Assembly: GCF_001678665.1 (NCBI RefSeq) | Contig: NZ_LZRP01000001.1 | Span: 620,001 to 684,000, forward strand | Source: Erythrobacter sp. QSSC1-22B | GTDB taxonomy: Bacteria > Pseudomonadota > Alphaproteobacteria > Sphingomonadales > Sphingomonadaceae | Length of the DNA: 64,000 nucleotides | Direction of reading: 5' to 3' | In this document: positions 1 through 64,000 of the stretch, in pieces | How the letters are laid out: every line of letters begins with the position of its first letter | How positions within the stretch are numbered: position 1 is the first letter of the stretch | Notes under the pieces: generated by a model | What the model saw: only the letters and a program-made list of their open reading frames with translations | The model's database searches: none | What the model was told of the DNA's origin: nothing | Program-made: the position numbers and the translations under genes

Positions 1-1
1 C

Positions 2-784
2 GATTCGGCGCGGCGGATGGCGATGCCCGAACTCCCCGAGGAGCTGTTTCTCGAATCGATCCGCCAGCTCGTGCTCAAGGATCGCGACTGGTATCCCGAG
101 ATCGAGGGCGGCGCGCTGTATTTGCGGCCCTTCATGTTCGCCAGCGAGGCGTTCCTCGGCGTTCGCCCCGCGCGGCAGTACAAATATATCGTCATCGCCA
201 GCCCGGTGGGCGGCTATTTCAAATCAGGCGCCCCGGCGGTCAAGATCTGGGTCAGCCGCAATTACACCCGCGCCGCGCCCGGCGGCACGGGCTTCGCCAA
301 GACCGGAGGCAATTACGCCGCCAGCCTCGTCCCCCAGGCCGAAGCCACCGCGCAAGGCTGCGACCAGGTCGTGTTCCTCGATGCGGTCGACAAGAAATGG
401 ATCGAGGAGCTGGGCGGCATGAACCTGTTCTTCGTCTTCGACGATGGCAGCGTTATCACCCCGCCGCTGACCGGGACGATCCTGCCCGGCATCACCCGCG
501 ACAGCCTGATCGCGCTGCTACGCGACGAGGGGCTGACCGTGCGCGAGGAACCCTACAGTATCGACCAGTGGCGGATCGACGCCGGCACCGGGCACCTGCT
601 CGAGACGATGGCCTGCGGCACCGCGGCGGTGGTCACCCCGGTTGGTACAGTCGCCGGACCCGACGGCGAGTTCACGATCGGCTCGGGTGGTCCCGGCCAG
701 CTGACCAGCAAGCTTCGCGACCGGTTGGTGGGAATTCAGCGCGGCACCGTCGCCGACGACCGCGGCTGGGTCACCAAGCTTTAG
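2..784 (+). CDS. ilvE: Branched-chain amino acid aminotransferase, 5'-truncated by the window
   Basis: Transaminase of the final step of leucine, isoleucine and valine synthesis (2-oxoacid plus glutamate), cytosolic and PLP-dependent. The open frame runs in from the left edge (base 2), so only about the last 260 residues are present; the roughly 100 N-terminal residues lie outside. The ATG at 17 is internal. Visible family features are the PLP-lysine segment FAKTGGNYAASL (Lys about residue 95 counted from the ATG at 17), the EELGGMNLFFVF segment, and the ITRDSLI and GTAAVVTPVG motifs of the type-II (about 360-residue) bacterial BCATs. It ends 9 bases from the stop of the convergent flavoprotein gene, with no visible terminator between them. 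Family assignment is firm. Confidence 0.93.
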   Translation, partial: DSARRMAMPELPEELFLESIRQLVLKDRDWYPEIEGGALYLRPFMFASEAFLGVRPARQYKYIVIASPVGGYFKSGAPAVKIWVSRNYTRAAPGGTGFAKTGGNYAASLVPQAEATAQGCDQVVFLDAVDKKWIEELGGMNLFFVFDDGSVITPPLTGTILPGITRDSLIALLRDEGLTVREEPYSIDQWRIDAGTGHLLETMACGTAAVVTPVGTVAGPDGEFTIGSGGPGQLTSKLRDRLVGIQRGTVADDRGWVTKL

Positions 785-793
785 GCGCAGACT

Positions 794-1897
794 TTAGGCG
801 GCAATCCGGCTGAGCCGCATCGCCAGCCGTGCCGCCGGAGCCACGCTCCGGGCAATTTGCGTCAGCGCGTGGCCGCCCAATTCGCGTTCGGCGAGCTGCC
901 AGATTGCTTCCGCAACTCGGACGGGGCGCCGCGCGCGGCGGGCGAACGTCTGCTGATAGGCCGGCGCCGCCCCGCCCCCGCCTTGCTGCCAGGCCTGCGC
1001 CGCAGCCATCCCGCTGGCGATGGCGATACTCATCCCCTCGCCAGCAAGGCTCGGGATCACCGCCGCCTGATCGCCCAGCCGGAACAGACCGGGCGCGGTA
1101 TCCTGCGCGATCCAGCCATAGGGGACCGCGGCGATCGTATCGACGCGCGGGTTGGCGGGCGCGAATTGCAACCGCGCTGCGAAGGATTCGGATTCCCCGG
1201 CCAGCAGGTCGAGCAATTGCGCGGGATCATTGCCCGCGCGGGCGAGCAGCGATTTGCGCAGGGCGAGGCAGATATTGGCGCTGCCGTCCTCCTGCAGCAC
1301 GATCCCGGCATAGCCGCCCGCGAACAGATGCAGCTCGATCGTCTCGCCGATCAGCGCGGTCAGCTGCGGGTCGGGCGCGATCCGCAGCCGCAGCCCGAGC
1401 GCGGGATCGCGCGCGCCGCGCGGACGGGTGGCCCCGCGCAGATCGTGCTTGCCACTGGCGAGGAACAGCGAATCGGAACGGTACTCGCGGCTCTCGCCGC
1501 TGGCACAGCCCGGCGCGAGGGCGCGGATCGTGTCGACTTCGAGCCGCGCGCCCGCCGCAACTGCGGTGCGGCGCAGCGCGCTGTCGAATCCGCGGCGCGA
1601 AAGGCCATAGGCGGGTTCGGGCAACGCACTCTGCGCAAACCGACGACCGGCGAACAGCCGCAGCGCGGTTACCCGCTGCGCCCCGAGTTGCTCGAGGTCG
1701 ATGCCAAGCTTCCTGGTGGTCGCAGCCGTGCGCCAGCTCATGAAACCGCCGCACAGCGCGTCGCCGACCTCGGCGTCGCGGTCGATCAGAAGGGGTTCGG
1801 CCCCGCTCCGGGCCAGCACGATTGCAGCGGCGCAGCCGGCAGGCCCCGCCCCCAGAACCACCGGCGCGGTCGCTGGCATAGTCGCTGGCGCGGTCAC
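794..1897 (-). CDS. FAD-dependent oxidoreductase of a type III PKS cluster
   Basis: Flavoprotein of the geranylgeranyl-reductase/aromatic-hydroxylase type, 367 residues. The N-terminal Rossmann loop reads VVLGAGPAGCAAAIVLARSG, and a C-terminal FAD-contact motif is RLGDQAAVIPSLAGEGMS. The chosen start is GTG at 1897, whose last two bases overlap the TGA of the upstream methyltransferase (GTGA); an ATG at 1879 is an alternative. It is the last gene of a three-gene leftward cluster with the polyketide synthase and methyltransferase. By analogy with streptomycete phenolic-lipid operons it probably hydroxylates or oxidises the aromatic polyketide (inference). The substrate cannot be read from the sequence. 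Confidence 0.82.
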   Translation of the reverse strand: MTAPATMPATAPVVLGAGPAGCAAAIVLARSGAEPLLIDRDAEVGDALCGGFMSWRTAATTRKLGIDLEQLGAQRVTALRLFAGRRFAQSALPEPAYGLSRRGFDSALRRTAVAAGARLEVDTIRALAPGCASGESREYRSDSLFLASGKHDLRGATRPRGARDPALGLRLRIAPDPQLTALIGETIELHLFAGGYAGIVLQEDGSANICLALRKSLLARAGNDPAQLLDLLAGESESFAARLQFAPANPRVDTIAAVPYGWIAQDTAPGLFRLGDQAAVIPSLAGEGMSIAIASGMAAAQAWQQGGGGAAPAYQQTFARRARRPVRVAEAIWQLAERELGGHALTQIARSVAPAARLAMRLSRIAA

Positions 1898-2580
1898 TTC
1901 CGCTTCTCCACGCAGAGGCGGAAGGGAAACACGCGGCGGACACGGGCATCCGCGATCCCTGCCTCGGACAGGATCGATTTCCACTCCGCCGGGCGATAGG
2001 AGCGCGCGATCGACATATGGCCGTCGTGGCGCACAATCGGGTGCCAGCCGGCCAGTTGCGCGAGCAGCGGATAGGCGAAATAGGAGACGCCGTGGCGGTG
2101 CAGATCGTTGATGAACCAGCCGGAGCGAGCATGCGTGTCCATCGCGATCAGGAAGGCGATAAGCTCGTCATGCGTCATATGATGCGCGACGAGGCTGGAA
2201 ATAACGACGTCGAAATCGCGCGCGATCACCTCGGCATAATCGCCGGTCCAGTATTCGATCGGCAGATCGCGGGATGTGCTCTCGCGCGCGACAGTTTTGC
2301 TCTTGGGGTTGAGATCGACCCCGACCAGATAGGCCTTCTTCCCGCGGCGTTTCGCCCAGGCCGCAATTTCGCGCAACATGTCGCCATCACCGAAGCCGAC
2401 ATCGAGCAGGCGGAAGGAATCGCGGCCCGCCAGCGCGCGGTCGAGAAAGGCGAGCGTTGGCGCATGCGCCATGGTGGTGCGATTGACCTTGGCGAGATCC
2501 TGCAGGACGTTGCGATAGGTCGCCAGGTCCATTCCCGGCTCGTCCATCATTTCGTCGGCGATGAGGCGGTCTTCGAGCAT
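1894..2580 (-). CDS. SAM-dependent class I methyltransferase of the type III PKS cluster
   Basis: Soluble Rossmann-fold methyltransferase of 228 residues. Motif I is seen as LLDVGFGDGDMLREIA near residue 60, followed by the acidic strand end LVGVDLNPKS and the post-motif DVVISSLVAHH. The start is taken as ATG 2580; a TTG at 2586 directly abuts the TGA of the polyketide synthase gene and is possible. It overlaps the flavoprotein start by four bases (GTGA), so translation is probably coupled. Position between a type III polyketide synthase and a flavoprotein suggests O- or C-methylation of an aromatic polyketide (inference). There are no membrane segments, unlike the membrane methyltransferase of the Streptomyces srs operon. 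Confidence 0.82.
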   Translation of the reverse strand: MLEDRLIADEMMDEPGMDLATYRNVLQDLAKVNRTTMAHAPTLAFLDRALAGRDSFRLLDVGFGDGDMLREIAAWAKRRGKKAYLVGVDLNPKSKTVARESTSRDLPIEYWTGDYAEVIARDFDVVISSLVAHHMTHDELIAFLIAMDTHARSGWFINDLHRHGVSYFAYPLLAQLAGWHPIVRHDGHMSIARSYRPAEWKSILSEAGIADARVRRVFPFRLCVEKRK

Positions 2581-2586
2581 TCGCAA

Positions 2587-3624
2587 TCAATCGCTCCAGC
2601 CGAAGCGGAACCCTTCCATCGCCAGCCCCGGGCCGAAGGCCAGCGCCACCCCGTCGCGCGGCTTATCGCGCAGCGTCCGCTCGAGCACGAACATCAGCGT
2701 CGAAGAAGACATATTGCCGAAATCGCGCAGCACCGCGCGCGAATGATCCAGAGCAGTCGGCGCAAGTCCAAGCCCGCTCTCGACAGCGTCGAGGATCGAG
2801 CGCCCGCCAGCGTGGACCGCGAAGGCCTCGGGCAATTCGTCCCCCGCGATCCGCGCGCGGACCTCAGGGCTCGTCAAGGCGTCGCGGATCCTGCCGGGGA
2901 CCTCGCCCGAAAGATGCATGTGGAAGCCAGTGTCGCCGATATGCCAGGTGATCAGCCCGTCGCTGTCTTCCAGCGTGGCCGAAAGGCCTTCGCCCAGTTC
3001 CAGCCCCGGACCCTCGCCGCTGACGATCGCCGCCGCGGCGCCGTCGCCGAACTGCGCGCCCGCAAGCAGCGGTTCGATCTCGTCATGGTCCTGGTGGTGG
3101 AGGCTGGAAAGCTCGACCGTCACCACCAGCACTCGCGCGCCCGGTTCGCTGCGGACGATATGGCGCGCGGTCCGCAGTGCGGTGACCGCGGCATAACAGC
3201 CCATGAACCCCACCAGCACCCGCTCGACCGAGCCCGCGAGCCCCAGCCGCCGCGCGATGATCTGGTCGATGCCCGGCGCCACGAAGCCGGTGCAGCTTGC
3301 CACGACGATATGCGTAATCGTGCCGAGCTCTCCGAGCTTTCCGATCGCAGGCAAGGCCAGCTCGGGAGCCTCTTTGGCATAGATCGCCATCCGCTCTGCT
3401 GTGCTCGGTGGTTCGGCAGCATAGAACCCTGCGCCCTCGTCGAGCTTGGCGTCCTCTTCGTCGAGTACCGACCAGCGATGCTCGATCCCCGAGCGTTCCG
3501 CCATCCGCGCGTAGAGCTTTGCCTCGCGGCGTCCCTCGAGCTGGCGCATCGCCCAATGGCGATAGTCCTGCTCGAAGTCGCAATCGGGCACGGCTGTAGC
3601 GATGGCATTGATACGCGCAGTCAT
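2587..3624 (-). CDS. Type III polyketide synthase (chalcone/stilbene synthase family)
   Basis: Homodimeric condensing enzyme that extends an acyl-CoA starter with malonyl-CoA without an acyl carrier protein, giving alkylresorcinols or pyrones in bacteria. The full Cys-His-Asn triad is visible: Cys in GFMGCYAAV (about residue 143), His in FAVHAGGRSILDAVE (about 271) and Asn in DFGNMSSSTLMFVLE (about 304). The GFGPG-type loop reads AFGPGLAMEGF. Length (345) is slightly shorter than plant enzymes and normal for bacteria. The ATG at 3624 has AAGGA eleven bases upstream; ATG 3636 overlaps that AAGGA and is less likely. It is first gene of the PKS, methyltransferase and flavoprotein cluster. Starter specificity is unknown. 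Confidence 0.93.
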   Translation of the reverse strand: MTARINAIATAVPDCDFEQDYRHWAMRQLEGRREAKLYARMAERSGIEHRWSVLDEEDAKLDEGAGFYAAEPPSTAERMAIYAKEAPELALPAIGKLGELGTITHIVVASCTGFVAPGIDQIIARRLGLAGSVERVLVGFMGCYAAVTALRTARHIVRSEPGARVLVVTVELSSLHHQDHDEIEPLLAGAQFGDGAAAAIVSGEGPGLELGEGLSATLEDSDGLITWHIGDTGFHMHLSGEVPGRIRDALTSPEVRARIAGDELPEAFAVHAGGRSILDAVESGLGLAPTALDHSRAVLRDFGNMSSSTLMFVLERTLRDKPRDGVALAFGPGLAMEGFRFGWSD

Positions 3625-3678
3625 TTGGGAAGACATCCTTGCTTGATCCCTTCAACGGTCGCACGCTCCGCAAGTTTC

Positions 3679-5733
3679 CTAGCTCGGCAGATTATCCCGC
3701 AATTCGGCGAGCCACAGATCCGCAACCGCATCGCTCGGCGCGCGCCAGTCCCCGCGCGGGCTCAGCGCACCGCCGGCGCTGACCTTGGGCCCATTGGGCA
3801 TGGCGCTGCGCTTGAACTGGCTGAACTGGAAAAAGCGCTGAAGGAATTTCTCCAGCCAGCCGGCGATAGTTACAAGATCATACTCGTTCTTGCGCTCGTC
3901 GTGGAAGTGCTCGGGCCAGTCCCCTTGCTGCGCGTCCTTCCAGGCGTGCCACGCGAGAAAAGCGACATGGCTGGGCTTTTGCCCCCAGCGCGCGATATGG
4001 TGGAGGAAGAAATCATTGAGCTCGAACGGTCCAATGGTGTCTTCGGTGTTCTGGATCGCCCCATCCTCGCCGGCAGGTACCAGTTCGGGCGAGATATCGG
4101 TATTGAGGATATCCAGCAGCACCGCATCGCAGGTCTCGTCGAACTGGTGGGTGGTGGTGGTCCAGCGGATCAGGTACTGGATCAGGGTCTTGGGGACGCC
4201 GGAATTGACGTTGTAATGGCTCATCTGGTCGCCCACGCCATAGGTGCACCAGCCAAGCGCCAGCTCGCTGAGATCGCCGGTGCCGATCACCCACCCACCA
4301 TGCTGCCCCGCCAGCCGGAACAGGTAATCGGTCCGCAGCCCCGCCTGCACATTCTCGAAGGTCACATCGTGGAGCGGTTCGCCATCGGCAAATGCATGGC
4401 CGATGTTCTCGAGCATCAGCCGCGCGGTGGGCTTGATGTCGATTTCCTCGGCGGTGATCTGCAAGGCGTCCATCAGCTTCCAGGCGTTGGACTTGGTGGT
4501 GTCCGAAGTTCCGAAGCCGGGCAGCGTATAGCCGCGAATGGTCGAGCGCGGCAGGCCCAGACTGTCGCAGGCCTTCGCCGCGACTATCAGCGCGTGGGTG
4601 CTGTCGAGACCGCCCGACACGCCGATCACGAGCGATTGCGGGTTGGTCGCCTCGATCCGGCGGATCAGCGCGGCGACCTGGATGTTGAACGCCTCGTAGC
4701 AATCTTCGTCGAGCTTGTGCTGGCGGTTGGGGACGAAGGGAAAGCGCCGGACCGGGCGATTGAGACCGACATCACCGCCCGTGGGTTCGTGATCGAACAC
4801 GACCGTGCGGAAGCGATCCTCGGGTCGCCCGGAAGCCTCGGCCGCGTCGTTGAAGGTCTGCATCCGCATCCGGTCGTTGAGAATGCGCTGGCAGTCGATG
4901 TCCGCGATGCACAGTTCGGGCTCGCGGTCGAAGCGCACGCTCTCGACCAGCAGATCGCCCAGCTCGTAGATCATCCCCTGCCCGTCCCAGGCGAGATCGG
5001 TGGTGCTCTCGCCGTGGCCGCTGGCCGAATAGGCATAGGCGCAGACCGAACGCGCGGAGCTCGCGCGGCTGAGCATATGGCGCTCGTCCGACTTGCCGAT
5101 AGTAATGTTGGAGGCAGAGAGGTTGAGAAGGATGGTTGCGCCGGCGAGCGCCGCCTGCGTCCCCGGCTGCACCGGGCTCCAGAAATCCTCGCAGATCTCC
5201 ATCCCGAAGGTAAAGCCCGGGATGCTCTCATGCGCGAAAATCAGGTCGATGCCGAACGGCACTTCCACGCCGTTGATCGGGAAGGCGAGATCGACGCAGT
5301 CGCGCCCATGCGCGAACCAGCGTTTCTCGTAATACTCGCGGTAATTGGGCAGATAGCTCTTGGGTATGATTCCCAGGATCGTCCCGCGGGCGATGGCGAT
5401 GGCGCAATTGTAGATCCGCCCGTTTCGCCGCAGCGGCGCGCCTATCGCAAGCACGGTGGGAAAGTCGCGGCTCGCCTCGACGATCCGCTCCAGATGGACC
5501 TCCACGGCGTCGAGCAGGGCCACCTGCAGATGCAGATCGTCGTTCGCATAGGCGGACAGGCACAATTCAGGATAGACCAGCACATCGACATGCTGCCCAG
5601 CGGCCTTGCGAGCCTCGCCGATGATGCCATCGGCATTGTAGGCGACATCGGCGGTGCGCACCTTGGGAGTGCTGGTCGCGACACGCACGAATCCGTGGGT
5701 GTGCATGTCGAAAAAGCGATGGGTCCGGGTCAT
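3679..5733 (-). CDS. nadE: Glutamine-dependent NAD+ synthetase
   Basis: Converts nicotinic acid adenine dinucleotide to NAD+ with ATP, using ammonia from glutamine. It is the long two-domain form (684 residues). The N-terminal nitrilase-type glutaminase carries Glu in YPELCLSAYAN, Lys in KSYLPNYREYYEKRW and the nucleophile Cys in EICEDFW. The C-terminal synthetase has the PP-loop LVIGVSGGLDSTHAL. ATG 5733 is chosen because the family start pattern HGFVRVA follows within fifteen residues; upstream codons overlap the topoisomerase end and look random. The gene ends about 55 bases upstream of the polyketide synthase on the same strand. Both may share a transcript, but the functions are unrelated. 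Confidence 0.95.
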   Translation of the reverse strand: MTRTHRFFDMHTHGFVRVATSTPKVRTADVAYNADGIIGEARKAAGQHVDVLVYPELCLSAYANDDLHLQVALLDAVEVHLERIVEASRDFPTVLAIGAPLRRNGRIYNCAIAIARGTILGIIPKSYLPNYREYYEKRWFAHGRDCVDLAFPINGVEVPFGIDLIFAHESIPGFTFGMEICEDFWSPVQPGTQAALAGATILLNLSASNITIGKSDERHMLSRASSARSVCAYAYSASGHGESTTDLAWDGQGMIYELGDLLVESVRFDREPELCIADIDCQRILNDRMRMQTFNDAAEASGRPEDRFRTVVFDHEPTGGDVGLNRPVRRFPFVPNRQHKLDEDCYEAFNIQVAALIRRIEATNPQSLVIGVSGGLDSTHALIVAAKACDSLGLPRSTIRGYTLPGFGTSDTTKSNAWKLMDALQITAEEIDIKPTARLMLENIGHAFADGEPLHDVTFENVQAGLRTDYLFRLAGQHGGWVIGTGDLSELALGWCTYGVGDQMSHYNVNSGVPKTLIQYLIRWTTTTHQFDETCDAVLLDILNTDISPELVPAGEDGAIQNTEDTIGPFELNDFFLHHIARWGQKPSHVAFLAWHAWKDAQQGDWPEHFHDERKNEYDLVTIAGWLEKFLQRFFQFSQFKRSAMPNGPKVSAGGALSPRGDWRAPSDAVADLWLAELRDNLPS

Positions 5734-5785
5734 GCCGACATCCGTATCGGCAGACACCCCGCCGCGCAATCGACCAGACTGCGGT

Positions 5786-6787
5786 TCAGGCGGCGAGCAG
5801 TTCGGCCGCGCGCGGCCCGTCTTGCAGGAGCGCAAGCAAGCCACGCTCTTCGCGACTCAGCCATTTGGTGCTCCGCGGCAAGCTCAGGTTCGCGCGCCAC
5901 TCCACCTGCTTGCCGATCAAATCGATGACTGCGGGGTGGACGTAGCTTTTGCGCGTCACTGCCGGAGTGTTGCCGAGATGCGCGGCAACTTCCTCCAGCA
6001 CGGCCTTGATGGTCAGGACCTCCTCGCTGCCAGCCAGCAGGCTGAAAGCGAGCACGCTGGCATGCCAGGTGCGGAAATTCTTGGCAGTGAAATCCTCACC
6101 CATCGTCTCGCGCAGATAGGTGTTGACGTCGGAAGACCCGACCGGGTGATGATCGCCCTCGTCGTCGATATATTGAAAGACGTGCTGCCCGGGCAGATCC
6201 TGCATCTTGCGGACAACCCGTGCCAGACTGCTGTCGGTCACCGTCATCTCGCGCAGCTTCCCGCCCTTGCCCTTGAACCGCAGCCGCAGCGTATGGCCGG
6301 TGACCTCGGCATGACGCTGGCGCAAGGTCGTCGCTCCGTAGCTCTTGTTGCGCGCCGCGTATCCCTCGTTGCCGATCCGCACCGCTCCCAGATCGAGCAG
6401 CCGCACCACGCTTGCCACAGCGCGCTCGCGGGTCAGCGTGCGAGTGCGCAGGTCCTCCTCCACCCGGCGGCGAACGAGCGGGAGCAGATTGCCGAAGGTG
6501 ATGCAGCCGTCGTATTTCTCGCTCTCCTGCCGGGCGCGAAAATCCGGGTGGTAGCGATATTGCTTACGACCCTTGGCATCATAACCGGTGGCGAGGATGT
6601 GGCCGTTGGGCGCCGGGCAGAACCATGCATCGATATAGGCCGGTGGCAGCGCTATCGCGTTCAGGCGCCGCTTTTCCGGGCGGTCGGCAATCAACCTGGC
6701 TTCGGGATCGTAATAGGCCCAGCCGCGCCCCGCGCGCTTGCGGCTAATCCCGGGGAGATCGTCGTCGACATAGATGAGCTTCGTCAT
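5786..6787 (-). CDS. DNA topoisomerase IB
   Basis: Poxvirus-like type IB topoisomerase (333 residues) that nicks one strand through a 3'-phosphotyrosine and relaxes supercoils. The N-terminal domain opens with YVDDDLPGISRKRAGRGW. Catalytic elements are RIGNEGY (first Arg), the KGKGGK lysine loop, NFRTWHAS (second Arg) and LGNTPAVTRKSYVHP with the nucleophile Tyr. Asn occupies the place of the His of vaccinia enzyme, as known for other bacterial members. The start ATG at 6787 gives the usual length; an extension to 6883 would run over the divergent gene's leader. It is divergent from the yghU-like gene with a 95-base gap. It is an accessory relaxing enzyme beside the essential topA found later in the window. 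Confidence 0.93.
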   Translation of the reverse strand: MTKLIYVDDDLPGISRKRAGRGWAYYDPEARLIADRPEKRRLNAIALPPAYIDAWFCPAPNGHILATGYDAKGRKQYRYHPDFRARQESEKYDGCITFGNLLPLVRRRVEEDLRTRTLTRERAVASVVRLLDLGAVRIGNEGYAARNKSYGATTLRQRHAEVTGHTLRLRFKGKGGKLREMTVTDSSLARVVRKMQDLPGQHVFQYIDDEGDHHPVGSSDVNTYLRETMGEDFTAKNFRTWHASVLAFSLLAGSEEVLTIKAVLEEVAAHLGNTPAVTRKSYVHPAVIDLIGKQVEWRANLSLPRSTKWLSREERGLLALLQDGPRAAELLAA

Positions 6788-6882
6788 GGTGAAGGCCAAA
6801 CCGCCCGACGGCGATCGGGTTCCGCTTGCCTGCCGCTCCTGCGCGCCCCACCTACCGCCGCACACAAGCCAGGAGACAAGCA

Positions 6883-7734
6883 TTGCCCGACGCCACCTAC
6901 ACTCCGCCCGAAATCTGGTCGCACGATGCCGAGAATGGCGGCAAGTTCGCCAGCATCAACCGGCCGACCTCGGGTGCGCGCGAGGAAAAAGAGCTTCCGC
7001 TCGGCCAGCACGATTTCCAGCTCTATTCGCTGGCGACACCCAATGGGGTGAAGGCGACGATCATGCTCGAGGAACTGATCGAGGCAGGGCATTCGGGCGC
7101 CGAATACGACGCCTGGACGATCGATATCGGCGACGGCGCGCAGTTCCGTTCGGGCTTCGTCGATCTCAATCCCAATTCCAAGATCCCCACGCTGCTCGAC
7201 CGCAGCGGTCCGCAACCGGTCCGGGTGTTCGAGAGCGGCGCGATCCTGATGCATTTGGCCGAGAAATTCGGCGCTTTCCTGCCCACCGATCATACCCGCG
7301 CAGAGGTATTGAGCTGGCTGTTCTGGCAGGTCGGCAGCGCCCCCTTCATCGGTGGTGGCTTCGGTCATTTCTATGCCTATGCGCCGGAGAAATTCGAATA
7401 TCCGATCAATCGCTATGCCATGGAAACCAAGCGCCTGTTCGACGTCGCGGACAAGAGGCTGGCGCAATCTCGGTATCTGGGCGGCGAGGACTACACCGTC
7501 GCCGATATCGCGGCCTTCCCCTGGATCGCCCCTTTCGTCTTCGGTGGAATTTACGGCGAAGCGCGCAAATTCCTGTCGATTCACGAATACGAGCATGTCG
7601 AGCGCTGGGTGAAAGCCATCGCCGAACGCCCCGCTGTCAAGCGCGGCAGGATCGTCAACAAGACCTGGGGCGAAGAAGACGAGCAATTGCGCGAGCGCCA
7701 TTCGGCCAAGGATTTCGAGGGCAAGGCGCTCTAG
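6883..7734 (+). CDS. yghU: Glutathione S-transferase, YghU-type
   Basis: Nu-class glutathione transferase/disulfide-bond oxidoreductase of 283 residues, close to E. coli YghU in length. Typical features are the N-terminal extension PPEIWSHDAENGGKF, the thioredoxin-like domain from about residue 45 (FQLYSLATPNGVKATIMLEEL), the turn NPNSKIPTLLDRSG with cis-Pro, and the helical C-terminal domain with GGEDYTVADIAAFPW. The start is read as TTG at 6883 because AGGAGA lies at 6871-6876 six bases upstream; the ATG at 6826 has no such site and adds a non-family sequence. A 10-bp inverted repeat follows the stop. The role is probably reduction of peroxides or disulfides with two glutathiones (family knowledge). 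Confidence 0.92.
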   Translation: MPDATYTPPEIWSHDAENGGKFASINRPTSGAREEKELPLGQHDFQLYSLATPNGVKATIMLEELIEAGHSGAEYDAWTIDIGDGAQFRSGFVDLNPNSKIPTLLDRSGPQPVRVFESGAILMHLAEKFGAFLPTDHTRAEVLSWLFWQVGSAPFIGGGFGHFYAYAPEKFEYPINRYAMETKRLFDVADKRLAQSRYLGGEDYTVADIAAFPWIAPFVFGGIYGEARKFLSIHEYEHVERWVKAIAERPAVKRGRIVNKTWGEEDEQLRERHSAKDFEGKAL

Positions 7735-7746
7735 CGCGAACTGGCC

Positions 7747-7785
7747 GGGAGAGCGGACGCTACGCAATGTCGCGCCCGCTCTCCC
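7747..7785 (+). terminator. Inverted repeat downstream of yghU
   Basis: Perfect 10-bp inverted repeat: GGGAGAGCGG at 7747-7756 pairs with CCGCTCTCCC at 7776-7785, with a 19-base loop. It starts 12 bases after the yghU stop and lies before the tRNA. There is no clean T-run after the stem, so termination efficiency is uncertain; it may instead protect the mRNA 3' end. Confidence 0.5.
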
Positions 7786-7858
7786 CGTTCATTCAGGCAC
7801 GCGCCGGTCGACAGCCCTTTTCATCGCCGCGCAAGCCGTTATATGGGCGCGTTCTTGC

Positions 7859-7933
7859 TGGGGTGTAGCCAAGTGGTAAGGCACCGGTTTTTGGTATCGG
7901 CATTCGCAGGTTCGATCCCTGCCACCCCAGCCA
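7859..7933 (+). tRNA. tRNA-Gln (anticodon TTG)
   Basis: Complete cloverleaf with encoded CCA. Acceptor arm TGGGGTG (7859-7865) pairs with CACCCCA (7923-7929); the discriminator base is G and CCA occupies 7931-7933. The D-loop segment is AAGTGGTAAGG. The anticodon stem CCGGT/ATCGG carries the loop TTTTGGT with anticodon TTG (reads CAA, and CAG by wobble). The T-arm contains GGTTCGATCC. It is a single tRNA on the + strand, about 125 bases after yghU. Confidence 0.96.
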
Positions 7934-8313
7934 ACACCCCCAACAAGTCATTGAAATTGAACTGAGTCCTATTGTCGGCGACCGGCTTTTCGCCCAGTCA
8001 CTGTACCGACGAGCTGTATCACAGCCGAGGGGAACGGAAGGATCTTTCAGAGACTTCAATCCCGAACACCAGGCGTCCCGGCGCGATTTACCGGTTTCGC
8101 CGGTCGCGTTGTTTGCCAGACGGCAACCGTTTGCGGCCTAGCGTATGCGTGTAGCGACGAGGTCGACAAATCCCCGCGACCCATGACTGCTCCTAGTGAA
8201 GCAGTCTTCGATCAGAACGGGGCAATTTTGGGGATCCCTTTTAGCACCATGATTTCAGAACCTATTCTTCATGGCTGCGACCAGCTTGGTACCTCCGAGC
8301 CACTTATCAGCGG
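7934..8313. other. Gene-poor stretch downstream of tRNA-Gln
   Basis: No convincing coding frame is visible on either strand. The only structure seen is a 7-bp perfect inverted repeat, GACTGCT (8185-8191) with AGCAGTC (8200-8206) around an 8-base loop, without a T-run. Base composition is somewhat more even than that of the flanking genes. No integrase fragment and no duplicated tRNA 3' end was found, so there is no evidence of a tRNA-inserted island. Confidence 0.5.
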
Positions 8314-8739
8314 TTAGCCGTTTGGCCCGATCGACCCGTCGTTGAGTATCCAGATCCCTGCGATGAGCGCCAGTCCACCAACAATTATCGACCAGCTCAT
8401 CCAGCGAATATTTGGTGTTCGAGGCCTGTCGATCTCGTGGGTGGAAAGCCGAGAGAAGCTCTGGGCGGCTCTTCTTTGTGCGGTAAAAGCGACCGTCATG
8501 CCCAGCACGATAAACAGCGATGCGATCGCTTGCGCGAGCCAGGGCGGCTGGAATTCGCCGAACACGACGTGAAAGGCGATCCCGACGCCGATCGCTGCAA
8601 AAGCGGTGCGCAACCAGCCCGCGAAGGTACGTTCCGTAGCCTGGATCGTGCGGTCCTCGGCCAGATCTGTGCGAAACTCGGCCCATTCCGTGTTCTTCTC
8701 GGAATCGCTTTGATCGTCGGGATTGTCATCTTGCGCCAT
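8314..8739 (-). CDS. DUF202 (YidH-family) inner-membrane protein
   Basis: Small membrane protein of 141 residues. After an acidic, hydrophilic N-terminus (about 25 residues, rich in Asp, Glu and Ser) comes the DUF202 signature DLAEDRTIQATERTFAGWLR, followed by three predicted hydrophobic segments: TAFAAIGVGIAFHVVFG, WLAQAIASLFIVLGMTVAF and WMSWSIIVGGLALIAGIWI. No enzymatic residues are known for the family and its function is undetermined. A 12-bp palindrome sits 29-40 bases upstream of the ATG and could be an operator. The gene faces the same way as the ligase operon upstream of it and could be its distal member, though a 100-base gap separates them. Confidence 0.82.
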   Translation of the reverse strand: MAQDDNPDDQSDSEKNTEWAEFRTDLAEDRTIQATERTFAGWLRTAFAAIGVGIAFHVVFGEFQPPWLAQAIASLFIVLGMTVAFTAQRRAAQSFSRLSTHEIDRPRTPNIRWMSWSIIVGGLALIAGIWILNDGSIGPNG

Positions 8740-8767
8740 TCTCTCGCGTTACTCTCGCCTCCGCTGA

Positions 8768-8779
8768 GCGCAATTGCGC
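8768..8779. promoter_or_regulatory. 12-bp perfect palindrome upstream of the DUF202 gene
   Basis: The sequence GCGCAATTGCGC is its own reverse complement and lies 29-40 bases before the DUF202 start, in the 100-base gap after the ligase gene. The position fits a repressor or activator half-site pair. No matching regulator is identifiable in the window. Confidence 0.3.
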
Positions 8780-8839
8780 AACGTTATATTCTGCCTGATC
8801 GCAAAGGATGCAGGCCAAAAGGGTTGGCAGGACGCGGCC

Positions 8840-9958
8840 TTAGATCACCGCCAGCTGGCGGTTGGTAAGTGTGCCACCATATTGCCGCTGCAACCGGACC
8901 TTGCGCTCGAGATCGTCCAGGATCGCACCGCTGAAATCGACCCCGCTCAGATCCTCCATGAAATTAAGGCCGCCTGGAGTGTCGACATTGACCTCCATCA
9001 TCTTGTCGCCCGCTATGTCGAGCCCGGTCAGATACATGCCATCGTCGATCAGTTTGGGACCGACTATTTCCGCGATCCGCAACGCGACCTCGTCGGGTTC
9101 CGCCATCTCCACACCTCCACCGGCGGAGATATTGGAGCGATGATCCTCGGTCTGGCTGAACCGGTGGATACATGCGTAGGTATCGGCCACCTTGAGCGGG
9201 CGGCCATTGAGGGTAATCATCCGCAGATCGCCCTTCTTGGCGGCGGGCAGATATTCCTGAACGATGGCGTAGCCATCGCGGATCACCGCCTCGACGATCT
9301 GATTGAGGTTCTGGCGATTGCCCTCATCGATCAGGAACACGCCCTGTCCGCCTGAACCTTGCAAGGGTTTGATCACGCCCATGCCACCGTGCGCATCGAG
9401 GAAGCGGCTGATCTCATCGGGTTCGCGCGTGATGCTGGTCGCGGGCCGGACCGTCTCGGGAAAGCCCTGGAAATAGGTCTTGTTGACCGCATCGGTCAGT
9501 TGGTTGGGATCGTTCAAGACGATCGTACTGTCCAAGGACGCGAGCTGCGCGAACAGCAGACCGGAGGACGGAGCCCAGTTGCGTGTGGTCAATTCCGTCG
9601 CCGGGTCGCTACGCAACATGAGGATGTCGTATTCCGACAAGTTGATGCGCGCCCGCTCCATGCCCGAATCCTGGAGATGGGCAAGATAGGTGGTGTCGTC
9701 CTTGAACTCGGCGATCTTGCTCACCGTCGCCATCGCGCAGATGCCGTCCTGCCAGTCGTAGATAAAGTCGCCAAGCCCGATCAACGCGACTTCGTGCCCC
9801 CGCGCCACGGCTTTGCGGGCGAGCCGAATGGTGGTGTAATTATCTTGCTCTGTGGCAACCGAGTTGACCACGAAGGCGATCTTGATGGCTCCGTTTCCGG
9901 CCTCGCCTCGCGGCTTGGACTTGGGTTTGCTCTTTTTCTTGTTCTTGACGTCGGTCAT
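8840..9958 (-). CDS. GshB/RimK-like ATP-grasp ligase
   Basis: ATP-grasp enzyme of 372 residues related to prokaryotic glutathione synthetase, a family that joins a carboxylate to an amine through an acyl-phosphate. After a Lys-rich start come a Rossmann-like N-domain (KIAFVVNSVATEQDNYTT), the glycine-rich ATP loop VIKPLQGSGGQGVFLI, an adenine-binding strand VQEYLPAAKKGDLRMI and the Mg-binding EVNVDTPGGLNF. The ATG at 9958 overlaps the TGA of the DUF1704 gene (ATGA), so the two are translationally coupled. It is last of three genes with an N-formylglutamate amidohydrolase-like protein and a metallopeptidase. It is unlikely to be the housekeeping gshB given this context (inference). The amine and carboxylate substrates are unknown. 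Confidence 0.85.
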   Translation of the reverse strand: MTDVKNKKKSKPKSKPRGEAGNGAIKIAFVVNSVATEQDNYTTIRLARKAVARGHEVALIGLGDFIYDWQDGICAMATVSKIAEFKDDTTYLAHLQDSGMERARINLSEYDILMLRSDPATELTTRNWAPSSGLLFAQLASLDSTIVLNDPNQLTDAVNKTYFQGFPETVRPATSITREPDEISRFLDAHGGMGVIKPLQGSGGQGVFLIDEGNRQNLNQIVEAVIRDGYAIVQEYLPAAKKGDLRMITLNGRPLKVADTYACIHRFSQTEDHRSNISAGGGVEMAEPDEVALRIAEIVGPKLIDDGMYLTGLDIAGDKMMEVNVDTPGGLNFMEDLSGVDFSGAILDDLERKVRLQRQYGGTLTNRQLAVI

Positions 9959-11169
9959 GATGGAGCGCGTTCCTGATAGAATTGCGAAAGGGGTACCTGG
10001 CGAGCCTTGGCTAGCCGGCCCATTGCAGATGGGTCGTCGAGATAGGGCGGCAGGATTTCGGGCTGATGCAAGATGCCGTCGTCGATCAGGGTTTCCAGGC
10101 TGTGCAGATGCTTGAGCGCGAACTTGCCCAGAAAGAGAATCTCGAATGCCCCACCGCCGCGCAGGTAGGCCAGCAGCTCCGCCAACCCCTTGAGATAGAG
10201 CGCATCCTTGGTCAGCCCGCCGCCTCGCTTGGCGCGCAATGCGGTATTGAACGCCGTTTTGGAGTCGATGCGACACTCATCGACGAGGCAGGCATATATT
10301 TCCGGCCCCGCTCGCTCTTCGACCGCCATATGAGCCGCGACCACCCGTGCGGCCAGAGTCCGCAATCGCTGCGCCGGCAGATAGCCGGCCAGATATTCGG
10401 CCAGCACCGCCACGCCTTCCTGAAGTTCGTCGTAATCGGCAAGACCACCGGCCAGAGTGTGCAATGGCTGACGCAGACCATTGTGCCGGGTCACCGCATG
10501 GGTGCCGATCTCGTGCTGTATCAGGGGGTCGACCCGCGAACGCGAGGTGCGAAAATCATGGGCGACATGAAAATCGCCCTGCGAGACGTAAAGCGATGTC
10601 CCCGGGGTGGGATCAACGACCACCTCGCATTGAAAGTCCGGGTGACGTTTGCGATACTTCGCCACCTCAATGCGCGCGGCCTCGCAGATTTCAGCGGCAC
10701 CGACATCATCCGGATCGGGGGCGACCACCGGAACCGCTTCAAGAAGGTCGCGTGCGTCCTGCAGTAGCTGTTCGCTGACGTGACCGAAAAGGTCGATGCT
10801 CGCCAGGATGAAGCCGGCTTTTCCCCGCATCCGCACCAGTTCGATCTGCTGGTCGATCTCGCGCTGCTTTTCCAGCATCAAGGCTTGCAGCAGATGGTTC
10901 TCTATCTCGCGAACCGGCAGGTCGAACAGTTCGCTGCGAAGGACCGGGGCATCGTTCTCCAGACCCTCGCTGAAGCGACTGTCGGGCATGGAGCGATAGT
11001 TGGAATCGCGAAAGCCCTCCCAGATTTCGGTGATGTTGACTGGCGTGAGCCGCGTCAGCCAGTCGACCTTTTCGTCCATCCTCGCGAGCGCTCGGTCGAC
11101 TTCGAGAGCTGCGGAACACAGGCGGTGGGTGGGGGCCGGCTGCGTGTCGGCTTCTCGCGTTCCCATCAT
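9955..11169 (-). CDS. DUF1704/QEGLA-motif putative metallo-carboxypeptidase (MATCAP-related)
   Basis: Protein of 404 residues belonging to DUF1704 (TIGR02421, 'QEGLA motif'). The zinc-peptidase-like motif HEIGTH is at about 219-224 in DPLIQHEIGTHAVT, and the eponymous motif reads QEGVA at about 250-254 in DELQEGVAVLAEYLAG; its Glu is a likely third metal ligand. Eukaryotic members (MATCAP/TMCP) are tubulin C-terminal tyrosine carboxypeptidases; bacterial members have no established substrate. No signal peptide is visible. ATG 11169 overlaps the TGA of the amidohydrolase-like gene (ATGA), and its own stop overlaps the ligase start the same way. The context suggests it trims what the ATP-grasp partner builds (inference). 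Confidence 0.85.
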   Translation of the reverse strand: MMGTREADTQPAPTHRLCSAALEVDRALARMDEKVDWLTRLTPVNITEIWEGFRDSNYRSMPDSRFSEGLENDAPVLRSELFDLPVREIENHLLQALMLEKQREIDQQIELVRMRGKAGFILASIDLFGHVSEQLLQDARDLLEAVPVVAPDPDDVGAAEICEAARIEVAKYRKRHPDFQCEVVVDPTPGTSLYVSQGDFHVAHDFRTSRSRVDPLIQHEIGTHAVTRHNGLRQPLHTLAGGLADYDELQEGVAVLAEYLAGYLPAQRLRTLAARVVAAHMAVEERAGPEIYACLVDECRIDSKTAFNTALRAKRGGGLTKDALYLKGLAELLAYLRGGGAFEILFLGKFALKHLHSLETLIDDGILHQPEILPPYLDDPSAMGRLAKARQVPLSQFYQERAPS

Positions 11170-12038
11170 CCTTGCCCCCGCGACGCTGCCAGCCATTTCC
11201 GCGCATTCGCCAGCCCGGCGAGAAATCCTTCGCGCAGGTCCTGCAGCGCCAAAATGTCTGCATGGTGCCCCCACTCATCCATGAATATCTTCTTGTATTC
11301 CAGAGTGATGACGCAGGCAGCGTCGCCGTAGGTCGTGTGCAGCCATTCGGGGAAGTGACCCCCATCTTCCCAGCGCACGTTCACCCGCACATCGGGCGAT
11401 TGCCCCCGCACCGGACGCGAGCGCAGTCCTTGCGCAAATTCCTCGAGGAGGTCGCCATATATGGCCTCGTTCAGCGTGGTGGCGCCAAGGTCGATGTCCG
11501 GGCTCTCGGCCTGCGGATCCGCCGCACCATCCGCCCCGTTGCGACGGTGGTTGTAGCTGTGGATGTCCAGAACCAGGATCTGACCATGTTCGGCGATCAT
11601 CGCTTCCACCCGCTCAGCCATCAGGGCGTAGAACCGGCGATGAAGATCGAGAGAAGTCTCGATCTCATCTCGGGGCAGATCGGGGCTCCATATCCTGAGC
11701 CCCCAAGTGTCCTCGGGATCGACTGTCACTGCCTTTCTGGCAGGGCGATTGAGATCGAATTCGAAGCGTGAGCGATTGGCTCGAACGATCGTGTCCCCGG
11801 ACGGAAGGAAGAAGTCGGTGAGCGGATCTTCTTCACGAAGCCGCGCCTGATCTTCGATCTCCAGCCATGGGCGCAGAGAATTGCGAATGGTGTGGCCCGC
11901 GTGAATGGCCGTGACCATGACCGGGCCGGGCTGAACGACCGTATCCCATGGCTCGGTGATTGCGGCTGGCGAGTCCGGATGATCGACGGACGCGTGGCCA
12001 TTCTCAAGGGTCGTTCGGTTCTCAAGGCTTTGCTGCAT
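11166..12038 (-). CDS. N-formylglutamate amidohydrolase-like protein
   Basis: Zinc amidohydrolase-like protein of 290 residues from the N-formylglutamate amidohydrolase (HutG/FGase) family. Visible motifs are VMVTAIHAGHTIRN near residue 42, a conserved DLHRRFYALM, ILVLDIHSYNHRR (likely metal-binding Asp/His) and the C-terminal VITLEYKKIFMDEWG. No other histidine-utilisation gene is in the window, so a histidine-degradation role is not supported by context. It is first gene of a three-gene set in which each stop overlaps the next start by four bases. A 357-base leader with no clear gene precedes it. In this setting it may hydrolyse an amide or aminoacyl-glutamate bond (inference). Confidence 0.82.
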   Translation of the reverse strand: MQQSLENRTTLENGHASVDHPDSPAAITEPWDTVVQPGPVMVTAIHAGHTIRNSLRPWLEIEDQARLREEDPLTDFFLPSGDTIVRANRSRFEFDLNRPARKAVTVDPEDTWGLRIWSPDLPRDEIETSLDLHRRFYALMAERVEAMIAEHGQILVLDIHSYNHRRNGADGAADPQAESPDIDLGATTLNEAIYGDLLEEFAQGLRSRPVRGQSPDVRVNVRWEDGGHFPEWLHTTYGDAACVITLEYKKIFMDEWGHHADILALQDLREGFLAGLANARKWLAASRGQG

Positions 12039-12395
12039 GGAGTGCTAACGAGGTAGGAGCGGTGCCGTTCCACCAGATGCGGAGCGGACCTGCCAGCTTT
12101 CCGGGGTCGGACCTCGCGATCGACATTCAGCCATGCAGACCATGGCGGGCAGGAGAAACAGCCAACAAGAAGAAGGCCTTGCACCGGCGGCGGCGGCGGC
12201 GAACAGCTTGGGCTCTTCCCCGGTTTCCGGCGATCAGCGCGAAGAAGCACATCCGGAGTGCGCTGCGCGCCTGCCGTCACCGAACACAGGAATGGGGCTG
12301 GCGGTGTCGGCGATTTCGGCCTCCACCTGTTCCCCAAACACGGTGACCCGCATTCCGCCCGCGACTCTCACGATGCGATAAGGCGAGCCATCACA
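12039..12395. other. Leader stretch between the small topA-coupled gene and the amidohydrolase operon
   Basis: No recognised gene lies here. It contains a run of CGG triplets (about 12186-12201) and a purine-rich patch (AACAAGAAGAAGG). A possible 39-codon minus-strand frame runs from ATG 12353 to a stop at 12234 but has no recognisable relatives and no clear ribosome site. The region should hold the promoter of the amidohydrolase/DUF1704/ligase operon on the minus strand, but no confident -35/-10 pair was seen. Confidence 0.45.
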
Positions 12396-12577
12396 TCACC
12401 GCTTTTTCAGTATCTCGATCCCGTTTTTCTTCGCGAAGTCCCGGGTCGATTCCTCGCTGCGGCCCAGCGCTTTCGCGATTTCGCGCAGGCCCTTGCCCTT
12501 GGCGGCAAGCGTGCGCAGCATGCCCGCCTCGTCGGCGCGCCAGGGTTGCTTGTGGCGTTCGAAATGTTCCTTCGCCA

Positions 12578-12578
<1 letters not shown>
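12396..12578 (-). CDS. Small basic protein translationally coupled to topA (putative helix-turn-helix)
   Basis: Protein of 60 residues, basic and probably all-helical. The segment AAKGKGLREIAKALGRSEES reads like a helix-turn-helix (REIAKALGRSEESTRDFAKK), of the kind in Myb/SANT-like or sigma-70 region-4-like small DNA-binding proteins. Its ATG overlaps the topA stop by one base (TGATG at 12580-12576), so it is almost certainly translated from the topA message. Function is unknown; the coupling suggests a nucleoid or DNA-topology role (inference). Confidence that the frame is real rests on the coupling, the composition and the helix-turn-helix pattern. Confidence 0.6.
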
Positions 12579-15169
<2,591 letters not shown>

Positions 15170-15188
15170 GAGTGTGAAAGCTGTCCCT

Positions 15189-15214
15189 TACGTGTGTACG
15201 TGTACGTACGCGCG
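15189..15214. promoter_or_regulatory. 26-bp alternating purine/pyrimidine tract upstream of topA
   Basis: Every base from T15189 to G15214 alternates pyrimidine and purine, built from GT/AC and CG steps with three GTAC words and a CGCGCG end. Such tracts are the classic sequence class able to flip to left-handed Z-DNA under negative supercoiling. It lies 20-45 bases before the topA ATG. A role as a supercoil-sensing element is inference. Confidence 0.45.
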
Positions 15215-15318
15215 AAAGTGGGGTTAGGGTCGGCCGGGCGTCAAGCGGACATTTGGAGTACGATCATGAGGAGCATGAAGGTCGCCAAGGGTAAAAAGCG
15301 ATCGGCGATCCTTCGGAA

Positions 15319-15555
15319 TTATCCATGATCGCTATCGCCGCCAATGAACACCATCGAAACCGCTACGATCAATCCTATGAACTCGGCGACCGCACTGGCC
15401 ACGAAAACCATCGCAATATAGACACCACCCAGGACGGTTCCGGGTTCCGCAATCGCGTCCAGCCACGCAACCCAGCCGGACCAGGCCAGCGCCATTCCAA
15501 GCAGCACCAGAGCAATTCGCTCTCCCGTCGTGAAGTTCGTCCAACTCAGCCGCAC
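15319..15555 (-). CDS. Small membrane protein between dprA and topA
   Basis: Protein of 78 residues with two predicted membrane helices: RIALVLLGMALAWSGWVAW, and a longer Ala/Val/Ile-rich segment GVYIAMVFVASAVAEFIGLIV. The start is GTG 15555, ten bases inside the dprA 3' end with GGTGAG just upstream, so it is probably coupled to dprA. The short acidic C-terminus GGDSDHG would be outside or in the cytoplasm depending on topology. No family is recognised. Coding status is supported by frame overlap and a sensible membrane pattern only. Confidence 0.55.
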   Translation of the reverse strand: MRLSWTNFTTGERIALVLLGMALAWSGWVAWLDAIAEPGTVLGGVYIAMVFVASAVAEFIGLIVAVSMVFIGGDSDHG

Positions 15556-16652
15556 AAACTCACCCTACCCGCTGCATGTCGTTCCAGCCGCCCTGCGATC
15601 TCAAGCTCGAGCAGCGCCAATTGCACCGCCGCGGCGCTCTCCCCTGATTGGCGGATCAGCTCGTCTACCGCGATGGGCGCGGTGGTAAGCAGGGCGGCGA
15701 TATCGGCGGGTTCGGCGTTCGCCAATTCCTCCGGCGCGTGATCGAAATCGCCGGCCGGCTCGCGGAAGGTCGAGCGCGGGATGCCGTCGAAGCCCGAGAG
15801 CAGTTCCACCACCTCCTCGGGCGATTGCACCAGCACCGCGCCTTCGCGAATCAGGTGGTTGCCGCCATGGCTGCGAGGCTCGAGAGGGCTGCCGGGGATC
15901 GCCATCACCTCGCGCCCCGCCTCGCCCGCCAGCCGCGCGGTGATGAGGCTGCCCGAGCGCACCGCCGCCTCGACCACGAGCGTGCCCGCGGCAAGCCCGG
16001 CGATGATGCGGTTGCGACTGGGGAAATGGCTGCCGCGCGGCTCGGTGCCGGGCGGCTGTTCGGCGAACAGCAGTCCCTCGCTGGCGATCCGCTCCTGCAA
16101 AGCGGCGTGCTGCGGCGGGTAGGCGATGTCGATCCCGCTGGCGATCACGCCCACGGTGCGTGGAAAGGCGCCCTCGTGTGCCGCGCCGTCGATCCCGCGC
16201 GCCAGGCCCGAGACCACGGTGAAGCCCGCCTCCGCCAGCGCCGACGCGAAATCGCGCGCCAGCTTGACCGCTGCGGCGCTGGCGTTGCGCGCGCCGACCA
16301 TCGCGACGCAGGGCTGCGCCGCCAGCGCCAGATCGCCGCGCCAGGTCAGGATCGGCGGCGCGCTGTCGAGCTGGCCGAGCAGCGCGGGATAGCCCGGCTG
16401 GTCGTGAAACAGGTATTTGGCGCCCGCGCGGCGCACCGCCTCGATTTCGCGCTCGATGGTCTCGGCGGGAGCAGCGCGGTAGGCGCGTCCACCCCGCCTG
16501 CCGAGCTCGGGGAGCGCGTCCAGCGCTGCGAGCGCGCTGCCAAAGCGCATCAGCAGCTGGGCATAGCTGACCGGGCCGATGTTGGGCGAGCGCAGCAGGC
16601 GGATGCGGGCGAAGGCTTCGGGCTGGTCGAGCACCGGAGCCACCAGTGTCAC
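15546..16652 (-). CDS. dprA: DNA processing protein DprA (Smf)
   Basis: Single-stranded-DNA-binding RecA loader used in natural transformation; 368 residues. An N-terminal SAM-like helical part (FARIRLLRSPNIGPVSYAQLLMRFGS) is followed by the Rossmann-like core VAMVGARNASAAAVKLARDF, the family signature VVSGLARGIDGAAHEGA, GVIASGIDIAYPPQH, FPSRNRIIAGLA and a C-terminal winged-helix region (IAVDELIRQSGESAAAVQLALLELE). The start is GTG 16652, overlapping the plsY stop (GTGA); an open frame continues upstream but only as an out-of-frame reading of plsY. The downstream small membrane gene overlaps its end. No other competence gene is in the window. Confidence 0.94.
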   Translation of the reverse strand: MTLVAPVLDQPEAFARIRLLRSPNIGPVSYAQLLMRFGSALAALDALPELGRRGGRAYRAAPAETIEREIEAVRRAGAKYLFHDQPGYPALLGQLDSAPPILTWRGDLALAAQPCVAMVGARNASAAAVKLARDFASALAEAGFTVVSGLARGIDGAAHEGAFPRTVGVIASGIDIAYPPQHAALQERIASEGLLFAEQPPGTEPRGSHFPSRNRIIAGLAAGTLVVEAAVRSGSLITARLAGEAGREVMAIPGSPLEPRSHGGNHLIREGAVLVQSPEEVVELLSGFDGIPRSTFREPAGDFDHAPEELANAEPADIAALLTTAPIAVDELIRQSGESAAAVQLALLELEIAGRLERHAAGRVSLCG

Positions 16653-17278
16653 CCCTTGCGCCCCAGCCGGGGCTCGGTGCCCGCCGCCAGCCGCACGAGA
16701 TTGGCGCGGTGGAGCCAGATCACCAGCAGCGCGATCAGCGCCAGGACGGGAATGAATACCGGATAGCCAAGCAGCGCCGCCGCCAGTGCCGCAGCGACCA
16801 CCGCGCACATTCCGGCGAGCGAGCTGATCCGCGAAGCCGCCAGCACCGCCAGCCAGACCAGCGCATAGGCCAGCCCGATCGGCCAGGCGATGCCGAGGCT
16901 CACCCCGGCATTGGTGGCGACGCCCTTGCCGCCCTTGAAGCCCAGCCAGACGGGAAAGCAGTGCCCCACCACTGCTCCGAGCGCGGCGGCCGGAACGGGG
17001 CCCCAGGCAGCGCCCGGCATCGCCTCGGGCTGGTCGAACAGCCGCCAGGCGAGAAACACCGGCAGGAACCCCTTGGCGAGGTCGAGCAATAGCACCGCCG
17101 CCGCCAGCCCCTTGCTGCCGGTGCGCAGCACATTGGTCGCGCCGATATTGCCGCTGCCGATCTGGCGAATGTCCCCCTTGCCCGCCAGCTTTGCGAGAAT
17201 CAGCCCGAAAGGAATCGAGCCCAGCCCATAGCCGAGCAGCGCTGCCCACAGCGTAGAGATCGTGAACTCGGTACCCAT
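16649..17278 (-). CDS. plsY: Glycerol-3-phosphate acyltransferase PlsY
   Basis: Integral membrane enzyme that transfers the acyl group of acyl-phosphate to glycerol-3-phosphate, first step of phospholipid synthesis. It has 209 residues and about five hydrophobic helices. Conserved loops are GSIPFGLILAK, GSGNIGATNVLRTGSKG (substrate binding) and GHCFPVWLGFKGGKGVATN. ATG 17278 is preferred to ATG 17296 because the family begins shortly before the first helix. It is first of a leftward run with dprA (GTGA overlap), a small membrane gene and topA. It is divergent from murI across about 110 bases. Confidence 0.95.
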   Translation of the reverse strand: MGTEFTISTLWAALLGYGLGSIPFGLILAKLAGKGDIRQIGSGNIGATNVLRTGSKGLAAAVLLLDLAKGFLPVFLAWRLFDQPEAMPGAAWGPVPAAALGAVVGHCFPVWLGFKGGKGVATNAGVSLGIAWPIGLAYALVWLAVLAASRISSLAGMCAVVAAALAAALLGYPVFIPVLALIALLVIWLHRANLVRLAAGTEPRLGRKG

Positions 17279-17360
17279 GTTTGCGCGATTCCCCACAATT
17301 GGTGCGGGCGAGCCTGTCCAAGCCCCGCCCTTTGCCCTAGCGCACCTACCGGAAGCAGCG

Positions 17361-17386
17361 CCCCTTCGACAAGCTCAGGACGAACT
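17361..17386. repeat. REP-like half element in the murI leader
   Basis: The sequence CCCCTTCGACAAGCTCAGGA continuing CGAAC matches, from memory, a dispersed intergenic repeat arm very common in Sphingomonadales and some other proteobacteria, usually found as an inverted pair. Only one arm is present here, abutting the murI start; no second copy was noticed in the window. Assignment is by recollection, not by search. Confidence 0.5.
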
Positions 17387-17389
17387 CAA

Positions 17390-18193
17390 TTGGACAGATC
17401 CGAGCCACATACCCCGATACTGGTGTTCGATTCCGGCATCGGCGGGCTGACGGTGCTGGCGCAATTGCGCCTCCTGCTGCCGCAAGCGCCGGTGATCTAC
17501 GCCGCCGACATGGCCGGGCTGCCCTATGGCGCCAAGAGCGAGGCCGAGGTTGCCGCGCGGGTTGCGGGCCTGCTCGGGCGGATGGCCGAACGCTACCAGC
17601 CGCGGCTGATCTGCCTGGCGTGCAACACCGCCAGTACGATCGCTCTGGGGATGGTCCGCGAGGTGCTCGAGACTCCGATCGTCGGCACCGTGCCCGCGAT
17701 CAAGCCAGCCGCTGCGCTCACAAAGTCCGGCACCTTCGGCCTGCTCGGCACCGAGGCGACCATGCGCCAGGCCTATGTCGACGAGCTCGAGCGCGATTTC
17801 GCGCAAGGCAAGGTGCTGCTGCGCCACGGTGCCAACGGGCTGGTCGCGCTGGCCGAGGCCAAGCTGCGCGGCGAGAGCGTGTCGGTCGATGCGGTGGCGC
17901 GGGAGACCAAGGGCCTGGTGCTCCAGCAGGGCGGCGACACAATCGACACGGTGGTGCTCGCCTGCACCCATTTCCCGCTGCTGACAGACGAATTGCGCGC
18001 CGCGTTCGGAGAGAGCATCACCTTTCTCGACGGCTCCGAAGGAATCGCCCGGCGGATCGTGGCGCTGACGCAGGGTCAGGCCTTCGAACGCAGCCGTTCC
18101 GATTTCGCTGTCACCACCGGCGACCTTGCGGATTTCAAGGCACTGGCTCCGGCCTTCGCGGCGCAGAAGATCACCCGGCTCGAGCGCTTCTGA
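17390..18193 (+). CDS. murI: Glutamate racemase
   Basis: Makes D-glutamate for peptidoglycan from L-glutamate without cofactor; cytosolic; 267 residues. Visible features are ILVFDSGIGGLTVLAQL, the first catalytic cysteine in LICLACNTAS, the second in VVLACTHFPLL, and GTVPAIKPAAA between them. The start is TTG at 17390 with AGGA at 17377-17380 nine bases upstream; no in-frame ATG or GTG fits. Part of this ribosome site lies inside a REP-like repeat arm, an unusual arrangement. It is divergent from plsY. An inverted repeat and then hemA follow on the same strand about 105 bases on. Confidence 0.94.
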   Translation: MDRSEPHTPILVFDSGIGGLTVLAQLRLLLPQAPVIYAADMAGLPYGAKSEAEVAARVAGLLGRMAERYQPRLICLACNTASTIALGMVREVLETPIVGTVPAIKPAAALTKSGTFGLLGTEATMRQAYVDELERDFAQGKVLLRHGANGLVALAEAKLRGESVSVDAVARETKGLVLQQGGDTIDTVVLACTHFPLLTDELRAAFGESITFLDGSEGIARRIVALTQGQAFERSRSDFAVTTGDLADFKALAPAFAAQKITRLERF

Positions 18194-18197
18194 AACC

Positions 18198-18214
18198 TTG
18201 CGAGTCATTCGCAA
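18198..18214. promoter_or_regulatory. Inverted repeat TTGCGA-N5-TCGCAA upstream of hemA
   Basis: Perfect 6-bp dyad: TTGCGA 18198-18203 and TCGCAA 18209-18214 around GTCAT. It starts just after the murI stop and lies about 85-100 bases before the hemA start, in a gap otherwise free of genes. It is the right size for a dimeric repressor or activator site. It does not match the FNR consensus TTGAT-N4-ATCAA. Confidence 0.4.
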
Positions 18215-18298
18215 AGATCGCGGTGGCAAATGCCCCGGTTTCTCCCTAAATCGGCGCTCCAGATGGCCGCCTCGGGCGGCGCGACCAGGCGGTGACGC

Positions 18299-19519
18299 GT
18301 GAACTACGGACAGGTATTCGACCAGGCAATCGACCGGCTCCATTCCGAGGGCCGATATCGCGTGTTCATCGACATCATGCGCAACAAGGGATCCTACCCC
18401 AACGCGCGCTGCTTCCACGGTCACAATGGTCCCAAGCCGATCACCGTGTGGTGCTCCAACGACTATCTCGCGATGGGCCAGCACCCCAAGGTGATCGAGG
18501 CGATGGAATCCGCGCTGCACGATGTCGGCGCCGGTTCGGGCGGCACCCGCAACATCGGCGGCAACACCCATTTCCACATCGAGCTCGAGCACGAGCTCGC
18601 CGATCTGCACGACAAGGAAGGCGCGCTGCTGTTCACCAGCGGCTATGTTTCCAACGACGCGACGCTGTCGACGCTCGCCAAGCTGCTGCCGGGCTGCGTG
18701 ATCTTTTCCGACGAACTCAATCATGCCAGCATGATCGCCGGCATCCGCAATTCGGGCTGCGAGAAGCGGGTCTTCCGCCACAACGACCTCGAGCATCTCG
18801 AAGAGCTTCTCGCCGCCGAGGATGAGGCCACACCCAAGCTGATTGCCTTCGAGAGCGTCTATTCGATGGATGGCGATGTCGCCCCGGTCCACGCGATCTG
18901 CGACCTCGCCGAGGAATACAACGCGCTGACCTATGTCGACGAAGTCCACGCGGTGGGCATGTACGGCGCGCGCGGCGGCGGTATCACCGAGCGCGACGGA
19001 GCCGCCCACCGGATCGACATCATCGAGGGCACGCTGGGCAAGGCTTTCGGGGTAATGGGCGGCTATATCGCGGCCGACAACCGGATCATCGACTGCATCC
19101 GCTCCTATGCCCCCGGCTTCATCTTCACCACTTCGCTCAGCCCCGTGCTGGTCGCGGGCGTGCTGGCAGCGGTCAAGCACCTCAAGGGTTCGAGCGAGGA
19201 GCGCGACGCGCAGCAGGCCAATGCCGCGATGCTCAAAGCGATCCTCCACGAACGCGGGCTTCCGGTGCTGCTCTCGACTACGCATATCGTTCCGCTGATG
19301 GTTGGCGATCCGGTGCGCGCCAAGAAGATCAGCGACATCCTGCTGGCCGAGTACGGCGTCTATGTGCAGCCGATCAATTTCCCCACCGTGCCTCGCGGGA
19401 CCGAGCGGCTGCGCTTCACTCCCGGCCCGGCGCATACGGTGGAGATGATGCACCAGCTCGGCGACGCGCTGGTCGAGATCTGGTCGCGGCTGGATATGGA
19501 ACTGGCGCAGGCCGCCTAG
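18299..19519 (+). CDS. hemA: 5-aminolevulinate synthase
   Basis: PLP enzyme of the C4 (Shemin) pathway condensing glycine and succinyl-CoA, first committed step to heme and, in phototrophs, bacteriochlorophyll. It has 406 residues. Typical blocks are [47 protein letters not shown], the PLP-lysine segment [15 protein letters not shown] and [20 protein letters not shown]. The start is GTG 18299, giving the family N-terminus [11 protein letters not shown]. This form is characteristic of alphaproteobacteria. A dyad about 85 bases upstream could bind a regulator. No other tetrapyrrole gene is in the window. Confidence 0.97.
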
Positions 19520-19582
19520 CCGCAAGGGATTTGCGCAAACCCGCTGCTGCGCTAACACGCCTGCAAAATGGCAGGAGATAGC

Positions 19583-20278
19583 ATGAGCGGGACCCCGCAG
19601 CAGACATACGCCGAGATCGTGCATGGTCGCCGCTCGACGCGCGGCTACCTCGACAAGCCGGTTCCGCGCGAACTGATCGAGGAGGTTCTTACCCTCGCCA
19701 CGCGCTCGCCATCCTCGATGAATACGCAGCCCTGGCATCTGCACGTCATCACCGGCGAGCCGCTCGACCGCATCCGCAAGGGCAATACCGAGCGTATTCT
19801 CGCGGGCGAGCCCGACAGCCGCGAGTTCCGGCGCGGGCAGCCCTTCGCCGGTGTCCACCGCGATCGCCAGATCGGCGTCGCCAAGCAGCTGTTCGGCGCC
19901 ATGGGCATCGAACGCGACGACAAGGATGCGCGGCAGGATTGGGTGCTGCGCGGCTTCCGCCAGTTCGATGCGCCCGTCTGCGTGATAATCGCCTATGACC
20001 GCGAACTATCCGAGAGCGACGACACCGCCTTCGATTGCGGCGCGGTTACGACCTGCCTCGTCAACGCCGCATGGTCGCGCGGACTGGGGTGCGTCATCAA
20101 CTCGCAAGGCATCATGCAAAGCCCGGTGGTGCGCGAACATGCGGGCATCCCCGACGATCAGGTGATCATGAAAGCGGTGGCGATGGGCTGGCCCGACGAA
20201 GAGTTTCCGGCCAACGCGGTGGTGAGCACCCGCAAGCCACTGGAAGAAGCGGCGCGGTTCGTAGGCTTTGCGGACTAA
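19583..20278 (+). CDS. Nitroreductase family protein
   Basis: FMN-dependent NAD(P)H oxidoreductase of the nitroreductase superfamily, 231 residues. The FMN-phosphate motif is HGRRSTRGYLDKPV and the loop TRSPSSMNTQPWHLHVI; the C-terminal part has MQSPVVREHAGIPDDQVIMK and AMGWPDEEFPANAV. The start ATG 19583 has AGGAG ten bases upstream; ATG 19568 would place that site inside the gene. Substrate cannot be inferred (nitroaromatics, quinones or enones are usual). It lies about 60 bases after hemA on the same strand and could be co-transcribed with it. Confidence 0.88.
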   Translation: MSGTPQQTYAEIVHGRRSTRGYLDKPVPRELIEEVLTLATRSPSSMNTQPWHLHVITGEPLDRIRKGNTERILAGEPDSREFRRGQPFAGVHRDRQIGVAKQLFGAMGIERDDKDARQDWVLRGFRQFDAPVCVIIAYDRELSESDDTAFDCGAVTTCLVNAAWSRGLGCVINSQGIMQSPVVREHAGIPDDQVIMKAVAMGWPDEEFPANAVVSTRKPLEEAARFVGFAD

Positions 20279-20331
20279 TAGACTGAGCGACGCCGACCGC
20301 AGCTGAGCATACGCGTGAAGGAGAATTTGGC

Positions 20332-21105
20332 ATGAGCGAGAAACTGGTCGAACTGGCGGACGGGTTCTGGTCCGTGCGCGGCGAATTCAAGATCGGCGGC
20401 CTGCTCGATATCGGGACGCATTGCGCGCTGGTGCGGCGCGCCAACGGACGATTCGTCTTCCTCGACAGCTACACCCTGCCCGACGGTATCAAGACGCAGA
20501 TCGACGCGCTCACCGATGGCGGAAAGTTGGTGGATGCAATCCTCAACCTGCACCCGTTCCACACGCTGCACTGCGAATGGATGCACCAGGCCTATCCCGA
20601 TGCGACGCTCTACGGAACGGCGCGGCATCGCTCGCAGCTGCCGCATCTGCCATGGGACGAGGTCGCCTGCGAAAAGGATGCGCTGGCCGAGTTGTTCGCC
20701 GAGGACTTCGCGTTTTCGGTGCCGCGCGGGATGCCGCTGGTCTGCGAGGACGAGGCGGTGCATTTCGCCTCCGTACTGGCGCTGCACAAGCATTCCGGCA
20801 CGATCCATATCGATGATACCTTCGTCTATCTCGACAAGGGATTCCCCTTCAGCCTGCTACCGATAAACCGGCGCTTTTCCTTCCACCCGACGCTGGCGAA
20901 AGCGCTCTACCCCGAAGCAGGCGCTGCGGATGCGTTTCGCGAATGGGCGATCGGGCTAGGGATCGACTGGGCCAATGCCCGCCGCATCGCGACCGCGCAT
21001 GATGGCGTACTGGAACTTGGGCCCGAAGAATTTCCCGAACGCATCGGCGCGGCCCTCGCCCGCGTGAAGCCGGTGCTGGACAAGCACCGCGCGCAGTACG
21101 GCTGA
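20332..21105 (+). CDS. Degenerate MBL-fold-like protein (DUF4336-like)
   Basis: Protein of 257 residues whose opening LVELADGFWSVRGEFKIGGLLDIGTHCALVRR and pattern of alternating strands resemble metallo-beta-lactamase-fold proteins. The canonical HxHxDH motif is replaced by HPFHTLHCEWMHQAYP, which has four histidines but no Asp-His pair. The segment is similar to the DUF4336 branch of the fold (recollection). ATG 20332 is preceded by AAGGAGAA. Whether it binds metal or is catalytic is unknown. It follows the nitroreductase by about 50 bases on the same strand and ends before a strong hairpin shared with the convergent PRC-barrel gene. Confidence 0.7.
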   Translation: MSEKLVELADGFWSVRGEFKIGGLLDIGTHCALVRRANGRFVFLDSYTLPDGIKTQIDALTDGGKLVDAILNLHPFHTLHCEWMHQAYPDATLYGTARHRSQLPHLPWDEVACEKDALAELFAEDFAFSVPRGMPLVCEDEAVHFASVLALHKHSGTIHIDDTFVYLDKGFPFSLLPINRRFSFHPTLAKALYPEAGAADAFREWAIGLGIDWANARRIATAHDGVLELGPEEFPERIGAALARVKPVLDKHRAQYG

Positions 21106-21212
21106 CCGGACCGTGCATCGTTCAGGTGCACATCCGACTGGAGTACGTTTGCCATGACTGGCCCATTTCAGTGCGCCAGTGGAGAGACAGGCCGGTACGA
21201 TAGCCGAAATGA

Positions 21213-21246
21213 CTGAGGCAACGCCCCTTCCGGAACGTTGCCTCAG
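21213..21246. terminator. 11-bp perfect hairpin between convergent genes
   Basis: CTGAGGCAACG (21213-21223) pairs perfectly with CGTTGCCTCAG (21236-21246), with a 12-base loop that itself contains the palindrome TTCCGGAA. It lies in the 170-base gap between the convergent MBL-like gene and the PRC-barrel gene. There is no T-run on either side, but position and stability fit a bidirectional terminator or 3'-end stabiliser. Confidence 0.6.
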
Positions 21247-21275
21247 CTTCGTCACCTATACGTGGCAGGACCGGG

Positions 21276-21563
21276 CTAGCGGGCGCGGACCTTGGTATAG
21301 TGGACTCGAGATGCCGCGAGATCGTCGTGATAGACGACGTCGTCAGCGCGGATCTCGAGATTGTCGACGGCCACGAGCCGTCCATCGCTCAGCTTGACGG
21401 CCGCGACGTGTTCCTTGTCCTTGTCCACCAACAAGTCTTCGATCCGCCCGTAGGCTGCACCGGTTGTCGAAACGACCTCACGACCCCTGATATCCTGCTC
21501 GTCATCGACGAGTTGCCAGGCGTCCAGCGCCTCAAGTTTTCCGAAACGATCATCGTTCTGCAT
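21276..21563 (-). CDS. PRC-barrel domain protein
   Basis: Protein of 95 residues consisting essentially of one PRC-barrel: after a short N-terminus comes DIRGREVVSTTGAAYGRIEDLLVDKDKEHVAAVKL followed by RLVAVDNLEIRADDVV. PRC-barrels occur in photosynthetic reaction-centre H subunits, in RimM, and in stand-alone stress proteins like this one. ATG 21563 has AAGGAA eight bases upstream. It follows an anchored protein gene on the same strand with a 24-base gap, so the two are likely co-transcribed. Function unknown; binding to membranes or ribosomes is only a family possibility. Confidence 0.82.
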   Translation of the reverse strand: MQNDDRFGKLEALDAWQLVDDEQDIRGREVVSTTGAAYGRIEDLLVDKDKEHVAAVKLSDGRLVAVDNLEIRADDVVYHDDLAASRVHYTKVRAR

Positions 21564-21587
21564 GGGAAATTCCTTTCTGGAAATAAA

Positions 21588-22115
21588 TTAGCTGCGTTCG
21601 AGAATCTCGATGCGCGCTTCGTCCACGATCAGGAATACTTCCTGATCGGCGATCACTGAGCGGGTATCGTCGTCGAGGGGAGCACCCTCCACTTCGGTCA
21701 CCTCGCCGCCGGCGCGGATCGTGCCACCCGAAATCTGCAGCGTCTGACCGGCATTGATGTCCAGCGGGACTTCCATGGGTTCATCGATGATCAGCGCGAA
21801 CATCCGTGCGCCGTCGCTCTCGATCCAGAAGCCGCGATCGGTCAGCGGGCCATCGACGCCGACTTCGCCAGAGAACTCCTGTCCGATGTAGTCCTGGGGC
21901 TGAGCCACGACGGCGGCCAGCGTCAGCGGCATCGCATCTGCAGCGATCGGGGTCTCGGTCGCGACCAATTCGGTCTCGGACGTATCATCAACGACAGGGT
22001 CGACGTCATCATCGCCAGCCGCGAACCACCAGATCAGCAGAGCCGCGAGGACGAGAGCCAACAGAACCCAGAGCCAGGTCATCGACGATTTCTTTTCCAC
22101 CGGGATTTCGGCCAC
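21588..22115 (-). CDS. Membrane-anchored acidic protein of unknown function
   Basis: Protein of 175 residues. One N-terminal membrane helix (MTWLWVLLALVLAALLIWWF) follows a short cytoplasmic tail, then an Asp/Glu/Thr-rich linker, then a small beta-rich domain from about residue 65 (TLAAVVAQPQDYIGQEFSG) reminiscent of OB-fold-like periplasmic domains (weak impression). It would sit on the periplasmic side. The start is GTG 22115 with AGGAG seven bases upstream. It pairs with the downstream PRC-barrel gene. No catalytic motif is seen. Confidence 0.7.
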   Translation of the reverse strand: MAEIPVEKKSSMTWLWVLLALVLAALLIWWFAAGDDDVDPVVDDTSETELVATETPIAADAMPLTLAAVVAQPQDYIGQEFSGEVGVDGPLTDRGFWIESDGARMFALIIDEPMEVPLDINAGQTLQISGGTIRAGGEVTEVEGAPLDDDTRSVIADQEVFLIVDEARIEILERS

Positions 22116-22171
22116 AATAATACTCCTGTTGCTAGCGCGGACGTGCGCATTTCAACAGCGAATGTCGCCGT

Positions 22172-23166
22172 TTATCGTTCCGAAGCCTTTGAAATTACGC
22201 CATGGGCGCCCAATTCCACGCCCGCCGTATCGCCACCGCGCACGACGGCGGGCTGGACTGGGCGCCGAAGAATCCCCGGTGCCGGCACCTCGGTACCCCC
22301 GCTGGACGATGAACCACCGGAACTTGAGCTCGAGCTCGAGCTGCTGGGTGGCTGATAGCTCGAGTTGAACGTGCCGAGGTGGAACTCGCCGCGTTGGGTC
22401 AGCGAGGAGAAGACCGCGGAGTCCTCGATGAAATTGCCGGTGGTCGCAGCGGCGTTCGGAGCGAGAACCGAACCGCGCCATGCGGTGGTCGCACTGAGCT
22501 TTTCCGCATCCGGGAAGTTCCAGATCACACTTTCGCCCAGCTTGGCTGAATTGCCGAGGAAATCGTCGTTGAGAAGGATGTCGCTGCCGCTCACGTTCAC
22601 GATCACGGTTTCGGCGCCGTTCTTGGCAAACTGGATTTCACCGATCGAGTTCAGATCGGCCGAAGTGATGTTGAACACCGCCGTGCCGTCGGCACCCGGA
22701 GTGGCGTTGAAAATGCCGCGATTGCCCTGCTTCACGAATTCGCTGGTCGTCCCCAGTCCGCCCAGATCGCGCGACAGATTGCCGAGGCTGGTTTCGAGGA
22801 AGCTCGCGTCCTGTTTCAGGTTGACCAGAAACTGCGGGTCCGATGCGGCAAGACCGCTATTGACGGTGTTCTGGTTGACGTTGGTGTCGCAATCGAACCG
22901 CCGACGTTCACCGTCTGGGGCGAGCCATTCGTCGATGCAGGCGCGTTGCCGATATTGTAATTGGACGAGGAACCATTGAGATCCCCTCCGACGAAAGGCC
23001 GCCCCTCGACTTCGGATATCGAATCGAGGTCTTTGAAGACGACCAGATTGTATTCGCGCAGCGCATCCAGCCCACCCGGAGTGGAGGCAAGCAGCGGCGA
23101 CGCGGCCAAAGCCGTGACCACTGCGATTCCTGCGATGGTGAGGCCGCTACGCCTCGGAGTTCTCAC
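22172..23166 (-). pseudogene. Choice-of-anchor A family surface protein, frame-broken
   Basis: Two frames on the minus strand together give one choice-of-anchor A protein. The first (from GTG 23166) has a signal peptide (GLTIAGIAVVTALAASPLLA) and the family start LREYNLVVFKDLDSISEVEG and FVGGDLNGSSSNYNIG. The match then jumps frame near 22889-22893 to DTNVNQNTVNSGLAASDPQF and continues through GRGSVLAPNAAATT-like sequence (WRGSVLAPNAAATTGNFIED) to a Ser/Gly linker and VPAPG. A single missing base would restore the frame. After VPAPG no frame gives the hydrophobic helix plus Arg cluster of a PEP-CTERM anchor, so the 3' end may also be damaged. It is either a recent pseudogene or a sequencing error. 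Confidence 0.75.
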
Positions 23167-23286
23167 CGCACATGTCTTTCGGGCGCTTGCGCCATTGGTT
23201 TCGTCACAAAAATTGCGGTGCGAGCATCATAGGAAGTCAGCCGACCCGGGCGCCGCACTGTAACCCTTTTAGCGGGCTTTAACGCT

Positions 23287-24489
23287 TTAACGCAGGCTTA
23301 CCACGTTATCGCTGACCTTGCGGACACGGCTGCCGTCGTAGAGGCTGGCCATCGGCTCGTCCTCGACGATCAGGCTCTGGGTCGCGCCGAAGCCGTTGAA
23401 ATCGGTCTTCATCGCCGCGCCATAGGCACCCAGCATCCCGATCTCGATATAGTCGCCAGCCTGAATGTCCTCGGGCAACGCAAAGGGGCCGGGCATGTAG
23501 TCGGCATCGTCGCAGGTCGGGCCGTAGAAGGCGAAATCCGCTGCGGGCTTGATCAGGTCGTCTTCCAGCGCGCGGACGGGGAATTTCCAGTCGACATGCG
23601 CGGCATCGAAGAGCGCACCATAGGCACCGTCGTTGATGTAGAGTTCCTCGCCGCGGCGCTTCTCGACCTTGACCACCAGCGAGGAATATTCCGCGCACAA
23701 TGCGCGGCCCGGCTCGCACCACAGCTCGGCGTTATAAGCGATCGGCAGCGCGTAGAAATGCTGGTGGATGATAGTGAAATAATCCTCGAGCGGTGGCGGC
23801 TCGAGCCCGGGATAGACGCTGGGAAACCCGCCGCCGACATCGATCATGTCGATCACCACCGATGCCTCGGCGATCGCCGCGCGGGTGCGATCGAGCGCCT
23901 GGACAAAGGCGAACGGGCTCATCGCCTGACTGCCGACGTGGAAACACACACCCAGCCAGTCCGCATGCTGGCGCGCCTGCTGGAGCAGCAGTGGTCCCTC
24001 GGTGAGATCGCAGCCGAACTTGCTGGCAAGGCTCAGCTCGGAAAATTCGGAGGACACCCTGAGCCGCACGCAGAGCCGCAGGTCGGTGGCCGCTTCGCCC
24101 GCATCATCGGTGCAGGCGGCGACGATCTTCTCGAGTTCCTCGACGCTGTCGAGGCTGAAGGTCTTCACCCCATGAACGCGATAGGCCTCGCGGATGGCGC
24201 TGGGGGCCTTGATCGGGTGCATGAAGCACAGCACCGCTTCGGGCAGGATCCCGCGCACCAGCCGCACCTCGGCGATCGAGGCGACGTCGTAATGCGTTAC
24301 TCCGGCGTTCCACAGCACGCGCAGCAGATCGGGCGAAGGATTGGCCTTCACCGCGTAGAGCGATTTGCCGGGAAATTTCTCGACGAAGAAGCGCGCCGCG
24401 CGCGTGGCTGCGTGCGGACGGTTCAGAATAACGGGTTCGTCGGGCGCTAGAGCGCGAACTACGGACCGGGCGTCGGGAAAGGTGTGCAA
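23287..24489 (-). CDS. Type III (alanine-racemase-fold) ornithine/lysine decarboxylase
   Basis: PLP-dependent decarboxylase giving putrescine from ornithine (or cadaverine from lysine), eukaryotic-ODC type. About 400 residues. The PLP lysine is in LYAVKANPSPDLLRVL, the phosphate-binding glycine stretch in IDMIDVGGGFPSVYPG, and the active-site cysteine in FYGPTCDDADYMPGP near the C-terminus; CEPGRALCAEYSSLV is also conserved. The start is uncertain: TTG 24489 gives a family-length protein (HTFPDARSVVRAL), whereas ATG 24588 adds 33 residues of unconvincing sequence. It is the distal member of a leftward polyamine set with nspC and the carboxynorspermidine dehydrogenase. Confidence 0.92.
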   Translation of the reverse strand: MHTFPDARSVVRALAPDEPVILNRPHAATRAARFFVEKFPGKSLYAVKANPSPDLLRVLWNAGVTHYDVASIAEVRLVRGILPEAVLCFMHPIKAPSAIREAYRVHGVKTFSLDSVEELEKIVAACTDDAGEAATDLRLCVRLRVSSEFSELSLASKFGCDLTEGPLLLQQARQHADWLGVCFHVGSQAMSPFAFVQALDRTRAAIAEASVVIDMIDVGGGFPSVYPGLEPPPLEDYFTIIHQHFYALPIAYNAELWCEPGRALCAEYSSLVVKVEKRRGEELYINDGAYGALFDAAHVDWKFPVRALEDDLIKPAADFAFYGPTCDDADYMPGPFALPEDIQAGDYIEIGMLGAYGAAMKTDFNGFGATQSLIVEDEPMASLYDGSRVRKVSDNVVSLR

Positions 24490-24657
24490 TTCAAGGGACC
24501 CCCAAAACGGTTCGATGCGTGACAAGGGCTGCCTAGCGGTCGTCAGTCCCGCCCTTGTTGAAGGGGCTCCGGCAGCGGGAGAGCGCATGTAAGGCCTGCC
24601 GCTGCAAAAGCAAGGAAATTTCCCCCGCCGAGGTGCGGTTTATGGCGCAGGGCGAGC

Positions 24658-25836
24658 TCACGAAAGCCGGTTGCGGAAATCCTCGTAGCCGAAGCTTTTC
24701 ACCAGTTCGAGCGCATCGCTTTCGCTGTCCCACAACCAGATCGACGGCAGTGGAACGCCGTTGAAGGTGTTGGTCTTGACCATCGAATAATGCGCCTGGT
24801 CGAGAAAGGCGATCCGCTGGCCCGGCTCGGCGGGGACCGGCAGGCGATAATCGCCGATGACATCGCCCGCGAGGCAGGACGGCCCGCCGAGGCGAATCGC
24901 ACTGCCCTCACCGCCTGCGAGCTCGCCCAGCATGGCCGGGCGATAGGGCGCCTCGATCACATCGGGCATATGGCAGGTGGCGGAAATATCGGTGATCGCG
25001 AAGGGCACCTCATTGGCCCCGGTGTCGAGAATGGTGCCCACCAGAATGCCGGCATCAAGCGCGACCGCCTCGCCCGGTTCGAGATATATCTCGGCGCCGG
25101 TGTCCTCCTTGGCATCACGGAGGAATTCGATCAGCTCATCGCGCTGGTAGTCGGCGCGGGTGATGTGGTGCCCGCCGCCCATGTTGATCCATTTGAGCTG
25201 GCCGAAATACGGCTCGATCGCATCGAACACCCGATCCCAGGTCTGCGCGAGAGGCGTGAAATCCTGCTCGCACAGATTGTGGAAGTGTATCCCCTCGACC
25301 CCTTCCATAATTTCGGGCGTAAGCTGGTCGAGCGGGAAGCCGAGCCGCGAGCCGGGGCTGGAGGGATCGTAGCGGGGCACCTCGCCGGTGGGGACCTGCG
25401 GGTTGATCCGCAGCCCGACATCGAAATCGCCGCCTGTCGCGCGGCCCTGTTCGAGGATCAGCGCGGCGCGGCGCATCTGCGCGGGCGAGTTGAAGATCAG
25501 GTGATCCGACAACCGGCAGATCTCCTCGAGATCCTCGGGCTTGTAGGCGGCGCAATAGGTGGCGATCTCGCCATCGTAGAACTCGCCCGCCAGCCGGGCT
25601 TCCCACAGGCCCGAGGCGCAGACCCCGTCGAGATATTCGCCGATCAGCGGCGCGACCGACCACATCGAGAACGCCTTGAGTGCGGACAATACCTTGATGT
25701 CGGCGGCGTCGCGAATATCGGCGAGCACTTGGCAATTGGCGCGCAGCTTGGCGGCATCGACCACGAAGGCAGGGCTGTCGACGCGGGAGAGATCGAATTG
25801 CGCGAAGGCGCCCGGATCACCGGCTTTGGTTTCCAT
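24658..25836 (-). CDS. nspC: Carboxynorspermidine/carboxyspermidine decarboxylase
   Basis: PLP enzyme of the alanine-racemase fold that decarboxylates carboxy(nor)spermidine to (nor)spermidine, the last step of the aspartate-semialdehyde polyamine route. It has 392 residues. Family features are VDSPAFVVDAAKLRANCQVL, the PLP lysine in VLSALKAFSMWSV, IHFHNLCEQDF, INMGGGHHITRADY, YLEPGEAVALDAG and LGGPSCLAGDVIGDY with the active-site Cys. The ATG at 25836 overlaps the TAA of the AT-rich orphan gene (TAATG). It was probably once coupled directly to the dehydrogenase gene now separated by that orphan. Confidence 0.94.
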   Translation of the reverse strand: METKAGDPGAFAQFDLSRVDSPAFVVDAAKLRANCQVLADIRDAADIKVLSALKAFSMWSVAPLIGEYLDGVCASGLWEARLAGEFYDGEIATYCAAYKPEDLEEICRLSDHLIFNSPAQMRRAALILEQGRATGGDFDVGLRINPQVPTGEVPRYDPSSPGSRLGFPLDQLTPEIMEGVEGIHFHNLCEQDFTPLAQTWDRVFDAIEPYFGQLKWINMGGGHHITRADYQRDELIEFLRDAKEDTGAEIYLEPGEAVALDAGILVGTILDTGANEVPFAITDISATCHMPDVIEAPYRPAMLGELAGGEGSAIRLGGPSCLAGDVIGDYRLPVPAEPGQRIAFLDQAHYSMVKTNTFNGVPLPSIWLWDSESDALELVKSFGYEDFRNRLS

Positions 25837-26401
25837 TACGCCTTGCGCACTTTCATCTCGCGAGTTTCAGGATCACGATCCATATCGAGCTTATCCAATG
25901 AATCGGCAACTACAGAATTAAATACTCTCAATATCTCAGATGTTTTGATCCAGTAGATGGATTTTTGTTTGTCGTAACTCGAGGTTAGGTGAACTCCAAC
26001 GACCACACCCTCTCCTTCGGAATATTCCTCTACATCGTAAACCATCCACAAAAAGACGCTGTGGACGAAGATGTTACAGACCTTCTTCAAAGAAATGTGC
26101 GACTTAACGAAGCCGTCAAGGTCATAGAGTTTATGCGTATCAAAGCGATTCATCACGTCAACGAGTGGGGCATCCGGCTTCTTGCCGGAGGTCTGACACA
26201 GAACCCTTTGATTCTCAGTTTTGAAAGAAATCTTCGTTTCGGCCTCGATCAATTTTCGCGTCAGAAAGAAGCCTGTAAAAACAGCGATTTCTAGATTTGA
26301 GATGTCGAGATCAGAAGCATCAGGTTGGTCCGCCAAAGTTTCAATCTCAGCGATCAGGCCTTTGAGGCGCAACTTCCAATACCAACTTTCCCAGACCATT
26401 A
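25833..26401. repeat. 6-bp direct repeat CCATTA flanking an AT-rich gene
   Basis: CCATTA occurs at 25833-25838 and again at 26396-26401. On the minus strand both contain the TAATG stop/start overlap that couples the orphan gene to nspC on one side and to the dehydrogenase gene on the other. The bases between them are clearly AT-richer than the surroundings: 27 of 80 bases are G or C in 25901-25980. The pattern resembles a target duplication, or two copies of a coupling junction. Confidence 0.5.
25836..26399 (-). CDS. AT-rich orphan protein inserted in the polyamine operon
   Basis: Protein of 187 residues with no recognised family. It looks mostly helical, has no signal peptide or clear membrane helix, and contains RKLIEAETKISF and KVCNIFVHSVFLWMVYD, a pattern seen in orphan proteins of genomic islands (weak recollection). 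Codon use and base composition differ sharply from its neighbours (34% GC in 25901-25980). ATG 26399 shares a base with the dehydrogenase stop (TAATG), and its own TAA shares a base with the nspC ATG (TAATG). It is therefore a foreign gene seated perfectly in an operon. A defence-type role is possible but unsupported. Confidence 0.8.
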   Translation of the reverse strand: MVWESWYWKLRLKGLIAEIETLADQPDASDLDISNLEIAVFTGFFLTRKLIEAETKISFKTENQRVLCQTSGKKPDAPLVDVMNRFDTHKLYDLDGFVKSHISLKKVCNIFVHSVFLWMVYDVEEYSEGEGVVVGVHLTSSYDKQKSIYWIKTSEILRVFNSVVADSLDKLDMDRDPETREMKVRKA

Positions 26402-27610
26402 AAAATCCACCGGCCCATCCAGCTCGGCCACATTCCACGGCAGGCCGTGGGCGTTGAGCATGTCCATAAAGGGGTCGGGATCGAATTCCTCGATGTTGAA
26501 CACGCCCTCACCCTTCCACGCCCCCTGCAGCACCATCGCGCTGCCGATCATCGCAGGCACGCCGGTAGTATAGGAAACCGCCTGGTTGCCGGTTTCGGCA
26601 TAAGCGTCCTCGTGATCGCAGATATTGTTGATATAGAAGGTCTTCTCGCCAGAACCGTCGAGCGCCTCACCGGTGGCGATCACGCCGATATTGGTCTTGC
26701 CCTTGGTGGTCTCGCCCAGCGATTCCGGCTTGGGCAGCACGGCAGCGAGGAATTGCAGCGGGACAATATCGCGACCCTGGTACTTTACCGGCTCGATGCT
26801 GGTCATGCCGACATTCTGCAGCACGGTGAGATGGGTGATGTACTGGTCGCCAAAGGTCATCCAGAAGCGCGCGCGCTCGAGTTCGGGAACGAAGCGCGCA
26901 AGGCTTTCGAGCTCCTCGTGATACATCATGTACATGTTCTTGGGGCCGACCGCCTCGAAGTCGAATTCGACCTTCTTGGCCAGCGCGGGGGTCTCTACAA
27001 AAGCACCGTTTTCCCAGTGGCGCGCGGGCGCGGTGATTTCACGGATGTTGATTTCCGGATTGAAATTGGTGGCAAAATGCTGGCCGTGGTCGCCGCCATT
27101 GCAGTCGAGAATGTCGAGCTGGCGGATGGTCTTGAGCTTGTGCTTCTTGAGCCACATGGTGAAAACGCTGGTGACGCCCGGATCGAAACCCGAGCCGAGC
27201 AGCGCCATGATCCCCGCTTCCTTGAAGCGGTCGTGATAGGCCCATTGCCATTTGTATTCGAACTTGGCCTCGTCCTTGGGCTCGTAATTAGCGGTATCGA
27301 GATAATGGACCCCGGCCTCCAAGCATGCGTCCATGATCGGCAGGTCCTGATAGGGCAGCGCCAGATTGACAACTAGGCTGGGCTGTATCTTGCGGATCAG
27401 ATTGACCATTGCCGGGACTTCCTCGGCGTCGATCTCGTAGGTGGCGATGTCCTGCCCGGTGCGTTCCTTCACGCTCTTCGCAATGGAATCGCATTTCGAC
27501 TTCGTGCGGCTGGCGAGATGGATGTCCGCGAAGATATCCGCATTCATCGCCATCTTGTGCACGCACACCGAACTGACGCCGCCCGCGCCGATGACCAGAA
27601 CTGTCGACAT
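26399..27610 (-). CDS. Carboxynorspermidine dehydrogenase (saccharopine-dehydrogenase family)
   Basis: NADPH enzyme that condenses aspartate semialdehyde with a diamine (putrescine or diaminopropane) to carboxy(nor)spermidine. It has 403 residues. The Rossmann start is TVLVIGAGGVSSVCVHKMA, followed by DIHLASRTKSKCDSIA and the family segments LALPYQDLPIMDACLEAGVHYLDTANYEPKDEA and DNICDHEDAYAE-like ICDHEDAYAETGNQAVSYTTGVPAM. Assignment as carboxynorspermidine rather than saccharopine dehydrogenase rests on the partnership with nspC. It is first gene of the leftward polyamine set, divergent from the dehydratase gene. Confidence 0.92.
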   Translation of the reverse strand: MSTVLVIGAGGVSSVCVHKMAMNADIFADIHLASRTKSKCDSIAKSVKERTGQDIATYEIDAEEVPAMVNLIRKIQPSLVVNLALPYQDLPIMDACLEAGVHYLDTANYEPKDEAKFEYKWQWAYHDRFKEAGIMALLGSGFDPGVTSVFTMWLKKHKLKTIRQLDILDCNGGDHGQHFATNFNPEINIREITAPARHWENGAFVETPALAKKVEFDFEAVGPKNMYMMYHEELESLARFVPELERARFWMTFGDQYITHLTVLQNVGMTSIEPVKYQGRDIVPLQFLAAVLPKPESLGETTKGKTNIGVIATGEALDGSGEKTFYINNICDHEDAYAETGNQAVSYTTGVPAMIGSAMVLQGAWKGEGVFNIEEFDPDPFMDMLNAHGLPWNVAELDGPVDF

Positions 27611-27695
27611 AGTAACTCCATTGCTTGCCCGACCGGCGCGCTCGCGGGGCCGGTGTGATACTTGCTCACATAGGGAAATGCGCTAGCCCCGCAAC

Positions 27696-28676
27696 ATGAT
27701 CCGAGAAACCATCCGCATCCCGACCCGCGAGGGTGTCATTGCCGCTGCACAGAGCATCGCCGCGATCCTGCCCCCCACCCCGCTGCTCCCGGTCGAGATC
27801 GGCGGCGTGCGCTGCCATGTGAAGGCCGAGACGCTGCAGCCGGTGGGCGCGTTCAAGATTCGCGGCGGCTGGTGGCGATTGTCGAACCTGACGCCTGCGG
27901 AGCGCGAGCTTGGCGTGGTCGCGGTCTCAAGCGGCAATCATGCCCAAGGCGTCGCCTGGGCGGCGCGGCGGCTGGGGATACCGGCGACCATCGTGATGCC
28001 GCGCAACGCGCCCAAGGTGAAGCTCGAGGCGACAAGGGCGCTGGGCGCCGAGATCGTGCTCTACGACCGCCCCGGCGAGGATCGCGATGCGGTCGCCGCG
28101 CGCGAGGTCGAACGGCGCGGCGCGGTGCTGGTCCATGCCTTTGGCGACCCCTGGGTGATCGAAGGCCAGGGCAGCGCCGGGATCGAGATTGCCGCGCAGC
28201 TGGGCGGCGAACCCTCGCGGATCGTGGTCTGCTGCGGCGGCGGCGGGCTGGCGGCTGGGTTGGCACTGGCCTGCCCGACCAGCGCGGTGGTGCCGGTCGA
28301 GCCCGAGGGCTGGGATATGGTCGGACAAGCGCTCGCCAGCGGCGAAATCGTGTCGGTCGGCGCCAATCCGCCGGCGACGATCTGCGATGCGCTCCAGCCC
28401 GATGCCACCAAGCCGATCAATCTGGCGGTGCTGCGGGACCGCGCCGAGCCCGGCGTCACCGTGACCGACGAGGAGGTCCGCGCCGCGCAGCGCTTCGCCT
28501 TTTCGACGCTGCGGCTGGTGATCGAGCCGGGCGGCGCCGCGGCGCTGGCGGCGGCGCTGGCGGGCAAGGTTGCGCTCGACGAGCGCAGCGTGATCATGCT
28601 CACCGGCGGCAACACCGACGCCGCCAGCTATGCCGCGACTATAACCCGGACCGGCGCGCCCCAATCGCGCGTTTGA
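27696..28676 (+). CDS. Threonine/serine dehydratase-like PLP enzyme
   Basis: Fold-type II PLP enzyme of the threonine/serine dehydratase (or hydroxyaspartate dehydratase) group, 326 residues, without the C-terminal ACT regulatory domain of biosynthetic IlvA, hence catabolic-type. The PLP lysine is in VGAFKIRGGWWRL, the substrate loop in VVAVSSGNHAQGVAWAARRLG and the phosphate-binding glycine loop in VVCCGGGGLAAGLALA. Near the C-terminus VIEPGGAAALAAAL is conserved. It forms 2-oxobutyrate or pyruvate plus ammonia. It is divergent from the polyamine set, and two MAPEG genes follow on the same strand. Confidence 0.88.
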   Translation: MIRETIRIPTREGVIAAAQSIAAILPPTPLLPVEIGGVRCHVKAETLQPVGAFKIRGGWWRLSNLTPAERELGVVAVSSGNHAQGVAWAARRLGIPATIVMPRNAPKVKLEATRALGAEIVLYDRPGEDRDAVAAREVERRGAVLVHAFGDPWVIEGQGSAGIEIAAQLGGEPSRIVVCCGGGGLAAGLALACPTSAVVPVEPEGWDMVGQALASGEIVSVGANPPATICDALQPDATKPINLAVLRDRAEPGVTVTDEEVRAAQRFAFSTLRLVIEPGGAAALAAALAGKVALDERSVIMLTGGNTDAASYAATITRTGAPQSRV

Positions 28677-28724
28677 CAATCGCCCGTTGCCGCCTAGATT
28701 CGCGCGCAACAGGGAGAATATTGA

Positions 28725-29177
28725 ATGCAGGCTCAAATGCTCGCACCGGCCGCCGTGCTGGTGCTCTGGACGCTCGTGATGCTGTTCTGGATGGCGTTCA
28801 CTCGTCTGCCCGCGATGAAGGGCCTTGGCGGCGGGTTGAAAGACGCCAAGCCCGGCGGTCGCGGCCAGAACCTCGAGGGTGTGATCCCCGACAAGGTCAA
28901 CTGGAAGGCGCACAATTACGTGCACCTGATGGAGCAGCCGACCATCTTCTACGCCACCGCGCTGATCCTGGCGATCATGGGCGCAGGCGCGCTGGATGTG
29001 CTGATGGCGTGGATCTATGTCGCGCTGCGGATCGTCCACTCGGTCTATCAAGCGACGGTGAATGTGGTGAAGATCCGTTTCGCGTTCTTCATGCTCTCGA
29101 CCTTTGCGCTGATCGTGCTGGCGGTGCGCGCGTTGATGGCGACGCTGCTGTTCGACCCCGGCCTGGCGCCTAGCTGA
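28725..29177 (+). CDS. MAPEG family membrane protein (first of two)
   Basis: Membrane protein of 150 residues in the MAPEG family (membrane-associated proteins in eicosanoid and glutathione metabolism). Four hydrophobic segments are seen: VLVLWTLVMLFWMAFTRLPA, IFYATALILAIMGAG, VLMAWIYVALRIVHSVYQA and FAFFMLSTFALIVLAVRAL. The conserved helix-2 region reads NWKAHNYVHLMEQPTIFYATAL, with the Glu that contacts glutathione in family members. Bacterial functions are mostly unknown. ATG 28725 follows AGGGAGAA. A paralogue follows 58 bases downstream, so the pair probably arose by tandem duplication. Confidence 0.88.
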   Translation: MQAQMLAPAAVLVLWTLVMLFWMAFTRLPAMKGLGGGLKDAKPGGRGQNLEGVIPDKVNWKAHNYVHLMEQPTIFYATALILAIMGAGALDVLMAWIYVALRIVHSVYQATVNVVKIRFAFFMLSTFALIVLAVRALMATLLFDPGLAPS

Positions 29178-29235
29178 GGGCCCAACGGGGCGCCCAATCG
29201 ATGGCCTGATCGAGGCCCAATCAAGGGAGAGTGCG

Positions 29236-29670
29236 ATGAACGAGTCCGCCATCCTCCAGCCGGTGGTCGTGCTGCTGGCCTGGACCATGGTCATGTGGGT
29301 ATGGATGTACGCCACCCGCCTGCCCGCGATGACCAAGGCCGGGCTCGCGCCCAACGACGCGCGCCAGATCGGCGTGCTCGACGAGCGCCTGCCGGCGCAG
29401 ATCCAGTGGAAGGCACACAATTACAACCATCTGCACGAGCAGCCGACCGTGTTCTACGCGGTCTGTCTGGTGCTCGCGATGGTGGGCTGGGGCGACGGGT
29501 TCAACGCCTGGCTGGCCTGGGCCTATGTCGGCCTCAGGGTGCTACATTCGCTGGTGCAGGCGACGGTTAACGCGGTGGCGGTGCGCTTCGCGCTGTTCGC
29601 TCTATCGAGCCTCGTGCTGCTCGCGCTCGTTTTCCACGCCGCCATCTGGGCCTTCGACATCCACTTCTAG
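29236..29670 (+). CDS. MAPEG family membrane protein (second of two)
   Basis: Paralogue of the preceding gene, 144 residues, with the same order of hydrophobic segments and the equivalent core IQWKAHNYNHLHEQPTVFYAVCL. It starts LQPVVVLLAWTMVMWVWMYATRLPAM, close to the first copy's opening. ATG 29236 has AAGGGAGAG upstream. The two copies have diverged well beyond recent duplication but keep the AHNY-H-EQP motif, suggesting both are functional, perhaps as a hetero-oligomer (inference; MAPEG proteins are trimers). It ends 21 bases from the convergent trxB stop. Confidence 0.87.
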   Translation: MNESAILQPVVVLLAWTMVMWVWMYATRLPAMTKAGLAPNDARQIGVLDERLPAQIQWKAHNYNHLHEQPTVFYAVCLVLAMVGWGDGFNAWLAWAYVGLRVLHSLVQATVNAVAVRFALFALSSLVLLALVFHAAIWAFDIHF

Positions 29671-29690
29671 CCGGTCACGCCGCTAAAAGG

Positions 29691-30695
29691 TCACTCCGCC
29701 GCTTCGCGCTCTGGAGCTTCGGCGGGAGCGTGGGCGTGGCCGTCGGTGTCGATCTCGAGGTTCGCGAGAAAGCGTTCGGCATCCAGCGCGGCCATGCAGC
29801 CCATGCCCGCGGCGGTCACCGCCTGGCGATAGACGTGATCGGTCACATCGCCAGCCGCGAAGACCCCGGGGATCGCGGTCTTGGGCGTGCCCGCTTCGAC
29901 CAGCAGATAACCGCCATCGTCCATCTCCAGCTTGCCCTTGAACAGTTCGGTGGCGGGCGAATGGCCGATCGCGACGAAGGCTCCGTCGGCCTTGAGCTCG
30001 CTTGCAGAGCCATCGACGGTGTCGCGCAGATTGAGATGGGTCAGCCCGCCCGCGAGCGGATCGCCCGCGAAACTGTCGACCGCCTTGTTCCACAGCACCG
30101 AGATCTTGGGGTGGTTGAGCAGACGCTCCTGGAGGATCTTTTCGGCGCGCAGCGAATCGCGGCGGTGGATCAGCGTGACGTCGTCGGAATGATTGGTGAG
30201 GTAGAGCGCTTCCTCGACCGCGGTGTTGCCGCCGCCAATGACCGCGACCTTCTTGCCGCGGTAGAAGAACCCGTCGCAGGTGGCGCAGGCCGAGACGCCC
30301 TTGCCCCCCAGCTCCTGTTCGCCCGGCGCGCCCAGCCATTTGGCCTGCGCCCCGGTAGCGATAACCAGCGCATCGCCGATATATTCGTCGCCGCTGTCGC
30401 CCACCGCGCGGAACGGCGAGCCACCCGCCAGATCGACCTCGACGATGGTGTCCCACATCATCCGTGTGCCGACATGCTCCGCCTGCGCCTGCATCTCCTC
30501 CATCAGCCACGGGCCCTGCACCACGTCGCGAAAGCCGGGATAGTTCTCGACATCGGTGGTGATCGTGAGCTGGCCGCCGGGCTGGAGGCCCTGCACCACG
30601 ATCGGCTCCATCATCGCGCGCGCGCCATAGATGGCGGCGGAATAGCCCGCGGGGCCGGAGCCGATGATGAGCAGTTTGGTGCGATGGGTAGCCAT
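29691..30695 (-). CDS. trxB: Thioredoxin-disulfide reductase
   Basis: FAD/NADPH enzyme that keeps thioredoxin reduced; cytosolic homodimer of 334 residues. The FAD Rossmann loop is LLIIGSGPAGYSAAIYGARA, the redox pair is in GVSACATCDGFFY, the NADPH loop is VAVIGGGNTAVEEALYL and the C-terminal FAD motif is GVFAAGDVTDHVYRQAVTAAG. A charged extension (about 20 residues: HAHAPAEAPEREAAE) goes beyond the usual end. It is leftward, downstream of the phosphatase gene by about 60 bases. No thioredoxin gene lies nearby. Confidence 0.96.
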   Translation of the reverse strand: MATHRTKLLIIGSGPAGYSAAIYGARAMMEPIVVQGLQPGGQLTITTDVENYPGFRDVVQGPWLMEEMQAQAEHVGTRMMWDTIVEVDLAGGSPFRAVGDSGDEYIGDALVIATGAQAKWLGAPGEQELGGKGVSACATCDGFFYRGKKVAVIGGGNTAVEEALYLTNHSDDVTLIHRRDSLRAEKILQERLLNHPKISVLWNKAVDSFAGDPLAGGLTHLNLRDTVDGSASELKADGAFVAIGHSPATELFKGKLEMDDGGYLLVEAGTPKTAIPGVFAAGDVTDHVYRQAVTAAGMGCMAALDAERFLANLEIDTDGHAHAPAEAPEREAAE

Positions 30696-30757
30696 GGAAA
30701 GTCTCTCGGGGAAAATGGATCGTTGAAGTGGCTATATGGGGAGCGGATGCGCCGCTG

Positions 30758-31537
30758 TCACGCCACCAGCCGCGTGTGGAGCCGCTCGCGCATCGGCTCG
30801 TCCACACCTATCACCGTCTCGAGATAGGCATCGAGCGAACCGTGGTCGCGCGCCACCTCCTTGCGGTATGTTGCAAGATAGTCCTCGTGCACCTCGAGCA
30901 GCGCGCGGATCGCATCCTCTTCCAGCTTGCGACCCAGCCGCTGCTCGATCCCGGGGACCGATTGTTCGCGCAGCACCGAAATGGTCGGAGCCTGATTGGT
31001 GCGGAGGAATTCGGCCAGCTGATCCTCCTCGCTGGCGCCCAAGACATGGAGCAGCAGCATGGCCGCCACACCGGTGCGGTCCTTGCCCGCGAAGCAATGC
31101 ACCAGGCTGGCACCATCGCGCTGGTCGAGCGCGCGGAAATAGCGACCGAACATCGCGATCATCGCCGGATTGCGCGGCATACGGGTGTAGACCGCGATCA
31201 TCCGCTGGCGCGCGAACTGGGCGGTGGTGGTGTCGGCATCGACATCCATATGCGGCGGGCTGGAACTGGTCTCGCCATCATGCGCGATCACCTCTGCGGC
31301 AAAGCCTTCGCCGCGACGGCAGGGGTTGCGCTCGCGCTCCGAAGTGCCGCGCAGGTCGATCACGGTGCGGATATCGAGCGCGTCGATGGCGGCGAGATCG
31401 GCATCGCTCGCGCCGACATGCTGGCCCGAGCGGTAGAGCAGCCCGCTGCGGACATGTCCGCCGCCCGACACCTGCCAGCCGCCGTAATCGCGGAAATTGT
31501 GAATGCCCTCGGTGGGGACGAATGGTTCGCGAATCAT
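30758..31537 (-). CDS. Tyrosine-protein phosphatase, LipA/SIW14-like
   Basis: Dual-specificity-like phosphatase (tyrosine or phosphoinositide substrates) of 259 residues. The P-loop HCFAGKDRTG (Cys-X5-Arg) lies near residue 120, and the N-terminal motif FRDYGGW followed by VRSGLLYRSGQHVG and VIDLRGTSERERNP identify the group known from Listeria LipA and Mycobacterium PtpB. ATG 31537 is chosen because MIREPFVPTEGIHNFRD is the family start; ATG 31573 overlaps the aspartic protease end. It shares strand and close spacing with the aspartic protease gene upstream (43 bases), so co-transcription is likely. Substrate unknown. Confidence 0.88.
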   Translation of the reverse strand: MIREPFVPTEGIHNFRDYGGWQVSGGGHVRSGLLYRSGQHVGASDADLAAIDALDIRTVIDLRGTSERERNPCRRGEGFAAEVIAHDGETSSSPPHMDVDADTTTAQFARQRMIAVYTRMPRNPAMIAMFGRYFRALDQRDGASLVHCFAGKDRTGVAAMLLLHVLGASEEDQLAEFLRTNQAPTISVLREQSVPGIEQRLGRKLEEDAIRALLEVHEDYLATYRKEVARDHGSLDAYLETVIGVDEPMRERLHTRLVA

Positions 31538-31580
31538 GCGGAAGAGAGTGGCAGCGCCGGGCCCCGGCAACAAGAGCAGT

Positions 31581-32243
31581 CTACTCGCTGAGATCCGCCT
31601 GCGCGGGCACGAGGATCAGCGTCCGGTCCTCGACCCGCCAGCCAGAGAGCCGCGATAGGACATTCATGCCAAGAACATTGGTCTGCCCGAGATTGGGGAC
31701 GATAATGACATCGATACCGCTGGCCTCGACATTGCCGAAGCTCAGCGTGTCGGCGGTGGATATCTGCGCGTTGATCGCGCCATTCGCGGTGGTGATCCGT
31801 ACAGGAATACCGCCGGTGCGCGCGGCGAGGCCGGCACGATCGGCCACTTCTTGCGAGACCGCGGTTACCGTGGCGCCGGTATCGACGAGAAAATTTGCGG
31901 GCACGCCGTTGAGCTGGGCCTCCAGCCAGTAGTGCCCGTCTGGCGAAACCGGGATCCGCGTTTCGCCGCCCTCGACCACCTGCGACGGCAGGCCCAGTTG
32001 CGGTACCGCCAGATCGATGCGCGAATCGAAGCGCGAGAGCTGGAGCACCACGGTGATCAGGATCGCACCCAGCGCCAGCGTACTCAGCGTGCGAACCACG
32101 CGCCCGGCGGGAACCCGGCGATGCACCATGACGGCCCCGATCCAGCCGCCTACCATCGCGACGATGGCGGCAATCAGCAGGTCAAAGCGAGGGATCGAGC
32201 GCACGATATCGGCGATCGCATCGAAGGCTGGGGCGAAGTCCAT
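31581..32243 (-). CDS. Membrane-anchored retropepsin-like aspartic protease (TIGR02281)
   Basis: Clan AA aspartic protease-like protein of 220 residues. Two N-terminal hydrophobic segments (RFDLLIAAIVAMVGGWIGAV and a helix at LSTLALGAILITVVL) anchor it. The catalytic domain begins near residue 95 and shows the single FLVDTGATVTAVS triad, with dimer-type flap residues and the closing LGMNVLSRLSGWRVEDRTLIL. It would face the periplasm and work as a homodimer. ATG 32243 is taken as start because the sequence before it (from 32279) looks random. The substrate is unknown; the family is widespread in alphaproteobacteria. Confidence 0.87.
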   Translation of the reverse strand: MDFAPAFDAIADIVRSIPRFDLLIAAIVAMVGGWIGAVMVHRRVPAGRVVRTLSTLALGAILITVVLQLSRFDSRIDLAVPQLGLPSQVVEGGETRIPVSPDGHYWLEAQLNGVPANFLVDTGATVTAVSQEVADRAGLAARTGGIPVRITTANGAINAQISTADTLSFGNVEASGIDVIIVPNLGQTNVLGMNVLSRLSGWRVEDRTLILVPAQADLSE

Positions 32244-32313
32244 CACCGCGATATAGGAACGCGACCCCTGCGGGTCCATGAACCGCAGCGGTTTGCCGCG
32301 ACGGGGGAGGCGC

Positions 32314-33255
32314 TCAGCTGGATTCGGCGATCACGCGATCGGCCAGTTCGCGCCCGGAAATCCATGCGCTTTCGACTCTCGGAGCAAGCAGCCAGTCGCC
32401 CGCAAGGCCGAGACCGAGCGCAGCGTCCCACAGCGCGGGTTCGCCCGCAACCGGCTGCGCCTTGGCATAAAGCCAGCGATGCGCGGCGAGATAGATCGGG
32501 CGCGCCGGCTCGACTGCGTTCTCGGCGCAGAAGACTGCGAGGAGTTGCTCGGCAACCTGCTCGGCCCGAAGGTCCAGATGGTCGCGCGTCCAGTCGGGAG
32601 AAGCCTGGAGAACCCAGCTTTCGCTGCCGCTGCGCCCCGGCTTGGCGCCATCGCGCGCCGCCCATGCCACCGCATCGCCCGTCGTGATCGTATCGGCGAG
32701 CGGCAGGGTTTGCGCAAAACAGGCCATCACCGTCCAGCATGGCTCCGATGTCGTTCGCTCGGCACGATCGGCAAAATTGGGCGAGAAGGGCGCCACCAGC
32801 GGCCCCGCCTGCTCGGCCGGTACGGCGATCGCAACGTGGGTATAGCCCGAGTGCGCGCCTTCCGCGCCATGCAGCACCCATTCGCCTGCACGCCGCTCCA
32901 GTCGCTCGATCCGCGTCGCCCATTGGACATCAAGCCCTTCGGCCATGGCGCGGACCGGCTCGTTCATTCCGGGAACGCCAACCAATGCCTCGGCGCCCGC
33001 TGCGGGCCAGGGCGCCACCCTGCCCGCATCGCGCCATCGTGCAACTTCCGCGCGAAACCGTTCGTCGCGCGCGGTGAAATATTGCGCGCCGTGGTCGAAA
33101 CGCAATTCGCGCGCTTCTACCTGCACGCGCCGGGTCGACATCCGCCCTCCCGGCCCGCGACCCTTGTCGAAGATATCGACCGAGAGACCCGCCTGCTTCA
33201 GCGCCCGGGCGCAGGAAAGACCGGCCATCCCGGCCCCGATGATCGCGAGGGTCAT
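32314..33255 (-). CDS. Renalase-like FAD-dependent amine oxidoreductase
   Basis: Flavoprotein of 313 residues with the start LAIIGAGMAGLSCARALKQAG and the second FAD block GRGPGGRMSTRRV, followed by LRFDHGAQYFTARDERF as in renalase-like bacterial proteins. Bacterial renalases re-oxidise mis-reduced dihydro-NAD(P) isomers; whether that applies here is inference. The C-terminal block LGLAGDWLLAPRVESAWISG carries the conserved GD. It stands 15 bases downstream of egtD on the same strand and may be translated from the egtBD message. Its own stop lies about 70 bases before the aspartic protease start. Confidence 0.85.
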   Translation of the reverse strand: MTLAIIGAGMAGLSCARALKQAGLSVDIFDKGRGPGGRMSTRRVQVEARELRFDHGAQYFTARDERFRAEVARWRDAGRVAPWPAAGAEALVGVPGMNEPVRAMAEGLDVQWATRIERLERRAGEWVLHGAEGAHSGYTHVAIAVPAEQAGPLVAPFSPNFADRAERTTSEPCWTVMACFAQTLPLADTITTGDAVAWAARDGAKPGRSGSESWVLQASPDWTRDHLDLRAEQVAEQLLAVFCAENAVEPARPIYLAAHRWLYAKAQPVAGEPALWDAALGLGLAGDWLLAPRVESAWISGRELADRVIAESS

Positions 33256-33270
33256 GGCAGGGTCACCGCG

Positions 33271-34269
33271 TCAGGGCGCCTTGCGCGGGTCGGTCGCCTC
33301 GGCGAGGATCAGCGAGAAGCGCTCCTCGCCATCGAGCCAGCGCTTGCACGGGGACCAGCCGGCGGCATGGAGGAGCATGTCGGCGCTGCGGCGGGTGAAT
33401 TTGTGGCTGTTTTCGGTGTGGATCGTCTCGCCCCCCGCCATGGCAAAGTTTTCCCCCGAGACCGAGAATTCGATATCGTGCATCGCCTCGAGATGCATCT
33501 CGACGCGCGCATAGGCGTCGTTCCAGCGCGCGACATGGCGCAGGCTCTCGACGGGTATTGTGCCCTCGAGCTCGCGGTTGATTCGCCGCGCGAGATTGAG
33601 GTTGAACTCACCCGTCACCCCGCCCGCATCGTCATAGGCGGCCTCGAGCACCGCTGTATCCTTGACCAGATCCATCCCGATCAGCAGCAGCGGCTGGACC
33701 CCGTGATCGGCCTGAAGCGTAAGCCGCATCGAGCGCAGCAACTCGACCGCGGTCCAGGCGACCATATTGCCGATGGTTGAACCGGGGAAGAACCCCAGCT
33801 TCGGAGCGCGCTCCACATCGGCGGGAAGCGTGACCTCGGCCATGAAATCGGCCTCGACCGGATAAACGGGTAGCCCGGGAAACTTCGCCGAGAGTTCAGC
33901 AGCCGCCTGGCGCAGGAAATCGCCCGCGATGTCGAGCGGGACATAGGAGGACGGCGCAATCGCCGCGAGCAGCAGCGGGGTCTTGACCGAACTGCCCGAG
34001 CCGAATTCGACCACCGCGCGGTCCGGACCGACCGCGGCGGCGATCTCGCTCGCGCGTTCGGAGAGGATTTCGGTTTCGGCGCGGGTGGGGTAGTATTCAG
34101 GGACCTGCGTGATGTCCTCGAACAATTGCGACCCGGCATCGTCGTAGAGCCAGCGCGCCGGGATCGCCTTATGCCCCGCGCGCAGACCCTCGAGCACATC
34201 GGCGCGAAACGCGCGATCAATCCCGCCCTCGTCGCGATCGACGAGGGTTATTCCTTCGCTGGTCTTCAT
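33271..34269 (-). CDS. egtD: L-histidine N(alpha)-methyltransferase EgtD
   Basis: SAM enzyme that trimethylates histidine to hercynine, first step of ergothioneine synthesis. It has 332 residues. Family features are IPARWLYDDAGSQLFEDITQ, PEYYPTRAETEIL, the SAM loop VVEFGSGSSVKTPLLL, LGFFPGSTIGN and GEFNLNLARRINRELEG, close to the experimentally known mycobacterial protein pattern. ATG 34269 shares one base with the egtB stop (TGATG), so the two genes are translationally coupled. Upstream in-frame codons belong to an out-of-frame reading of egtB. Confidence 0.94.
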   Translation of the reverse strand: MKTSEGITLVDRDEGGIDRAFRADVLEGLRAGHKAIPARWLYDDAGSQLFEDITQVPEYYPTRAETEILSERASEIAAAVGPDRAVVEFGSGSSVKTPLLLAAIAPSSYVPLDIAGDFLRQAAAELSAKFPGLPVYPVEADFMAEVTLPADVERAPKLGFFPGSTIGNMVAWTAVELLRSMRLTLQADHGVQPLLLIGMDLVKDTAVLEAAYDDAGGVTGEFNLNLARRINRELEGTIPVESLRHVARWNDAYARVEMHLEAMHDIEFSVSGENFAMAGGETIHTENSHKFTRRSADMLLHAAGWSPCKRWLDGEERFSLILAEATDPRKAP

Positions 34270-35537
34270 CACAAATCTCTGGCGAGGCGCAGGCCGGTGA
34301 ACTGCCAGCGCTGGTGGGGGTAGAAGAAATTGCGGTAGCTGGCGCGCGAATGGCCGCGCGCGGTGGCGCAACTGGCACCTTTCAGTACGCATTGTCCGCT
34401 CATAAACTTGCCGTTGTATTCGCCCACCGCGCCCGGCGCGGGCTGGAACCGGGGGTAAGGCAGATAGCCCGAGCGGGTGAACTGCCAGCAATCGCCGAAC
34501 AGCCCCTCGCTGCCGCGCGGCTGGATGGGGGACGCCGTATCGAGCTGGTTGCCCGCGTCGGGGTCGTGAGCCGCGCCCTCGCCTTCCTGCCCGCGCGCGG
34601 TCGCTTCCCATTCGCTCTCGGTGGGCAGCCGCTCGCCCGCCCAGCTGGCGAAGGCATCGGCCTCGAAATAGGAGATATGCGTGACCGGCGCATCGGGATC
34701 GCGGGGCTGCCAGCCGGCCAGCGTGAATTGCTCATCATCTCGCCAGTAGAGCGGCGCGGACACCCGGTTCTCCTTCACCCAGCCCCAGCCATCGGAGAGC
34801 CACAGCGTCGCGGTGTCGTAGCCGCCATCGGCGATGAAGGCCTCCCACTCGCGATTCCTCACCAGCCGCTTGGCCAGCGCAAAAGGTTCGAGCAGCGTGC
34901 GATGCGCGGGGCCCTCGTTGTCGAAGGCGAAGCCATCTTCCTGATGTCCGATCCGGGCGATCCCGCCAGGATGGCGGTGCCAGAGATCGTCGGCGGGCGC
35001 TAACGGCCTCTCGCTCTCGCCGATCGGCTCGGCATCAAACATCGCGGGGCCCAGCGGGTTCTGGAACAGCGCATGCTTGATATCGGTCAGCAGCAGTTCC
35101 TGATGCTGCTGCTCATGCGCGATGCCCAGCGCGATCAGTTCGGCGTGCTTCGGATCGCCCAGCAGCCCCTCCATCGCGGCGGCGACATGCGCGCGATAGC
35201 CGAGCACCTCGTCGAGAGAAGGGCGCGAAAGCATGCCGCGCGCAAACCGCGCGATCCGCTCGCCCTCGGTCTCGTAATAGGAGTTGTGGATGAAGGCCCA
35301 GCGCTCGTCGAACAACGCATAATCCGCGGCGTGTTCGCGCAGCAGGAAGGTTTCCCAGAACCAGGTGGTATGCGCCAGATGCCATTTGGCGGGCGATGCA
35401 TCGGCCATCGACTGGATCGTGGCATCGGCATCGGAGAGCGGCGCGGCCAGTGCCTCGCTCAGCGCCCGGGTAGCACGAAACCGCTCGGCCAGCCCGGTCG
35501 AAGGCGCGATGACGGATCTAGGCTGTAACTGAGTCAC
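34269..35537 (-). CDS. egtB: Ergothioneine biosynthesis sulfoxide synthase EgtB
   Basis: Mononuclear iron enzyme that couples hercynine to a thiol donor (gamma-glutamylcysteine or cysteine) with O2. It has 422 residues. The N-terminal DinB-like domain holds the iron ligands: His in AKWHLAHTTWFWETF and the pair in IALGIAHEQQHQELLLTD. The C-terminal formylglycine-generating/lectin-like domain shows YFEADAFASWAGERLPTESEWE and CVLKGASCATARGHSRASYRNFF. The start is GTG 35537 with AGGGGG nine bases upstream. It is first of egtB-egtD (TGATG overlap). No EgtA, EgtC or EgtE gene is in the window, so thiol donor and lyase are unresolved. Confidence 0.94.
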   Translation of the reverse strand: MTQLQPRSVIAPSTGLAERFRATRALSEALAAPLSDADATIQSMADASPAKWHLAHTTWFWETFLLREHAADYALFDERWAFIHNSYYETEGERIARFARGMLSRPSLDEVLGYRAHVAAAMEGLLGDPKHAELIALGIAHEQQHQELLLTDIKHALFQNPLGPAMFDAEPIGESERPLAPADDLWHRHPGGIARIGHQEDGFAFDNEGPAHRTLLEPFALAKRLVRNREWEAFIADGGYDTATLWLSDGWGWVKENRVSAPLYWRDDEQFTLAGWQPRDPDAPVTHISYFEADAFASWAGERLPTESEWEATARGQEGEGAAHDPDAGNQLDTASPIQPRGSEGLFGDCWQFTRSGYLPYPRFQPAPGAVGEYNGKFMSGQCVLKGASCATARGHSRASYRNFFYPHQRWQFTGLRLARDL

Positions 35538-35698
35538 GGTCAGACCCCCTGGTACCTGCAACGTAGCAGCGACATAAATTCGACCGCCATTCAACCGCGA
35601 TCTAACCCCACAATGACGAGAAACCGCCGTTTCCGAAAGGGGTTCCGCGAAAAACCTTTTCCGCACCATCTCAGGGCGCGGATTTTACAATCGGTGGC

Positions 35699-37072
35699 TC
35701 AGGCGGCGTCGGCCCGGCGTACCTGCGCCTCGGCGTTGAGCATCTCCGCCAACAGGAAGGCCAGCTCGAGCGATTGCGCGGCGTTGAGCCGCGGGTCGCA
35801 ATGGGTGTGATAGCGATCGCCCAGCGCCTCATCGGTGATCGCCACCGCGCCGCCGACGCATTCGGTGACGTCCTGCCCGGTCATCTCGACATGAATGCCG
35901 CCAGGATGCGTGCCCTCGGCGCGGTGGACCGCGAAAAAGCCCTTCACCTCGCTCAGGATACGGTCGAATGGACGCGTCTTGAAGCCGCTGTCCGCCTTGA
36001 CGACATTGCCGTGCATCGGGTCGCAGCTCCACACCACCGGATGGCCTTCGCGCTTGGCCGCGCGCACCAGCGGCGGCAAGCCCTTCTCGACCTTATCGTG
36101 GCCGAAGCGGCTGATCAGCGTGATCCGTCCGGGCTCGCGGTTGGGATTGAGCGTGTCGAGCAGCCGCAGCAGCGCCTCGGGTTCGAGGTTCGGCCCGCAT
36201 TTGAGGCCCAGCGGATTGCCGATGCCACGCGCGAATTCGATGTGCGCGCTGCCTTCGAACCGGGTGCGGTCGCCGATCCAGACCATATGCGCGCTGGTGT
36301 CGTACCACTCGCCGGTGAGCGAATCGCGCCGCGTCATCACCTGCTCGTAGGGCAGCAACAACGCTTCATGGCTGGTGTAGAAAGTGGTCCGCTGCAATTG
36401 CGGCATGGTGTGCGGGTCGATCCCGCAGGCTTCCATGAAATCGAGCGATTCGCCGATCCGGTCGGCGATGTCGGCGAATTTGTCGGCCCAAGGGCTGCGG
36501 CCCATGAAGTCGAGCGTCCATTGGTGGACCTGCCGCAGATTGGCGTAGCCCCCGCCCGCAAAGGCGCGCAGCAGATTGAGCGTGGCCGCGGCCTGCGAAT
36601 AGGCGCGCACCATCCGCTGGGGATCGTTACGGCGAATCTCCGGGTCGAATTCGATGCCGTTGATATTGTCCCCGAGATAGCTCGGCAGCGTGACATCGCC
36701 CTGCGTCTCGGTGGGCGATGAACGCGGCTTGGCGAACTGCCCCGCCATCCGCCCGACCTTCACCACCGGGTGCTTGCTGGCGAAGGTCAGCACCACCGCC
36801 ATCTGCAGGATGACGCGGAAGGTATCGCGAATGTTGTCGGGGTGAAATTCGGCAAAGCTCTCGGCGCAATCGCCGCCCTGCAGCAGGAATGACTGGCCCG
36901 CCGCGACTTCGGCCAAATCAGCCTTGAGCGCGCGCGCCTCCCCCGCGAAAACCAGCGGGGGGTGCGAAGTGAGCGTCTCCTGCGCTGCGGCCAGCGCCTC
37001 GGCGTCTTCGTAGTGCGGCAGATGCCGCGCTTCGAATTGCGTCCAGCTGTCGGGCGTCCACGCCTTCGTCAT
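35699..37072 (-). CDS. aroG: 3-deoxy-D-arabino-heptulosonate 7-phosphate synthase, class II
   Basis: First enzyme of the shikimate pathway (phosphoenolpyruvate plus erythrose 4-phosphate), plant/mycobacterial class II type. It has 457 residues. Hallmarks are [21 protein letters not shown] (metal-binding Cys), [65 protein letters not shown] (metal His) and [22 protein letters not shown] 37072 gives the family start [10 protein letters not shown]; the ATG one codon upstream is equally possible. No convincing ribosome site is seen. It stands alone between the M16 peptidase and egtB on the same strand. The symbol is generic for the reaction, not proof of orthology with E. coli aroG. Confidence 0.95.
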
Positions 37073-37248
37073 CATCGGTCCATTCAATCGCCATACGGCA
37101 GTATCGCCGTCGCACTTGCGCAACAATCGCAAGCGGATGCCGCCTCATGGCGCAAGCAGGTTTTGCTTGGCCAGCGCAAAAACCCGATTGCCGAGATCGG
37201 GAATGCTGGACCGGTGTCGGCGCGGCTGCGTTATTGAGCCTGCTTTAT

Positions 37249-37290
37249 CGGCCCTGCATCACCGGCCCTGAATCACCGGCCCTGCATCAC
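37249..37290. repeat. Three tandem 14-bp units across the M16 peptidase stop codon
   Basis: CGGCCCTGCATCAC is present at 37249-37262, with one change (CGGCCCTGAATCAC) at 37263-37276, and exactly again at 37277-37290. The M16 peptidase stop (37273-37275) lies inside the middle copy, and the flanking copy encodes its last residues. Because 14 is not a multiple of three, copy-number change would alter the C-terminus. Confidence 0.8.
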
Positions 37291-40242
37291 TGGCGGCGCA
37301 GTCGAGGGGCGAACTTCACCGGCCAACTCCGCGCCCTCGGGTATCACCGCCAGCCGCCAGCCCTCGCGACCGCCGAAATATTTCTGCGCCAGCTGCATCA
37401 TCGCCTCGGGCGTGGTGCGCGAATAATCGGTGAGCAGCGAGCGCAGCAGCGCGATGCGCCGCGGATCGACGGTCGAACCCTCGAGCTGATACAGCCAGAA
37501 CAGATTGCCGCTCGAAGCGCGCGAGATCGACTGGCGCAGCGGTTCGGTCACCCGTGCCAGCTCGTCCGCTGCTGGGGGCGTGGTGGCGAGTTCATCGGCG
37601 ATCCGCTCCGCTTCCTGGAAGAAGATCGGAACATCCCCCGGCTGCAATTGCGCCAGTGCGCTGATGCGGCCACCGCTCGGGATGTCGCTGGGCCATTCGG
37701 AACGCACAATGGGTGCATAGCTGGCCCCTGCCCGCTCACGCATCGCGTCGAACAGCCGGTTGTTGAACAGCTGGACAAGGATTTCGAGCTGGCGCGATTC
37801 GGGCAGGCCAGCCACCCCGCCGCCGCTCGGCCAGGCGATAACCGCTGCTGCCTGGTTGGCATCGCCACGGTGGTAACGGATGGTGGTGTCCTCGTCGTCC
37901 GGGAAGGATGGCACGCGGGCCGCAATGACCTCGGGCAGATCGCCGCGCGGTTCGAGAGCGCCGAAGGTTCGCGCCAATGCCGCCACCGCTTCGTCGCGTT
38001 CAAAATCCCCGAAGATCAGCAATTCGACCGGACCTTGCGCCAGCAACGGCTCCCAGAAGGCGCGGAAGCCTTCTGGGTCGGTCTCGGCGAGCGCGGCGAG
38101 ATCGGGCGTCGCGAACCGCGCATCGCCATCGCGCAGCAGCGCGTCGAGATCGCGGTTGAGTACGCCGGCCGGGCTGGTGGCGTAGCTTTCATAGGCCAGT
38201 CGTGCCGCTGCCTGCGCGCGCAATATCGGATTGGGATCCCAGCGCGGCATGTCGAGCTTGGCAGCGAAGAGATAGAGCTGGTCGGCGAGATCGTCGGCGC
38301 GGGTCTGCGCGAAGAACGTAAAGGCGCCCTCGTCGACCGCGAAATCGAAGCCCATCTTGCGCCCGGTACTGATCCGGTCGAGCTCTTCCTCGCCCAGTTC
38401 GCCGAGGCCCGAACTGATCAAGGCCATCTCGCCGAGCCGGACATAAGCGGCCTGCGCCGGATCGATCGCGCGATAGCCGCCGCCGAACCGGACCTTGACC
38501 GAGACGCGGCCCGGCTCGGCATTGTTGGCCCACAACAGCGCCTTGACGCCATTGGCGAAATCGACGCGTTCGACATCGAGCACCCCGATCGGCCCGGCCC
38601 GGACGACTTCGCCGGGCTCGCCGATTGGCGGCAATTCGTCGAAGGCGATCGTGGCGGCGGTGAGCCGGGCGCTGCCGTCGGGCTCGACCGGAGCGGCGAG
38701 CGCGACGCGCAGTTCTTCCGCGCTCGCCTCGCCCGCGGCGGGGGTGACATAGGCGGAGCGGATCACAGATCCGGCAAACAGCGCGCGGGTGTGATCGAGA
38801 ATTTGCTGCGGGGTGATCGCATCCTTCATCCCGCGGAACACGGTCAGCACGGTCTCAGGCGCAGCGACCGCCTCGCGGATATCCACCGCCTGAACGATAT
38901 CGTCCGCCAGCCTTCCGCCCGCCATCACCGATCGTTCGGCAACCGAGCTTTCGAAGACCTGCTCGAATTCGGCGATCTCGCGGTCGATTTCCTCTTCGGT
39001 CGGCGGGGTCGCCAGCGCATCGGCGATCACCGCGCGAACATCACGCAGGGCGGTATCCCAGTCATCGCTTAGCGGTGCCATGCTGACGAAGGTGGCATCG
39101 GTCGAACGGCTGACGTCGTCCTGCTGGACCTGCGCGTAAAGATAGCTGCCACCGGCGCGGGCGCGCGATTCCAGCCGCCGGTTGATCAGCGCCTGTGCCA
39201 GCGAATCGCGTAAGAGACCTTGGTTGTAGACGATGGTGTCCTGCACCGGGCGCCACGGACGCAGCACCGCATAGGTCAGGCTGCGCGGCAAATCGGGCTC
39301 GACGATGACCACCGCCTCCCCCACCGGGTTGGCGGGATCGGTGCCTTCGGGCGCCACCGGATCGCCGAAGCTCGGCGCGGGCGTGGGGTCGCCGCGCCCT
39401 TCCCAGTCGCCGAACTTGGCTTCGATCTGTGCCGCGAGCAGCATCGGGTCGACATCGCCGACCGCAACGATCACGGTGTTCTCGGGCCGGTACCAGCGGC
39501 GGTGGAAGGCGTCGACGCTGCGGCCGGTTGCGGCCTGCAGCGTTTCAACCGTACCGATGGGATTGCGGGTCGCGAGCGGCTGGCCGGCGAACAGTGTCGC
39601 ACGGCTGGCATCGGCGCTGCGTTGCGCCGCGCCGCCGCGCTCGCGCATTTCGGCAAGCACGATCGGGACTTCGGCACCCACGGTGGTATCGCTGAGCACG
39701 GGTTGGCGAACCATGCCAGAAAGCAGCTTCATGCTTTCCTCGAGCTTGGCGGCATCGATATTGGGCAGATCGAGCTTGTAGACCGTGTGCGTCGGGCTGG
39801 TCTCGGCGTTGGTATCGCTGCCGAAAGTCGCGCCCAGTCGCTGCCAGGTCGGAATCGCCTGGGAGGTGCCGAGATATTTGCTCTCGCGAAACAGCAGGTG
39901 CTCGAGCAGATGCGCATAGCCGCGCTCATCCTCGGTCTCGTGCAGCGAACCGGCATCGATGCGGACGCGGATCGACGCCTGGTCGGGCGGCACGCCGTTG
40001 CGGCGCACCGCATAGCGCAGGCCGTTGTCCATCTCGCCGAACAACCATTCATCGTCGCGCGGAACATCGCTGCCGCGATAGATCCACGGCACTTCGTCCC
40101 CGGTCTGCAGCGCGGCGGGCGCCGGAGCCGATACCGGAAGCGCAATCTCCTGCGCCACCACGGGCTGCAGGGCGAAAAGCGCAATGGGGGCGAAAAATGC
40201 AAGCTGTCGGGCAGCACGCGTGAAGATGGTCATGAGCGCCAT
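37273..40242 (-). CDS. M16 family zinc peptidase (insulinase/pitrilysin-like), exported
   Basis: Large two-repeat M16 metallopeptidase of 989 residues. A signal peptide (LAFFAPIALFALQPVVAQ) precedes the first peptidase half. The inverted zinc motif HLLEH lies near residue 112 in AHLLEHLLFRES, with the downstream conserved block VPIVLAEMRERGG supplying the third ligand Glu. The second half (from about residue 500) lacks an HxxEH and serves as the closing half-shell. The C-terminus VMQGR is written by a 14-bp tandem repeat. The start is ATG 40242 or 40233; upstream codons overlap the divergent NifU-like gene's leader. It is periplasmic or outer-membrane-associated and degrades peptides (family knowledge). 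Confidence 0.92.
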   Translation of the reverse strand: MALMTIFTRAARQLAFFAPIALFALQPVVAQEIALPVSAPAPAALQTGDEVPWIYRGSDVPRDDEWLFGEMDNGLRYAVRRNGVPPDQASIRVRIDAGSLHETEDERGYAHLLEHLLFRESKYLGTSQAIPTWQRLGATFGSDTNAETSPTHTVYKLDLPNIDAAKLEESMKLLSGMVRQPVLSDTTVGAEVPIVLAEMRERGGAAQRSADASRATLFAGQPLATRNPIGTVETLQAATGRSVDAFHRRWYRPENTVIVAVGDVDPMLLAAQIEAKFGDWEGRGDPTPAPSFGDPVAPEGTDPANPVGEAVVIVEPDLPRSLTYAVLRPWRPVQDTIVYNQGLLRDSLAQALINRRLESRARAGGSYLYAQVQQDDVSRSTDATFVSMAPLSDDWDTALRDVRAVIADALATPPTEEEIDREIAEFEQVFESSVAERSVMAGGRLADDIVQAVDIREAVAAPETVLTVFRGMKDAITPQQILDHTRALFAGSVIRSAYVTPAAGEASAEELRVALAAPVEPDGSARLTAATIAFDELPPIGEPGEVVRAGPIGVLDVERVDFANGVKALLWANNAEPGRVSVKVRFGGGYRAIDPAQAAYVRLGEMALISSGLGELGEEELDRISTGRKMGFDFAVDEGAFTFFAQTRADDLADQLYLFAAKLDMPRWDPNPILRAQAAARLAYESYATSPAGVLNRDLDALLRDGDARFATPDLAALAETDPEGFRAFWEPLLAQGPVELLIFGDFERDEAVAALARTFGALEPRGDLPEVIAARVPSFPDDEDTTIRYHRGDANQAAAVIAWPSGGGVAGLPESRQLEILVQLFNNRLFDAMRERAGASYAPIVRSEWPSDIPSGGRISALAQLQPGDVPIFFQEAERIADELATTPPAADELARVTEPLRQSISRASSGNLFWLYQLEGSTVDPRRIALLRSLLTDYSRTTPEAMMQLAQKYFGGREGWRLAVIPEGAELAGEVRPSTAPPVMQGR

Positions 40243-40345
40243 ATAGGGTGCCCTCGGGTGAAGCGATAGTGAACGCGCATGAGTGAACGCGAAGGCGAGG
40301 TGTGGTGCCTTGCCCCGGCCGGTTGCGCACCCTACATCGCAAGGC

Positions 40346-40927
40346 ATGTTCATAGAGACCGAAACCACGCCCAATCCGGCGAGCCTCAAATTCCTCCCCG
40401 GCCAGCAGGTCATGACGCAGGGGACGCGCGAATTCGCCGATCCCGAAACCGCCGAGGCCAGTCCGCTGGCCGAGGCGATCTTCGACACCGGCGAGGTGGT
40501 AAACGTCTTCTTCGGCAGCGACTTTATCTCGGTCACCGCGGCGCTGGGGGTCGACTGGAATGCGCTCAAACCGCAGGTCCTCTCGATCCTGCTCGACCAT
40601 TTCGTCGCCGAGGCACCGCTGTTCGCGCCCGGCACCGCCGCCGGGATCGCGGTACCGCCCGAAGGCGGCGATCTGCTGGTCGAGGAAAATGCCGAGGACG
40701 CCGACATCGTCGCGCAGATCAACGAGCTGCTCGACACCCGCGTGCGGCCCGCGGTGGCCGGCGATGGCGGCGACATCCAGTATCGCGGCTTCAAGGACGG
40801 GATCGTGTTCCTGACGCTGCAGGGTGCCTGTTCGGGCTGTCCGTCGTCTTCCGCCACGCTCAAGCACGGCATCGAAGGCCTGCTGAAACATTACGTGCCC
40901 GAGGTCGTTGAAGTCCGCGCCGCCTGA
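40346..40927 (+). CDS. NifU-like iron-sulfur scaffold (Nfu type)
   Basis: Iron-sulfur cluster carrier of 193 residues with two domains: an N-terminal Nfu_N part (FIETETTPNPASLKFLPGQ) and a C-terminal NifU domain whose cluster-binding pair is in LQGACSGCPSSSATLKHGIE (CxxC). GDGGDIQYRGFKDGIVF is the usual lead-in. ATG 40346 opens the family start; a more upstream ATG at 40283 would add a proline- and arginine-rich piece overlapping the divergent leader. It is first of a rightward set: NifU-like, rutE-like, tsaB, rimI. Confidence 0.94.
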   Translation: MFIETETTPNPASLKFLPGQQVMTQGTREFADPETAEASPLAEAIFDTGEVVNVFFGSDFISVTAALGVDWNALKPQVLSILLDHFVAEAPLFAPGTAAGIAVPPEGGDLLVEENAEDADIVAQINELLDTRVRPAVAGDGGDIQYRGFKDGIVFLTLQGACSGCPSSSATLKHGIEGLLKHYVPEVVEVRAA

Positions 40928-40966
40928 TTTCGACCAGCACCATCATAGTACTGCACTAGGACTTCC

Positions 40967-41575
40967 ATGACCAAGCAATTCCACGACCATGCGCTGTCCG
41001 CCGACGCGCTCGACCAGATTTTCCGCGAAGCACGCACCTACAATGGCTGGCTCGACAAGCCGGTCAGCGACGAGCAGCTTCATGCGATCTACGAGCTGAC
41101 GAAGATGGGGCCGACCTCGGCCAATATGCAGCCCGCGCGGATCGTGTGGGTCAAGTCGCAGGAGCAGAAGGACAAGCTTGCCGAGCTGGCCTCGGATGCC
41201 AATGCGGACAAGATCCGCGCTGCTCCGGTCACTGCGATCGTGGGCTACGATATCGATTTTCACGAGGAACTGCCCTGGCTGTTCCCGCACACCGACGCCA
41301 AGAGCTGGTTCGAAGGCGACGAGGCGGGCCGCATCGAGGGTGCCAAGCGCAATTCAGCGCTGCAGGGCGCCTATATGATCGTTGCGGCGCGCGCGCTCGG
41401 GCTCGATTGCGGTCCGATGTCCGGCGTCGATCTCGACGGGATCACGAAGACCTTTTTTGCCGACCAGCCGCGCCATCGCGCGGATTGGGTCTGTTCGATC
41501 GGCTATGGCGATCCGAAAAGCATCTTCGACCGCAGCCCGCGTCCCGATTTCGACAAATTCACCCGGATCGTTTGA
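40967..41575 (+). CDS. RutE-like nitroreductase (malonic semialdehyde reductase family)
   Basis: FMN nitroreductase-fold protein of 202 residues. The start LDQIFREARTYNGWLDKPVSDEQL and the block LTKMGPTSANMQPARIVWV are those of the RutE/HadB group; LDCGPMSGVDLDGI also fits. In the Rut pathway it reduces malonic semialdehyde, but no other rut gene is here, so a general aldehyde- or quinone-reducing role is as likely. It is 40 bases after the NifU-like gene. Confidence 0.87.
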   Translation: MTKQFHDHALSADALDQIFREARTYNGWLDKPVSDEQLHAIYELTKMGPTSANMQPARIVWVKSQEQKDKLAELASDANADKIRAAPVTAIVGYDIDFHEELPWLFPHTDAKSWFEGDEAGRIEGAKRNSALQGAYMIVAARALGLDCGPMSGVDLDGITKTFFADQPRHRADWVCSIGYGDPKSIFDRSPRPDFDKFTRIV

Positions 41576-41620
41576 GGCCCGCGGCTTGAAGGTTGTTCGA
41601 GGCTGAGGCATCGCACCTGT

Positions 41621-42250
41621 ATGCGAACGCTTGCAATCGAATGCGCCACCGAAGCCTGCTCCGTCGCCCTGTTCGAGGGCGCGGGTGCGGGCGCACGACT
41701 ACTGGATCATCGTCACGAATTGATCGGCCGCGGCCATGCCGAACGGCTGGTGCCGATGATTGCCGAACTGCCCGATCGCGGGGAGGCGAGGCGTATTCTG
41801 GTCTCGCTGGGTCCCGGCAGCTTCACCGGCACACGGATCGGGCTGGCAACGGCCCGCGCACTGGCGATAGCCTGGGATTCCAGGGTGCTGGGGTTCCCGA
41901 CCCTCGCACTGGTCGCAGCGACCGCAAGGGCTGTGCAGAACGCAAACGGATCGCCGCTCCTGGTGGCCATGAGTGGCGGTCATGGCGAATTTCTCGTGCA
42001 GGCTTTTGATGCCCAGGGCCTGGCGCTGGCAGACCATGCCTCGCTTGCCCCGGACAGCGCCGCCCGCGTCTCCGATACGAAACTGGTCGTCGGCAGCAGG
42101 GCGGATGAACTGGTGGCGCTGCGCGGCAGCGGCGAGGCGCTGAACCTGCTGCCCGATGCGCGCTATGCCTGCGCCCTCCCCGCTCGACTCCTCACAGACC
42201 GGCTCGCCCCGATCTACGGCCGCCCTCCGGACGCCAAACTCCCGGCATGA
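41621..42250 (+). CDS. tsaB: tRNA threonylcarbamoyladenosine biosynthesis protein TsaB
   Basis: Partner of TsaD and TsaE in making t6A37 of ANN-decoding tRNAs; 209 residues of the ASKHA fold. Family features are RTLAIECATEACSVALFEG, HAERLVPMIAEL, LVSLGPGSFTGTRIGLATARALA and a degenerate second lobe. It overlaps rimI by four bases (ATGA), the usual order in alphaproteobacteria (tsaB-rimI). Confidence 0.94.
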   Translation: MRTLAIECATEACSVALFEGAGAGARLLDHRHELIGRGHAERLVPMIAELPDRGEARRILVSLGPGSFTGTRIGLATARALAIAWDSRVLGFPTLALVAATARAVQNANGSPLLVAMSGGHGEFLVQAFDAQGLALADHASLAPDSAARVSDTKLVVGSRADELVALRGSGEALNLLPDARYACALPARLLTDRLAPIYGRPPDAKLPA

Positions 42251-42714
42251 CGCAGGAAGAAACGATCGACGCCATCATGCATGTCATGGAACGGGCATTC
42301 GATCCGTTCTGGCGAGAAGCCTGGAACCGGCAACAGGTCTCCGACAGTTTTGGGCTCTCCACGACCCATGCGCTGCTGATCGATGCACAAGGCAATATCG
42401 CCCAAGATCCCGCAGAGACGATCGGCTTCGTGCTGTCGCGCCTGGTGCTGGATGAAGAAGAATTGTTGCTGGTCGCCATCATACGCGAATATCGCGGTCG
42501 GCAACTGGGCAAGCGCATGATCGAATATTCCGCCGCGTCCGCCCGCGAGAGAGGCGCGACGCGGATGTTTCTCGAAATGCGGGCGAACAATCCGGCCGAA
42601 CGGATCTATCGCGCCGCCGGGTTCGAACGCATCGGAATGCGCAAGGATTATTACCGTACCACTGACGGGCAGAAGCTCGACGCGATCACTTTCGGTAAAA
42701 ATTTAACCAAATGA
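42247..42714 (+). CDS. rimI: Ribosomal-protein-alanine N-acetyltransferase RimI-like
   Basis: GNAT-fold acetyltransferase of 155 residues that modifies the N-terminus of ribosomal protein S18 in the best-studied member. The acetyl-CoA motif is seen as LLLVAIIREYRGRQLGKRMIEY, then RMFLEMRANNPAERIYRAAGFERIGMRKDYY, the usual RimI ending. ATG 42247 overlaps the tsaB stop (ATGA). A gap of about 135 bases with no gene separates it from mucR. Confidence 0.92.
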   Translation: MTQEETIDAIMHVMERAFDPFWREAWNRQQVSDSFGLSTTHALLIDAQGNIAQDPAETIGFVLSRLVLDEEELLLVAIIREYRGRQLGKRMIEYSAASARERGATRMFLEMRANNPAERIYRAAGFERIGMRKDYYRTTDGQKLDAITFGKNLTK

Positions 42715-42850
42715 TCGACCTGTTCGTCGAGTATTACTTGAAAACCGCCTACTGCAGTTGCAATTGGGGGCCGAACGGTTCAAGGGGCCGCGTCAGAAGC
42801 CTCGGCAATAAGAGGCCACTACAACCGACCCGGATCGCGAAGGATTGAAA

Positions 42851-43291
42851 ATGGATAATTTCGAGAACGACACGAGCGAAATGCTCATCACCCTCACCAG
42901 CGACATCGTCGCTGCCCATGTGAGCAACAACAGCGTTTCCGTGGACGAAGTCCCGACGCTGATTTCGAAGATTTACGGTGCGCTTGTCGAACTCGGCACC
43001 AAGGATGAGCCCGTCGAGGAAAGGCCGGAACCTGCCGTTTCGATCCGCGCGTCGGTAAAACCCGACTATATCGTCTGCCTCGAAGACGGAAAGAAATTCA
43101 AGATGCTCAAGCGGCATCTGATGACGCGGTACAACATGACCCCCGACGACTACCGCGCGCGCTGGAACCTGCCTGCCGACTATCCGATGGTTGCACCGAA
43201 CTACGCGGCTACGCGCCGCGACCTCGCCAAGAAGATCGGCCTGGGCCGCAAGCCCGGTCAGAAGCGCGGTAGCAAGAAGAATACCGCCTGA
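42851..43291 (+). CDS. MucR/Ros family transcriptional regulator
   Basis: Alphaproteobacterial zinc-finger-type regulator of 146 residues. An N-terminal oligomerisation region (ITLTSDIVAAHVSNNSVSVDEVPTLI) is followed by the DNA-binding domain VKPDYIVCLEDGKKFKMLKRHLMTRYNMTPDDYRARWNLP. In Ros the ligands are Cys, Cys, His, His; here the second Cys is Asp (CLED) and the last His is Arg (HLMTR), so classical zinc coordination is not intact. A basic tail GRKPGQKRGSKKNTA ends the protein. ATG 42851 follows GAAGGA. A terminator hairpin lies 30 bases after its stop, before fur. Confidence 0.93.
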   Translation: MDNFENDTSEMLITLTSDIVAAHVSNNSVSVDEVPTLISKIYGALVELGTKDEPVEERPEPAVSIRASVKPDYIVCLEDGKKFKMLKRHLMTRYNMTPDDYRARWNLPADYPMVAPNYAATRRDLAKKIGLGRKPGQKRGSKKNTA

Positions 43292-43320
43292 GCGCGGTCT
43301 GAAGCTTGAGCAAGACGCCT

Positions 43321-43348
43321 CGCCCCTCTATGGGTGCGGGGCGTTTTT
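43321..43348 (+). terminator. Rho-independent terminator after mucR
   Basis: CGCCCC (43321-43326) pairs with GGGGCG (43338-43343) across an 11-base loop, followed at once by TTTTT (43344-43348). It sits between the mucR stop (43291) and the first codon of fur, only sixteen bases before the proposed fur TTG at 43364. Confidence 0.8.
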
Positions 43349-43363
43349 GTATTGGAGCATGAC

Positions 43364-43786
43364 TTGCAGCAGCGGATCGACCTCGAACAGCTTTGCGCGG
43401 ACAAGGGGCTGCGGATAACCGAGCAGCGCCGCACCATTGCGCGTGTCCTGTCCGAGAGCGACGATCACCCCGATGTCGAGATGCTGCACCAGCGCGCCTC
43501 GGCGATCGATGCCAAGATCTCGATCGCTACGGTCTATCGCACCGTCCGCCTGTTCGAGGACGCGGGCATTCTCGACCGCCACGATTTCGGCGATGGCCGC
43601 GCGCGCTACGAAGCCGCGCCCGAAGCCCATCACGACCATCTGATCGACGTCGAAAGCGGCAAGGTCGTCGAATTCGTCGACCCGGAACTGGAAGCCCTGC
43701 AGAAGCAGATCGCGGAGAAGCTGGGTTACCGCCTCGTCGATCACCGGATGGAACTCTATGGCGTCCGGCTCGACCGCGAAGGCTGA
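43364..43786 (+). CDS. fur: Fur-family ferric uptake regulator
   Basis: Metal-responsive repressor of 140 residues. The winged-helix part (CADKGLRITEQRRTIARVL, then DAKISIATVYRTVRLFEDAGIL) is followed by the metal-binding cluster YEAAPEAHHDHLIDVESGKVVEF and a dimerisation domain. It lacks the C-terminal CxxC zinc site of E. coli Fur, as many alphaproteobacterial Fur proteins do. The start is read as TTG 43364 with GGAG six bases upstream (43354-43357); TTG 43352 and GTG 43334 are in frame but the latter lies inside the mucR terminator stem. It overlaps plsC by 29 bases. Confidence 0.92.
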   Translation: MQQRIDLEQLCADKGLRITEQRRTIARVLSESDDHPDVEMLHQRASAIDAKISIATVYRTVRLFEDAGILDRHDFGDGRARYEAAPEAHHDHLIDVESGKVVEFVDPELEALQKQIAEKLGYRLVDHRMELYGVRLDREG

Positions 43787-44669
43787 AACCCGCAGCAACG
43801 CGCGGCTTGCCGCGATGCGCGGTGAGACCACACAGCTCGATCTACCCGGCCGGATACGGCTCGCGCTGCGGTCGGCGGGGATCGTTGCGCTGCTGATCTT
43901 CTTCGTCCCGCTGCATTACCTGTTCCGCATTCTCGCCTATGGCTCGCCCTTCCCGATGTATTTCCTGCGCTGTGTCGCGCGGGTATCGGGCGCGCGGGTC
44001 GAGATCATCGGCACACCGCTGCGGCGCGACGTATTCTTCATCTCCAACCACGTCTCCTGGATCGACATCCTGGCACTCGCGGGCGCCAGCGGCACGGCAT
44101 TCGTCGCCAAATACGAGTTGTCGCAAGTTCCGGTCATCGGCTGGCTGTGCTCGCTCAACCGGACCGTTTTCGTCCAGCGCGAGAACCGCCTGGGGGTCGC
44201 TTCGCAGATCAACGCGTTGCGCGAGGCGCTGGCGGACAATTGGTCGGTGACGGTTTTTCCCGAAGGAACCACGACCGACGGTCATTCGCTGCTGCCGTTC
44301 AAGTCGAGCATCCTTTCGGTGCTCGAACCCCCACCCTCAGGCGTGCTCGTCCAGCCGGTGATGCTCGACTATGGCGAAGCGGGCGAGGAGATCGGCTGGA
44401 TCGGCGATGAAGGCGGGCTCAACAACGCCAGGCGAATCCTCTCGCGGCGTGGCACCTTCCCGGTGCGGATTCATTTCCTCGACCCCTTCAGCCCGGAAGA
44501 ATATCACGGACGCAAGGCGATCGCCGCCAAGGCGCGCGAGCAGATCGAAGAGGCGTTGCTGGCCGCACTCGATCATCCATTGCGCGATTTCGCTCACACG
44601 GTCGCGCCGGTCCGCTATGTCGCGCCCGCAGATCGCGCGGCAGGGAGCAACCCGCCACCGCGCAACTAG
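43758..44669 (+). CDS. plsC: 1-acyl-sn-glycerol-3-phosphate acyltransferase
   Basis: Makes phosphatidic acid from lysophosphatidic acid and acyl-ACP or acyl-CoA; membrane-associated; 303 residues. One hydrophobic anchor (SAGIVALLIFFVPLHYLFRIL) is followed by the acyltransferase motifs FISNHVSWIDILALAG (NHxxxxD) and VTVFPEGTTTDGHSLLPFK. The start ATG 43758 lies inside the end of fur. Its TAG shares the tetranucleotide CTAG with the stop of the convergent LysR gene, leaving no room for a terminator. Confidence 0.93.
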   Translation: MASGSTAKAETRSNARLAAMRGETTQLDLPGRIRLALRSAGIVALLIFFVPLHYLFRILAYGSPFPMYFLRCVARVSGARVEIIGTPLRRDVFFISNHVSWIDILALAGASGTAFVAKYELSQVPVIGWLCSLNRTVFVQRENRLGVASQINALREALADNWSVTVFPEGTTTDGHSLLPFKSSILSVLEPPPSGVLVQPVMLDYGEAGEEIGWIGDEGGLNNARRILSRRGTFPVRIHFLDPFSPEEYHGRKAIAAKAREQIEEALLAALDHPLRDFAHTVAPVRYVAPADRAAGSNPPPRN

Positions 44670-45550
44670 AGCTCGGCGCGGACCAGCCAGTCGTGGAAGA
44701 TCCGCACCGGGCGTTCCTCGAGCGCGGTCGGGCGGCAGACGAACCAGTAGCTGTAGGGGCTCTCGACCTCGACCCCGTAGAGATTGGTCAGCCGCGCATC
44801 GGCGGCGCGCCGCAGGTGGTCGTCGTGCATGATTGCGATCCCCAGCCCCTGCGCCGCTGCCGCCAGCATCAGCTGGCCCGAATCGTAGTGGTCGATCGCC
44901 GCGGGCTCGAGATCATGGAGCATGAGCGCCGCCTTCCACGCCTCGAAACTGGCGGGCAGTTCCTGATGGATGAGGAAGGTCTGCTTCGACAGCAATTCGC
45001 GATCGGGTTCGGCCCCGACCGCCGCAGCAATCGCACGGTTGGCGATGGCGTGGACCCGGTTGTAGTCGAGCCGCACGGCATGCAGTCCGCTGGCGGGGCC
45101 ACGTGACAGGATGATCCCGGCATCCAGCGTGTCCCCTACCCGGTCCTCGATATGCGGCCCGGTGTCGATATCGATATGCAGCAGCGGATGCGACGCGCGC
45201 AGTTCGCTCAGCCGCGGGAACAGCCGCTGACTGCCGAACAGCGGCAACACGCCAAGCCTCAGCCGCAGCAGCGACAAATTCTCCGACTGGCTTTCCACGG
45301 CGCGGGCCAGCGCCTCGAGATGCGGATTGACCGATTCGTAAAAGGCCTGACCCTCGTCGGTCAGCTGCATCGACTGGCGCGCGCGGGTGAACAGTTTCTT
45401 GCCCACAAAGCTTTCGAGATTGCCGATCCGGCGCGACAGCGCGGAGGGACTGAGACCAAGCTCGTCAGCTGCCGCACGCGCCGATCCGAGACGGACGGTG
45501 CGGGCGAAGGCTTCGAGCGCACGGAGCGGGGGAAGTCGGCGGATGACCAT
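44666..45550 (-). CDS. LysR-family transcriptional regulator, GcvA-like
   Basis: Regulator of 294 residues. N-terminal winged helix-turn-helix: LPPLRALEAFARTVRLGSARAAADELGLSPSALSRRIGNLE; then a type-2 periplasmic-binding-like effector domain with LRLRLGVLPLFGSQRLFPRL. The ending SPYSYWFVCRP(TA)LEERPVRIFHDWL is typical of the GcvA subgroup. Target and effector are unknown; LysR genes usually act on a divergent neighbour, but the neighbour on that side (corC) faces the same way. It ends on the shared CTAG with plsC. Confidence 0.91.
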   Translation of the reverse strand: MVIRRLPPLRALEAFARTVRLGSARAAADELGLSPSALSRRIGNLESFVGKKLFTRARQSMQLTDEGQAFYESVNPHLEALARAVESQSENLSLLRLRLGVLPLFGSQRLFPRLSELRASHPLLHIDIDTGPHIEDRVGDTLDAGIILSRGPASGLHAVRLDYNRVHAIANRAIAAAVGAEPDRELLSKQTFLIHQELPASFEAWKAALMLHDLEPAAIDHYDSGQLMLAAAAQGLGIAIMHDDHLRRAADARLTNLYGVEVESPYSYWFVCRPTALEERPVRIFHDWLVRAEL

Positions 45551-45594
45551 CGCCTACTCCATGGCGTCCGCAAGCTGTCCTGTCGAGTGCGCGA

Positions 45595-46512
45595 TCAGTC
45601 CGAGACCTCGCGCTTGGGCTCGTGCAACCGCAGACGAGTGACGTGGGTCTCGTCGCCGTCGATGACCTCGATCCGCCAGCCGCTCGGGTGGTCGACCACC
45701 GCGCCGACGGGTGGAACCTGTTCGGCCAGCACGAAAGTCAGCCCGCCAAGCGTATCGACCGATTCCTCGACCTCGGCCAGCCGCGGATCGATCCGTTCGG
45801 CGACCTCGTCGAGCTCGACGCGGGCATCGCAATCCCACATCCCGTCGCCGATCGAGAGGATCAGGTCCACCGGCGTTTCATCGTGTTCGTCCTCGATCTC
45901 GCCAACGATTTCCTCGACCAGGTCCTCGATGGTGATGATCCCGTCGGTACCCGAAAATTCGTCGAGCACGATAGCGAGATGCATCCGTTGCGCGCGCATG
46001 TCGGCCAGCACGTCGAGCGCGTTGCGGGTCTGCGGCACATAGAGCGGCTGGCGCATCAGCACCGTCCAGTCGGCCGGGGGTGCATCGCCGCGCGCGAGGA
46101 ATGGAAAGACGTCCTTGAGATGGATCATGCCGACCACCTCGTCGAGCTGGTCGCGATAGACCGGCAGGCGCGAATGACCGTGTTCGGCGAAGACATTGAC
46201 CAGCTCGTCCCAGCTCGAGCTGGCTTCGACCGCGATAATCTCGCCGCGCGGGATCGACACGTCGTCGGCGTCGTGCTCGCTGAAATGCAACAGGTTGCGC
46301 AGCATCTGGCGTTCGACCGGCGACAAGTCTCCCTTGCGGCTCTCGACCGTTTCGGGGGTGCCGGAGTTCTCGCCCTCGTGCTCGTCGATGGCTTCCTCGA
46401 GCTGCGCACGCAGCGAGCGATCGCCACTATCGGAGTCGAACAATCTGCGGATAGCGGGCCAGAGCCCGCTGCTACTTTCCGCGTCTCCCGCGGTTGATGA
46501 CGAATCGGGCAT
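45595..46512 (-). CDS. corC: CorC/HlyC-type CBS-domain protein
   Basis: Protein of 305 residues without membrane segments. A Ser-rich start leads to the pair of CBS domains (VSIPRGEIIAVEAS to VLADMRAQRMHLAIVLDEF) and a C-terminal CorC_HlyC domain (GGLTFVLAEQVPPVGAVVDHPSGWRIEVID). GTDGIITIEDLVEEIVGEI is the family signature. It is linked to magnesium/cobalt homeostasis or the envelope in different species. ATG 46512 is taken; GTG 46527 overlaps the AAGGAG. It is distal gene of miaB-phoH-ybeY-corC; the usual next gene lnt is absent. Confidence 0.93.
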   Translation of the reverse strand: MPDSSSTAGDAESSSGLWPAIRRLFDSDSGDRSLRAQLEEAIDEHEGENSGTPETVESRKGDLSPVERQMLRNLLHFSEHDADDVSIPRGEIIAVEASSSWDELVNVFAEHGHSRLPVYRDQLDEVVGMIHLKDVFPFLARGDAPPADWTVLMRQPLYVPQTRNALDVLADMRAQRMHLAIVLDEFSGTDGIITIEDLVEEIVGEIEDEHDETPVDLILSIGDGMWDCDARVELDEVAERIDPRLAEVEESVDTLGGLTFVLAEQVPPVGAVVDHPSGWRIEVIDGDETHVTRLRLHEPKREVSD

Positions 46513-46532
46513 GGCCCTGGAATGCACTCCTT

Positions 46533-47048
46533 CTAGATACGATCCCCATATGGATCAGGGATCGCCAGCATTTCAAGCGCCGCGATTTCGAGCCGCTCCA
46601 TTTTGGCGGCCTGCTCGTCGCTATCGACATGGTCGTGCCCGGCCAGATGGAGCAGGCCGTGGACGATCAGATGAGCCGCGTGATCGGCCAGCGCGATGCC
46701 CTTTTCCTCCGCTTCGCGCGCGCAGGTTTCCTGCGCCAGCGCGATATCGCCGAGCAGTTCGGGAGGCCCATCTGCTGCGAGTGCAAGCAGGTCGTCGCGC
46801 GCCAGCATCGGGAAGGACAGCACATTGGTCGGCTTGTCGCGCCCGCGCCATTCGCGGTTGAGCGCGTGGACCTCGGCATCGGAGGTGAAGAGCAGGCTGG
46901 CCGAAAGGCGCAGGTTAGCAAGCTCGGGCGCGACTGCAGCGGCGGCGCGGGCCGCGCGGTCGGCAAGTCCCGACCAGTCGCCACTAGGCCAAGGGGGCTC
47001 GATCTCGGTGTCCAGGTCCACTGTCTTCGGGCTTTCGGTTCGGGCCAT
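46533..47048 (-). CDS. ybeY: Endoribonuclease YbeY
   Basis: Single-strand-specific zinc endoribonuclease for 16S rRNA 3'-end maturation and ribosome quality control; 171 residues. The signature H-x3-H-x5-H is seen in LIVHGLLHLAGHDHVD. LNREWRGRDKPTNVLSFPM is the other conserved block. ATG 47048 is used; codons upstream belong to an out-of-frame reading. It sits between phoH and corC, as in most proteobacteria. Confidence 0.94.
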   Translation of the reverse strand: MARTESPKTVDLDTEIEPPWPSGDWSGLADRAARAAAAVAPELANLRLSASLLFTSDAEVHALNREWRGRDKPTNVLSFPMLARDDLLALAADGPPELLGDIALAQETCAREAEEKGIALADHAAHLIVHGLLHLAGHDHVDSDEQAAKMERLEIAALEMLAIPDPYGDRI

Positions 47049-47161
47049 CGCTGCGATCACTCGTGCCTGCCTAAGGCGATTGCGGTAAAAATGGTATGTT
47101 CGGGAATCGGAGCAAAGCCGCCAAACGCGCGTTGCCCCGCCCCATCGAACCGCCAGTCCGC

Positions 47162-48205
47162 CTAAGCGTCCGGCCCCTCGTAGGCTTCGACGATCCGCCC
47201 GACGATAGGGTGGCGGACCACATCGCCGACACCGAAACGGATCGTGCCGAAGCCTTCCACGCCTTCCAGCTTGTCGACCGCATCGGCCAGTCCGCTCATC
47301 CCGATCCCGCCGGGGATATCGACCTGCTTGGGATCGCCGCAGACCACCATCCGGCTGTTCTGGCCGAAACGGGTGAGGAACATCTTCATCTGCTCGCGGG
47401 TGGTGTTCTGCGCCTCGTCGAGGATGATAAAACTGTCCGCCAGCGTCCGCCCGCGCATGAAGGCGATCGGCGCGATCTCGATCTCGCCGCTGGCCATCCG
47501 CCGGTCGACCTGTTCGGGGGGCATGCAATCGTAGAGCGCGTCGTAGAGCGGGCGCAGGAAGGGATCGACCTTGTCCTTCATGTCGCCGGGAAGGAAGCCG
47601 AGCTTCTCGCCCGCCTCGACCGCGGGGCGCGACAGGATCAGCCGCTGGACGCTGCCGCTGATCAACTGGCTGACCGCCTGCGCCACCGCCAGATAGGTCT
47701 TGCCGGTACCCGCCGGGCCAAGCGCGAAGATGATGTCGTCGCGGCTGAGCGAGCGCATATAGGTCGCCTGCGCAACGCTGCGCGGCACGATGGTCTTGCG
47801 CCGGGTGCGGATCATGATCGGCGGCAGATCGGGCTCGCCTTCGATGATGCCATCGAGCGTCGGCTCGTTCGACATGGCGATCACCGCTTCGATGGTGCCG
47901 GCGTCGAGATCCTCACCCAGCGCAAGGCGATCGTACATCGCCTGCAGGACGTCGCGCGCGCGGGCGACACTGTCCTCGGGCCCCTCGACATGAATCTGGT
48001 CGCCGCGCGCCGAGATGAACACGCCGAGGCGATTCTCGACCTGGACCAGATTGGCATCGAACTGACCGAACAGCGCGCCAAGCAGGCTCTGGTTGTCGAA
48101 GGTTATCTCGGTCTGGGCGCGGCGAATCTCGCGCTGGGGAACGGGCGGACGCGACAGCGCCGGAGTGGCGCCGCTGCGGGGTTTGCTGGCGGATTTTCGA
48201 GCCAT
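47162..48205 (-). CDS. phoH: PhoH-like ATPase
   Basis: Cytosolic P-loop protein of 347 residues (PhoL-type). An N-terminal KH-like part (ITFDNQSLLGALFGQFDANLVQVENRLG) precedes the ATPase, with Walker A GPAGTGKTYLAVAQA and Walker B DSFIILDEAQNTT, then VVCGDPKQVDIPGG. Probably an RNA-associated ATPase/helicase paired functionally with YbeY (family knowledge). ATG 48205 has AAAGGA seven bases upstream. It precedes ybeY by about 110 bases on the minus strand. Confidence 0.94.
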   Translation of the reverse strand: MARKSASKPRSGATPALSRPPVPQREIRRAQTEITFDNQSLLGALFGQFDANLVQVENRLGVFISARGDQIHVEGPEDSVARARDVLQAMYDRLALGEDLDAGTIEAVIAMSNEPTLDGIIEGEPDLPPIMIRTRRKTIVPRSVAQATYMRSLSRDDIIFALGPAGTGKTYLAVAQAVSQLISGSVQRLILSRPAVEAGEKLGFLPGDMKDKVDPFLRPLYDALYDCMPPEQVDRRMASGEIEIAPIAFMRGRTLADSFIILDEAQNTTREQMKMFLTRFGQNSRMVVCGDPKQVDIPGGIGMSGLADAVDKLEGVEGFGTIRFGVGDVVRHPIVGRIVEAYEGPDA

Positions 48206-48367
48206 AGGGTCCTTTGCAACTCGGCCAGGCGCGGCCTTGCGAGTCGCGAACTTACGCCCGTCACCGCGCAGTGCAAGCGGCGCTGCGGCATGGCGGGGGA
48301 TTGTCACGCCGACGCAATGGTTTGGCGCGGATTGTCCGGTGCGGGAGCGGCGGTGAGGGAGCGGCGC

Positions 48368-49711
48368 TCAGGCCGCGACGGTCTCGCGCACGAGACCGCG
48401 CAGCGAATTGGGCCCGGCCTCGGCGAGATGGACCCGGACGAGATCGCCGATCGCGCACTCGCCCTCGAACCACACCGATTGCAGCCACGGCGACTTGCCC
48501 AGCCATTGGCCGGGAAGCTTGCCCTTGCGCTCGACCAGCACCTCGCAATCGCGCCCTTCGCTCGCGCGGTTGAAGGCGTGCTGGTCACGGTTGATCGCGG
48601 CCTGGAGCCGCTGGAGCCGCTCGTCCATCACCTCCATGCCGACCTGATCGGCCATCGTGGCAGCGGGCGTGCCCGGGCGGGACGAATATTTGAAGCTGTA
48701 GGCCTGCGCGTACCCCACCGCATCGACCAGCGCGAGTGTCTCGGCGAACTCGGCCTCGGTCTCGCCCGGGAACCCGACGATAAAATCGCCGCTCAGCGCC
48801 AGATCGGGCCGCGCCGCGCGGAAGCGCTCGAGCAGGCGCAGATAGCTGTCCGCACTATGGCTCCGGTTCATCGCCTTGAGCACCCGGTCGGAGCCGCTCT
48901 GCACCGGCAGGTGGAGATAGGGCATCAGCTTGTCGATCTCGCCATGCGCGGCGATCAGATCGTCGTCCATGTCGGCGGGGTGGCTGGTGGTGTAGCGAAT
49001 CCGCGCCAGGCCATCGACCTGCGCCAGCGCGCGGATCAGCCCGGCAAGCCCGACCTTGTGGCCGCGCTCGTCCTCGCCGCTCCAGGCGGAAACGTTCTGG
49101 CCCAACAGCGTGATCTCGCGCGCTCCGGCATCCACCAGCTTGCGCGCCTCCAGCGTCAGATCGGCGTAAGGGCGGGAAATCTCTGCGCCACGCGTATAGG
49201 GCACCACGCAATAGGTGCAGAACTTGTCGCAGCCTTCCTGCACGGTGAGGAAGGCGGCGGGCGCGCTCCTGCGACGCTCGGGCAGCGCCGCGAATTTGGC
49301 GATCGCGGGCATGTCGGTGTCGGTGTTGCGTTCGCCCTGCACCGCCCTGTCGATCATTGCAGGAAGGCGGTGATAGGCCTGCGGTCCGACCACCATCGAC
49401 ACCGCCGGGGCGCGCGCCATGATCTCGTCGCCCTCAGCTTGCGCCACGCAGCCCGCGACCGCGATAAGCGGCGTCTTGCCCGCCTTTGTGCCCGCCTTCA
49501 CCAGCCGTCCGATGTCGGAATAGACCTTCTCGGCAGCGCGCTCGCGGATGTGGCAGGTGTTGAGCACCACCAGATCGGCCTCTTCGCCTTCCGGCGCAGG
49601 TGTAATCCCGCGCTCGCCGAGCATTTCGGCCATCCGCTCGCCATCATAGACGTTCATCTGGCAGCCGAAGCTCTTGACCCTGTAGGTCCGGGGGGCGCTG
49701 GTCGGTTTCAT
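48368..49711 (-). CDS. miaB: tRNA-2-methylthio-N6-dimethylallyladenosine synthase MiaB
   Basis: Radical-SAM methylthiotransferase modifying A37 of tRNAs reading UNN codons; 447 residues. An N-terminal UPF0004 domain carries the auxiliary-cluster cysteines in [29 protein letters not shown] and IAVAGCVAQ. The SAM cluster motif is [16 protein letters not shown] (CxxxCxxC). The end is a TRAM domain ([13 protein letters not shown]). ATG 49711 is chosen as the family start; ATG 49750 adds 13 residues. It opens the miaB-phoH-ybeY-corC run. Confidence 0.96.
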
Positions 49712-49794
49712 GGGAGGCCGCGCTTTAAGGGAAAGAAGGCGCCGGTTCAATGGCGCGGGATAGCGCGAGATAGCGCAAGGGGGACTTGCGACGG

Positions 49795-49828
49795 TTGGAG
49801 GCCCCCGCGTCGGCGGAGGCCCCCAAAC
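49795..49828 (-). repeat. GC-rich hairpin/direct repeat after the cyclophilin gene
   Basis: GGAGGCCCCC occurs twice (49797-49806 and 49815-49824), and flanking GGTTGG and CCAAACC arms can pair with one bulge. It follows the cyclophilin stop on the minus strand. There is no T-run, so it is only a weak candidate for termination. Confidence 0.35.
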
Positions 49829-49831
49829 CGG

Positions 49832-50296
49832 TCAGCTCACAACGGCCGTTACGATCTTGCCCGGCTCGCGCGGCGGCTCGCCCTTGGGGAGCGCGTCGAC
49901 GTGGTCCATGCCGCTCTCGACCTGGCCCCAGACGGTGTATTGCCCGTCGAGGAAATGCGCGTCGTCGAGACAGACGAAGAACTGGCTGTTGGCGCTGTCG
50001 GGCACCTGGGTGCGCGCCATCGAGCACGTGCCGCGGGTGTGCGGCTCGGAATTGAACTCGGCTTTGAGATCGGGCTTGTCGCTGCCGCTCATGCCGGTGC
50101 CGGTGGGATCGCCGCCCTGCGCCATGAAGCCGGGGATCACGCGGTGGAACACCACGCCGTCGTAAAAGCCGCTTTTGGCCAGTTCGGTGATCCGCTCGAC
50201 ATGGCCGGGGGCCAGATCGGGGCGCAGCTTGATGACGACATCGCCGCCCTTTCCGTCGCCGCAATCGAGGGTGAGGGTGAGCTTTTCGTCGGCCAT
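49832..50296 (-). CDS. Peptidyl-prolyl cis-trans isomerase, cyclophilin type
   Basis: Cyclophilin of 154 residues, cytosolic (no signal peptide). The motif set is FYDGVVFHRVIPGFMAQGGDPTGTG (catalytic Arg/Phe), GTCSMARTQVPDSANSQFFVCL and LDGQYTVWGQVESGMDHVD. ATG 50296 follows AGGAGACAA. It lies about 120 bases upstream of miaB on the same strand; the intervening bases hold a GC-rich imperfect hairpin. It is divergent from mgtE. Confidence 0.94.
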   Translation of the reverse strand: MADEKLTLTLDCGDGKGGDVVIKLRPDLAPGHVERITELAKSGFYDGVVFHRVIPGFMAQGGDPTGTGMSGSDKPDLKAEFNSEPHTRGTCSMARTQVPDSANSQFFVCLDDAHFLDGQYTVWGQVESGMDHVDALPKGEPPREPGKIVTAVVS

Positions 50297-50395
50297 GATA
50301 TTGTCTCCTGAGGTTGCGGCGCCGATATAGGCGATGCACGGCCAATGTCACCACCTGCGGCTTGCTTTTGGTGCCTCCTCGCCTAGAGCGGCGCC

Positions 50396-51877
50396 ATGGC
50401 AAAACGCGAGCGCCCGGACGACGAAACGATGCTGGGCGAGCGCCGGCAGACGTCCGCGCGGCCCGAGGATCGCCACGAACCCCGCCCTGATGGCCGCCCC
50501 GACGATCGCATCGACGACGAGCGGATGGACGAGGAGAACATCCTCAAGCCCGAATATGTCCGCAGCGTGCAGGATGCCCTGGAGGCTGGCGACGACGCGC
50601 AGGTCTACGAGCTGGTCGAACCGCTCCATCCCGCCGACATCGCCGATCTGCTGGAATTGTTCGAGCGCGACGAGCGCCACCAGCTCGCCGCCGCCATTAC
50701 CGATCTGATGACCAGCGATGTCGTCGCCGAACTCAATGATTTCGTCCGCGACGACATGATGGAATCGCTGCCCGCCGCGCGGGTGGCGCTGATCGCCGAG
50801 CAGCTCGATACCGACGATGCGGTCCAGCTGATCGAAGATCTCGGCCGGGAGAACCAGCAGGCGATTCTCGCCGAACTCGATGCCGAAGACCGGCACGCGA
50901 TCGAGAGCGCGCTTGCCTATCCCGATGAGACCGCCGGGCGGCTGATGAACCTCGATTTCGTCGCGGTGCCCGAACATCTCACGGTTGGCGATCTGATCGA
51001 TTTCCTGCGCGACGATCGTGCGCTGCCCAATGATTTCTTCGAAATCTTCGTGGTCGACGAAAAGCATCATCCGGTGGGTACCTGCCAGCTGTCGTGGGTT
51101 TTGCGCACCCCGCGCACGATCCCGCTGGTCGATGTGATGAAGCGCGACCAGACGCTGATTCCGGCCACGCTCGACCAGGAAGAGGTCGGCAACATGTTCC
51201 AGAAATATGCGCTGATCAGCGCCGCGGTGGTCGACGAGAGCGGCCGGCTGGTCGGGCAGATGACGGTCGACGACGTGGTCCACATTATCGCCGAGGAAGC
51301 GGGTGAAGATGCCCTGCTGATGAGCGGCGCGGGCGACGGCGACATCAACGAGCCGATCCGCGACGCCTATTTCAGCCGGGTGCGCTGGCTGGTCGCGAAT
51401 CTCGGTACCGCACTCGTCGCCAGCCTCATCATCGCCGCCTTCGGGGCCGCGATCGAGCAATTGGTGGCTCTCGCGGTGCTGATGCCGATCGTCGCCAGCA
51501 TCGGCGGTAACGCCGGCACGCAGACCATGGCGGTCACCGTGCGCGCCATCGCGATGAACCAGCTGACACGCTCCAACACCAAGCGCATGCTGATGCGCGA
51601 AATGCGTGTCGCGGCGCTCAACGGCGCAACCATCGCGCTGCTGATAGGCCTCGCGACGGGTGCGATCTTCACCCCCATGCTGGGACTGGTGATCGCGACG
51701 GCGATGATCGTCAACGTGATCATCGCCGGACTGGCGGGGGTCATGGTCCCGGTGATCTTCGACCGGCTCGATACCGACCCCGCGGTCGCATCGAGCGTTT
51801 TCGTCACCATGATCACCGATTCGATGGGCTTTTTCGCCTTTCTCGGGCTGGCGGTCGTGAGCGGCGTGGTCGGCTGA
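50396..51877 (+). CDS. mgtE: Magnesium transporter MgtE
   Basis: Mg2+-gated Mg2+ channel of the inner membrane, 493 residues. A very acidic and Arg-rich start (about 45 residues) precedes the MgtE N domain (LVEPLHPADIADLLELFERDE), the CBS pair (ETAGRLMNLDFVAVPEHLTV to ISAAVVDESGRLVGQMTVDDV) and five hydrophobic segments from about residue 335. The pore-region signature is IVASIGGNAGTQTMAVTVRAIA. ATG 50396 is the only early start. It is divergent from the cyclophilin gene, with a 36-base gap to the DUF1489 gene downstream. No Mg-riboswitch was seen in the short leader. Confidence 0.95.
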   Translation: MAKRERPDDETMLGERRQTSARPEDRHEPRPDGRPDDRIDDERMDEENILKPEYVRSVQDALEAGDDAQVYELVEPLHPADIADLLELFERDERHQLAAAITDLMTSDVVAELNDFVRDDMMESLPAARVALIAEQLDTDDAVQLIEDLGRENQQAILAELDAEDRHAIESALAYPDETAGRLMNLDFVAVPEHLTVGDLIDFLRDDRALPNDFFEIFVVDEKHHPVGTCQLSWVLRTPRTIPLVDVMKRDQTLIPATLDQEEVGNMFQKYALISAAVVDESGRLVGQMTVDDVVHIIAEEAGEDALLMSGAGDGDINEPIRDAYFSRVRWLVANLGTALVASLIIAAFGAAIEQLVALAVLMPIVASIGGNAGTQTMAVTVRAIAMNQLTRSNTKRMLMREMRVAALNGATIALLIGLATGAIFTPMLGLVIATAMIVNVIIAGLAGVMVPVIFDRLDTDPAVASSVFVTMITDSMGFFAFLGLAVVSGVVG

Positions 51878-51913
51878 CTTGAGGCCCGCCGCCATAGCCC
51901 TATCTAGGCTGTC

Positions 51914-52303
51914 ATGCCTCTTCATCTGACCAAGATCGCCTTCGGCGCGAAATCCTATGCCGGGATCGAGGGCTGGTACGCCGACCGCCCGCGGGTGAGC
52001 GTCAACACCCGCTATCGCCCGACGCGCTGGGAGGAATGCATCGGCGGCTCGCTGTTCTGGATTCACGAGCACAATCTGGTCGCGCGCAGCCCGATCATCG
52101 GCTTCACCGAACAGGACAATGGCCGCTGGTTCATCGATCTCGAACCGCGGCTGATCGCGGTTCTCCCCAAGCCCAAACGCGCGCATCAGGGCTGGCGCTA
52201 CCTCAAGGGCGATCCGCCGCGGGATCTGGAAGAAGGCGAGGATATCGGCGACATCATGCCCGGGCGCCTCGCAGGCCGGCTCCAGAAGCTCGGCCTCATC
52301 TGA
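51914..52303 (+). CDS. DUF1489 family protein
   Basis: Small soluble protein of 129 residues found across alphaproteobacteria, function unknown. The family start is LHLTKIAFGAKSYAGIEGWY; conserved blocks are TRYRPTRWEECIGGSLFWI and RWFIDLEPRLIAVLPKPKRAHQGWRYL. It ends GRLAGRLQKLGLI as usual. No motif indicates catalysis. It lies just after mgtE on the same strand. Confidence 0.92.
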   Translation: MPLHLTKIAFGAKSYAGIEGWYADRPRVSVNTRYRPTRWEECIGGSLFWIHEHNLVARSPIIGFTEQDNGRWFIDLEPRLIAVLPKPKRAHQGWRYLKGDPPRDLEEGEDIGDIMPGRLAGRLQKLGLI

Positions 52304-52355
52304 AAAACGGAACATCGACGGTCGGTCATGCGTTGGTGGGGAAAGGAGATATTCT

Positions 52356-52601
52356 ATGCCCGAACGCCAATCCATGCACCCCGACAACAAGCTGATCGAC
52401 GAACTGACCCAGAACCCGACACCCTCGCAGCAGAGCAGTTCGGGCGGCAACGTCAATCGCGATGTCGGCAAGCGCGGCGAACTCAATCGCGCCACCGATC
52501 CCGACAATCGCGAACCCGAGGTCGGTTCTGACAATCCCGCTCAGGATGCGAAGAAGGGTCCCAAGACCCGTGCCGCAATTCAGGACGAACGCAACAGCTG
52601 A
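52356..52601 (+). CDS. Small disordered hydrophilic protein
   Basis: Protein of 81 residues dominated by Asn, Asp, Pro, Gln, Ser and Lys, with no hydrophobic core, so probably disordered (NPTPSQQSSSGGNVNRDVGK; KKGPKTRAAIQDERNS). A good AAAGGAGA lies seven bases before ATG 52356 and a strong terminator follows, which together support a real transcript. No family is recognised. Composition resembles small stress-related proteins of Sphingomonadales (impression only). Confidence 0.68.
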   Translation: MPERQSMHPDNKLIDELTQNPTPSQQSSSGGNVNRDVGKRGELNRATDPDNREPEVGSDNPAQDAKKGPKTRAAIQDERNS

Positions 52602-52621
52602 CCCTGCTACCACGCGCAACG

Positions 52622-52652
52622 AACGCCGCCCCCCGGGGCGGCGTTTGCTTTT
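52622..52652 (+). terminator. Rho-independent terminator
   Basis: AACGCCGCCCC (52622-52632) pairs perfectly with GGGGCGGCGTT (52635-52645) around a two-base loop, followed by TTTGCTTTTG-like bases. It ends the transcript of the small disordered-protein gene, whose stop is 21 bases upstream. Confidence 0.88.
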
Positions 52653-52701
52653 GTGGCGCGTTGAACTATCCCGCAATTGACGGGGATGGGAGCAGGCAAT
52701 C

Positions 52702-53247
52702 ATGAGCGGGATCGCAGCGCAGCACGAAATGCGAAGGGCCTACGCTGGCGGCGGCCCCGGAATCATCGTCTCTGGAATAGTCTGGGGGATCGCAGCCTAT
52801 TTCGTCTCGCGGTGGGATGTGCGGACCGGCTTCATCGCGCTGTTCATCGGCGGAATGACCATTTTTCCGCTGGCCCAGCTTGTTTGCCGCAAGCTCCTGA
52901 TGCGGCCCGCCCCCTCACCTCATAACGCGGTTGGGATGCTTGGGCTGGAAAGCACCATCGCGATGATCGCCTTGTTGGCGGCGGCTTGGCTAATGCTGCC
53001 GTTCCGGCCCGACGCCGTGTTTCCGTTCGCTGCGATTGCGGTCGGGACCCACTACTTCGCCTTTGCGACACTGTATGGCGACCGCACCTTCTGGCTGCTG
53101 GCCGCCATCCTCACCGCCATCGGCACGGTCGCGCTGTTCGAGCCCGCATTCGAGACCCTGGCGGTCATCATTGCAGTCGCGGTTGTGGAACTTCTCACGG
53201 GTCTTTATCTGACGCTGCGCGAGCGAGGGGCCGGCCCGATCCGCTAG
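52702..53247 (+). CDS. Membrane protein of unknown function (DUF7010-like)
   Basis: Protein of 181 residues with about five to six hydrophobic segments, including GIIVSGIVWGIAAYFVS, TGFIALFIGGMTIFPLAQL, ESTIAMIALLAAAWLMLPF and FPFAAIAVGTHYFAFATLYG. The pattern RTGFIALFIGGMTIFPL with a following HY motif resembles DUF7010 proteins (recollection, moderate). ATG 52702 is weakly preceded by GGGAGCAGG. Its TAG is shared as CTAG with the convergent FrnE-like gene. Confidence 0.7.
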   Translation: MSGIAAQHEMRRAYAGGGPGIIVSGIVWGIAAYFVSRWDVRTGFIALFIGGMTIFPLAQLVCRKLLMRPAPSPHNAVGMLGLESTIAMIALLAAAWLMLPFRPDAVFPFAAIAVGTHYFAFATLYGDRTFWLLAAILTAIGTVALFEPAFETLAVIIAVAVVELLTGLYLTLRERGAGPIR

Positions 53248-53936
53248 CTGGCCGGTTCCGCGGTCTTTTCGACCACCCGGCGCAAGACATCGATGTAGGC
53301 TTCGGGCGGTTGCGCCCCGGGGATGAGGAACTTGTCCGCTACCACCATCGCCGGAACCCCCGAAATGTTAAGGTCCCAGGCGGCGCGCTCCTCGGCGCGG
53401 GTCTTGCGCGCCATCTCCTCGCTGGCGAGCGCGGCCTGAGCTTCCGCGCGGTCGAAACCCGTTTCCTCGGCGATATCGAGCAGCACCCTGGGCTCGCCGA
53501 TCGGGCGGCGCTGGTTGAAATGCGCCGCGAAGAGCGCGAGCTTGAGCGCAGTCTGGCGCTCGTAGCCATGCGCCTCGCCCGCCCAGGTGAGCAGTTTGTG
53601 CGCCGCGAAAGTGTTCCACATCATCGCTTCGGGCGCAGGCTCCTCGCCTTCGTAATCGAGCGAGACACCAGCGCTCTGCGCCGCGCCGCGCATCTGGCCC
53701 TGAACATCCTTCGACTGCTCCAGCGTACGTCCGTATTTGCGCGCGATATGCGCGGTGCGCTCCTCGCCTTCGGGAGGCATATCCGGGTTGAGCTCGAAGG
53801 CATGCCAGCGCAGATCCGCCTCGATCTCGCCTTCCAGCCGGTCGAGCGCCTGCCGCAGATTACCCCAGCCGACCAGGCACCAGGGGCACATGACGTCGGA
53901 CCAGATATCGATGGTCAATTTCGCGGTCTGGGTCAT
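53244..53936 (-). CDS. DsbA-family thioredoxin-fold oxidoreductase, FrnE-like
   Basis: Cytosolic DsbA-like protein of 230 residues (no signal peptide). The active-site pair is CPWC in IDIWSDVMCPWCLVGWGNL; ADLRWHAFELNPDMPPEGE and GVPAMVVADKFLIPGAQPPE (cis-Pro) are FrnE/2-hydroxychromene isomerase-like blocks. ATG 53936 overlaps the nudC stop (ATGA). Family members isomerise disulfides or act in polyketide metabolism; the role here is unknown. It is last of a leftward coupled run: serine hydrolase, nudC, frnE-like. Confidence 0.9.
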   Translation of the reverse strand: MTQTAKLTIDIWSDVMCPWCLVGWGNLRQALDRLEGEIEADLRWHAFELNPDMPPEGEERTAHIARKYGRTLEQSKDVQGQMRGAAQSAGVSLDYEGEEPAPEAMMWNTFAAHKLLTWAGEAHGYERQTALKLALFAAHFNQRRPIGEPRVLLDIAEETGFDRAEAQAALASEEMARKTRAEERAAWDLNISGVPAMVVADKFLIPGAQPPEAYIDVLRRVVEKTAEPAS

Positions 53937-54790
53937 CGGTCTCTCCACCAAATCAGCAGGTGATGCGCAATCGCCTGCGCGGGCGGCGCGGCGAAGGGGC
54001 CATCTCCGGCAAGCGAGGCTGTCACTTCCTCGCGCGTGAACCAACGGATCTCGGCCAGTTCGGTTTCGTCCACGATCAGCGCATCGTCGTCGGCATAGCC
54101 GTGGCAGCCGATCATCAATTGCGAGGGAAAGGGCCATGGCTGGCTGGCGATATAGCTGACATCGCGCACGCGCACGCCGCTTTCCTCGAGCACCTCGCGT
54201 GCCACGCCTTCCTCGATGCTCTCGCCCGGCTCGACGAAGCCCGCCAGCGCCGAGAACCGCCCCTCGGGCCAGCCTTTGCCGCGGCCCAGCATCAATCTGC
54301 CGTCATATTCGACCAGCATGATCGCGACCGGATCGGTACGGGGAAAATGGCTTGCCTCGCACTGACTGCAATTACGCTGCCAGCCGCCCTTGGCGATCGT
54401 GGTCGCACCGCCGCACTGGGCGCAGAAACGGTGCCGCGCGTGCCAGTCGACGATGCTGCGCGCGCCGCCATAGATCGCCAGATCGTCGGGCGTCAGGCTG
54501 GACATCGCCTGCCACAGCGCCGGATTGGCTATCCGCGGCGCGGCATCGCCCGTCGGCGGGACGCAGGCGAAGCAGGGCTTACCCGCGTCCAGTCCGAGAA
54601 ACACCAGCTCGGCATCCTCGGACGCATCGGCCAGCGTGCCCCAGCTGAGGCCACCGGTCTCGTCCATCCCGGGCATCAGCCCGTCGAGCGCGAGCAGTCG
54701 CGCGCGCCAGTTCATGTATCCTGCCAACCGCTCCGGATCGGCGCGGTCGTTGTCCGCCCGGTCGAGCCGCGACCCTGTGAATGCCAGCAT
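53933..54790 (-). CDS. nudC: NAD(+) diphosphatase / RNA-decapping Nudix hydrolase
   Basis: Nudix enzyme hydrolysing NADH (and NAD-capped RNA) to NMNH and AMP; 285 residues. The zinc ribbon is seen as HRFCAQCGG and NCSQCEASHFPRTDP. The Nudix box is GFVEPGESIEEGVAREVLEESG, followed by the SQPWPFPSQLMIG motif diagnostic of NudC. ATG 54790 shares a base with the serine hydrolase stop (TGATG). It overlaps the frnE-like start by four bases. Confidence 0.95.
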   Translation of the reverse strand: MLAFTGSRLDRADNDRADPERLAGYMNWRARLLALDGLMPGMDETGGLSWGTLADASEDAELVFLGLDAGKPCFACVPPTGDAAPRIANPALWQAMSSLTPDDLAIYGGARSIVDWHARHRFCAQCGGATTIAKGGWQRNCSQCEASHFPRTDPVAIMLVEYDGRLMLGRGKGWPEGRFSALAGFVEPGESIEEGVAREVLEESGVRVRDVSYIASQPWPFPSQLMIGCHGYADDDALIVDETELAEIRWFTREEVTASLAGDGPFAAPPAQAIAHHLLIWWRDR

Positions 54791-56097
54791 CAGGCGCCCT
54801 GCATTGCAGCGAGATCCTTGGCGACGGCGACCGGGAAGCCGCCGTGGATCGGGTAGGCTTCGGACGGCATGTACTGGGTGAACATCGCGGCGCGTAGCCC
54901 GGCGTCGAAATTCACGAAGGCCACGGTGCCCGCGGCGCCGCCCCAGCCGTAGGAACCGTCGGTCACCCGCCCGCCCGCGCCGAAGCCCTGACCCTCGACC
55001 CAGGTCCCCTCGGTGGTCGCGGTTTCGGGCAGCATATCCGAGGTGCCGACCCGGACCGCCAGCTCGCCCATGATCCTTCGGCCATCGAGCATGCCGTATC
55101 CCAGCAGCATCCGTTGGAAGCGATCGAAATCGCGCGGGCTCGAGACCAGCCCCGCCCCGCCGAAGGGGAAGGATGGCTCGTCGAGATAGATCGAGGCACG
55201 CGCCGGGTCGATCGGCAGCGGAGTCGAATTGATAATGCCGTAATTGGTGGTGAAACGCCCGGTCTCGCTTTGCGGGACGCGGAAGAAAGTGCTGCTCATG
55301 CCAGCGGGCTCGAACAGCCGCTCGCGCAGGAAAGCATCGAAGCTCATTCCGCTCGCCACCTCGATCACCCGGCCCATCAGGTCGAGCCCGACCGAATAGC
55401 TCCATTTGGAACCCGGCTGGAGCACCAGCGGGACTTGCGCCAGCCGGTCGGCGAAATTGTCCAGCCCACGCACCGCCTCGGCGCGACCAAGACCGGGAAT
55501 TTGAATGCGGCTGACCTGGCCCGGCACGATCCCACGCTCGACATAGAGCTGCGAGATCGGACCCTTCTGGACGATGTTGTAGCCAAGACCGGCGGTGTGG
55601 GTGAGTATCTGGCGAATGGTAATCGGGCGCTCGGCCGGCACCAGATCGGTTGCAGAGCCATCATAGGTGCGTTGCACCTGCATATTGGCAAACGCGGGGA
55701 GAATCTCCGCCAGCGGCTGGTCGAGGCCGAGCTTGCCATCCTCGATCAGCATCATCGTCGCCATCCCGGTGATCGGCTTGGTCATCGAGTAGATGCGATA
55801 CAGGCTGTCCATGTCGGCGCGCGCCGAATGCCCAATCGCGAGCGTCCCTCTGGCGATGGTGAAGGGATCGCGCTGGCCCCAGCCCATCGTCGCGACCATA
55901 TTGGCGACCTTGCGCTCACCGACATATTTCTCGACCATCGCCGCCACCGCCGGCCACTGGCCGGGCTGGGCACTGGTCTGCGCGAACAGGCCCGCGCCCG
56001 GGACGCCGGCAAAGGCCGCTCCGGCGCCAAGCATCGCGCCCCCGCGAAGCAGGCTGCGGCGGGATATCTGCGTGCTGTCGAATTCGCGATAGGCCAT
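54790..56097 (-). CDS. Serine hydrolase, class C beta-lactamase family, Tat-exported
   Basis: Protein of 435 residues with a twin-arginine signal (ISRRSLLRGGAMLGAGAAFAGVPGA). The catalytic SxxK is in YRIYSMTKPITGMATMML (about residue 105) and the YxN-equivalent region in GSKWSYSVGLDLMG. The late HGG-type block reads YGWGGAAGTVAFVNF. This group includes esterases, DD-peptidases and true beta-lactamases; the SMTK with YSV suggests the esterase/EstB side (inference). ATG 56097 has AGAGGAA seven bases upstream. Its stop overlaps the nudC start. Confidence 0.9.
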   Translation of the reverse strand: MAYREFDSTQISRRSLLRGGAMLGAGAAFAGVPGAGLFAQTSAQPGQWPAVAAMVEKYVGERKVANMVATMGWGQRDPFTIARGTLAIGHSARADMDSLYRIYSMTKPITGMATMMLIEDGKLGLDQPLAEILPAFANMQVQRTYDGSATDLVPAERPITIRQILTHTAGLGYNIVQKGPISQLYVERGIVPGQVSRIQIPGLGRAEAVRGLDNFADRLAQVPLVLQPGSKWSYSVGLDLMGRVIEVASGMSFDAFLRERLFEPAGMSSTFFRVPQSETGRFTTNYGIINSTPLPIDPARASIYLDEPSFPFGGAGLVSSPRDFDRFQRMLLGYGMLDGRRIMGELAVRVGTSDMLPETATTEGTWVEGQGFGAGGRVTDGSYGWGGAAGTVAFVNFDAGLRAAMFTQYMPSEAYPIHGGFPVAVAKDLAAMQGA

Positions 56098-56240
56098 TCG
56101 GTTCCTCTCCATGGACGGGGCGCAAGGCGCACCGGTGCATCCGCGCTTGTGAACACCCGATTGCAAATTGCAACCTTGGATCAGCGCTCGCTCGCAACCC
56201 GAGGCTTGCAACACCGAGCTGTCTTATCTATCTAAATCAC

Positions 56241-56462
56241 ATGCTCAACATCGTCTCGATCCTGCTGGGGATCTTCTCGCTCCTGATCGTCATCCCTGCC
56301 ACCATCCCCTTCCTGGGCTGGGGCAATTGGTTCGCGCTGCCGATCATCGTCGCCGGCGTGGTGATCGGGCAATTGTCCTCGCATCGCAGCGGGCGCAATT
56401 TCTGCCTGGTGGTGCTGGCGATTGCGATCATCCGGCTTAGCCTTGGCGGCGGCATCTTCTAG
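56241..56462 (+). CDS. Small membrane protein
   Basis: Protein of 73 residues with three hydrophobic stretches (SILLGIFSLLIVIPATIPFLG; FALPIIVAGVVIGQL; FCLVVLAIAIIRLSLGG) separated by SSHRSGRN. No family is recognised; the amino-acid pattern and lack of interruption support translation. Its TAG forms the tetranucleotide CTAG with the stop of the convergent mutY gene. Confidence 0.68.
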   Translation: MLNIVSILLGIFSLLIVIPATIPFLGWGNWFALPIIVAGVVIGQLSSHRSGRNFCLVVLAIAIIRLSLGGGIF

Positions 56463-57478
56463 GCAAGCGCCAGCCGCGCCGCCTTCGCAAACAGCGTCGG
56501 CAGGCCGGCTTCCTCAAGCCTTGCGAGCGGCCACCATTCGCCCTCACCCTCCGGCGAACCGTCACCGGCATAGCGGCTGACCGCTAGTTCGAGTTGGGCG
56601 TGGGTGAAGGTGTGGCTGATGCGTCCCAGCGCCTCCCAATCGCCCGGTAGCGGCGGCTCGCCCGAGCCATCGGCCTGCGCCGACCAGCCATCGTCGGGCA
56701 GCGCGCGCATCCCGCCCAACATCCCTTTGCCCGCACGGCGAACCAGCCAGACTGCATTGTCGCGCTCGATCCAGAAGGCAACGCCCAGGCGCAGCGGCTT
56801 GGGCTTCTTCTTTGTTTTCCTCGGCAATCGCGCGGGGTCGCCCTGCGCCCGCGCCGCGCAGCCCTCCGCCAGCGGACACAGCAGGCAGCGGGGATCGCGT
56901 GTGGTGCAGATCGTCGCGCCAAGATCCATCATCGCCTGCGCGAAATCGCCAGCACGGGTCTCGGGAGTTATCGTTTCGGCGGCGACCCGAATCGGTTTGC
57001 GCGCCTGCGGCAGCGGGGTCTCGATGGCGAACAGCCGCGCCACCACCCGCTCGACATTGGCATCGACCACCACCGCGCGCCGGTCGAACGCGATCGCCGC
57101 CACTGCCGCGGCGGTGTAGGCGCCCAGCCCGGGCAATTCGCGCAAGCCCGCCTCGGTCTCGGGAAAACCGCCTCGCCCGGCCACCGCCCGCGCCGCCTTC
57201 ACCAGATTGCGCGCGCGCGAATAATAGCCCAGCCCGGCCCAGGCGGCCATCACCTCTTCCTCGGGCGCGGCAGCGAGCGCCGCGACATCCGGCCAGCGCG
57301 CGGTGAAGGCGGCGAAATAGGGCTTCACCGCCGCGACCGTGGTCTGCTGAAGCATCACCTCGGACAGCCAGACGCGATAGGGGTCGGGTGCAGGTTCGCC
57401 CGTCCGCGCTCGCCATGGCAGGGCGCGTGCGTGGCGGTCGTACCAGTCGAGCAATCTGTCGGCGATGGTGGAGGTCAC
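56459..57478 (-). CDS. mutY: A/G-specific adenine glycosylase
   Basis: Base-excision enzyme that removes adenine opposite 8-oxoguanine; 339 residues. The helix-hairpin-helix region is LRELPGLGAYTAAAVAAIAF with the catalytic Asp in VVVDANVERVVARL. The iron-sulfur cluster ligands read CTTRDPRCLLCPLAEGC (C-x6-C-x2-C-x5-C). The C-terminal Nudix-like domain recognises oxoG. The start is GTG 57478, giving the family opening IADRLLDWYDRHARALPWR. Divergent from the DUF721 gene with a 29-base gap, so the two promoters must overlap. Confidence 0.95.
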   Translation of the reverse strand: MTSTIADRLLDWYDRHARALPWRARTGEPAPDPYRVWLSEVMLQQTTVAAVKPYFAAFTARWPDVAALAAAPEEEVMAAWAGLGYYSRARNLVKAARAVAGRGGFPETEAGLRELPGLGAYTAAAVAAIAFDRRAVVVDANVERVVARLFAIETPLPQARKPIRVAAETITPETRAGDFAQAMMDLGATICTTRDPRCLLCPLAEGCAARAQGDPARLPRKTKKKPKPLRLGVAFWIERDNAVWLVRRAGKGMLGGMRALPDDGWSAQADGSGEPPLPGDWEALGRISHTFTHAQLELAVSRYAGDGSPEGEGEWWPLARLEEAGLPTLFAKAARLALA

Positions 57479-57507
57479 GGCGCGGCTATGGCATGGGGAG
57501 CGCTCAG

Positions 57508-58086
57508 ATGGAAAGCGACACCCCCCCAAAGCCCACGAAAGCCGCGAAACCGGCCCCCGCCAAGGCCAAGCCCGCGAACCGGGTCAAACCCTACGAGCGT
57601 CCACGCGGCGGCCAGGCCAAACCGATCAGCGATCTGATGCCGCAGATCGGCCGCACCGCCTTCCGCCGCTTCGGCTTCGTCCAGTCGAGCGTAGTCTCGC
57701 GCTGGCCCGAGATCGTCGGCGAGGCGCATGCCCGGGTCTGCGCCCCCGAATCGATCCGCTTCCCGCCCGGCGAGAAATCGGAAGGCATCCTGCAACTGGT
57801 CGTCCTTCCCGCACATGCGCCGCTCATCCAGCATGTCATCCCGGAGATCATCGAACGGGTGAATCGTTTTTTCGGTTACAAGGCGGTGGCGCGGGTCAAG
57901 ATGCGGCAAGGCACGGTTCAGGCACCCGCAACTAGCGAGAGACCGAAGTCGCCGCCCTCGCTCAAGCCGATTCCGATGGAATTGGGAGACAGCCTGCGCG
58001 ATATCGGCGATCCGGAACTGCGCGCGGTGCTCGAATCTCTCGCGCGCAGCTTCGGCGATGCGGACAAGGAAACCGACGAGCAATGA
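57508..58086 (+). CDS. DUF721 domain protein (DciA-like)
   Basis: Protein of 192 residues. A Lys/Pro/Ala-rich tail (first 40 residues) is followed by the DUF721 core IGRTAFRRFGFVQSSVVSRWPEIVGEAHARVCAPESI with VLPAHAPLIQHVIPEIIERVNRFFGY. DUF721 includes DciA, the loader of replicative helicase in bacteria lacking DnaC (family knowledge); here the KH-like core is recognisable. ATG 57508 follows GGGGAG. Its stop overlaps the dsbA-like gene by four bases (ATGA). Confidence 0.9.
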   Translation: MESDTPPKPTKAAKPAPAKAKPANRVKPYERPRGGQAKPISDLMPQIGRTAFRRFGFVQSSVVSRWPEIVGEAHARVCAPESIRFPPGEKSEGILQLVVLPAHAPLIQHVIPEIIERVNRFFGYKAVARVKMRQGTVQAPATSERPKSPPSLKPIPMELGDSLRDIGDPELRAVLESLARSFGDADKETDEQ

Positions 58087-58778
58087 CCAGACGAAGCTTG
58101 AGCATGGCGCTGGCGCTCGGTGCCATCGCTCTTACCGGCGGCGGAGCCGCTGTGGTGGCGCAATCCGCGCAAAACTGGACCACGGCGGTCGTCGACAAGG
58201 ACAATGGCCACCTGTTCGGCAATCCCGAAGCCGAGGTCAAGCTGGTCGAATTCATGAGCTACACCTGTTCGCACTGCGCCGATTTCGCGCGCAATGGCGA
58301 CCAGGCAATCAAGCTGGCCTATGTCCCCAATGGCCGGGTCAGTTTAGAAATCCGACATCTGCTACGCGATCCGATCGACCTCACCGCAGCGCTGCTGACC
58401 CATTGCGGCGACCCGGCCAAGTTTCCCGAGAACCATTCCGCAATCCTCTATGCGCAGGACGAATGGCTCGCCAAGGCGCGCTCCACCACCCAGGCGCAGC
58501 GCTCGCGCTGGCAATTCGGCACCAATGGTGCGCGCCGCCAGGCGATGGCCAGCGATCTGGGCTTCTACACCATCATGGAGCGGCGCGGTTATTCGCGGGT
58601 CGCCCTCGATCGTTGCCTCGCCGACGAAACCAAGGCCACGGCTCTTGCTGAATCCAGTCAGGCCGATGTCTCGATCTACAATTTGCAAGGCACACCCAGC
58701 TTCGTTGTCGATGGTGAGCTGCTGCAAGGCGTCTTTACCTGGCCGGCGCTGGAAAAGGCGCTCGGCAGCCGCTTCTGA
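58083..58778 (+). CDS. DsbA-like periplasmic thiol-disulfide oxidoreductase (first copy)
   Basis: Protein of 231 residues with a Sec signal (SMALALGAIALTGGGAAVVAQ). The active site is CSHC in VEFMSYTCSHCADFARNGD, and the cis-Pro loop is in NLQGTPSFVVDGELLQG. It is in the Com1/DsbG-like DSBA group. ATG 58083 overlaps the DUF721 stop. A related lipoprotein-type copy follows about 105 bases on. It introduces or isomerises disulfides in exported proteins (family knowledge). Confidence 0.9.
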   Translation: MTRRSLSMALALGAIALTGGGAAVVAQSAQNWTTAVVDKDNGHLFGNPEAEVKLVEFMSYTCSHCADFARNGDQAIKLAYVPNGRVSLEIRHLLRDPIDLTAALLTHCGDPAKFPENHSAILYAQDEWLAKARSTTQAQRSRWQFGTNGARRQAMASDLGFYTIMERRGYSRVALDRCLADETKATALAESSQADVSIYNLQGTPSFVVDGELLQGVFTWPALEKALGSRF

Positions 58779-58882
58779 CTCGAACGGGCCAAGGCGATTT
58801 GTGTGAAAAAGCGCAGGCCCATGCTTCCATCGCCCCGCACCTCTCGTCTAGCTTCGCCATTCACGACCAAGGACCGATATCG

Positions 58883-59635
58883 ATGACCGCCACCCGCTCG
58901 CCGTTTCTCGCTGCATTCGCCCTCCCGCTCGCGTTGGCGCTCTCCGCCTGCGGTGCGGACGCGGAAGAGGCCGGCAGCCTCAATGGCGAGCCGATTGCCG
59001 AGGTCGCCGCGCCCGAGGGCCAGCAATGGAGCGACGTCGTCACCGTCACCGGGTCCGACGGCTATCTGCTCGGCAATCCCGACGCGCCGATCAAGGTGAT
59101 GGAGTTTGCCTCGCTGACCTGTCCTGCCTGCGCGGCCTTCGCGCAGGACGGTGCCGATCAGCTCAAGGAAGACTACGTCAACACCGGCCGGGTGAGCTTC
59201 GAACTGCGCAACCAGATCCACGGCCCGCATGATCTGATGCTGGCGCAGCTGGTGCGTTGTGGCGCCGACGAGACCTATCACCCACTCTCCGATCAGGTGT
59301 GGAAGAACCTCGAGACCGTGCTCGGTCCGGTGTTCGAGCGGCAGGAGCAGTTCGGGCAGGCGCTCGCGCTGCCCGAGGACCAGCGCTTCGTCGCAGCCGC
59401 CGAAGTCGTCGGCTTCTACGATTTCTTCGCCGCGCGCGGGATATCCGAGGACCAGGCGCGCAGCTGCCTCGCCGATTTCTCGGCGATGACGACCATCGCC
59501 GATAATTCCACTCGGCAATCCGACGAGCTGGGCGTCACCGGCACCCCGACCTTCTTCATCAACGGCAGCAAGCAGGAAGGCGTGAGCGGCTGGCAGGCGC
59601 TCGAACCCCTGCTCCAACGCGCTGGCGCCAGGTAA
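58883..59635 (+). CDS. DsbA-like lipoprotein thiol-disulfide oxidoreductase (second copy)
   Basis: Protein of 250 residues. The signal peptide ends in a lipobox (LALALSAC), so it is probably membrane-anchored by lipid. The active site is CPAC in VMEFASLTCPACAAFAQDGAD; the cis-Pro loop is LGVTGTPTFFINGSKQEG. It shares the overall plan of the preceding copy (HLFGNPEAEVK versus YLLGNPDAPIK). ATG 58883 is chosen as the start of a good signal peptide. It precedes smc by 27 bases on the same strand. Confidence 0.91.
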   Translation: MTATRSPFLAAFALPLALALSACGADAEEAGSLNGEPIAEVAAPEGQQWSDVVTVTGSDGYLLGNPDAPIKVMEFASLTCPACAAFAQDGADQLKEDYVNTGRVSFELRNQIHGPHDLMLAQLVRCGADETYHPLSDQVWKNLETVLGPVFERQEQFGQALALPEDQRFVAAAEVVGFYDFFAARGISEDQARSCLADFSAMTTIADNSTRQSDELGVTGTPTFFINGSKQEGVSGWQALEPLLQRAGAR

Positions 59636-59662
59636 TCGCCCGCGCGGGGTAGCGGATCGGCG

Positions 59663-62600
59663 ATGCTCCTCAACAAGCTCAAGCTCAGCGGCTTCAAGAG
59701 CTTCGTCGAACCGGCAGAACTGCGCATCGAACCCGGGCTGACCGGGGTCGTCGGCCCCAATGGCTGCGGCAAGTCCAACCTGCTCGAGGCGATCCGCTGG
59801 GTGATGGGCGAGAACTCGCCCAAGTCGATGCGATCGGGCGGGATGGAGGATGTCATCTTCGCCGGCACCCAGTCGCGCCCGCCGCGCGATTTCGCCGAGG
59901 TCGTGCTGCACGGCCAGACCGGCGATGGCGAGGAATTGCAGGTCATCCGCCGGATCGAGCGCGGCGCGGGTTCGGCCTACCGCGTCAACGGCCAGGATGT
60001 GCGCGCCAAGGATGTCGCGCTGACCTTCGCCGATGCCGCCACCGGTGCCCATTCGCCCGCGCTGGTGAGCCAGGGCAAGATCGCGCAGGTGATCGCCGCC
60101 AAACCCGCCGAACGCCGCCAGATGCTCGAGGAAGCGGCGGGGATCGCCGGGCTGCATGTCCGCCGCCGCGATGCCGAGAGCAAGCTGCGCCAGACCGAGG
60201 CCAATCTGGCCCGGCTGGAGGATCTGGCCGCCGGTCTCGACAGCCAGATCGCCTCGCTGCGTCGCCAGGCCAAGCAGGCCGAGCGCTACACCGCGCTCTC
60301 CGCCGAAATCCGCACCGCAGAGGCGCGGCTGGTCTTCGCCCGCTGGCGCGATGCCGCCGGTGCTGCCGAGGCTGCCAAGGCGGAGGCGGCAGAGGCCGAG
60401 ACGCGGGTCGAAGAGCGCAAGCGCACCACCGATACCGCGCAGAAGGCCCAGCATGACGCAGCGCAGACGCTATCGGCAGCGCGCGAGGAACTGGCGGACC
60501 GGCGCGACGATGCCAGCGCGCATGGCCACCGCATGGCCGCGCTCACCGCCCAGCTCGAGGCCGCCGAGCAGCGGTTGCATGATCTCGACCGGCAGAAGAC
60601 CCGCCTCGAAGAGGATCGCGGCGATGCCGACAGGCTGACGCGCGATGCGGCAGAAGCGTTGGCGAAGCTCAAGACCGAACTGGAGGCGAGCCGCAGGTCA
60701 TTGGCCGAGGACGAGGAACGGCGTCCGGCGCTCGCCGCGCGCGCCGAGAAAGCCGAACACACCGCACGCGCCGCCGAACTCGCGCTTGCCAAGGTCACTG
60801 CGGACAATGCCGGAACCGAGGCCGAATGGCGGGTGGTCGAGGCCGAGATCGCGCAGGCGCGCGCCCGGCTTGACCGGCTCGACGCGGATCGTCGGCGGAT
60901 GACCGAGCAGAGCACGGCGCTCGACCGCGAGGATGCGGGCACTGATGTCGATGCGGCGCGCCAGGCTGCGGAGGCCGCCACCGCCGAGCGCGAAGCGCGC
61001 CAGCAGACAATCGCGGCAATGCAATCGCGCAAGGCGGAATTGCAGCAGGCCCGCGACGATGCGGCAAGCGCGCTGTCCTCGGCGCGGGCGGAGCTTTCGG
61101 GGGTGGACCGCGAATTCACCGCACTCGACCGCGATCGCGATGCGCGCACCAAGGCTGCGGAAAAACGGCAGGGCCGCAAGCAGGCCATCGACGGTCTGCG
61201 CGCCGCCAAGGGCTACGAGCGCGCGCTCGCGGCGGTGCTCGGGCGCGACAGCAAGGCGCTGCTCGGCGATCCCGCCAACAGCGAGGAGGGCCGTTTCTGG
61301 ACCGGTAGAGCCGCCCCCGAGCCGGTTACCGACAGCCTCGCCAGTAAGGTCGGCGATTGCCCTCCCGAACTCGCGGCACGGCTGGCGCTGGTCCATGTCG
61401 TCGCGAGCGACGACGGGCGCACGCTCGCTCCCGGCGAATGGCTGGTGACCACCGATGGCTATCTGCGCCGCTGGGACGGTTTCGTCGCGCGCGGCGAAGG
61501 TGCAGCCGAAGCAGCACGGCTCGAAGCGGAAAACCGCCATGCCGAGCTCGCCGCAGCGCTTCCCCCGCTGCGCTCGGCTGTCGAACGGGCGGAAGCCGCG
61601 CAGGCACAGGCGCAGGAGGAACTCGCCACGCTGCAGCGCGACCTCGTCGCCGCCGAGCGCGAGCTGGCGCAAGCATCGGACGACGAACGTCAGAAGCTGC
61701 GAGCGCTCGATCAGGCGGAAGCGGCGCGCGAACGCATGGCCGCGCGGCGCGCCGAACTCGACCGCGCGCAATCCGAGCTGGCTGAACTGCTCGGCTCGGC
61801 GAAAACCGATGTGGCGACGGCCGAGGCGAAACGCACCGCCCTTCCCGATCCCGCGACCGGCCGCGCGACGCTCGAGACCACGCGGGCGCGCAACGAGGCG
61901 GCGCGGTCGGGGGTGCAGGCCGCGGCGGCCGAACTCGCGGCCCACGATCAGGCGCTGGCGGTGGCGCGCGAGCGCAACGCGGCGCAGCGCTCGGACATGG
62001 CCAATTGGGAAGCGCGCTCGAGCGAGGCTGCCCGGAGGATGGCCGATATGGCGCGACGCCTCGAGGAAATCGGCGAGGAGCGCTCGGTCGTCGCGGCCAA
62101 GCCCGAGGGGTTAATGCGCGAGATCGAACAGGGCGATGCCGTTCGCGCGCGGCTGTCGGAAGGGCTGGCGCAGGCCGAGGCCGCGCTCGCCAAAGCGCAG
62201 GATACCGCGACATCCGCCGACCGTGCGTTTGCCACCGCGAACGAGGCGTTGGCCGAAGCGCGCGAGAACCGCGCCGGGCTCGCCGCGCGCGCCGAAAGCC
62301 AGGATGCCCGTCGGCTCGAGATGGCGCGGACGTCGGGCGAACGCTTCCAGTGTCCGCCCCCGCACCTCCCCGACAGGTTCGGTTTCGACGCGCAGGCGAT
62401 CAGCGCCGCCGAGGCCGAGAGCGAGGACATGGACCGCCTCACCGCCAGCCGCGAGCGGATCGGACCGGTCAATCTCGTGGCTGCGGACGAACTCGCGCGG
62501 GTCGAGGCCGAACACGGCGCGAGCACCGAAGAACAGGCGGAACTGGCGGAGGCAGTCAGCCGCTTGCGCGGATCGATCGGCAGTCTCAACCGCGAGGGGC

Positions 62601-63085
62601 GCGAGCGGCTGCGCGACGCGTTCGAACGGGTCGACACCCATTTCCGGCGGCTGTTCACGCAATTGTTCGAAGGGGGTCAGGCGCATCTGGCGCTTATCGA
62701 CAGCGACGACCCGCTCGAGGCCGGGCTCGAGATCTACGCCCAGCCACCCGGCAAACGGCTTCAGTCGCTCACGCTGCTATCGGGCGGCGAGCAGGCGCTG
62801 ACCGCAATCGCGCTGATCTTCGCGCTGTTCCTCACCAACCCGGCGCCGATCTGCGTCCTCGACGAGGTCGATGCTCCGCTCGATGACGCCAATATCGACC
62901 GCTTCTGCGACCTGCTCGATGCGATGGTGAAGGAAACCGCGACCCGTTATCTCATCGTCACGCACAATGCGGTGACCATGAGCCGGATGCACCGCCTGTT
63001 CGGCGTGACCATGGTCGAAAAAGGCGTGAGTCGGCTCGTGAGCGTCGATCTGGGGGCGGCGGAGGAATTGCTCGCGGCAGAGTAG
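59663..63085 (+). CDS. smc: Chromosome segregation protein SMC
   Basis: ATPase that extrudes DNA loops with ScpA/ScpB for chromosome segregation; 1140 residues. The Walker A is GPNGCGKSNLLEAIRW (residues 31-38 core). Two long coiled coils (about 170-500 and 620-900), very rich in Ala, Glu and Arg, flank a compact hinge (GYERALAAVLGRDSKALLG to RWDGFVARG). The C-terminal head has LSGGEQALTAIALIFALF and the Walker B ICVLDEVDAPLDDANI. The hinge looks shorter than in Bacillus SMC. It stands directly after the DsbA-like genes, an order known from alphaproteobacteria. Confidence 0.96.
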   Translation: MLLNKLKLSGFKSFVEPAELRIEPGLTGVVGPNGCGKSNLLEAIRWVMGENSPKSMRSGGMEDVIFAGTQSRPPRDFAEVVLHGQTGDGEELQVIRRIERGAGSAYRVNGQDVRAKDVALTFADAATGAHSPALVSQGKIAQVIAAKPAERRQMLEEAAGIAGLHVRRRDAESKLRQTEANLARLEDLAAGLDSQIASLRRQAKQAERYTALSAEIRTAEARLVFARWRDAAGAAEAAKAEAAEAETRVEERKRTTDTAQKAQHDAAQTLSAAREELADRRDDASAHGHRMAALTAQLEAAEQRLHDLDRQKTRLEEDRGDADRLTRDAAEALAKLKTELEASRRSLAEDEERRPALAARAEKAEHTARAAELALAKVTADNAGTEAEWRVVEAEIAQARARLDRLDADRRRMTEQSTALDREDAGTDVDAARQAAEAATAEREARQQTIAAMQSRKAELQQARDDAASALSSARAELSGVDREFTALDRDRDARTKAAEKRQGRKQAIDGLRAAKGYERALAAVLGRDSKALLGDPANSEEGRFWTGRAAPEPVTDSLASKVGDCPPELAARLALVHVVASDDGRTLAPGEWLVTTDGYLRRWDGFVARGEGAAEAARLEAENRHAELAAALPPLRSAVERAEAAQAQAQEELATLQRDLVAAERELAQASDDERQKLRALDQAEAARERMAARRAELDRAQSELAELLGSAKTDVATAEAKRTALPDPATGRATLETTRARNEAARSGVQAAAAELAAHDQALAVARERNAAQRSDMANWEARSSEAARRMADMARRLEEIGEERSVVAAKPEGLMREIEQGDAVRARLSEGLAQAEAALAKAQDTATSADRAFATANEALAEARENRAGLAARAESQDARRLEMARTSGERFQCPPPHLPDRFGFDAQAISAAEAESEDMDRLTASRERIGPVNLVAADELARVEAEHGASTEEQAELAEAVSRLRGSIGSLNREGRERLRDAFERVDTHFRRLFTQLFEGGQAHLALIDSDDPLEAGLEIYAQPPGKRLQSLTLLSGGEQALTAIALIFALFLTNPAPICVLDEVDAPLDDANIDRFCDLLDAMVKETATRYLIVTHNAVTMSRMHRLFGVTMVEKGVSRLVSVDLGAAEELLAAE

Positions 63086-63101
63086 GCCGCTCGAACAAGC
63101 C

Positions 63102-63464
63102 TCAGGCTGCAAGCGCGCGATCGAGCCGGTCGCGAATGGCTTTCAACCGCGGGAGGATATCGTCGGTATCGGATCGCGCGCTGGATACCTGGGCCGCAGC
63201 CTGAGGATCCGGCGCGCCGATTATCGCCGCCCTGGCGCCCTTGAGCGTATAGCCGTCGCGGTTGACCAACCGGTCGATGCGTTCGACCAGCGCGACATCG
63301 TCGGCGCGGTAATAGCGTCGGCCGCCGCTGCGCTTGAGCGGTTCGAGCATCGGGAACTGCTGCTCCCAATAACGCAGCACATGCGGCTTGATGCCGAGCG
63401 CCTGCCCGACCTCGCCGATGGTGCGCAGAGCGCCGCTTTCCTTGCCATCGTCGAAATCGGCCAT
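63102..63464 (-). CDS. MerR-family transcriptional regulator
   Basis: Protein of 120 residues. The MerR winged helix reads LRTIGEVGQALGIKPHVLRYWEQQFPML, then RSGGRRYYRADDVALVERIDRLV, followed by a short Ala/Arg-rich coil and no effector cysteines. It is the small MerR commonly encoded next to ihfA in alphaproteobacteria. Its ATG is one base from the ihfA stop (63469) region, so it is likely co-transcribed. Confidence 0.93.
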   Translation of the reverse strand: MADFDDGKESGALRTIGEVGQALGIKPHVLRYWEQQFPMLEPLKRSGGRRYYRADDVALVERIDRLVNRDGYTLKGARAAIIGAPDPQAAAQVSSARSDTDDILPRLKAIRDRLDRALAA

Positions 63465-63468
63465 GACG

Positions 63469-63765
63469 CTATTCCTTTGCGATGCGGTCCTTGAGCAGCT
63501 GGCTCGCGCGGAAGGTGAGCACCCGGCGCGGGGTGATCGGAACTTCGATCCCGGTCTTGGGATTGCGCCCGACGCGTTCTTTCTTGTCGCGCAGCACGAA
63601 GCTGCCGAAACCGGAAATCTTCACATTCTCCCCATCGGACAGTGCGCCGCACATCTTGGCTAGAATCGACTCCACGATCTCGAGCGATTCGGCACGCGAC
63701 AACCCCATCTTGCGATTGATCGTCTCAGCCAGATCGGCGCGAGTGAGCGTGCCCACCGAACGCAT
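63469..63765 (-). CDS. ihfA: Integration host factor subunit alpha
   Basis: DNA-bending nucleoid protein (HU/IHF family), forms a heterodimer with IhfB; 98 residues. The opening is [22 protein letters not shown], and the beta-arm region has [25 protein letters not shown] with the DNA-intercalating Pro. ATG 63765 has AGGAGGA eight bases upstream; the in-frame upstream ATG 63843 lies in the leader. Order fabH-ihfA-merR on the minus strand is a standard alphaproteobacterial arrangement. Confidence 0.95.
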
Positions 63766-63882
63766 ATCGCATCCTCCTAAATTCCAAGCGCGACCCGCAC
63801 GAAACCCAGTTGCAGAACTAGACCCTACGGAGAAGACACGCAACGGATAGTGCTGATTTCGCCGCGGAAAGCGAGGAAAACC

Positions 63883-64000
63883 TCACATGCGAACGAGCGA
63901 CGCACCCCAGGTGAAGCCGCCGCCCATTGCTTCGAACATCACCAGATCGCCGGGTTTGATCCGGCCGTCGCGAACCGCGACGTCGAGGGCGAGCGGAACC
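63883..64000 (-). CDS. fabH: 3-oxoacyl-ACP synthase III (FabH), C-terminal end
   Basis: Only the last 38 codons are in the window: [20 protein letters not shown] followed by [16 protein letters not shown] and the stop. The GGGFTWGA segment is the conserved FabH C-terminus (last strand of the thiolase fold). The enzyme starts fatty-acid synthesis from acetyl-CoA and malonyl-ACP. Position upstream of ihfA on the same strand supports the call. Confidence 0.9.

Follow-up and report, generated by a model that had tools for sequence, protein, structure and literature searches.

A MATCAP/DUF1704 zinc carboxypeptidase-like protein, a GshB-like ATP-grasp ligase and an FGase-family amidohydrolase form a linked gene module in three bacterial phyla

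The tails of animal tubulins are modified by ATP-grasp ligases of the TTL/TTLL type and by M14 deglutamylases with carboxypeptidase A fold, and RimK likewise modifies a protein tail. Amidohydrolases of the FGase, AstE and AspA families use N-acylated Glu or Asp, i.e. small N-acyl amino acids, as substrates. Neighbourhoods combining ATP-grasp and peptidase genes were reportedly predicted by Iyer and colleagues in 2009. For the human TMCPs, deglutamylation is described (PMC10499314). The bacterial genes treated here are annotated as 'glutathione synthase', 'N-formylglutamate amidohydrolase' and 'flavohemoglobin expression-modulating protein'. Among open-licence papers, covered mostly by titles and the beginnings of abstracts, no description of this trio was visible; it could be in print elsewhere.

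We analyzed a 64,000-nucleotide stretch of Erythrobacter sp. QSSC1-22B DNA (the window), which carries the trio as an operon (Table 1). The initial annotation had described three genes with two ATGA overlaps, and this was confirmed for both junctions on the minus strand. Of its further statement that the products are made in fixed ratio only the overlaps stand, since a fixed ratio goes beyond the data and such overlaps suggest translational coupling and no more. With the window included, a 4-bp start-stop overlap is found at 28 of 42 FGase-MATCAP junctions and at 29 of 56 MATCAP-ligase junctions. Because overlaps are common at other loci and the neighbourhood recurs across phyla, the arrangement in the window is not a product of chance. 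Longer mechanical open reading frames (MATCAP from 11274, ligase with GTG from 10276) were rejected, as both begin within the preceding gene. A promoter scan of positions 8500-12700 gave 2 sites with 0.9 expected by chance, and therefore no promoter is claimed. Also, insertion of an island at the nearby tRNA gene (7859-7930) is not claimed, because no direct repeat of the tRNA end was reported within positions 7800-13000.

Table 1. Features of the three-gene operon in the window
Feature	Position	Strand	Basis
FGase-family (PF05013) zinc amidohydrolase, operon gene 1, 290 aa	11166..12038	-	Pfam
MATCAP/DUF1704 zinc carboxypeptidase-like protein, 404 aa; ATG 11169, end 9955	9955..11169	-	PF08014
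GshB/RimK-like ATP-grasp ligase, 372 aa; ATG 9958, end 8840	8840..9958	-	PF02955
ATGA stop/start overlap FGase-MATCAP	11166..11169	-	sequence
ATGA stop/start overlap MATCAP-ligase	9955..9958	-	sequence
HEIGTH zinc-binding/catalytic motif, MATCAP	10498..10515	-	sequence
QEG motif, MATCAP; E251 presumed third zinc ligand	10414..10422	-	sequence

Each of the three proteins passes the Pfam cut-off of its own family and misses the respective NCBIfam equivalog cut-off (HutG, QEGLA, glutathione synthase). The MATCAP matches PF08014 with an E-value of 3.9e-70 (237.1 bits; gathering cut-off 27) and scores 266.2 against the 338.65 required by TIGR02421 (QEGLA), a cut-off exceeded by the fused L087 protein (406.3). 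It has the HExxxH motif and the downstream Glu of a zinc site. H219, E220, T223 and H224 as well as Q250, E251 and G252 are invariant in all 22 rows of our alignment A2, which bears out the earlier statement that HEIGTH and QEG are retained. The AlphaFold2 model of the protein (pLDDT 89.7) was compared with the PDB by Foldseek, and the best matches were human MATCAP (7z6s/7z5g), with an E-value of 2.5e-8 for the best chain and TM-scores on the target of 0.62-0.71 for five human chains. Since HEIGTH is also identical in human KIAA0895L, the proposed link to animal MATCAP holds at the level of the fold and of this motif.

The FGase matches PF05013 (E 4.8e-18; 66.5 bits; gathering cut-off 28.9) and reaches 20.8 of the 278.75 bits set for the HutG equivalog TIGR02017. 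Its residues H46, E69, E70, D71, D158, H160 and E247 are invariant in 45/45 rows, window included. The ligase matches GSH-S_ATP PF02955 (E 1.7e-42; 145.3 bits; cut-off 23) and RimK PF08443 (E 2.7e-12), and its best PDB match is E. coli GshB (1gsa; E 1.4e-32) followed by RimK. D314, E322 and N324, which we take to be the metal-site residues of ATP-grasp enzymes, align with the D..E.N stretch of E. coli GshB and are present in 66/66 ligases including that of the window. The ligase stays below the cut-offs of TIGR01380 (GshB; 176-178 bits vs about 299, precisely 299.05) and PRK05246 (189.2 vs 272), and narrowly misses that of the glutathione synthetase subfamily PRK12458 (NF009110; 388.2 vs 408). 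It is not the only glutathione synthetase of the organism, an option left by the initial annotation, as the host genome encodes a separate GshB above the TIGR01380 cut-off (359.4 bits). A GshA-type enzyme is encoded elsewhere in this genome (PF04107; 311.6 bits).

For a survey of gene neighbourhoods with home-made profiles, 82 wide loci and the window were used. After removal of 4 repeat loci, 79 loci with no identical MATCAPs were kept, namely 65 partner-type loci and 14 loci of a second MATCAP clade; many are close kin, so p-values drawn from these counts assume too much independence. A ligase gene lies nearby on the same strand at 62 of the 65 partner-type loci (exceptions L084, L088 and the decayed L071), and an FGase gene at 46 of them. 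The module occurs in Proteobacteria, Bacteroidota and Gemmatimonadota, with the gene order FGase-MATCAP-ligase, ligase-FGase-MATCAP, or two ligases flanking the pair. The partners are kept far beyond close relatives, and this strong linkage across phyla supports the view that the trio is one functional module. All 14 loci of the second clade, whose MATCAPs carry HEGLVH or similar motifs, have neither ligase nor FGase; their neighbours were rejected as partners, showing local synteny only. At one of these loci (L078), a divergent RimK-like gene in opposite orientation was seen, below the threshold used. The review of neighbours by eye at 16 loci covered open reading frames of at least 120 aa; no conserved precursor peptide was found at the loci, where small genes were partly inspected by eye. 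An acidic protein of 94-110 aa is encoded upstream of MATCAP at 6 Algoriphagus loci only.

Within genomes of the same phylum PF08014 was matched in 29/299, within Bacteroidota in 16/296 and within Gemmatimonadota in 7/200 (each centre genome included; phylum assignments follow the centre loci that carry names). These low numbers mark MATCAP as an accessory gene. In the family of the window, 19 of 249 genomes have a MATCAP and 18 a trio-type ligase (42-100% identity, E < 1e-90), the ligase and an intact MATCAP being found in the same 18 genomes; the next best ligase-like match in the family, among the matches listed, has an E-value of 9e-34. The nineteenth genome (locus L071) contains only fragments of all three genes. 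MATCAP was found in 0/4 of the same-genus genomes listed. Judged by MATCAP, two alphaproteobacterial MAGs without classification are the closest named relatives, followed by Allopontixanthobacter sediminis. On pSymB of Sinorhizobium meliloti 1021 (NC_003078, about 1122942-1126743) all three trio genes are present in order, and in strain RCAM1750 they are annotated as HB773_22935, _22930 and _22925. Strict linkage is weakened by a solitary trio-like ligase on Ensifer adhaerens p1, by the excess of plasmid records matching the ligase (122, E to 1e-60) over those matching MATCAP (110-116), and by Vibrio sp. HDW18, in which FGase and MATCAP are fused, the FGase site is eroded (H160 is Y) and no ligase is adjacent.

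Of the partner-type loci, 19 lack an intact FGase, and 10 of these carry an AstE/AspA-type gene, vs 0/46 loci with FGase; our trio-FGase model matched 0/13 FGase-less genomes and 7/7 positive genomes. The AstE/AspA-type gene lies on the operon strand at L154 and L088 only. L088, which has no ligase nearby, provided a seed of the AstE/AspA model, and its gene was confirmed independently by Pfam (126.6 vs 25 bits). At the other 8 loci, all from one related group (seven Algoriphagus and L152), it lies on the opposite strand just past the ligase; being convergent, it is not operonic in Algoriphagus, was rejected there as an operon member and is retained as a replacement pattern only. At nine of the 65 loci the fetched stretch contains no intact FGase and no AstE, and at one of them (L057) FGase is reduced to a 36-residue remnant. 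In some bacteria FGase and MATCAP are fused into one polypeptide, and 36 of 45 MATCAPs outside the group of the window carry a domain with FGase fold and eroded zinc site, which may serve the docking or regulation of an active FGase. The fusions, the eroded domain, the AstE/AspA pattern and the S. meliloti pSymB trio are new.

In Photobacterium sp. DA100, FGase and MATCAP are fused, and their gene overlaps with that of a ligase. RNAseq data of Photobacterium damselae at 1% vs 3% NaCl gave a 38.42-fold increase for A0J47_RS17020 (GshB) and a 27.51-fold increase for A0J47_RS17025 (QEGLA) (PMC10308900). In passages of that paper, a gene annotated as glutathione synthase is listed among the top low-salt responses and discussed as glutathione synthetase, and of the pair the GshB gene alone is discussed there. 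The adjacent locus tags suggest the same gene arrangement in P. damselae, for which the locus comparison was made on a congener (L165), and the module may be regulated by salinity.

We see about an even chance that this co-inherited, patchily distributed module both forms and cleaves amide bonds of one shared substrate, for which an acidic (Glu/Asp-containing) small peptide or N-acyl-amino acid is the best candidate and glutathione itself is not favoured. The three enzymes probably act on one common peptide-like substrate. In the proposed sequence of steps, the GshB-like ligase would condense a carboxylate with an amino acid at the expense of ATP, the MATCAP zinc enzyme would take off the C-terminal residue of such a product, and the remaining bond between acyl group and acidic amino acid would be cut by the zinc amidohydrolase of FGase type, whose place would be taken by an AstE/AspA-type enzyme in other lineages. 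FGase and MATCAP may operate as one unit, as suggested by their fusion in some bacteria and by the FGase-fold domain on many MATCAPs. The genomic context favours a small peptide or an acidic N-acyl amino acid over a protein, because AstE/AspA-type genes occur at FGase-less loci and a gene for an SDF-family symporter (dicarboxylate/amino-acid) lies upstream at 6 Bacteroidota loci; this symporter is confined to a single lineage and comes closest to GltP, below its cut-off (266.6 vs 638).

Other assignments have to be weighed against this small acidic substrate. A role in glutathione or thiol metabolism, with the ligase as second glutathione synthase or maker of an analogue and the hydrolases degrading a thiol peptide, would agree with GshB as nearest solved structure; we consider it unlikely, since the host already has both a GshA-type enzyme and a GshB and the trio ligase scores far below the GshB cut-off. 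The L142 ligase exceeds the cut-offs of PRK05246 (293.5 vs 272) and PRK12458 (466.8 vs 408) but not that of TIGR01380 (245.8 vs 299.05), and the second ligase of L105 exceeds that of PRK12458 (431.9). A mercaptopyruvate sulfurtransferase-like gene inside the L145 and L148 clusters (215.9 vs cut-off 250 for L148) hints at thiol chemistry instead, as would the gene for a glutathione-dependent oxidoreductase in the window (6826-7734), which however occurs at no other fetched locus. PF04107 is absent from 12 of 24 module-bearing Bacteroidota and Gemmatimonadota genomes (9/14 in one set and 3/10 in another; the search covered GshA of the PF04107 type) vs 7 of 15 Bacteroidota genomes without MATCAP, so the module does not track PF04107.

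It is similarly improbable that the substrate is a protein C-terminal tail, to which the ligase adds residues and from which MATCAP, with FGase, trims them in parallel to tubulin tyrosination or glutamylation. The fold and HEIGTH motif common to MATCAP and the human tubulin enzyme as well as RimK as next solved relative of the ligase argue for such a tail. Profiles of partner-type MATCAPs found human KIAA0895L at 1.5e-13, and the human fragment reaches 35-41 bits with partner-type group profiles vs 22 with the partnerless clade; in the MATCAP tree, however, the human sequence sits on a very long branch of unsure position. The substrate range of the FGase and AstE families also stands against a protein, and clustering of open reading frames of at least 60 aa within 8 kb at 45 loci revealed no further widely conserved gene. 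Salvage, in which a peptide or acylated amino acid would be taken up and broken down by the hydrolases while the ligase only stores or recycles the amino acid set free, appears doubtful to the same degree. Transporter genes are found near some clusters, i.e. the symporter at the 6 loci mentioned, an amino acid permease gene beside the L154 cluster and a sugar ABC transporter adjoining an S. meliloti trio, but none was seen directly beside the window trio on unsystematic inspection, and L105, L145, L146 and L156 have two ligases and no additional hydrolase.

As a bolder idea, which we rate as still less probable than these alternatives, the operon may represent a forerunner or bacterial counterpart of the tubulin tail code, in which the three enzyme folds acting on tubulin tails in animals (ATP-grasp TTL/TTLL ligases, deglutamylases with carboxypeptidase A fold and MATCAP/TMCP) would cycle C-terminal residues of a ribosomal peptide or of a protein in bacteria upon osmotic change; the tubulin-cycle interpretation given in the initial annotation is one possibility among several. 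In bacteria, the relatives of animal tubulin carboxypeptidases gain a defined set of partners and a testable host, the genetically tractable laboratory species S. meliloti. Identification of the substrate would account for the low-salt response and may reveal the role of MATCAP prior to tubulin.

Compared with described systems, the trio shares with the neighbourhoods reportedly predicted by Iyer and colleagues the concept of amidoligase and peptidase linked in one operon. The window FGase has the PF05013 match in common with HutG and AstE/AspA, genes of the latter type being found at some FGase-less loci, and differs from HutG by missing the equivalog cut-off. The ligase shares the ATP-grasp domain and the D..E.N residues with GshB (TIGR01380) and the RimK alpha-L-glutamate ligase; it lies below both equivalog cut-offs, in a genome with a GshB of its own. 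In annotated plasmids these MATCAPs bear the name of the QEGLA 'flavohemoglobin expression-modulating' protein (TIGR02421), from which the window MATCAP is set apart by a score under the curated cut-off. With the tubulin carboxypeptidases MATCAP/TMCP (KIAA0895L, KIAA0895) it shares the Pfam family, the fold and the HExxxH and EG motifs, whereas its identity to the human protein is about 18% and its gene stands in a bacterial operon together with those of a ligase and an amidohydrolase.

The three-gene unit of FGase, MATCAP and ATP-grasp ligase is flanked on its ligase side by a tRNA gene, and GC content falls to 0.575–0.604 (1-kb steps) at window positions 7000–9999, compared with about 0.62–0.66 in most steps on either side. 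A repeat search of window positions 7800–13000 reported no attachment-like repeat for this tRNA gene. Beyond it lie genes for a topoisomerase IB and a glutathione-dependent disulfide-bond oxidoreductase, the latter being found at none of the other loci compared. On the other side, the topA stop codon (TGATG) marks the start of a 60-aa ORF, which gave a weak helix-turn-helix match (PF13936; 22.8, below the cut-off of 27).

Coordinates of neighboring genes in the window and of variant genes at comparison loci from other genomes or plasmids
Feature	Location	Strand	Remarks
tRNA gene	window 7859–7930	+	~0.9 kb past the ligase end
Glutathione-dependent disulfide-bond oxidoreductase gene	window 6826–7734	+	NF008731, 472.9 (cut-off 325)
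Topoisomerase IB gene	window 5786–6883	−	PF01028
60-aa ORF	window 12396–12578	−	upstream of the three genes
Solitary trio-like ligase	L167 6001–7047		Ensifer adhaerens p1
FGase-MATCAP fusion	L164 7125–9116		Vibrio sp. HDW18
Membrane protein gene	L099 5311–6054		4-bp overlap with FGase start

The membrane protein gene of L099 was present at this one locus only among those compared; its product looks like a metal transporter when the sequence is judged by eye, and a Pfam search gave no match. In the stretch examined around the E. adhaerens ligase, neither MATCAP nor FGase was found. The Vibrio fusion has an eroded FGase site and no adjoining ligase. At two further loci (L105 and L156), one MATCAP is followed by two trio-type ligases in tandem. 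Separately, a MATCAP-like stretch was observed in the record of Pseudomonas phage Y1 (OQ572403.1, 63503–64030; 34.5% identity, E 1e-7).

At L071, a locus of genome G307, FGase, MATCAP and ligase are all reduced to fragments; here, decay of the module hits all three genes together.
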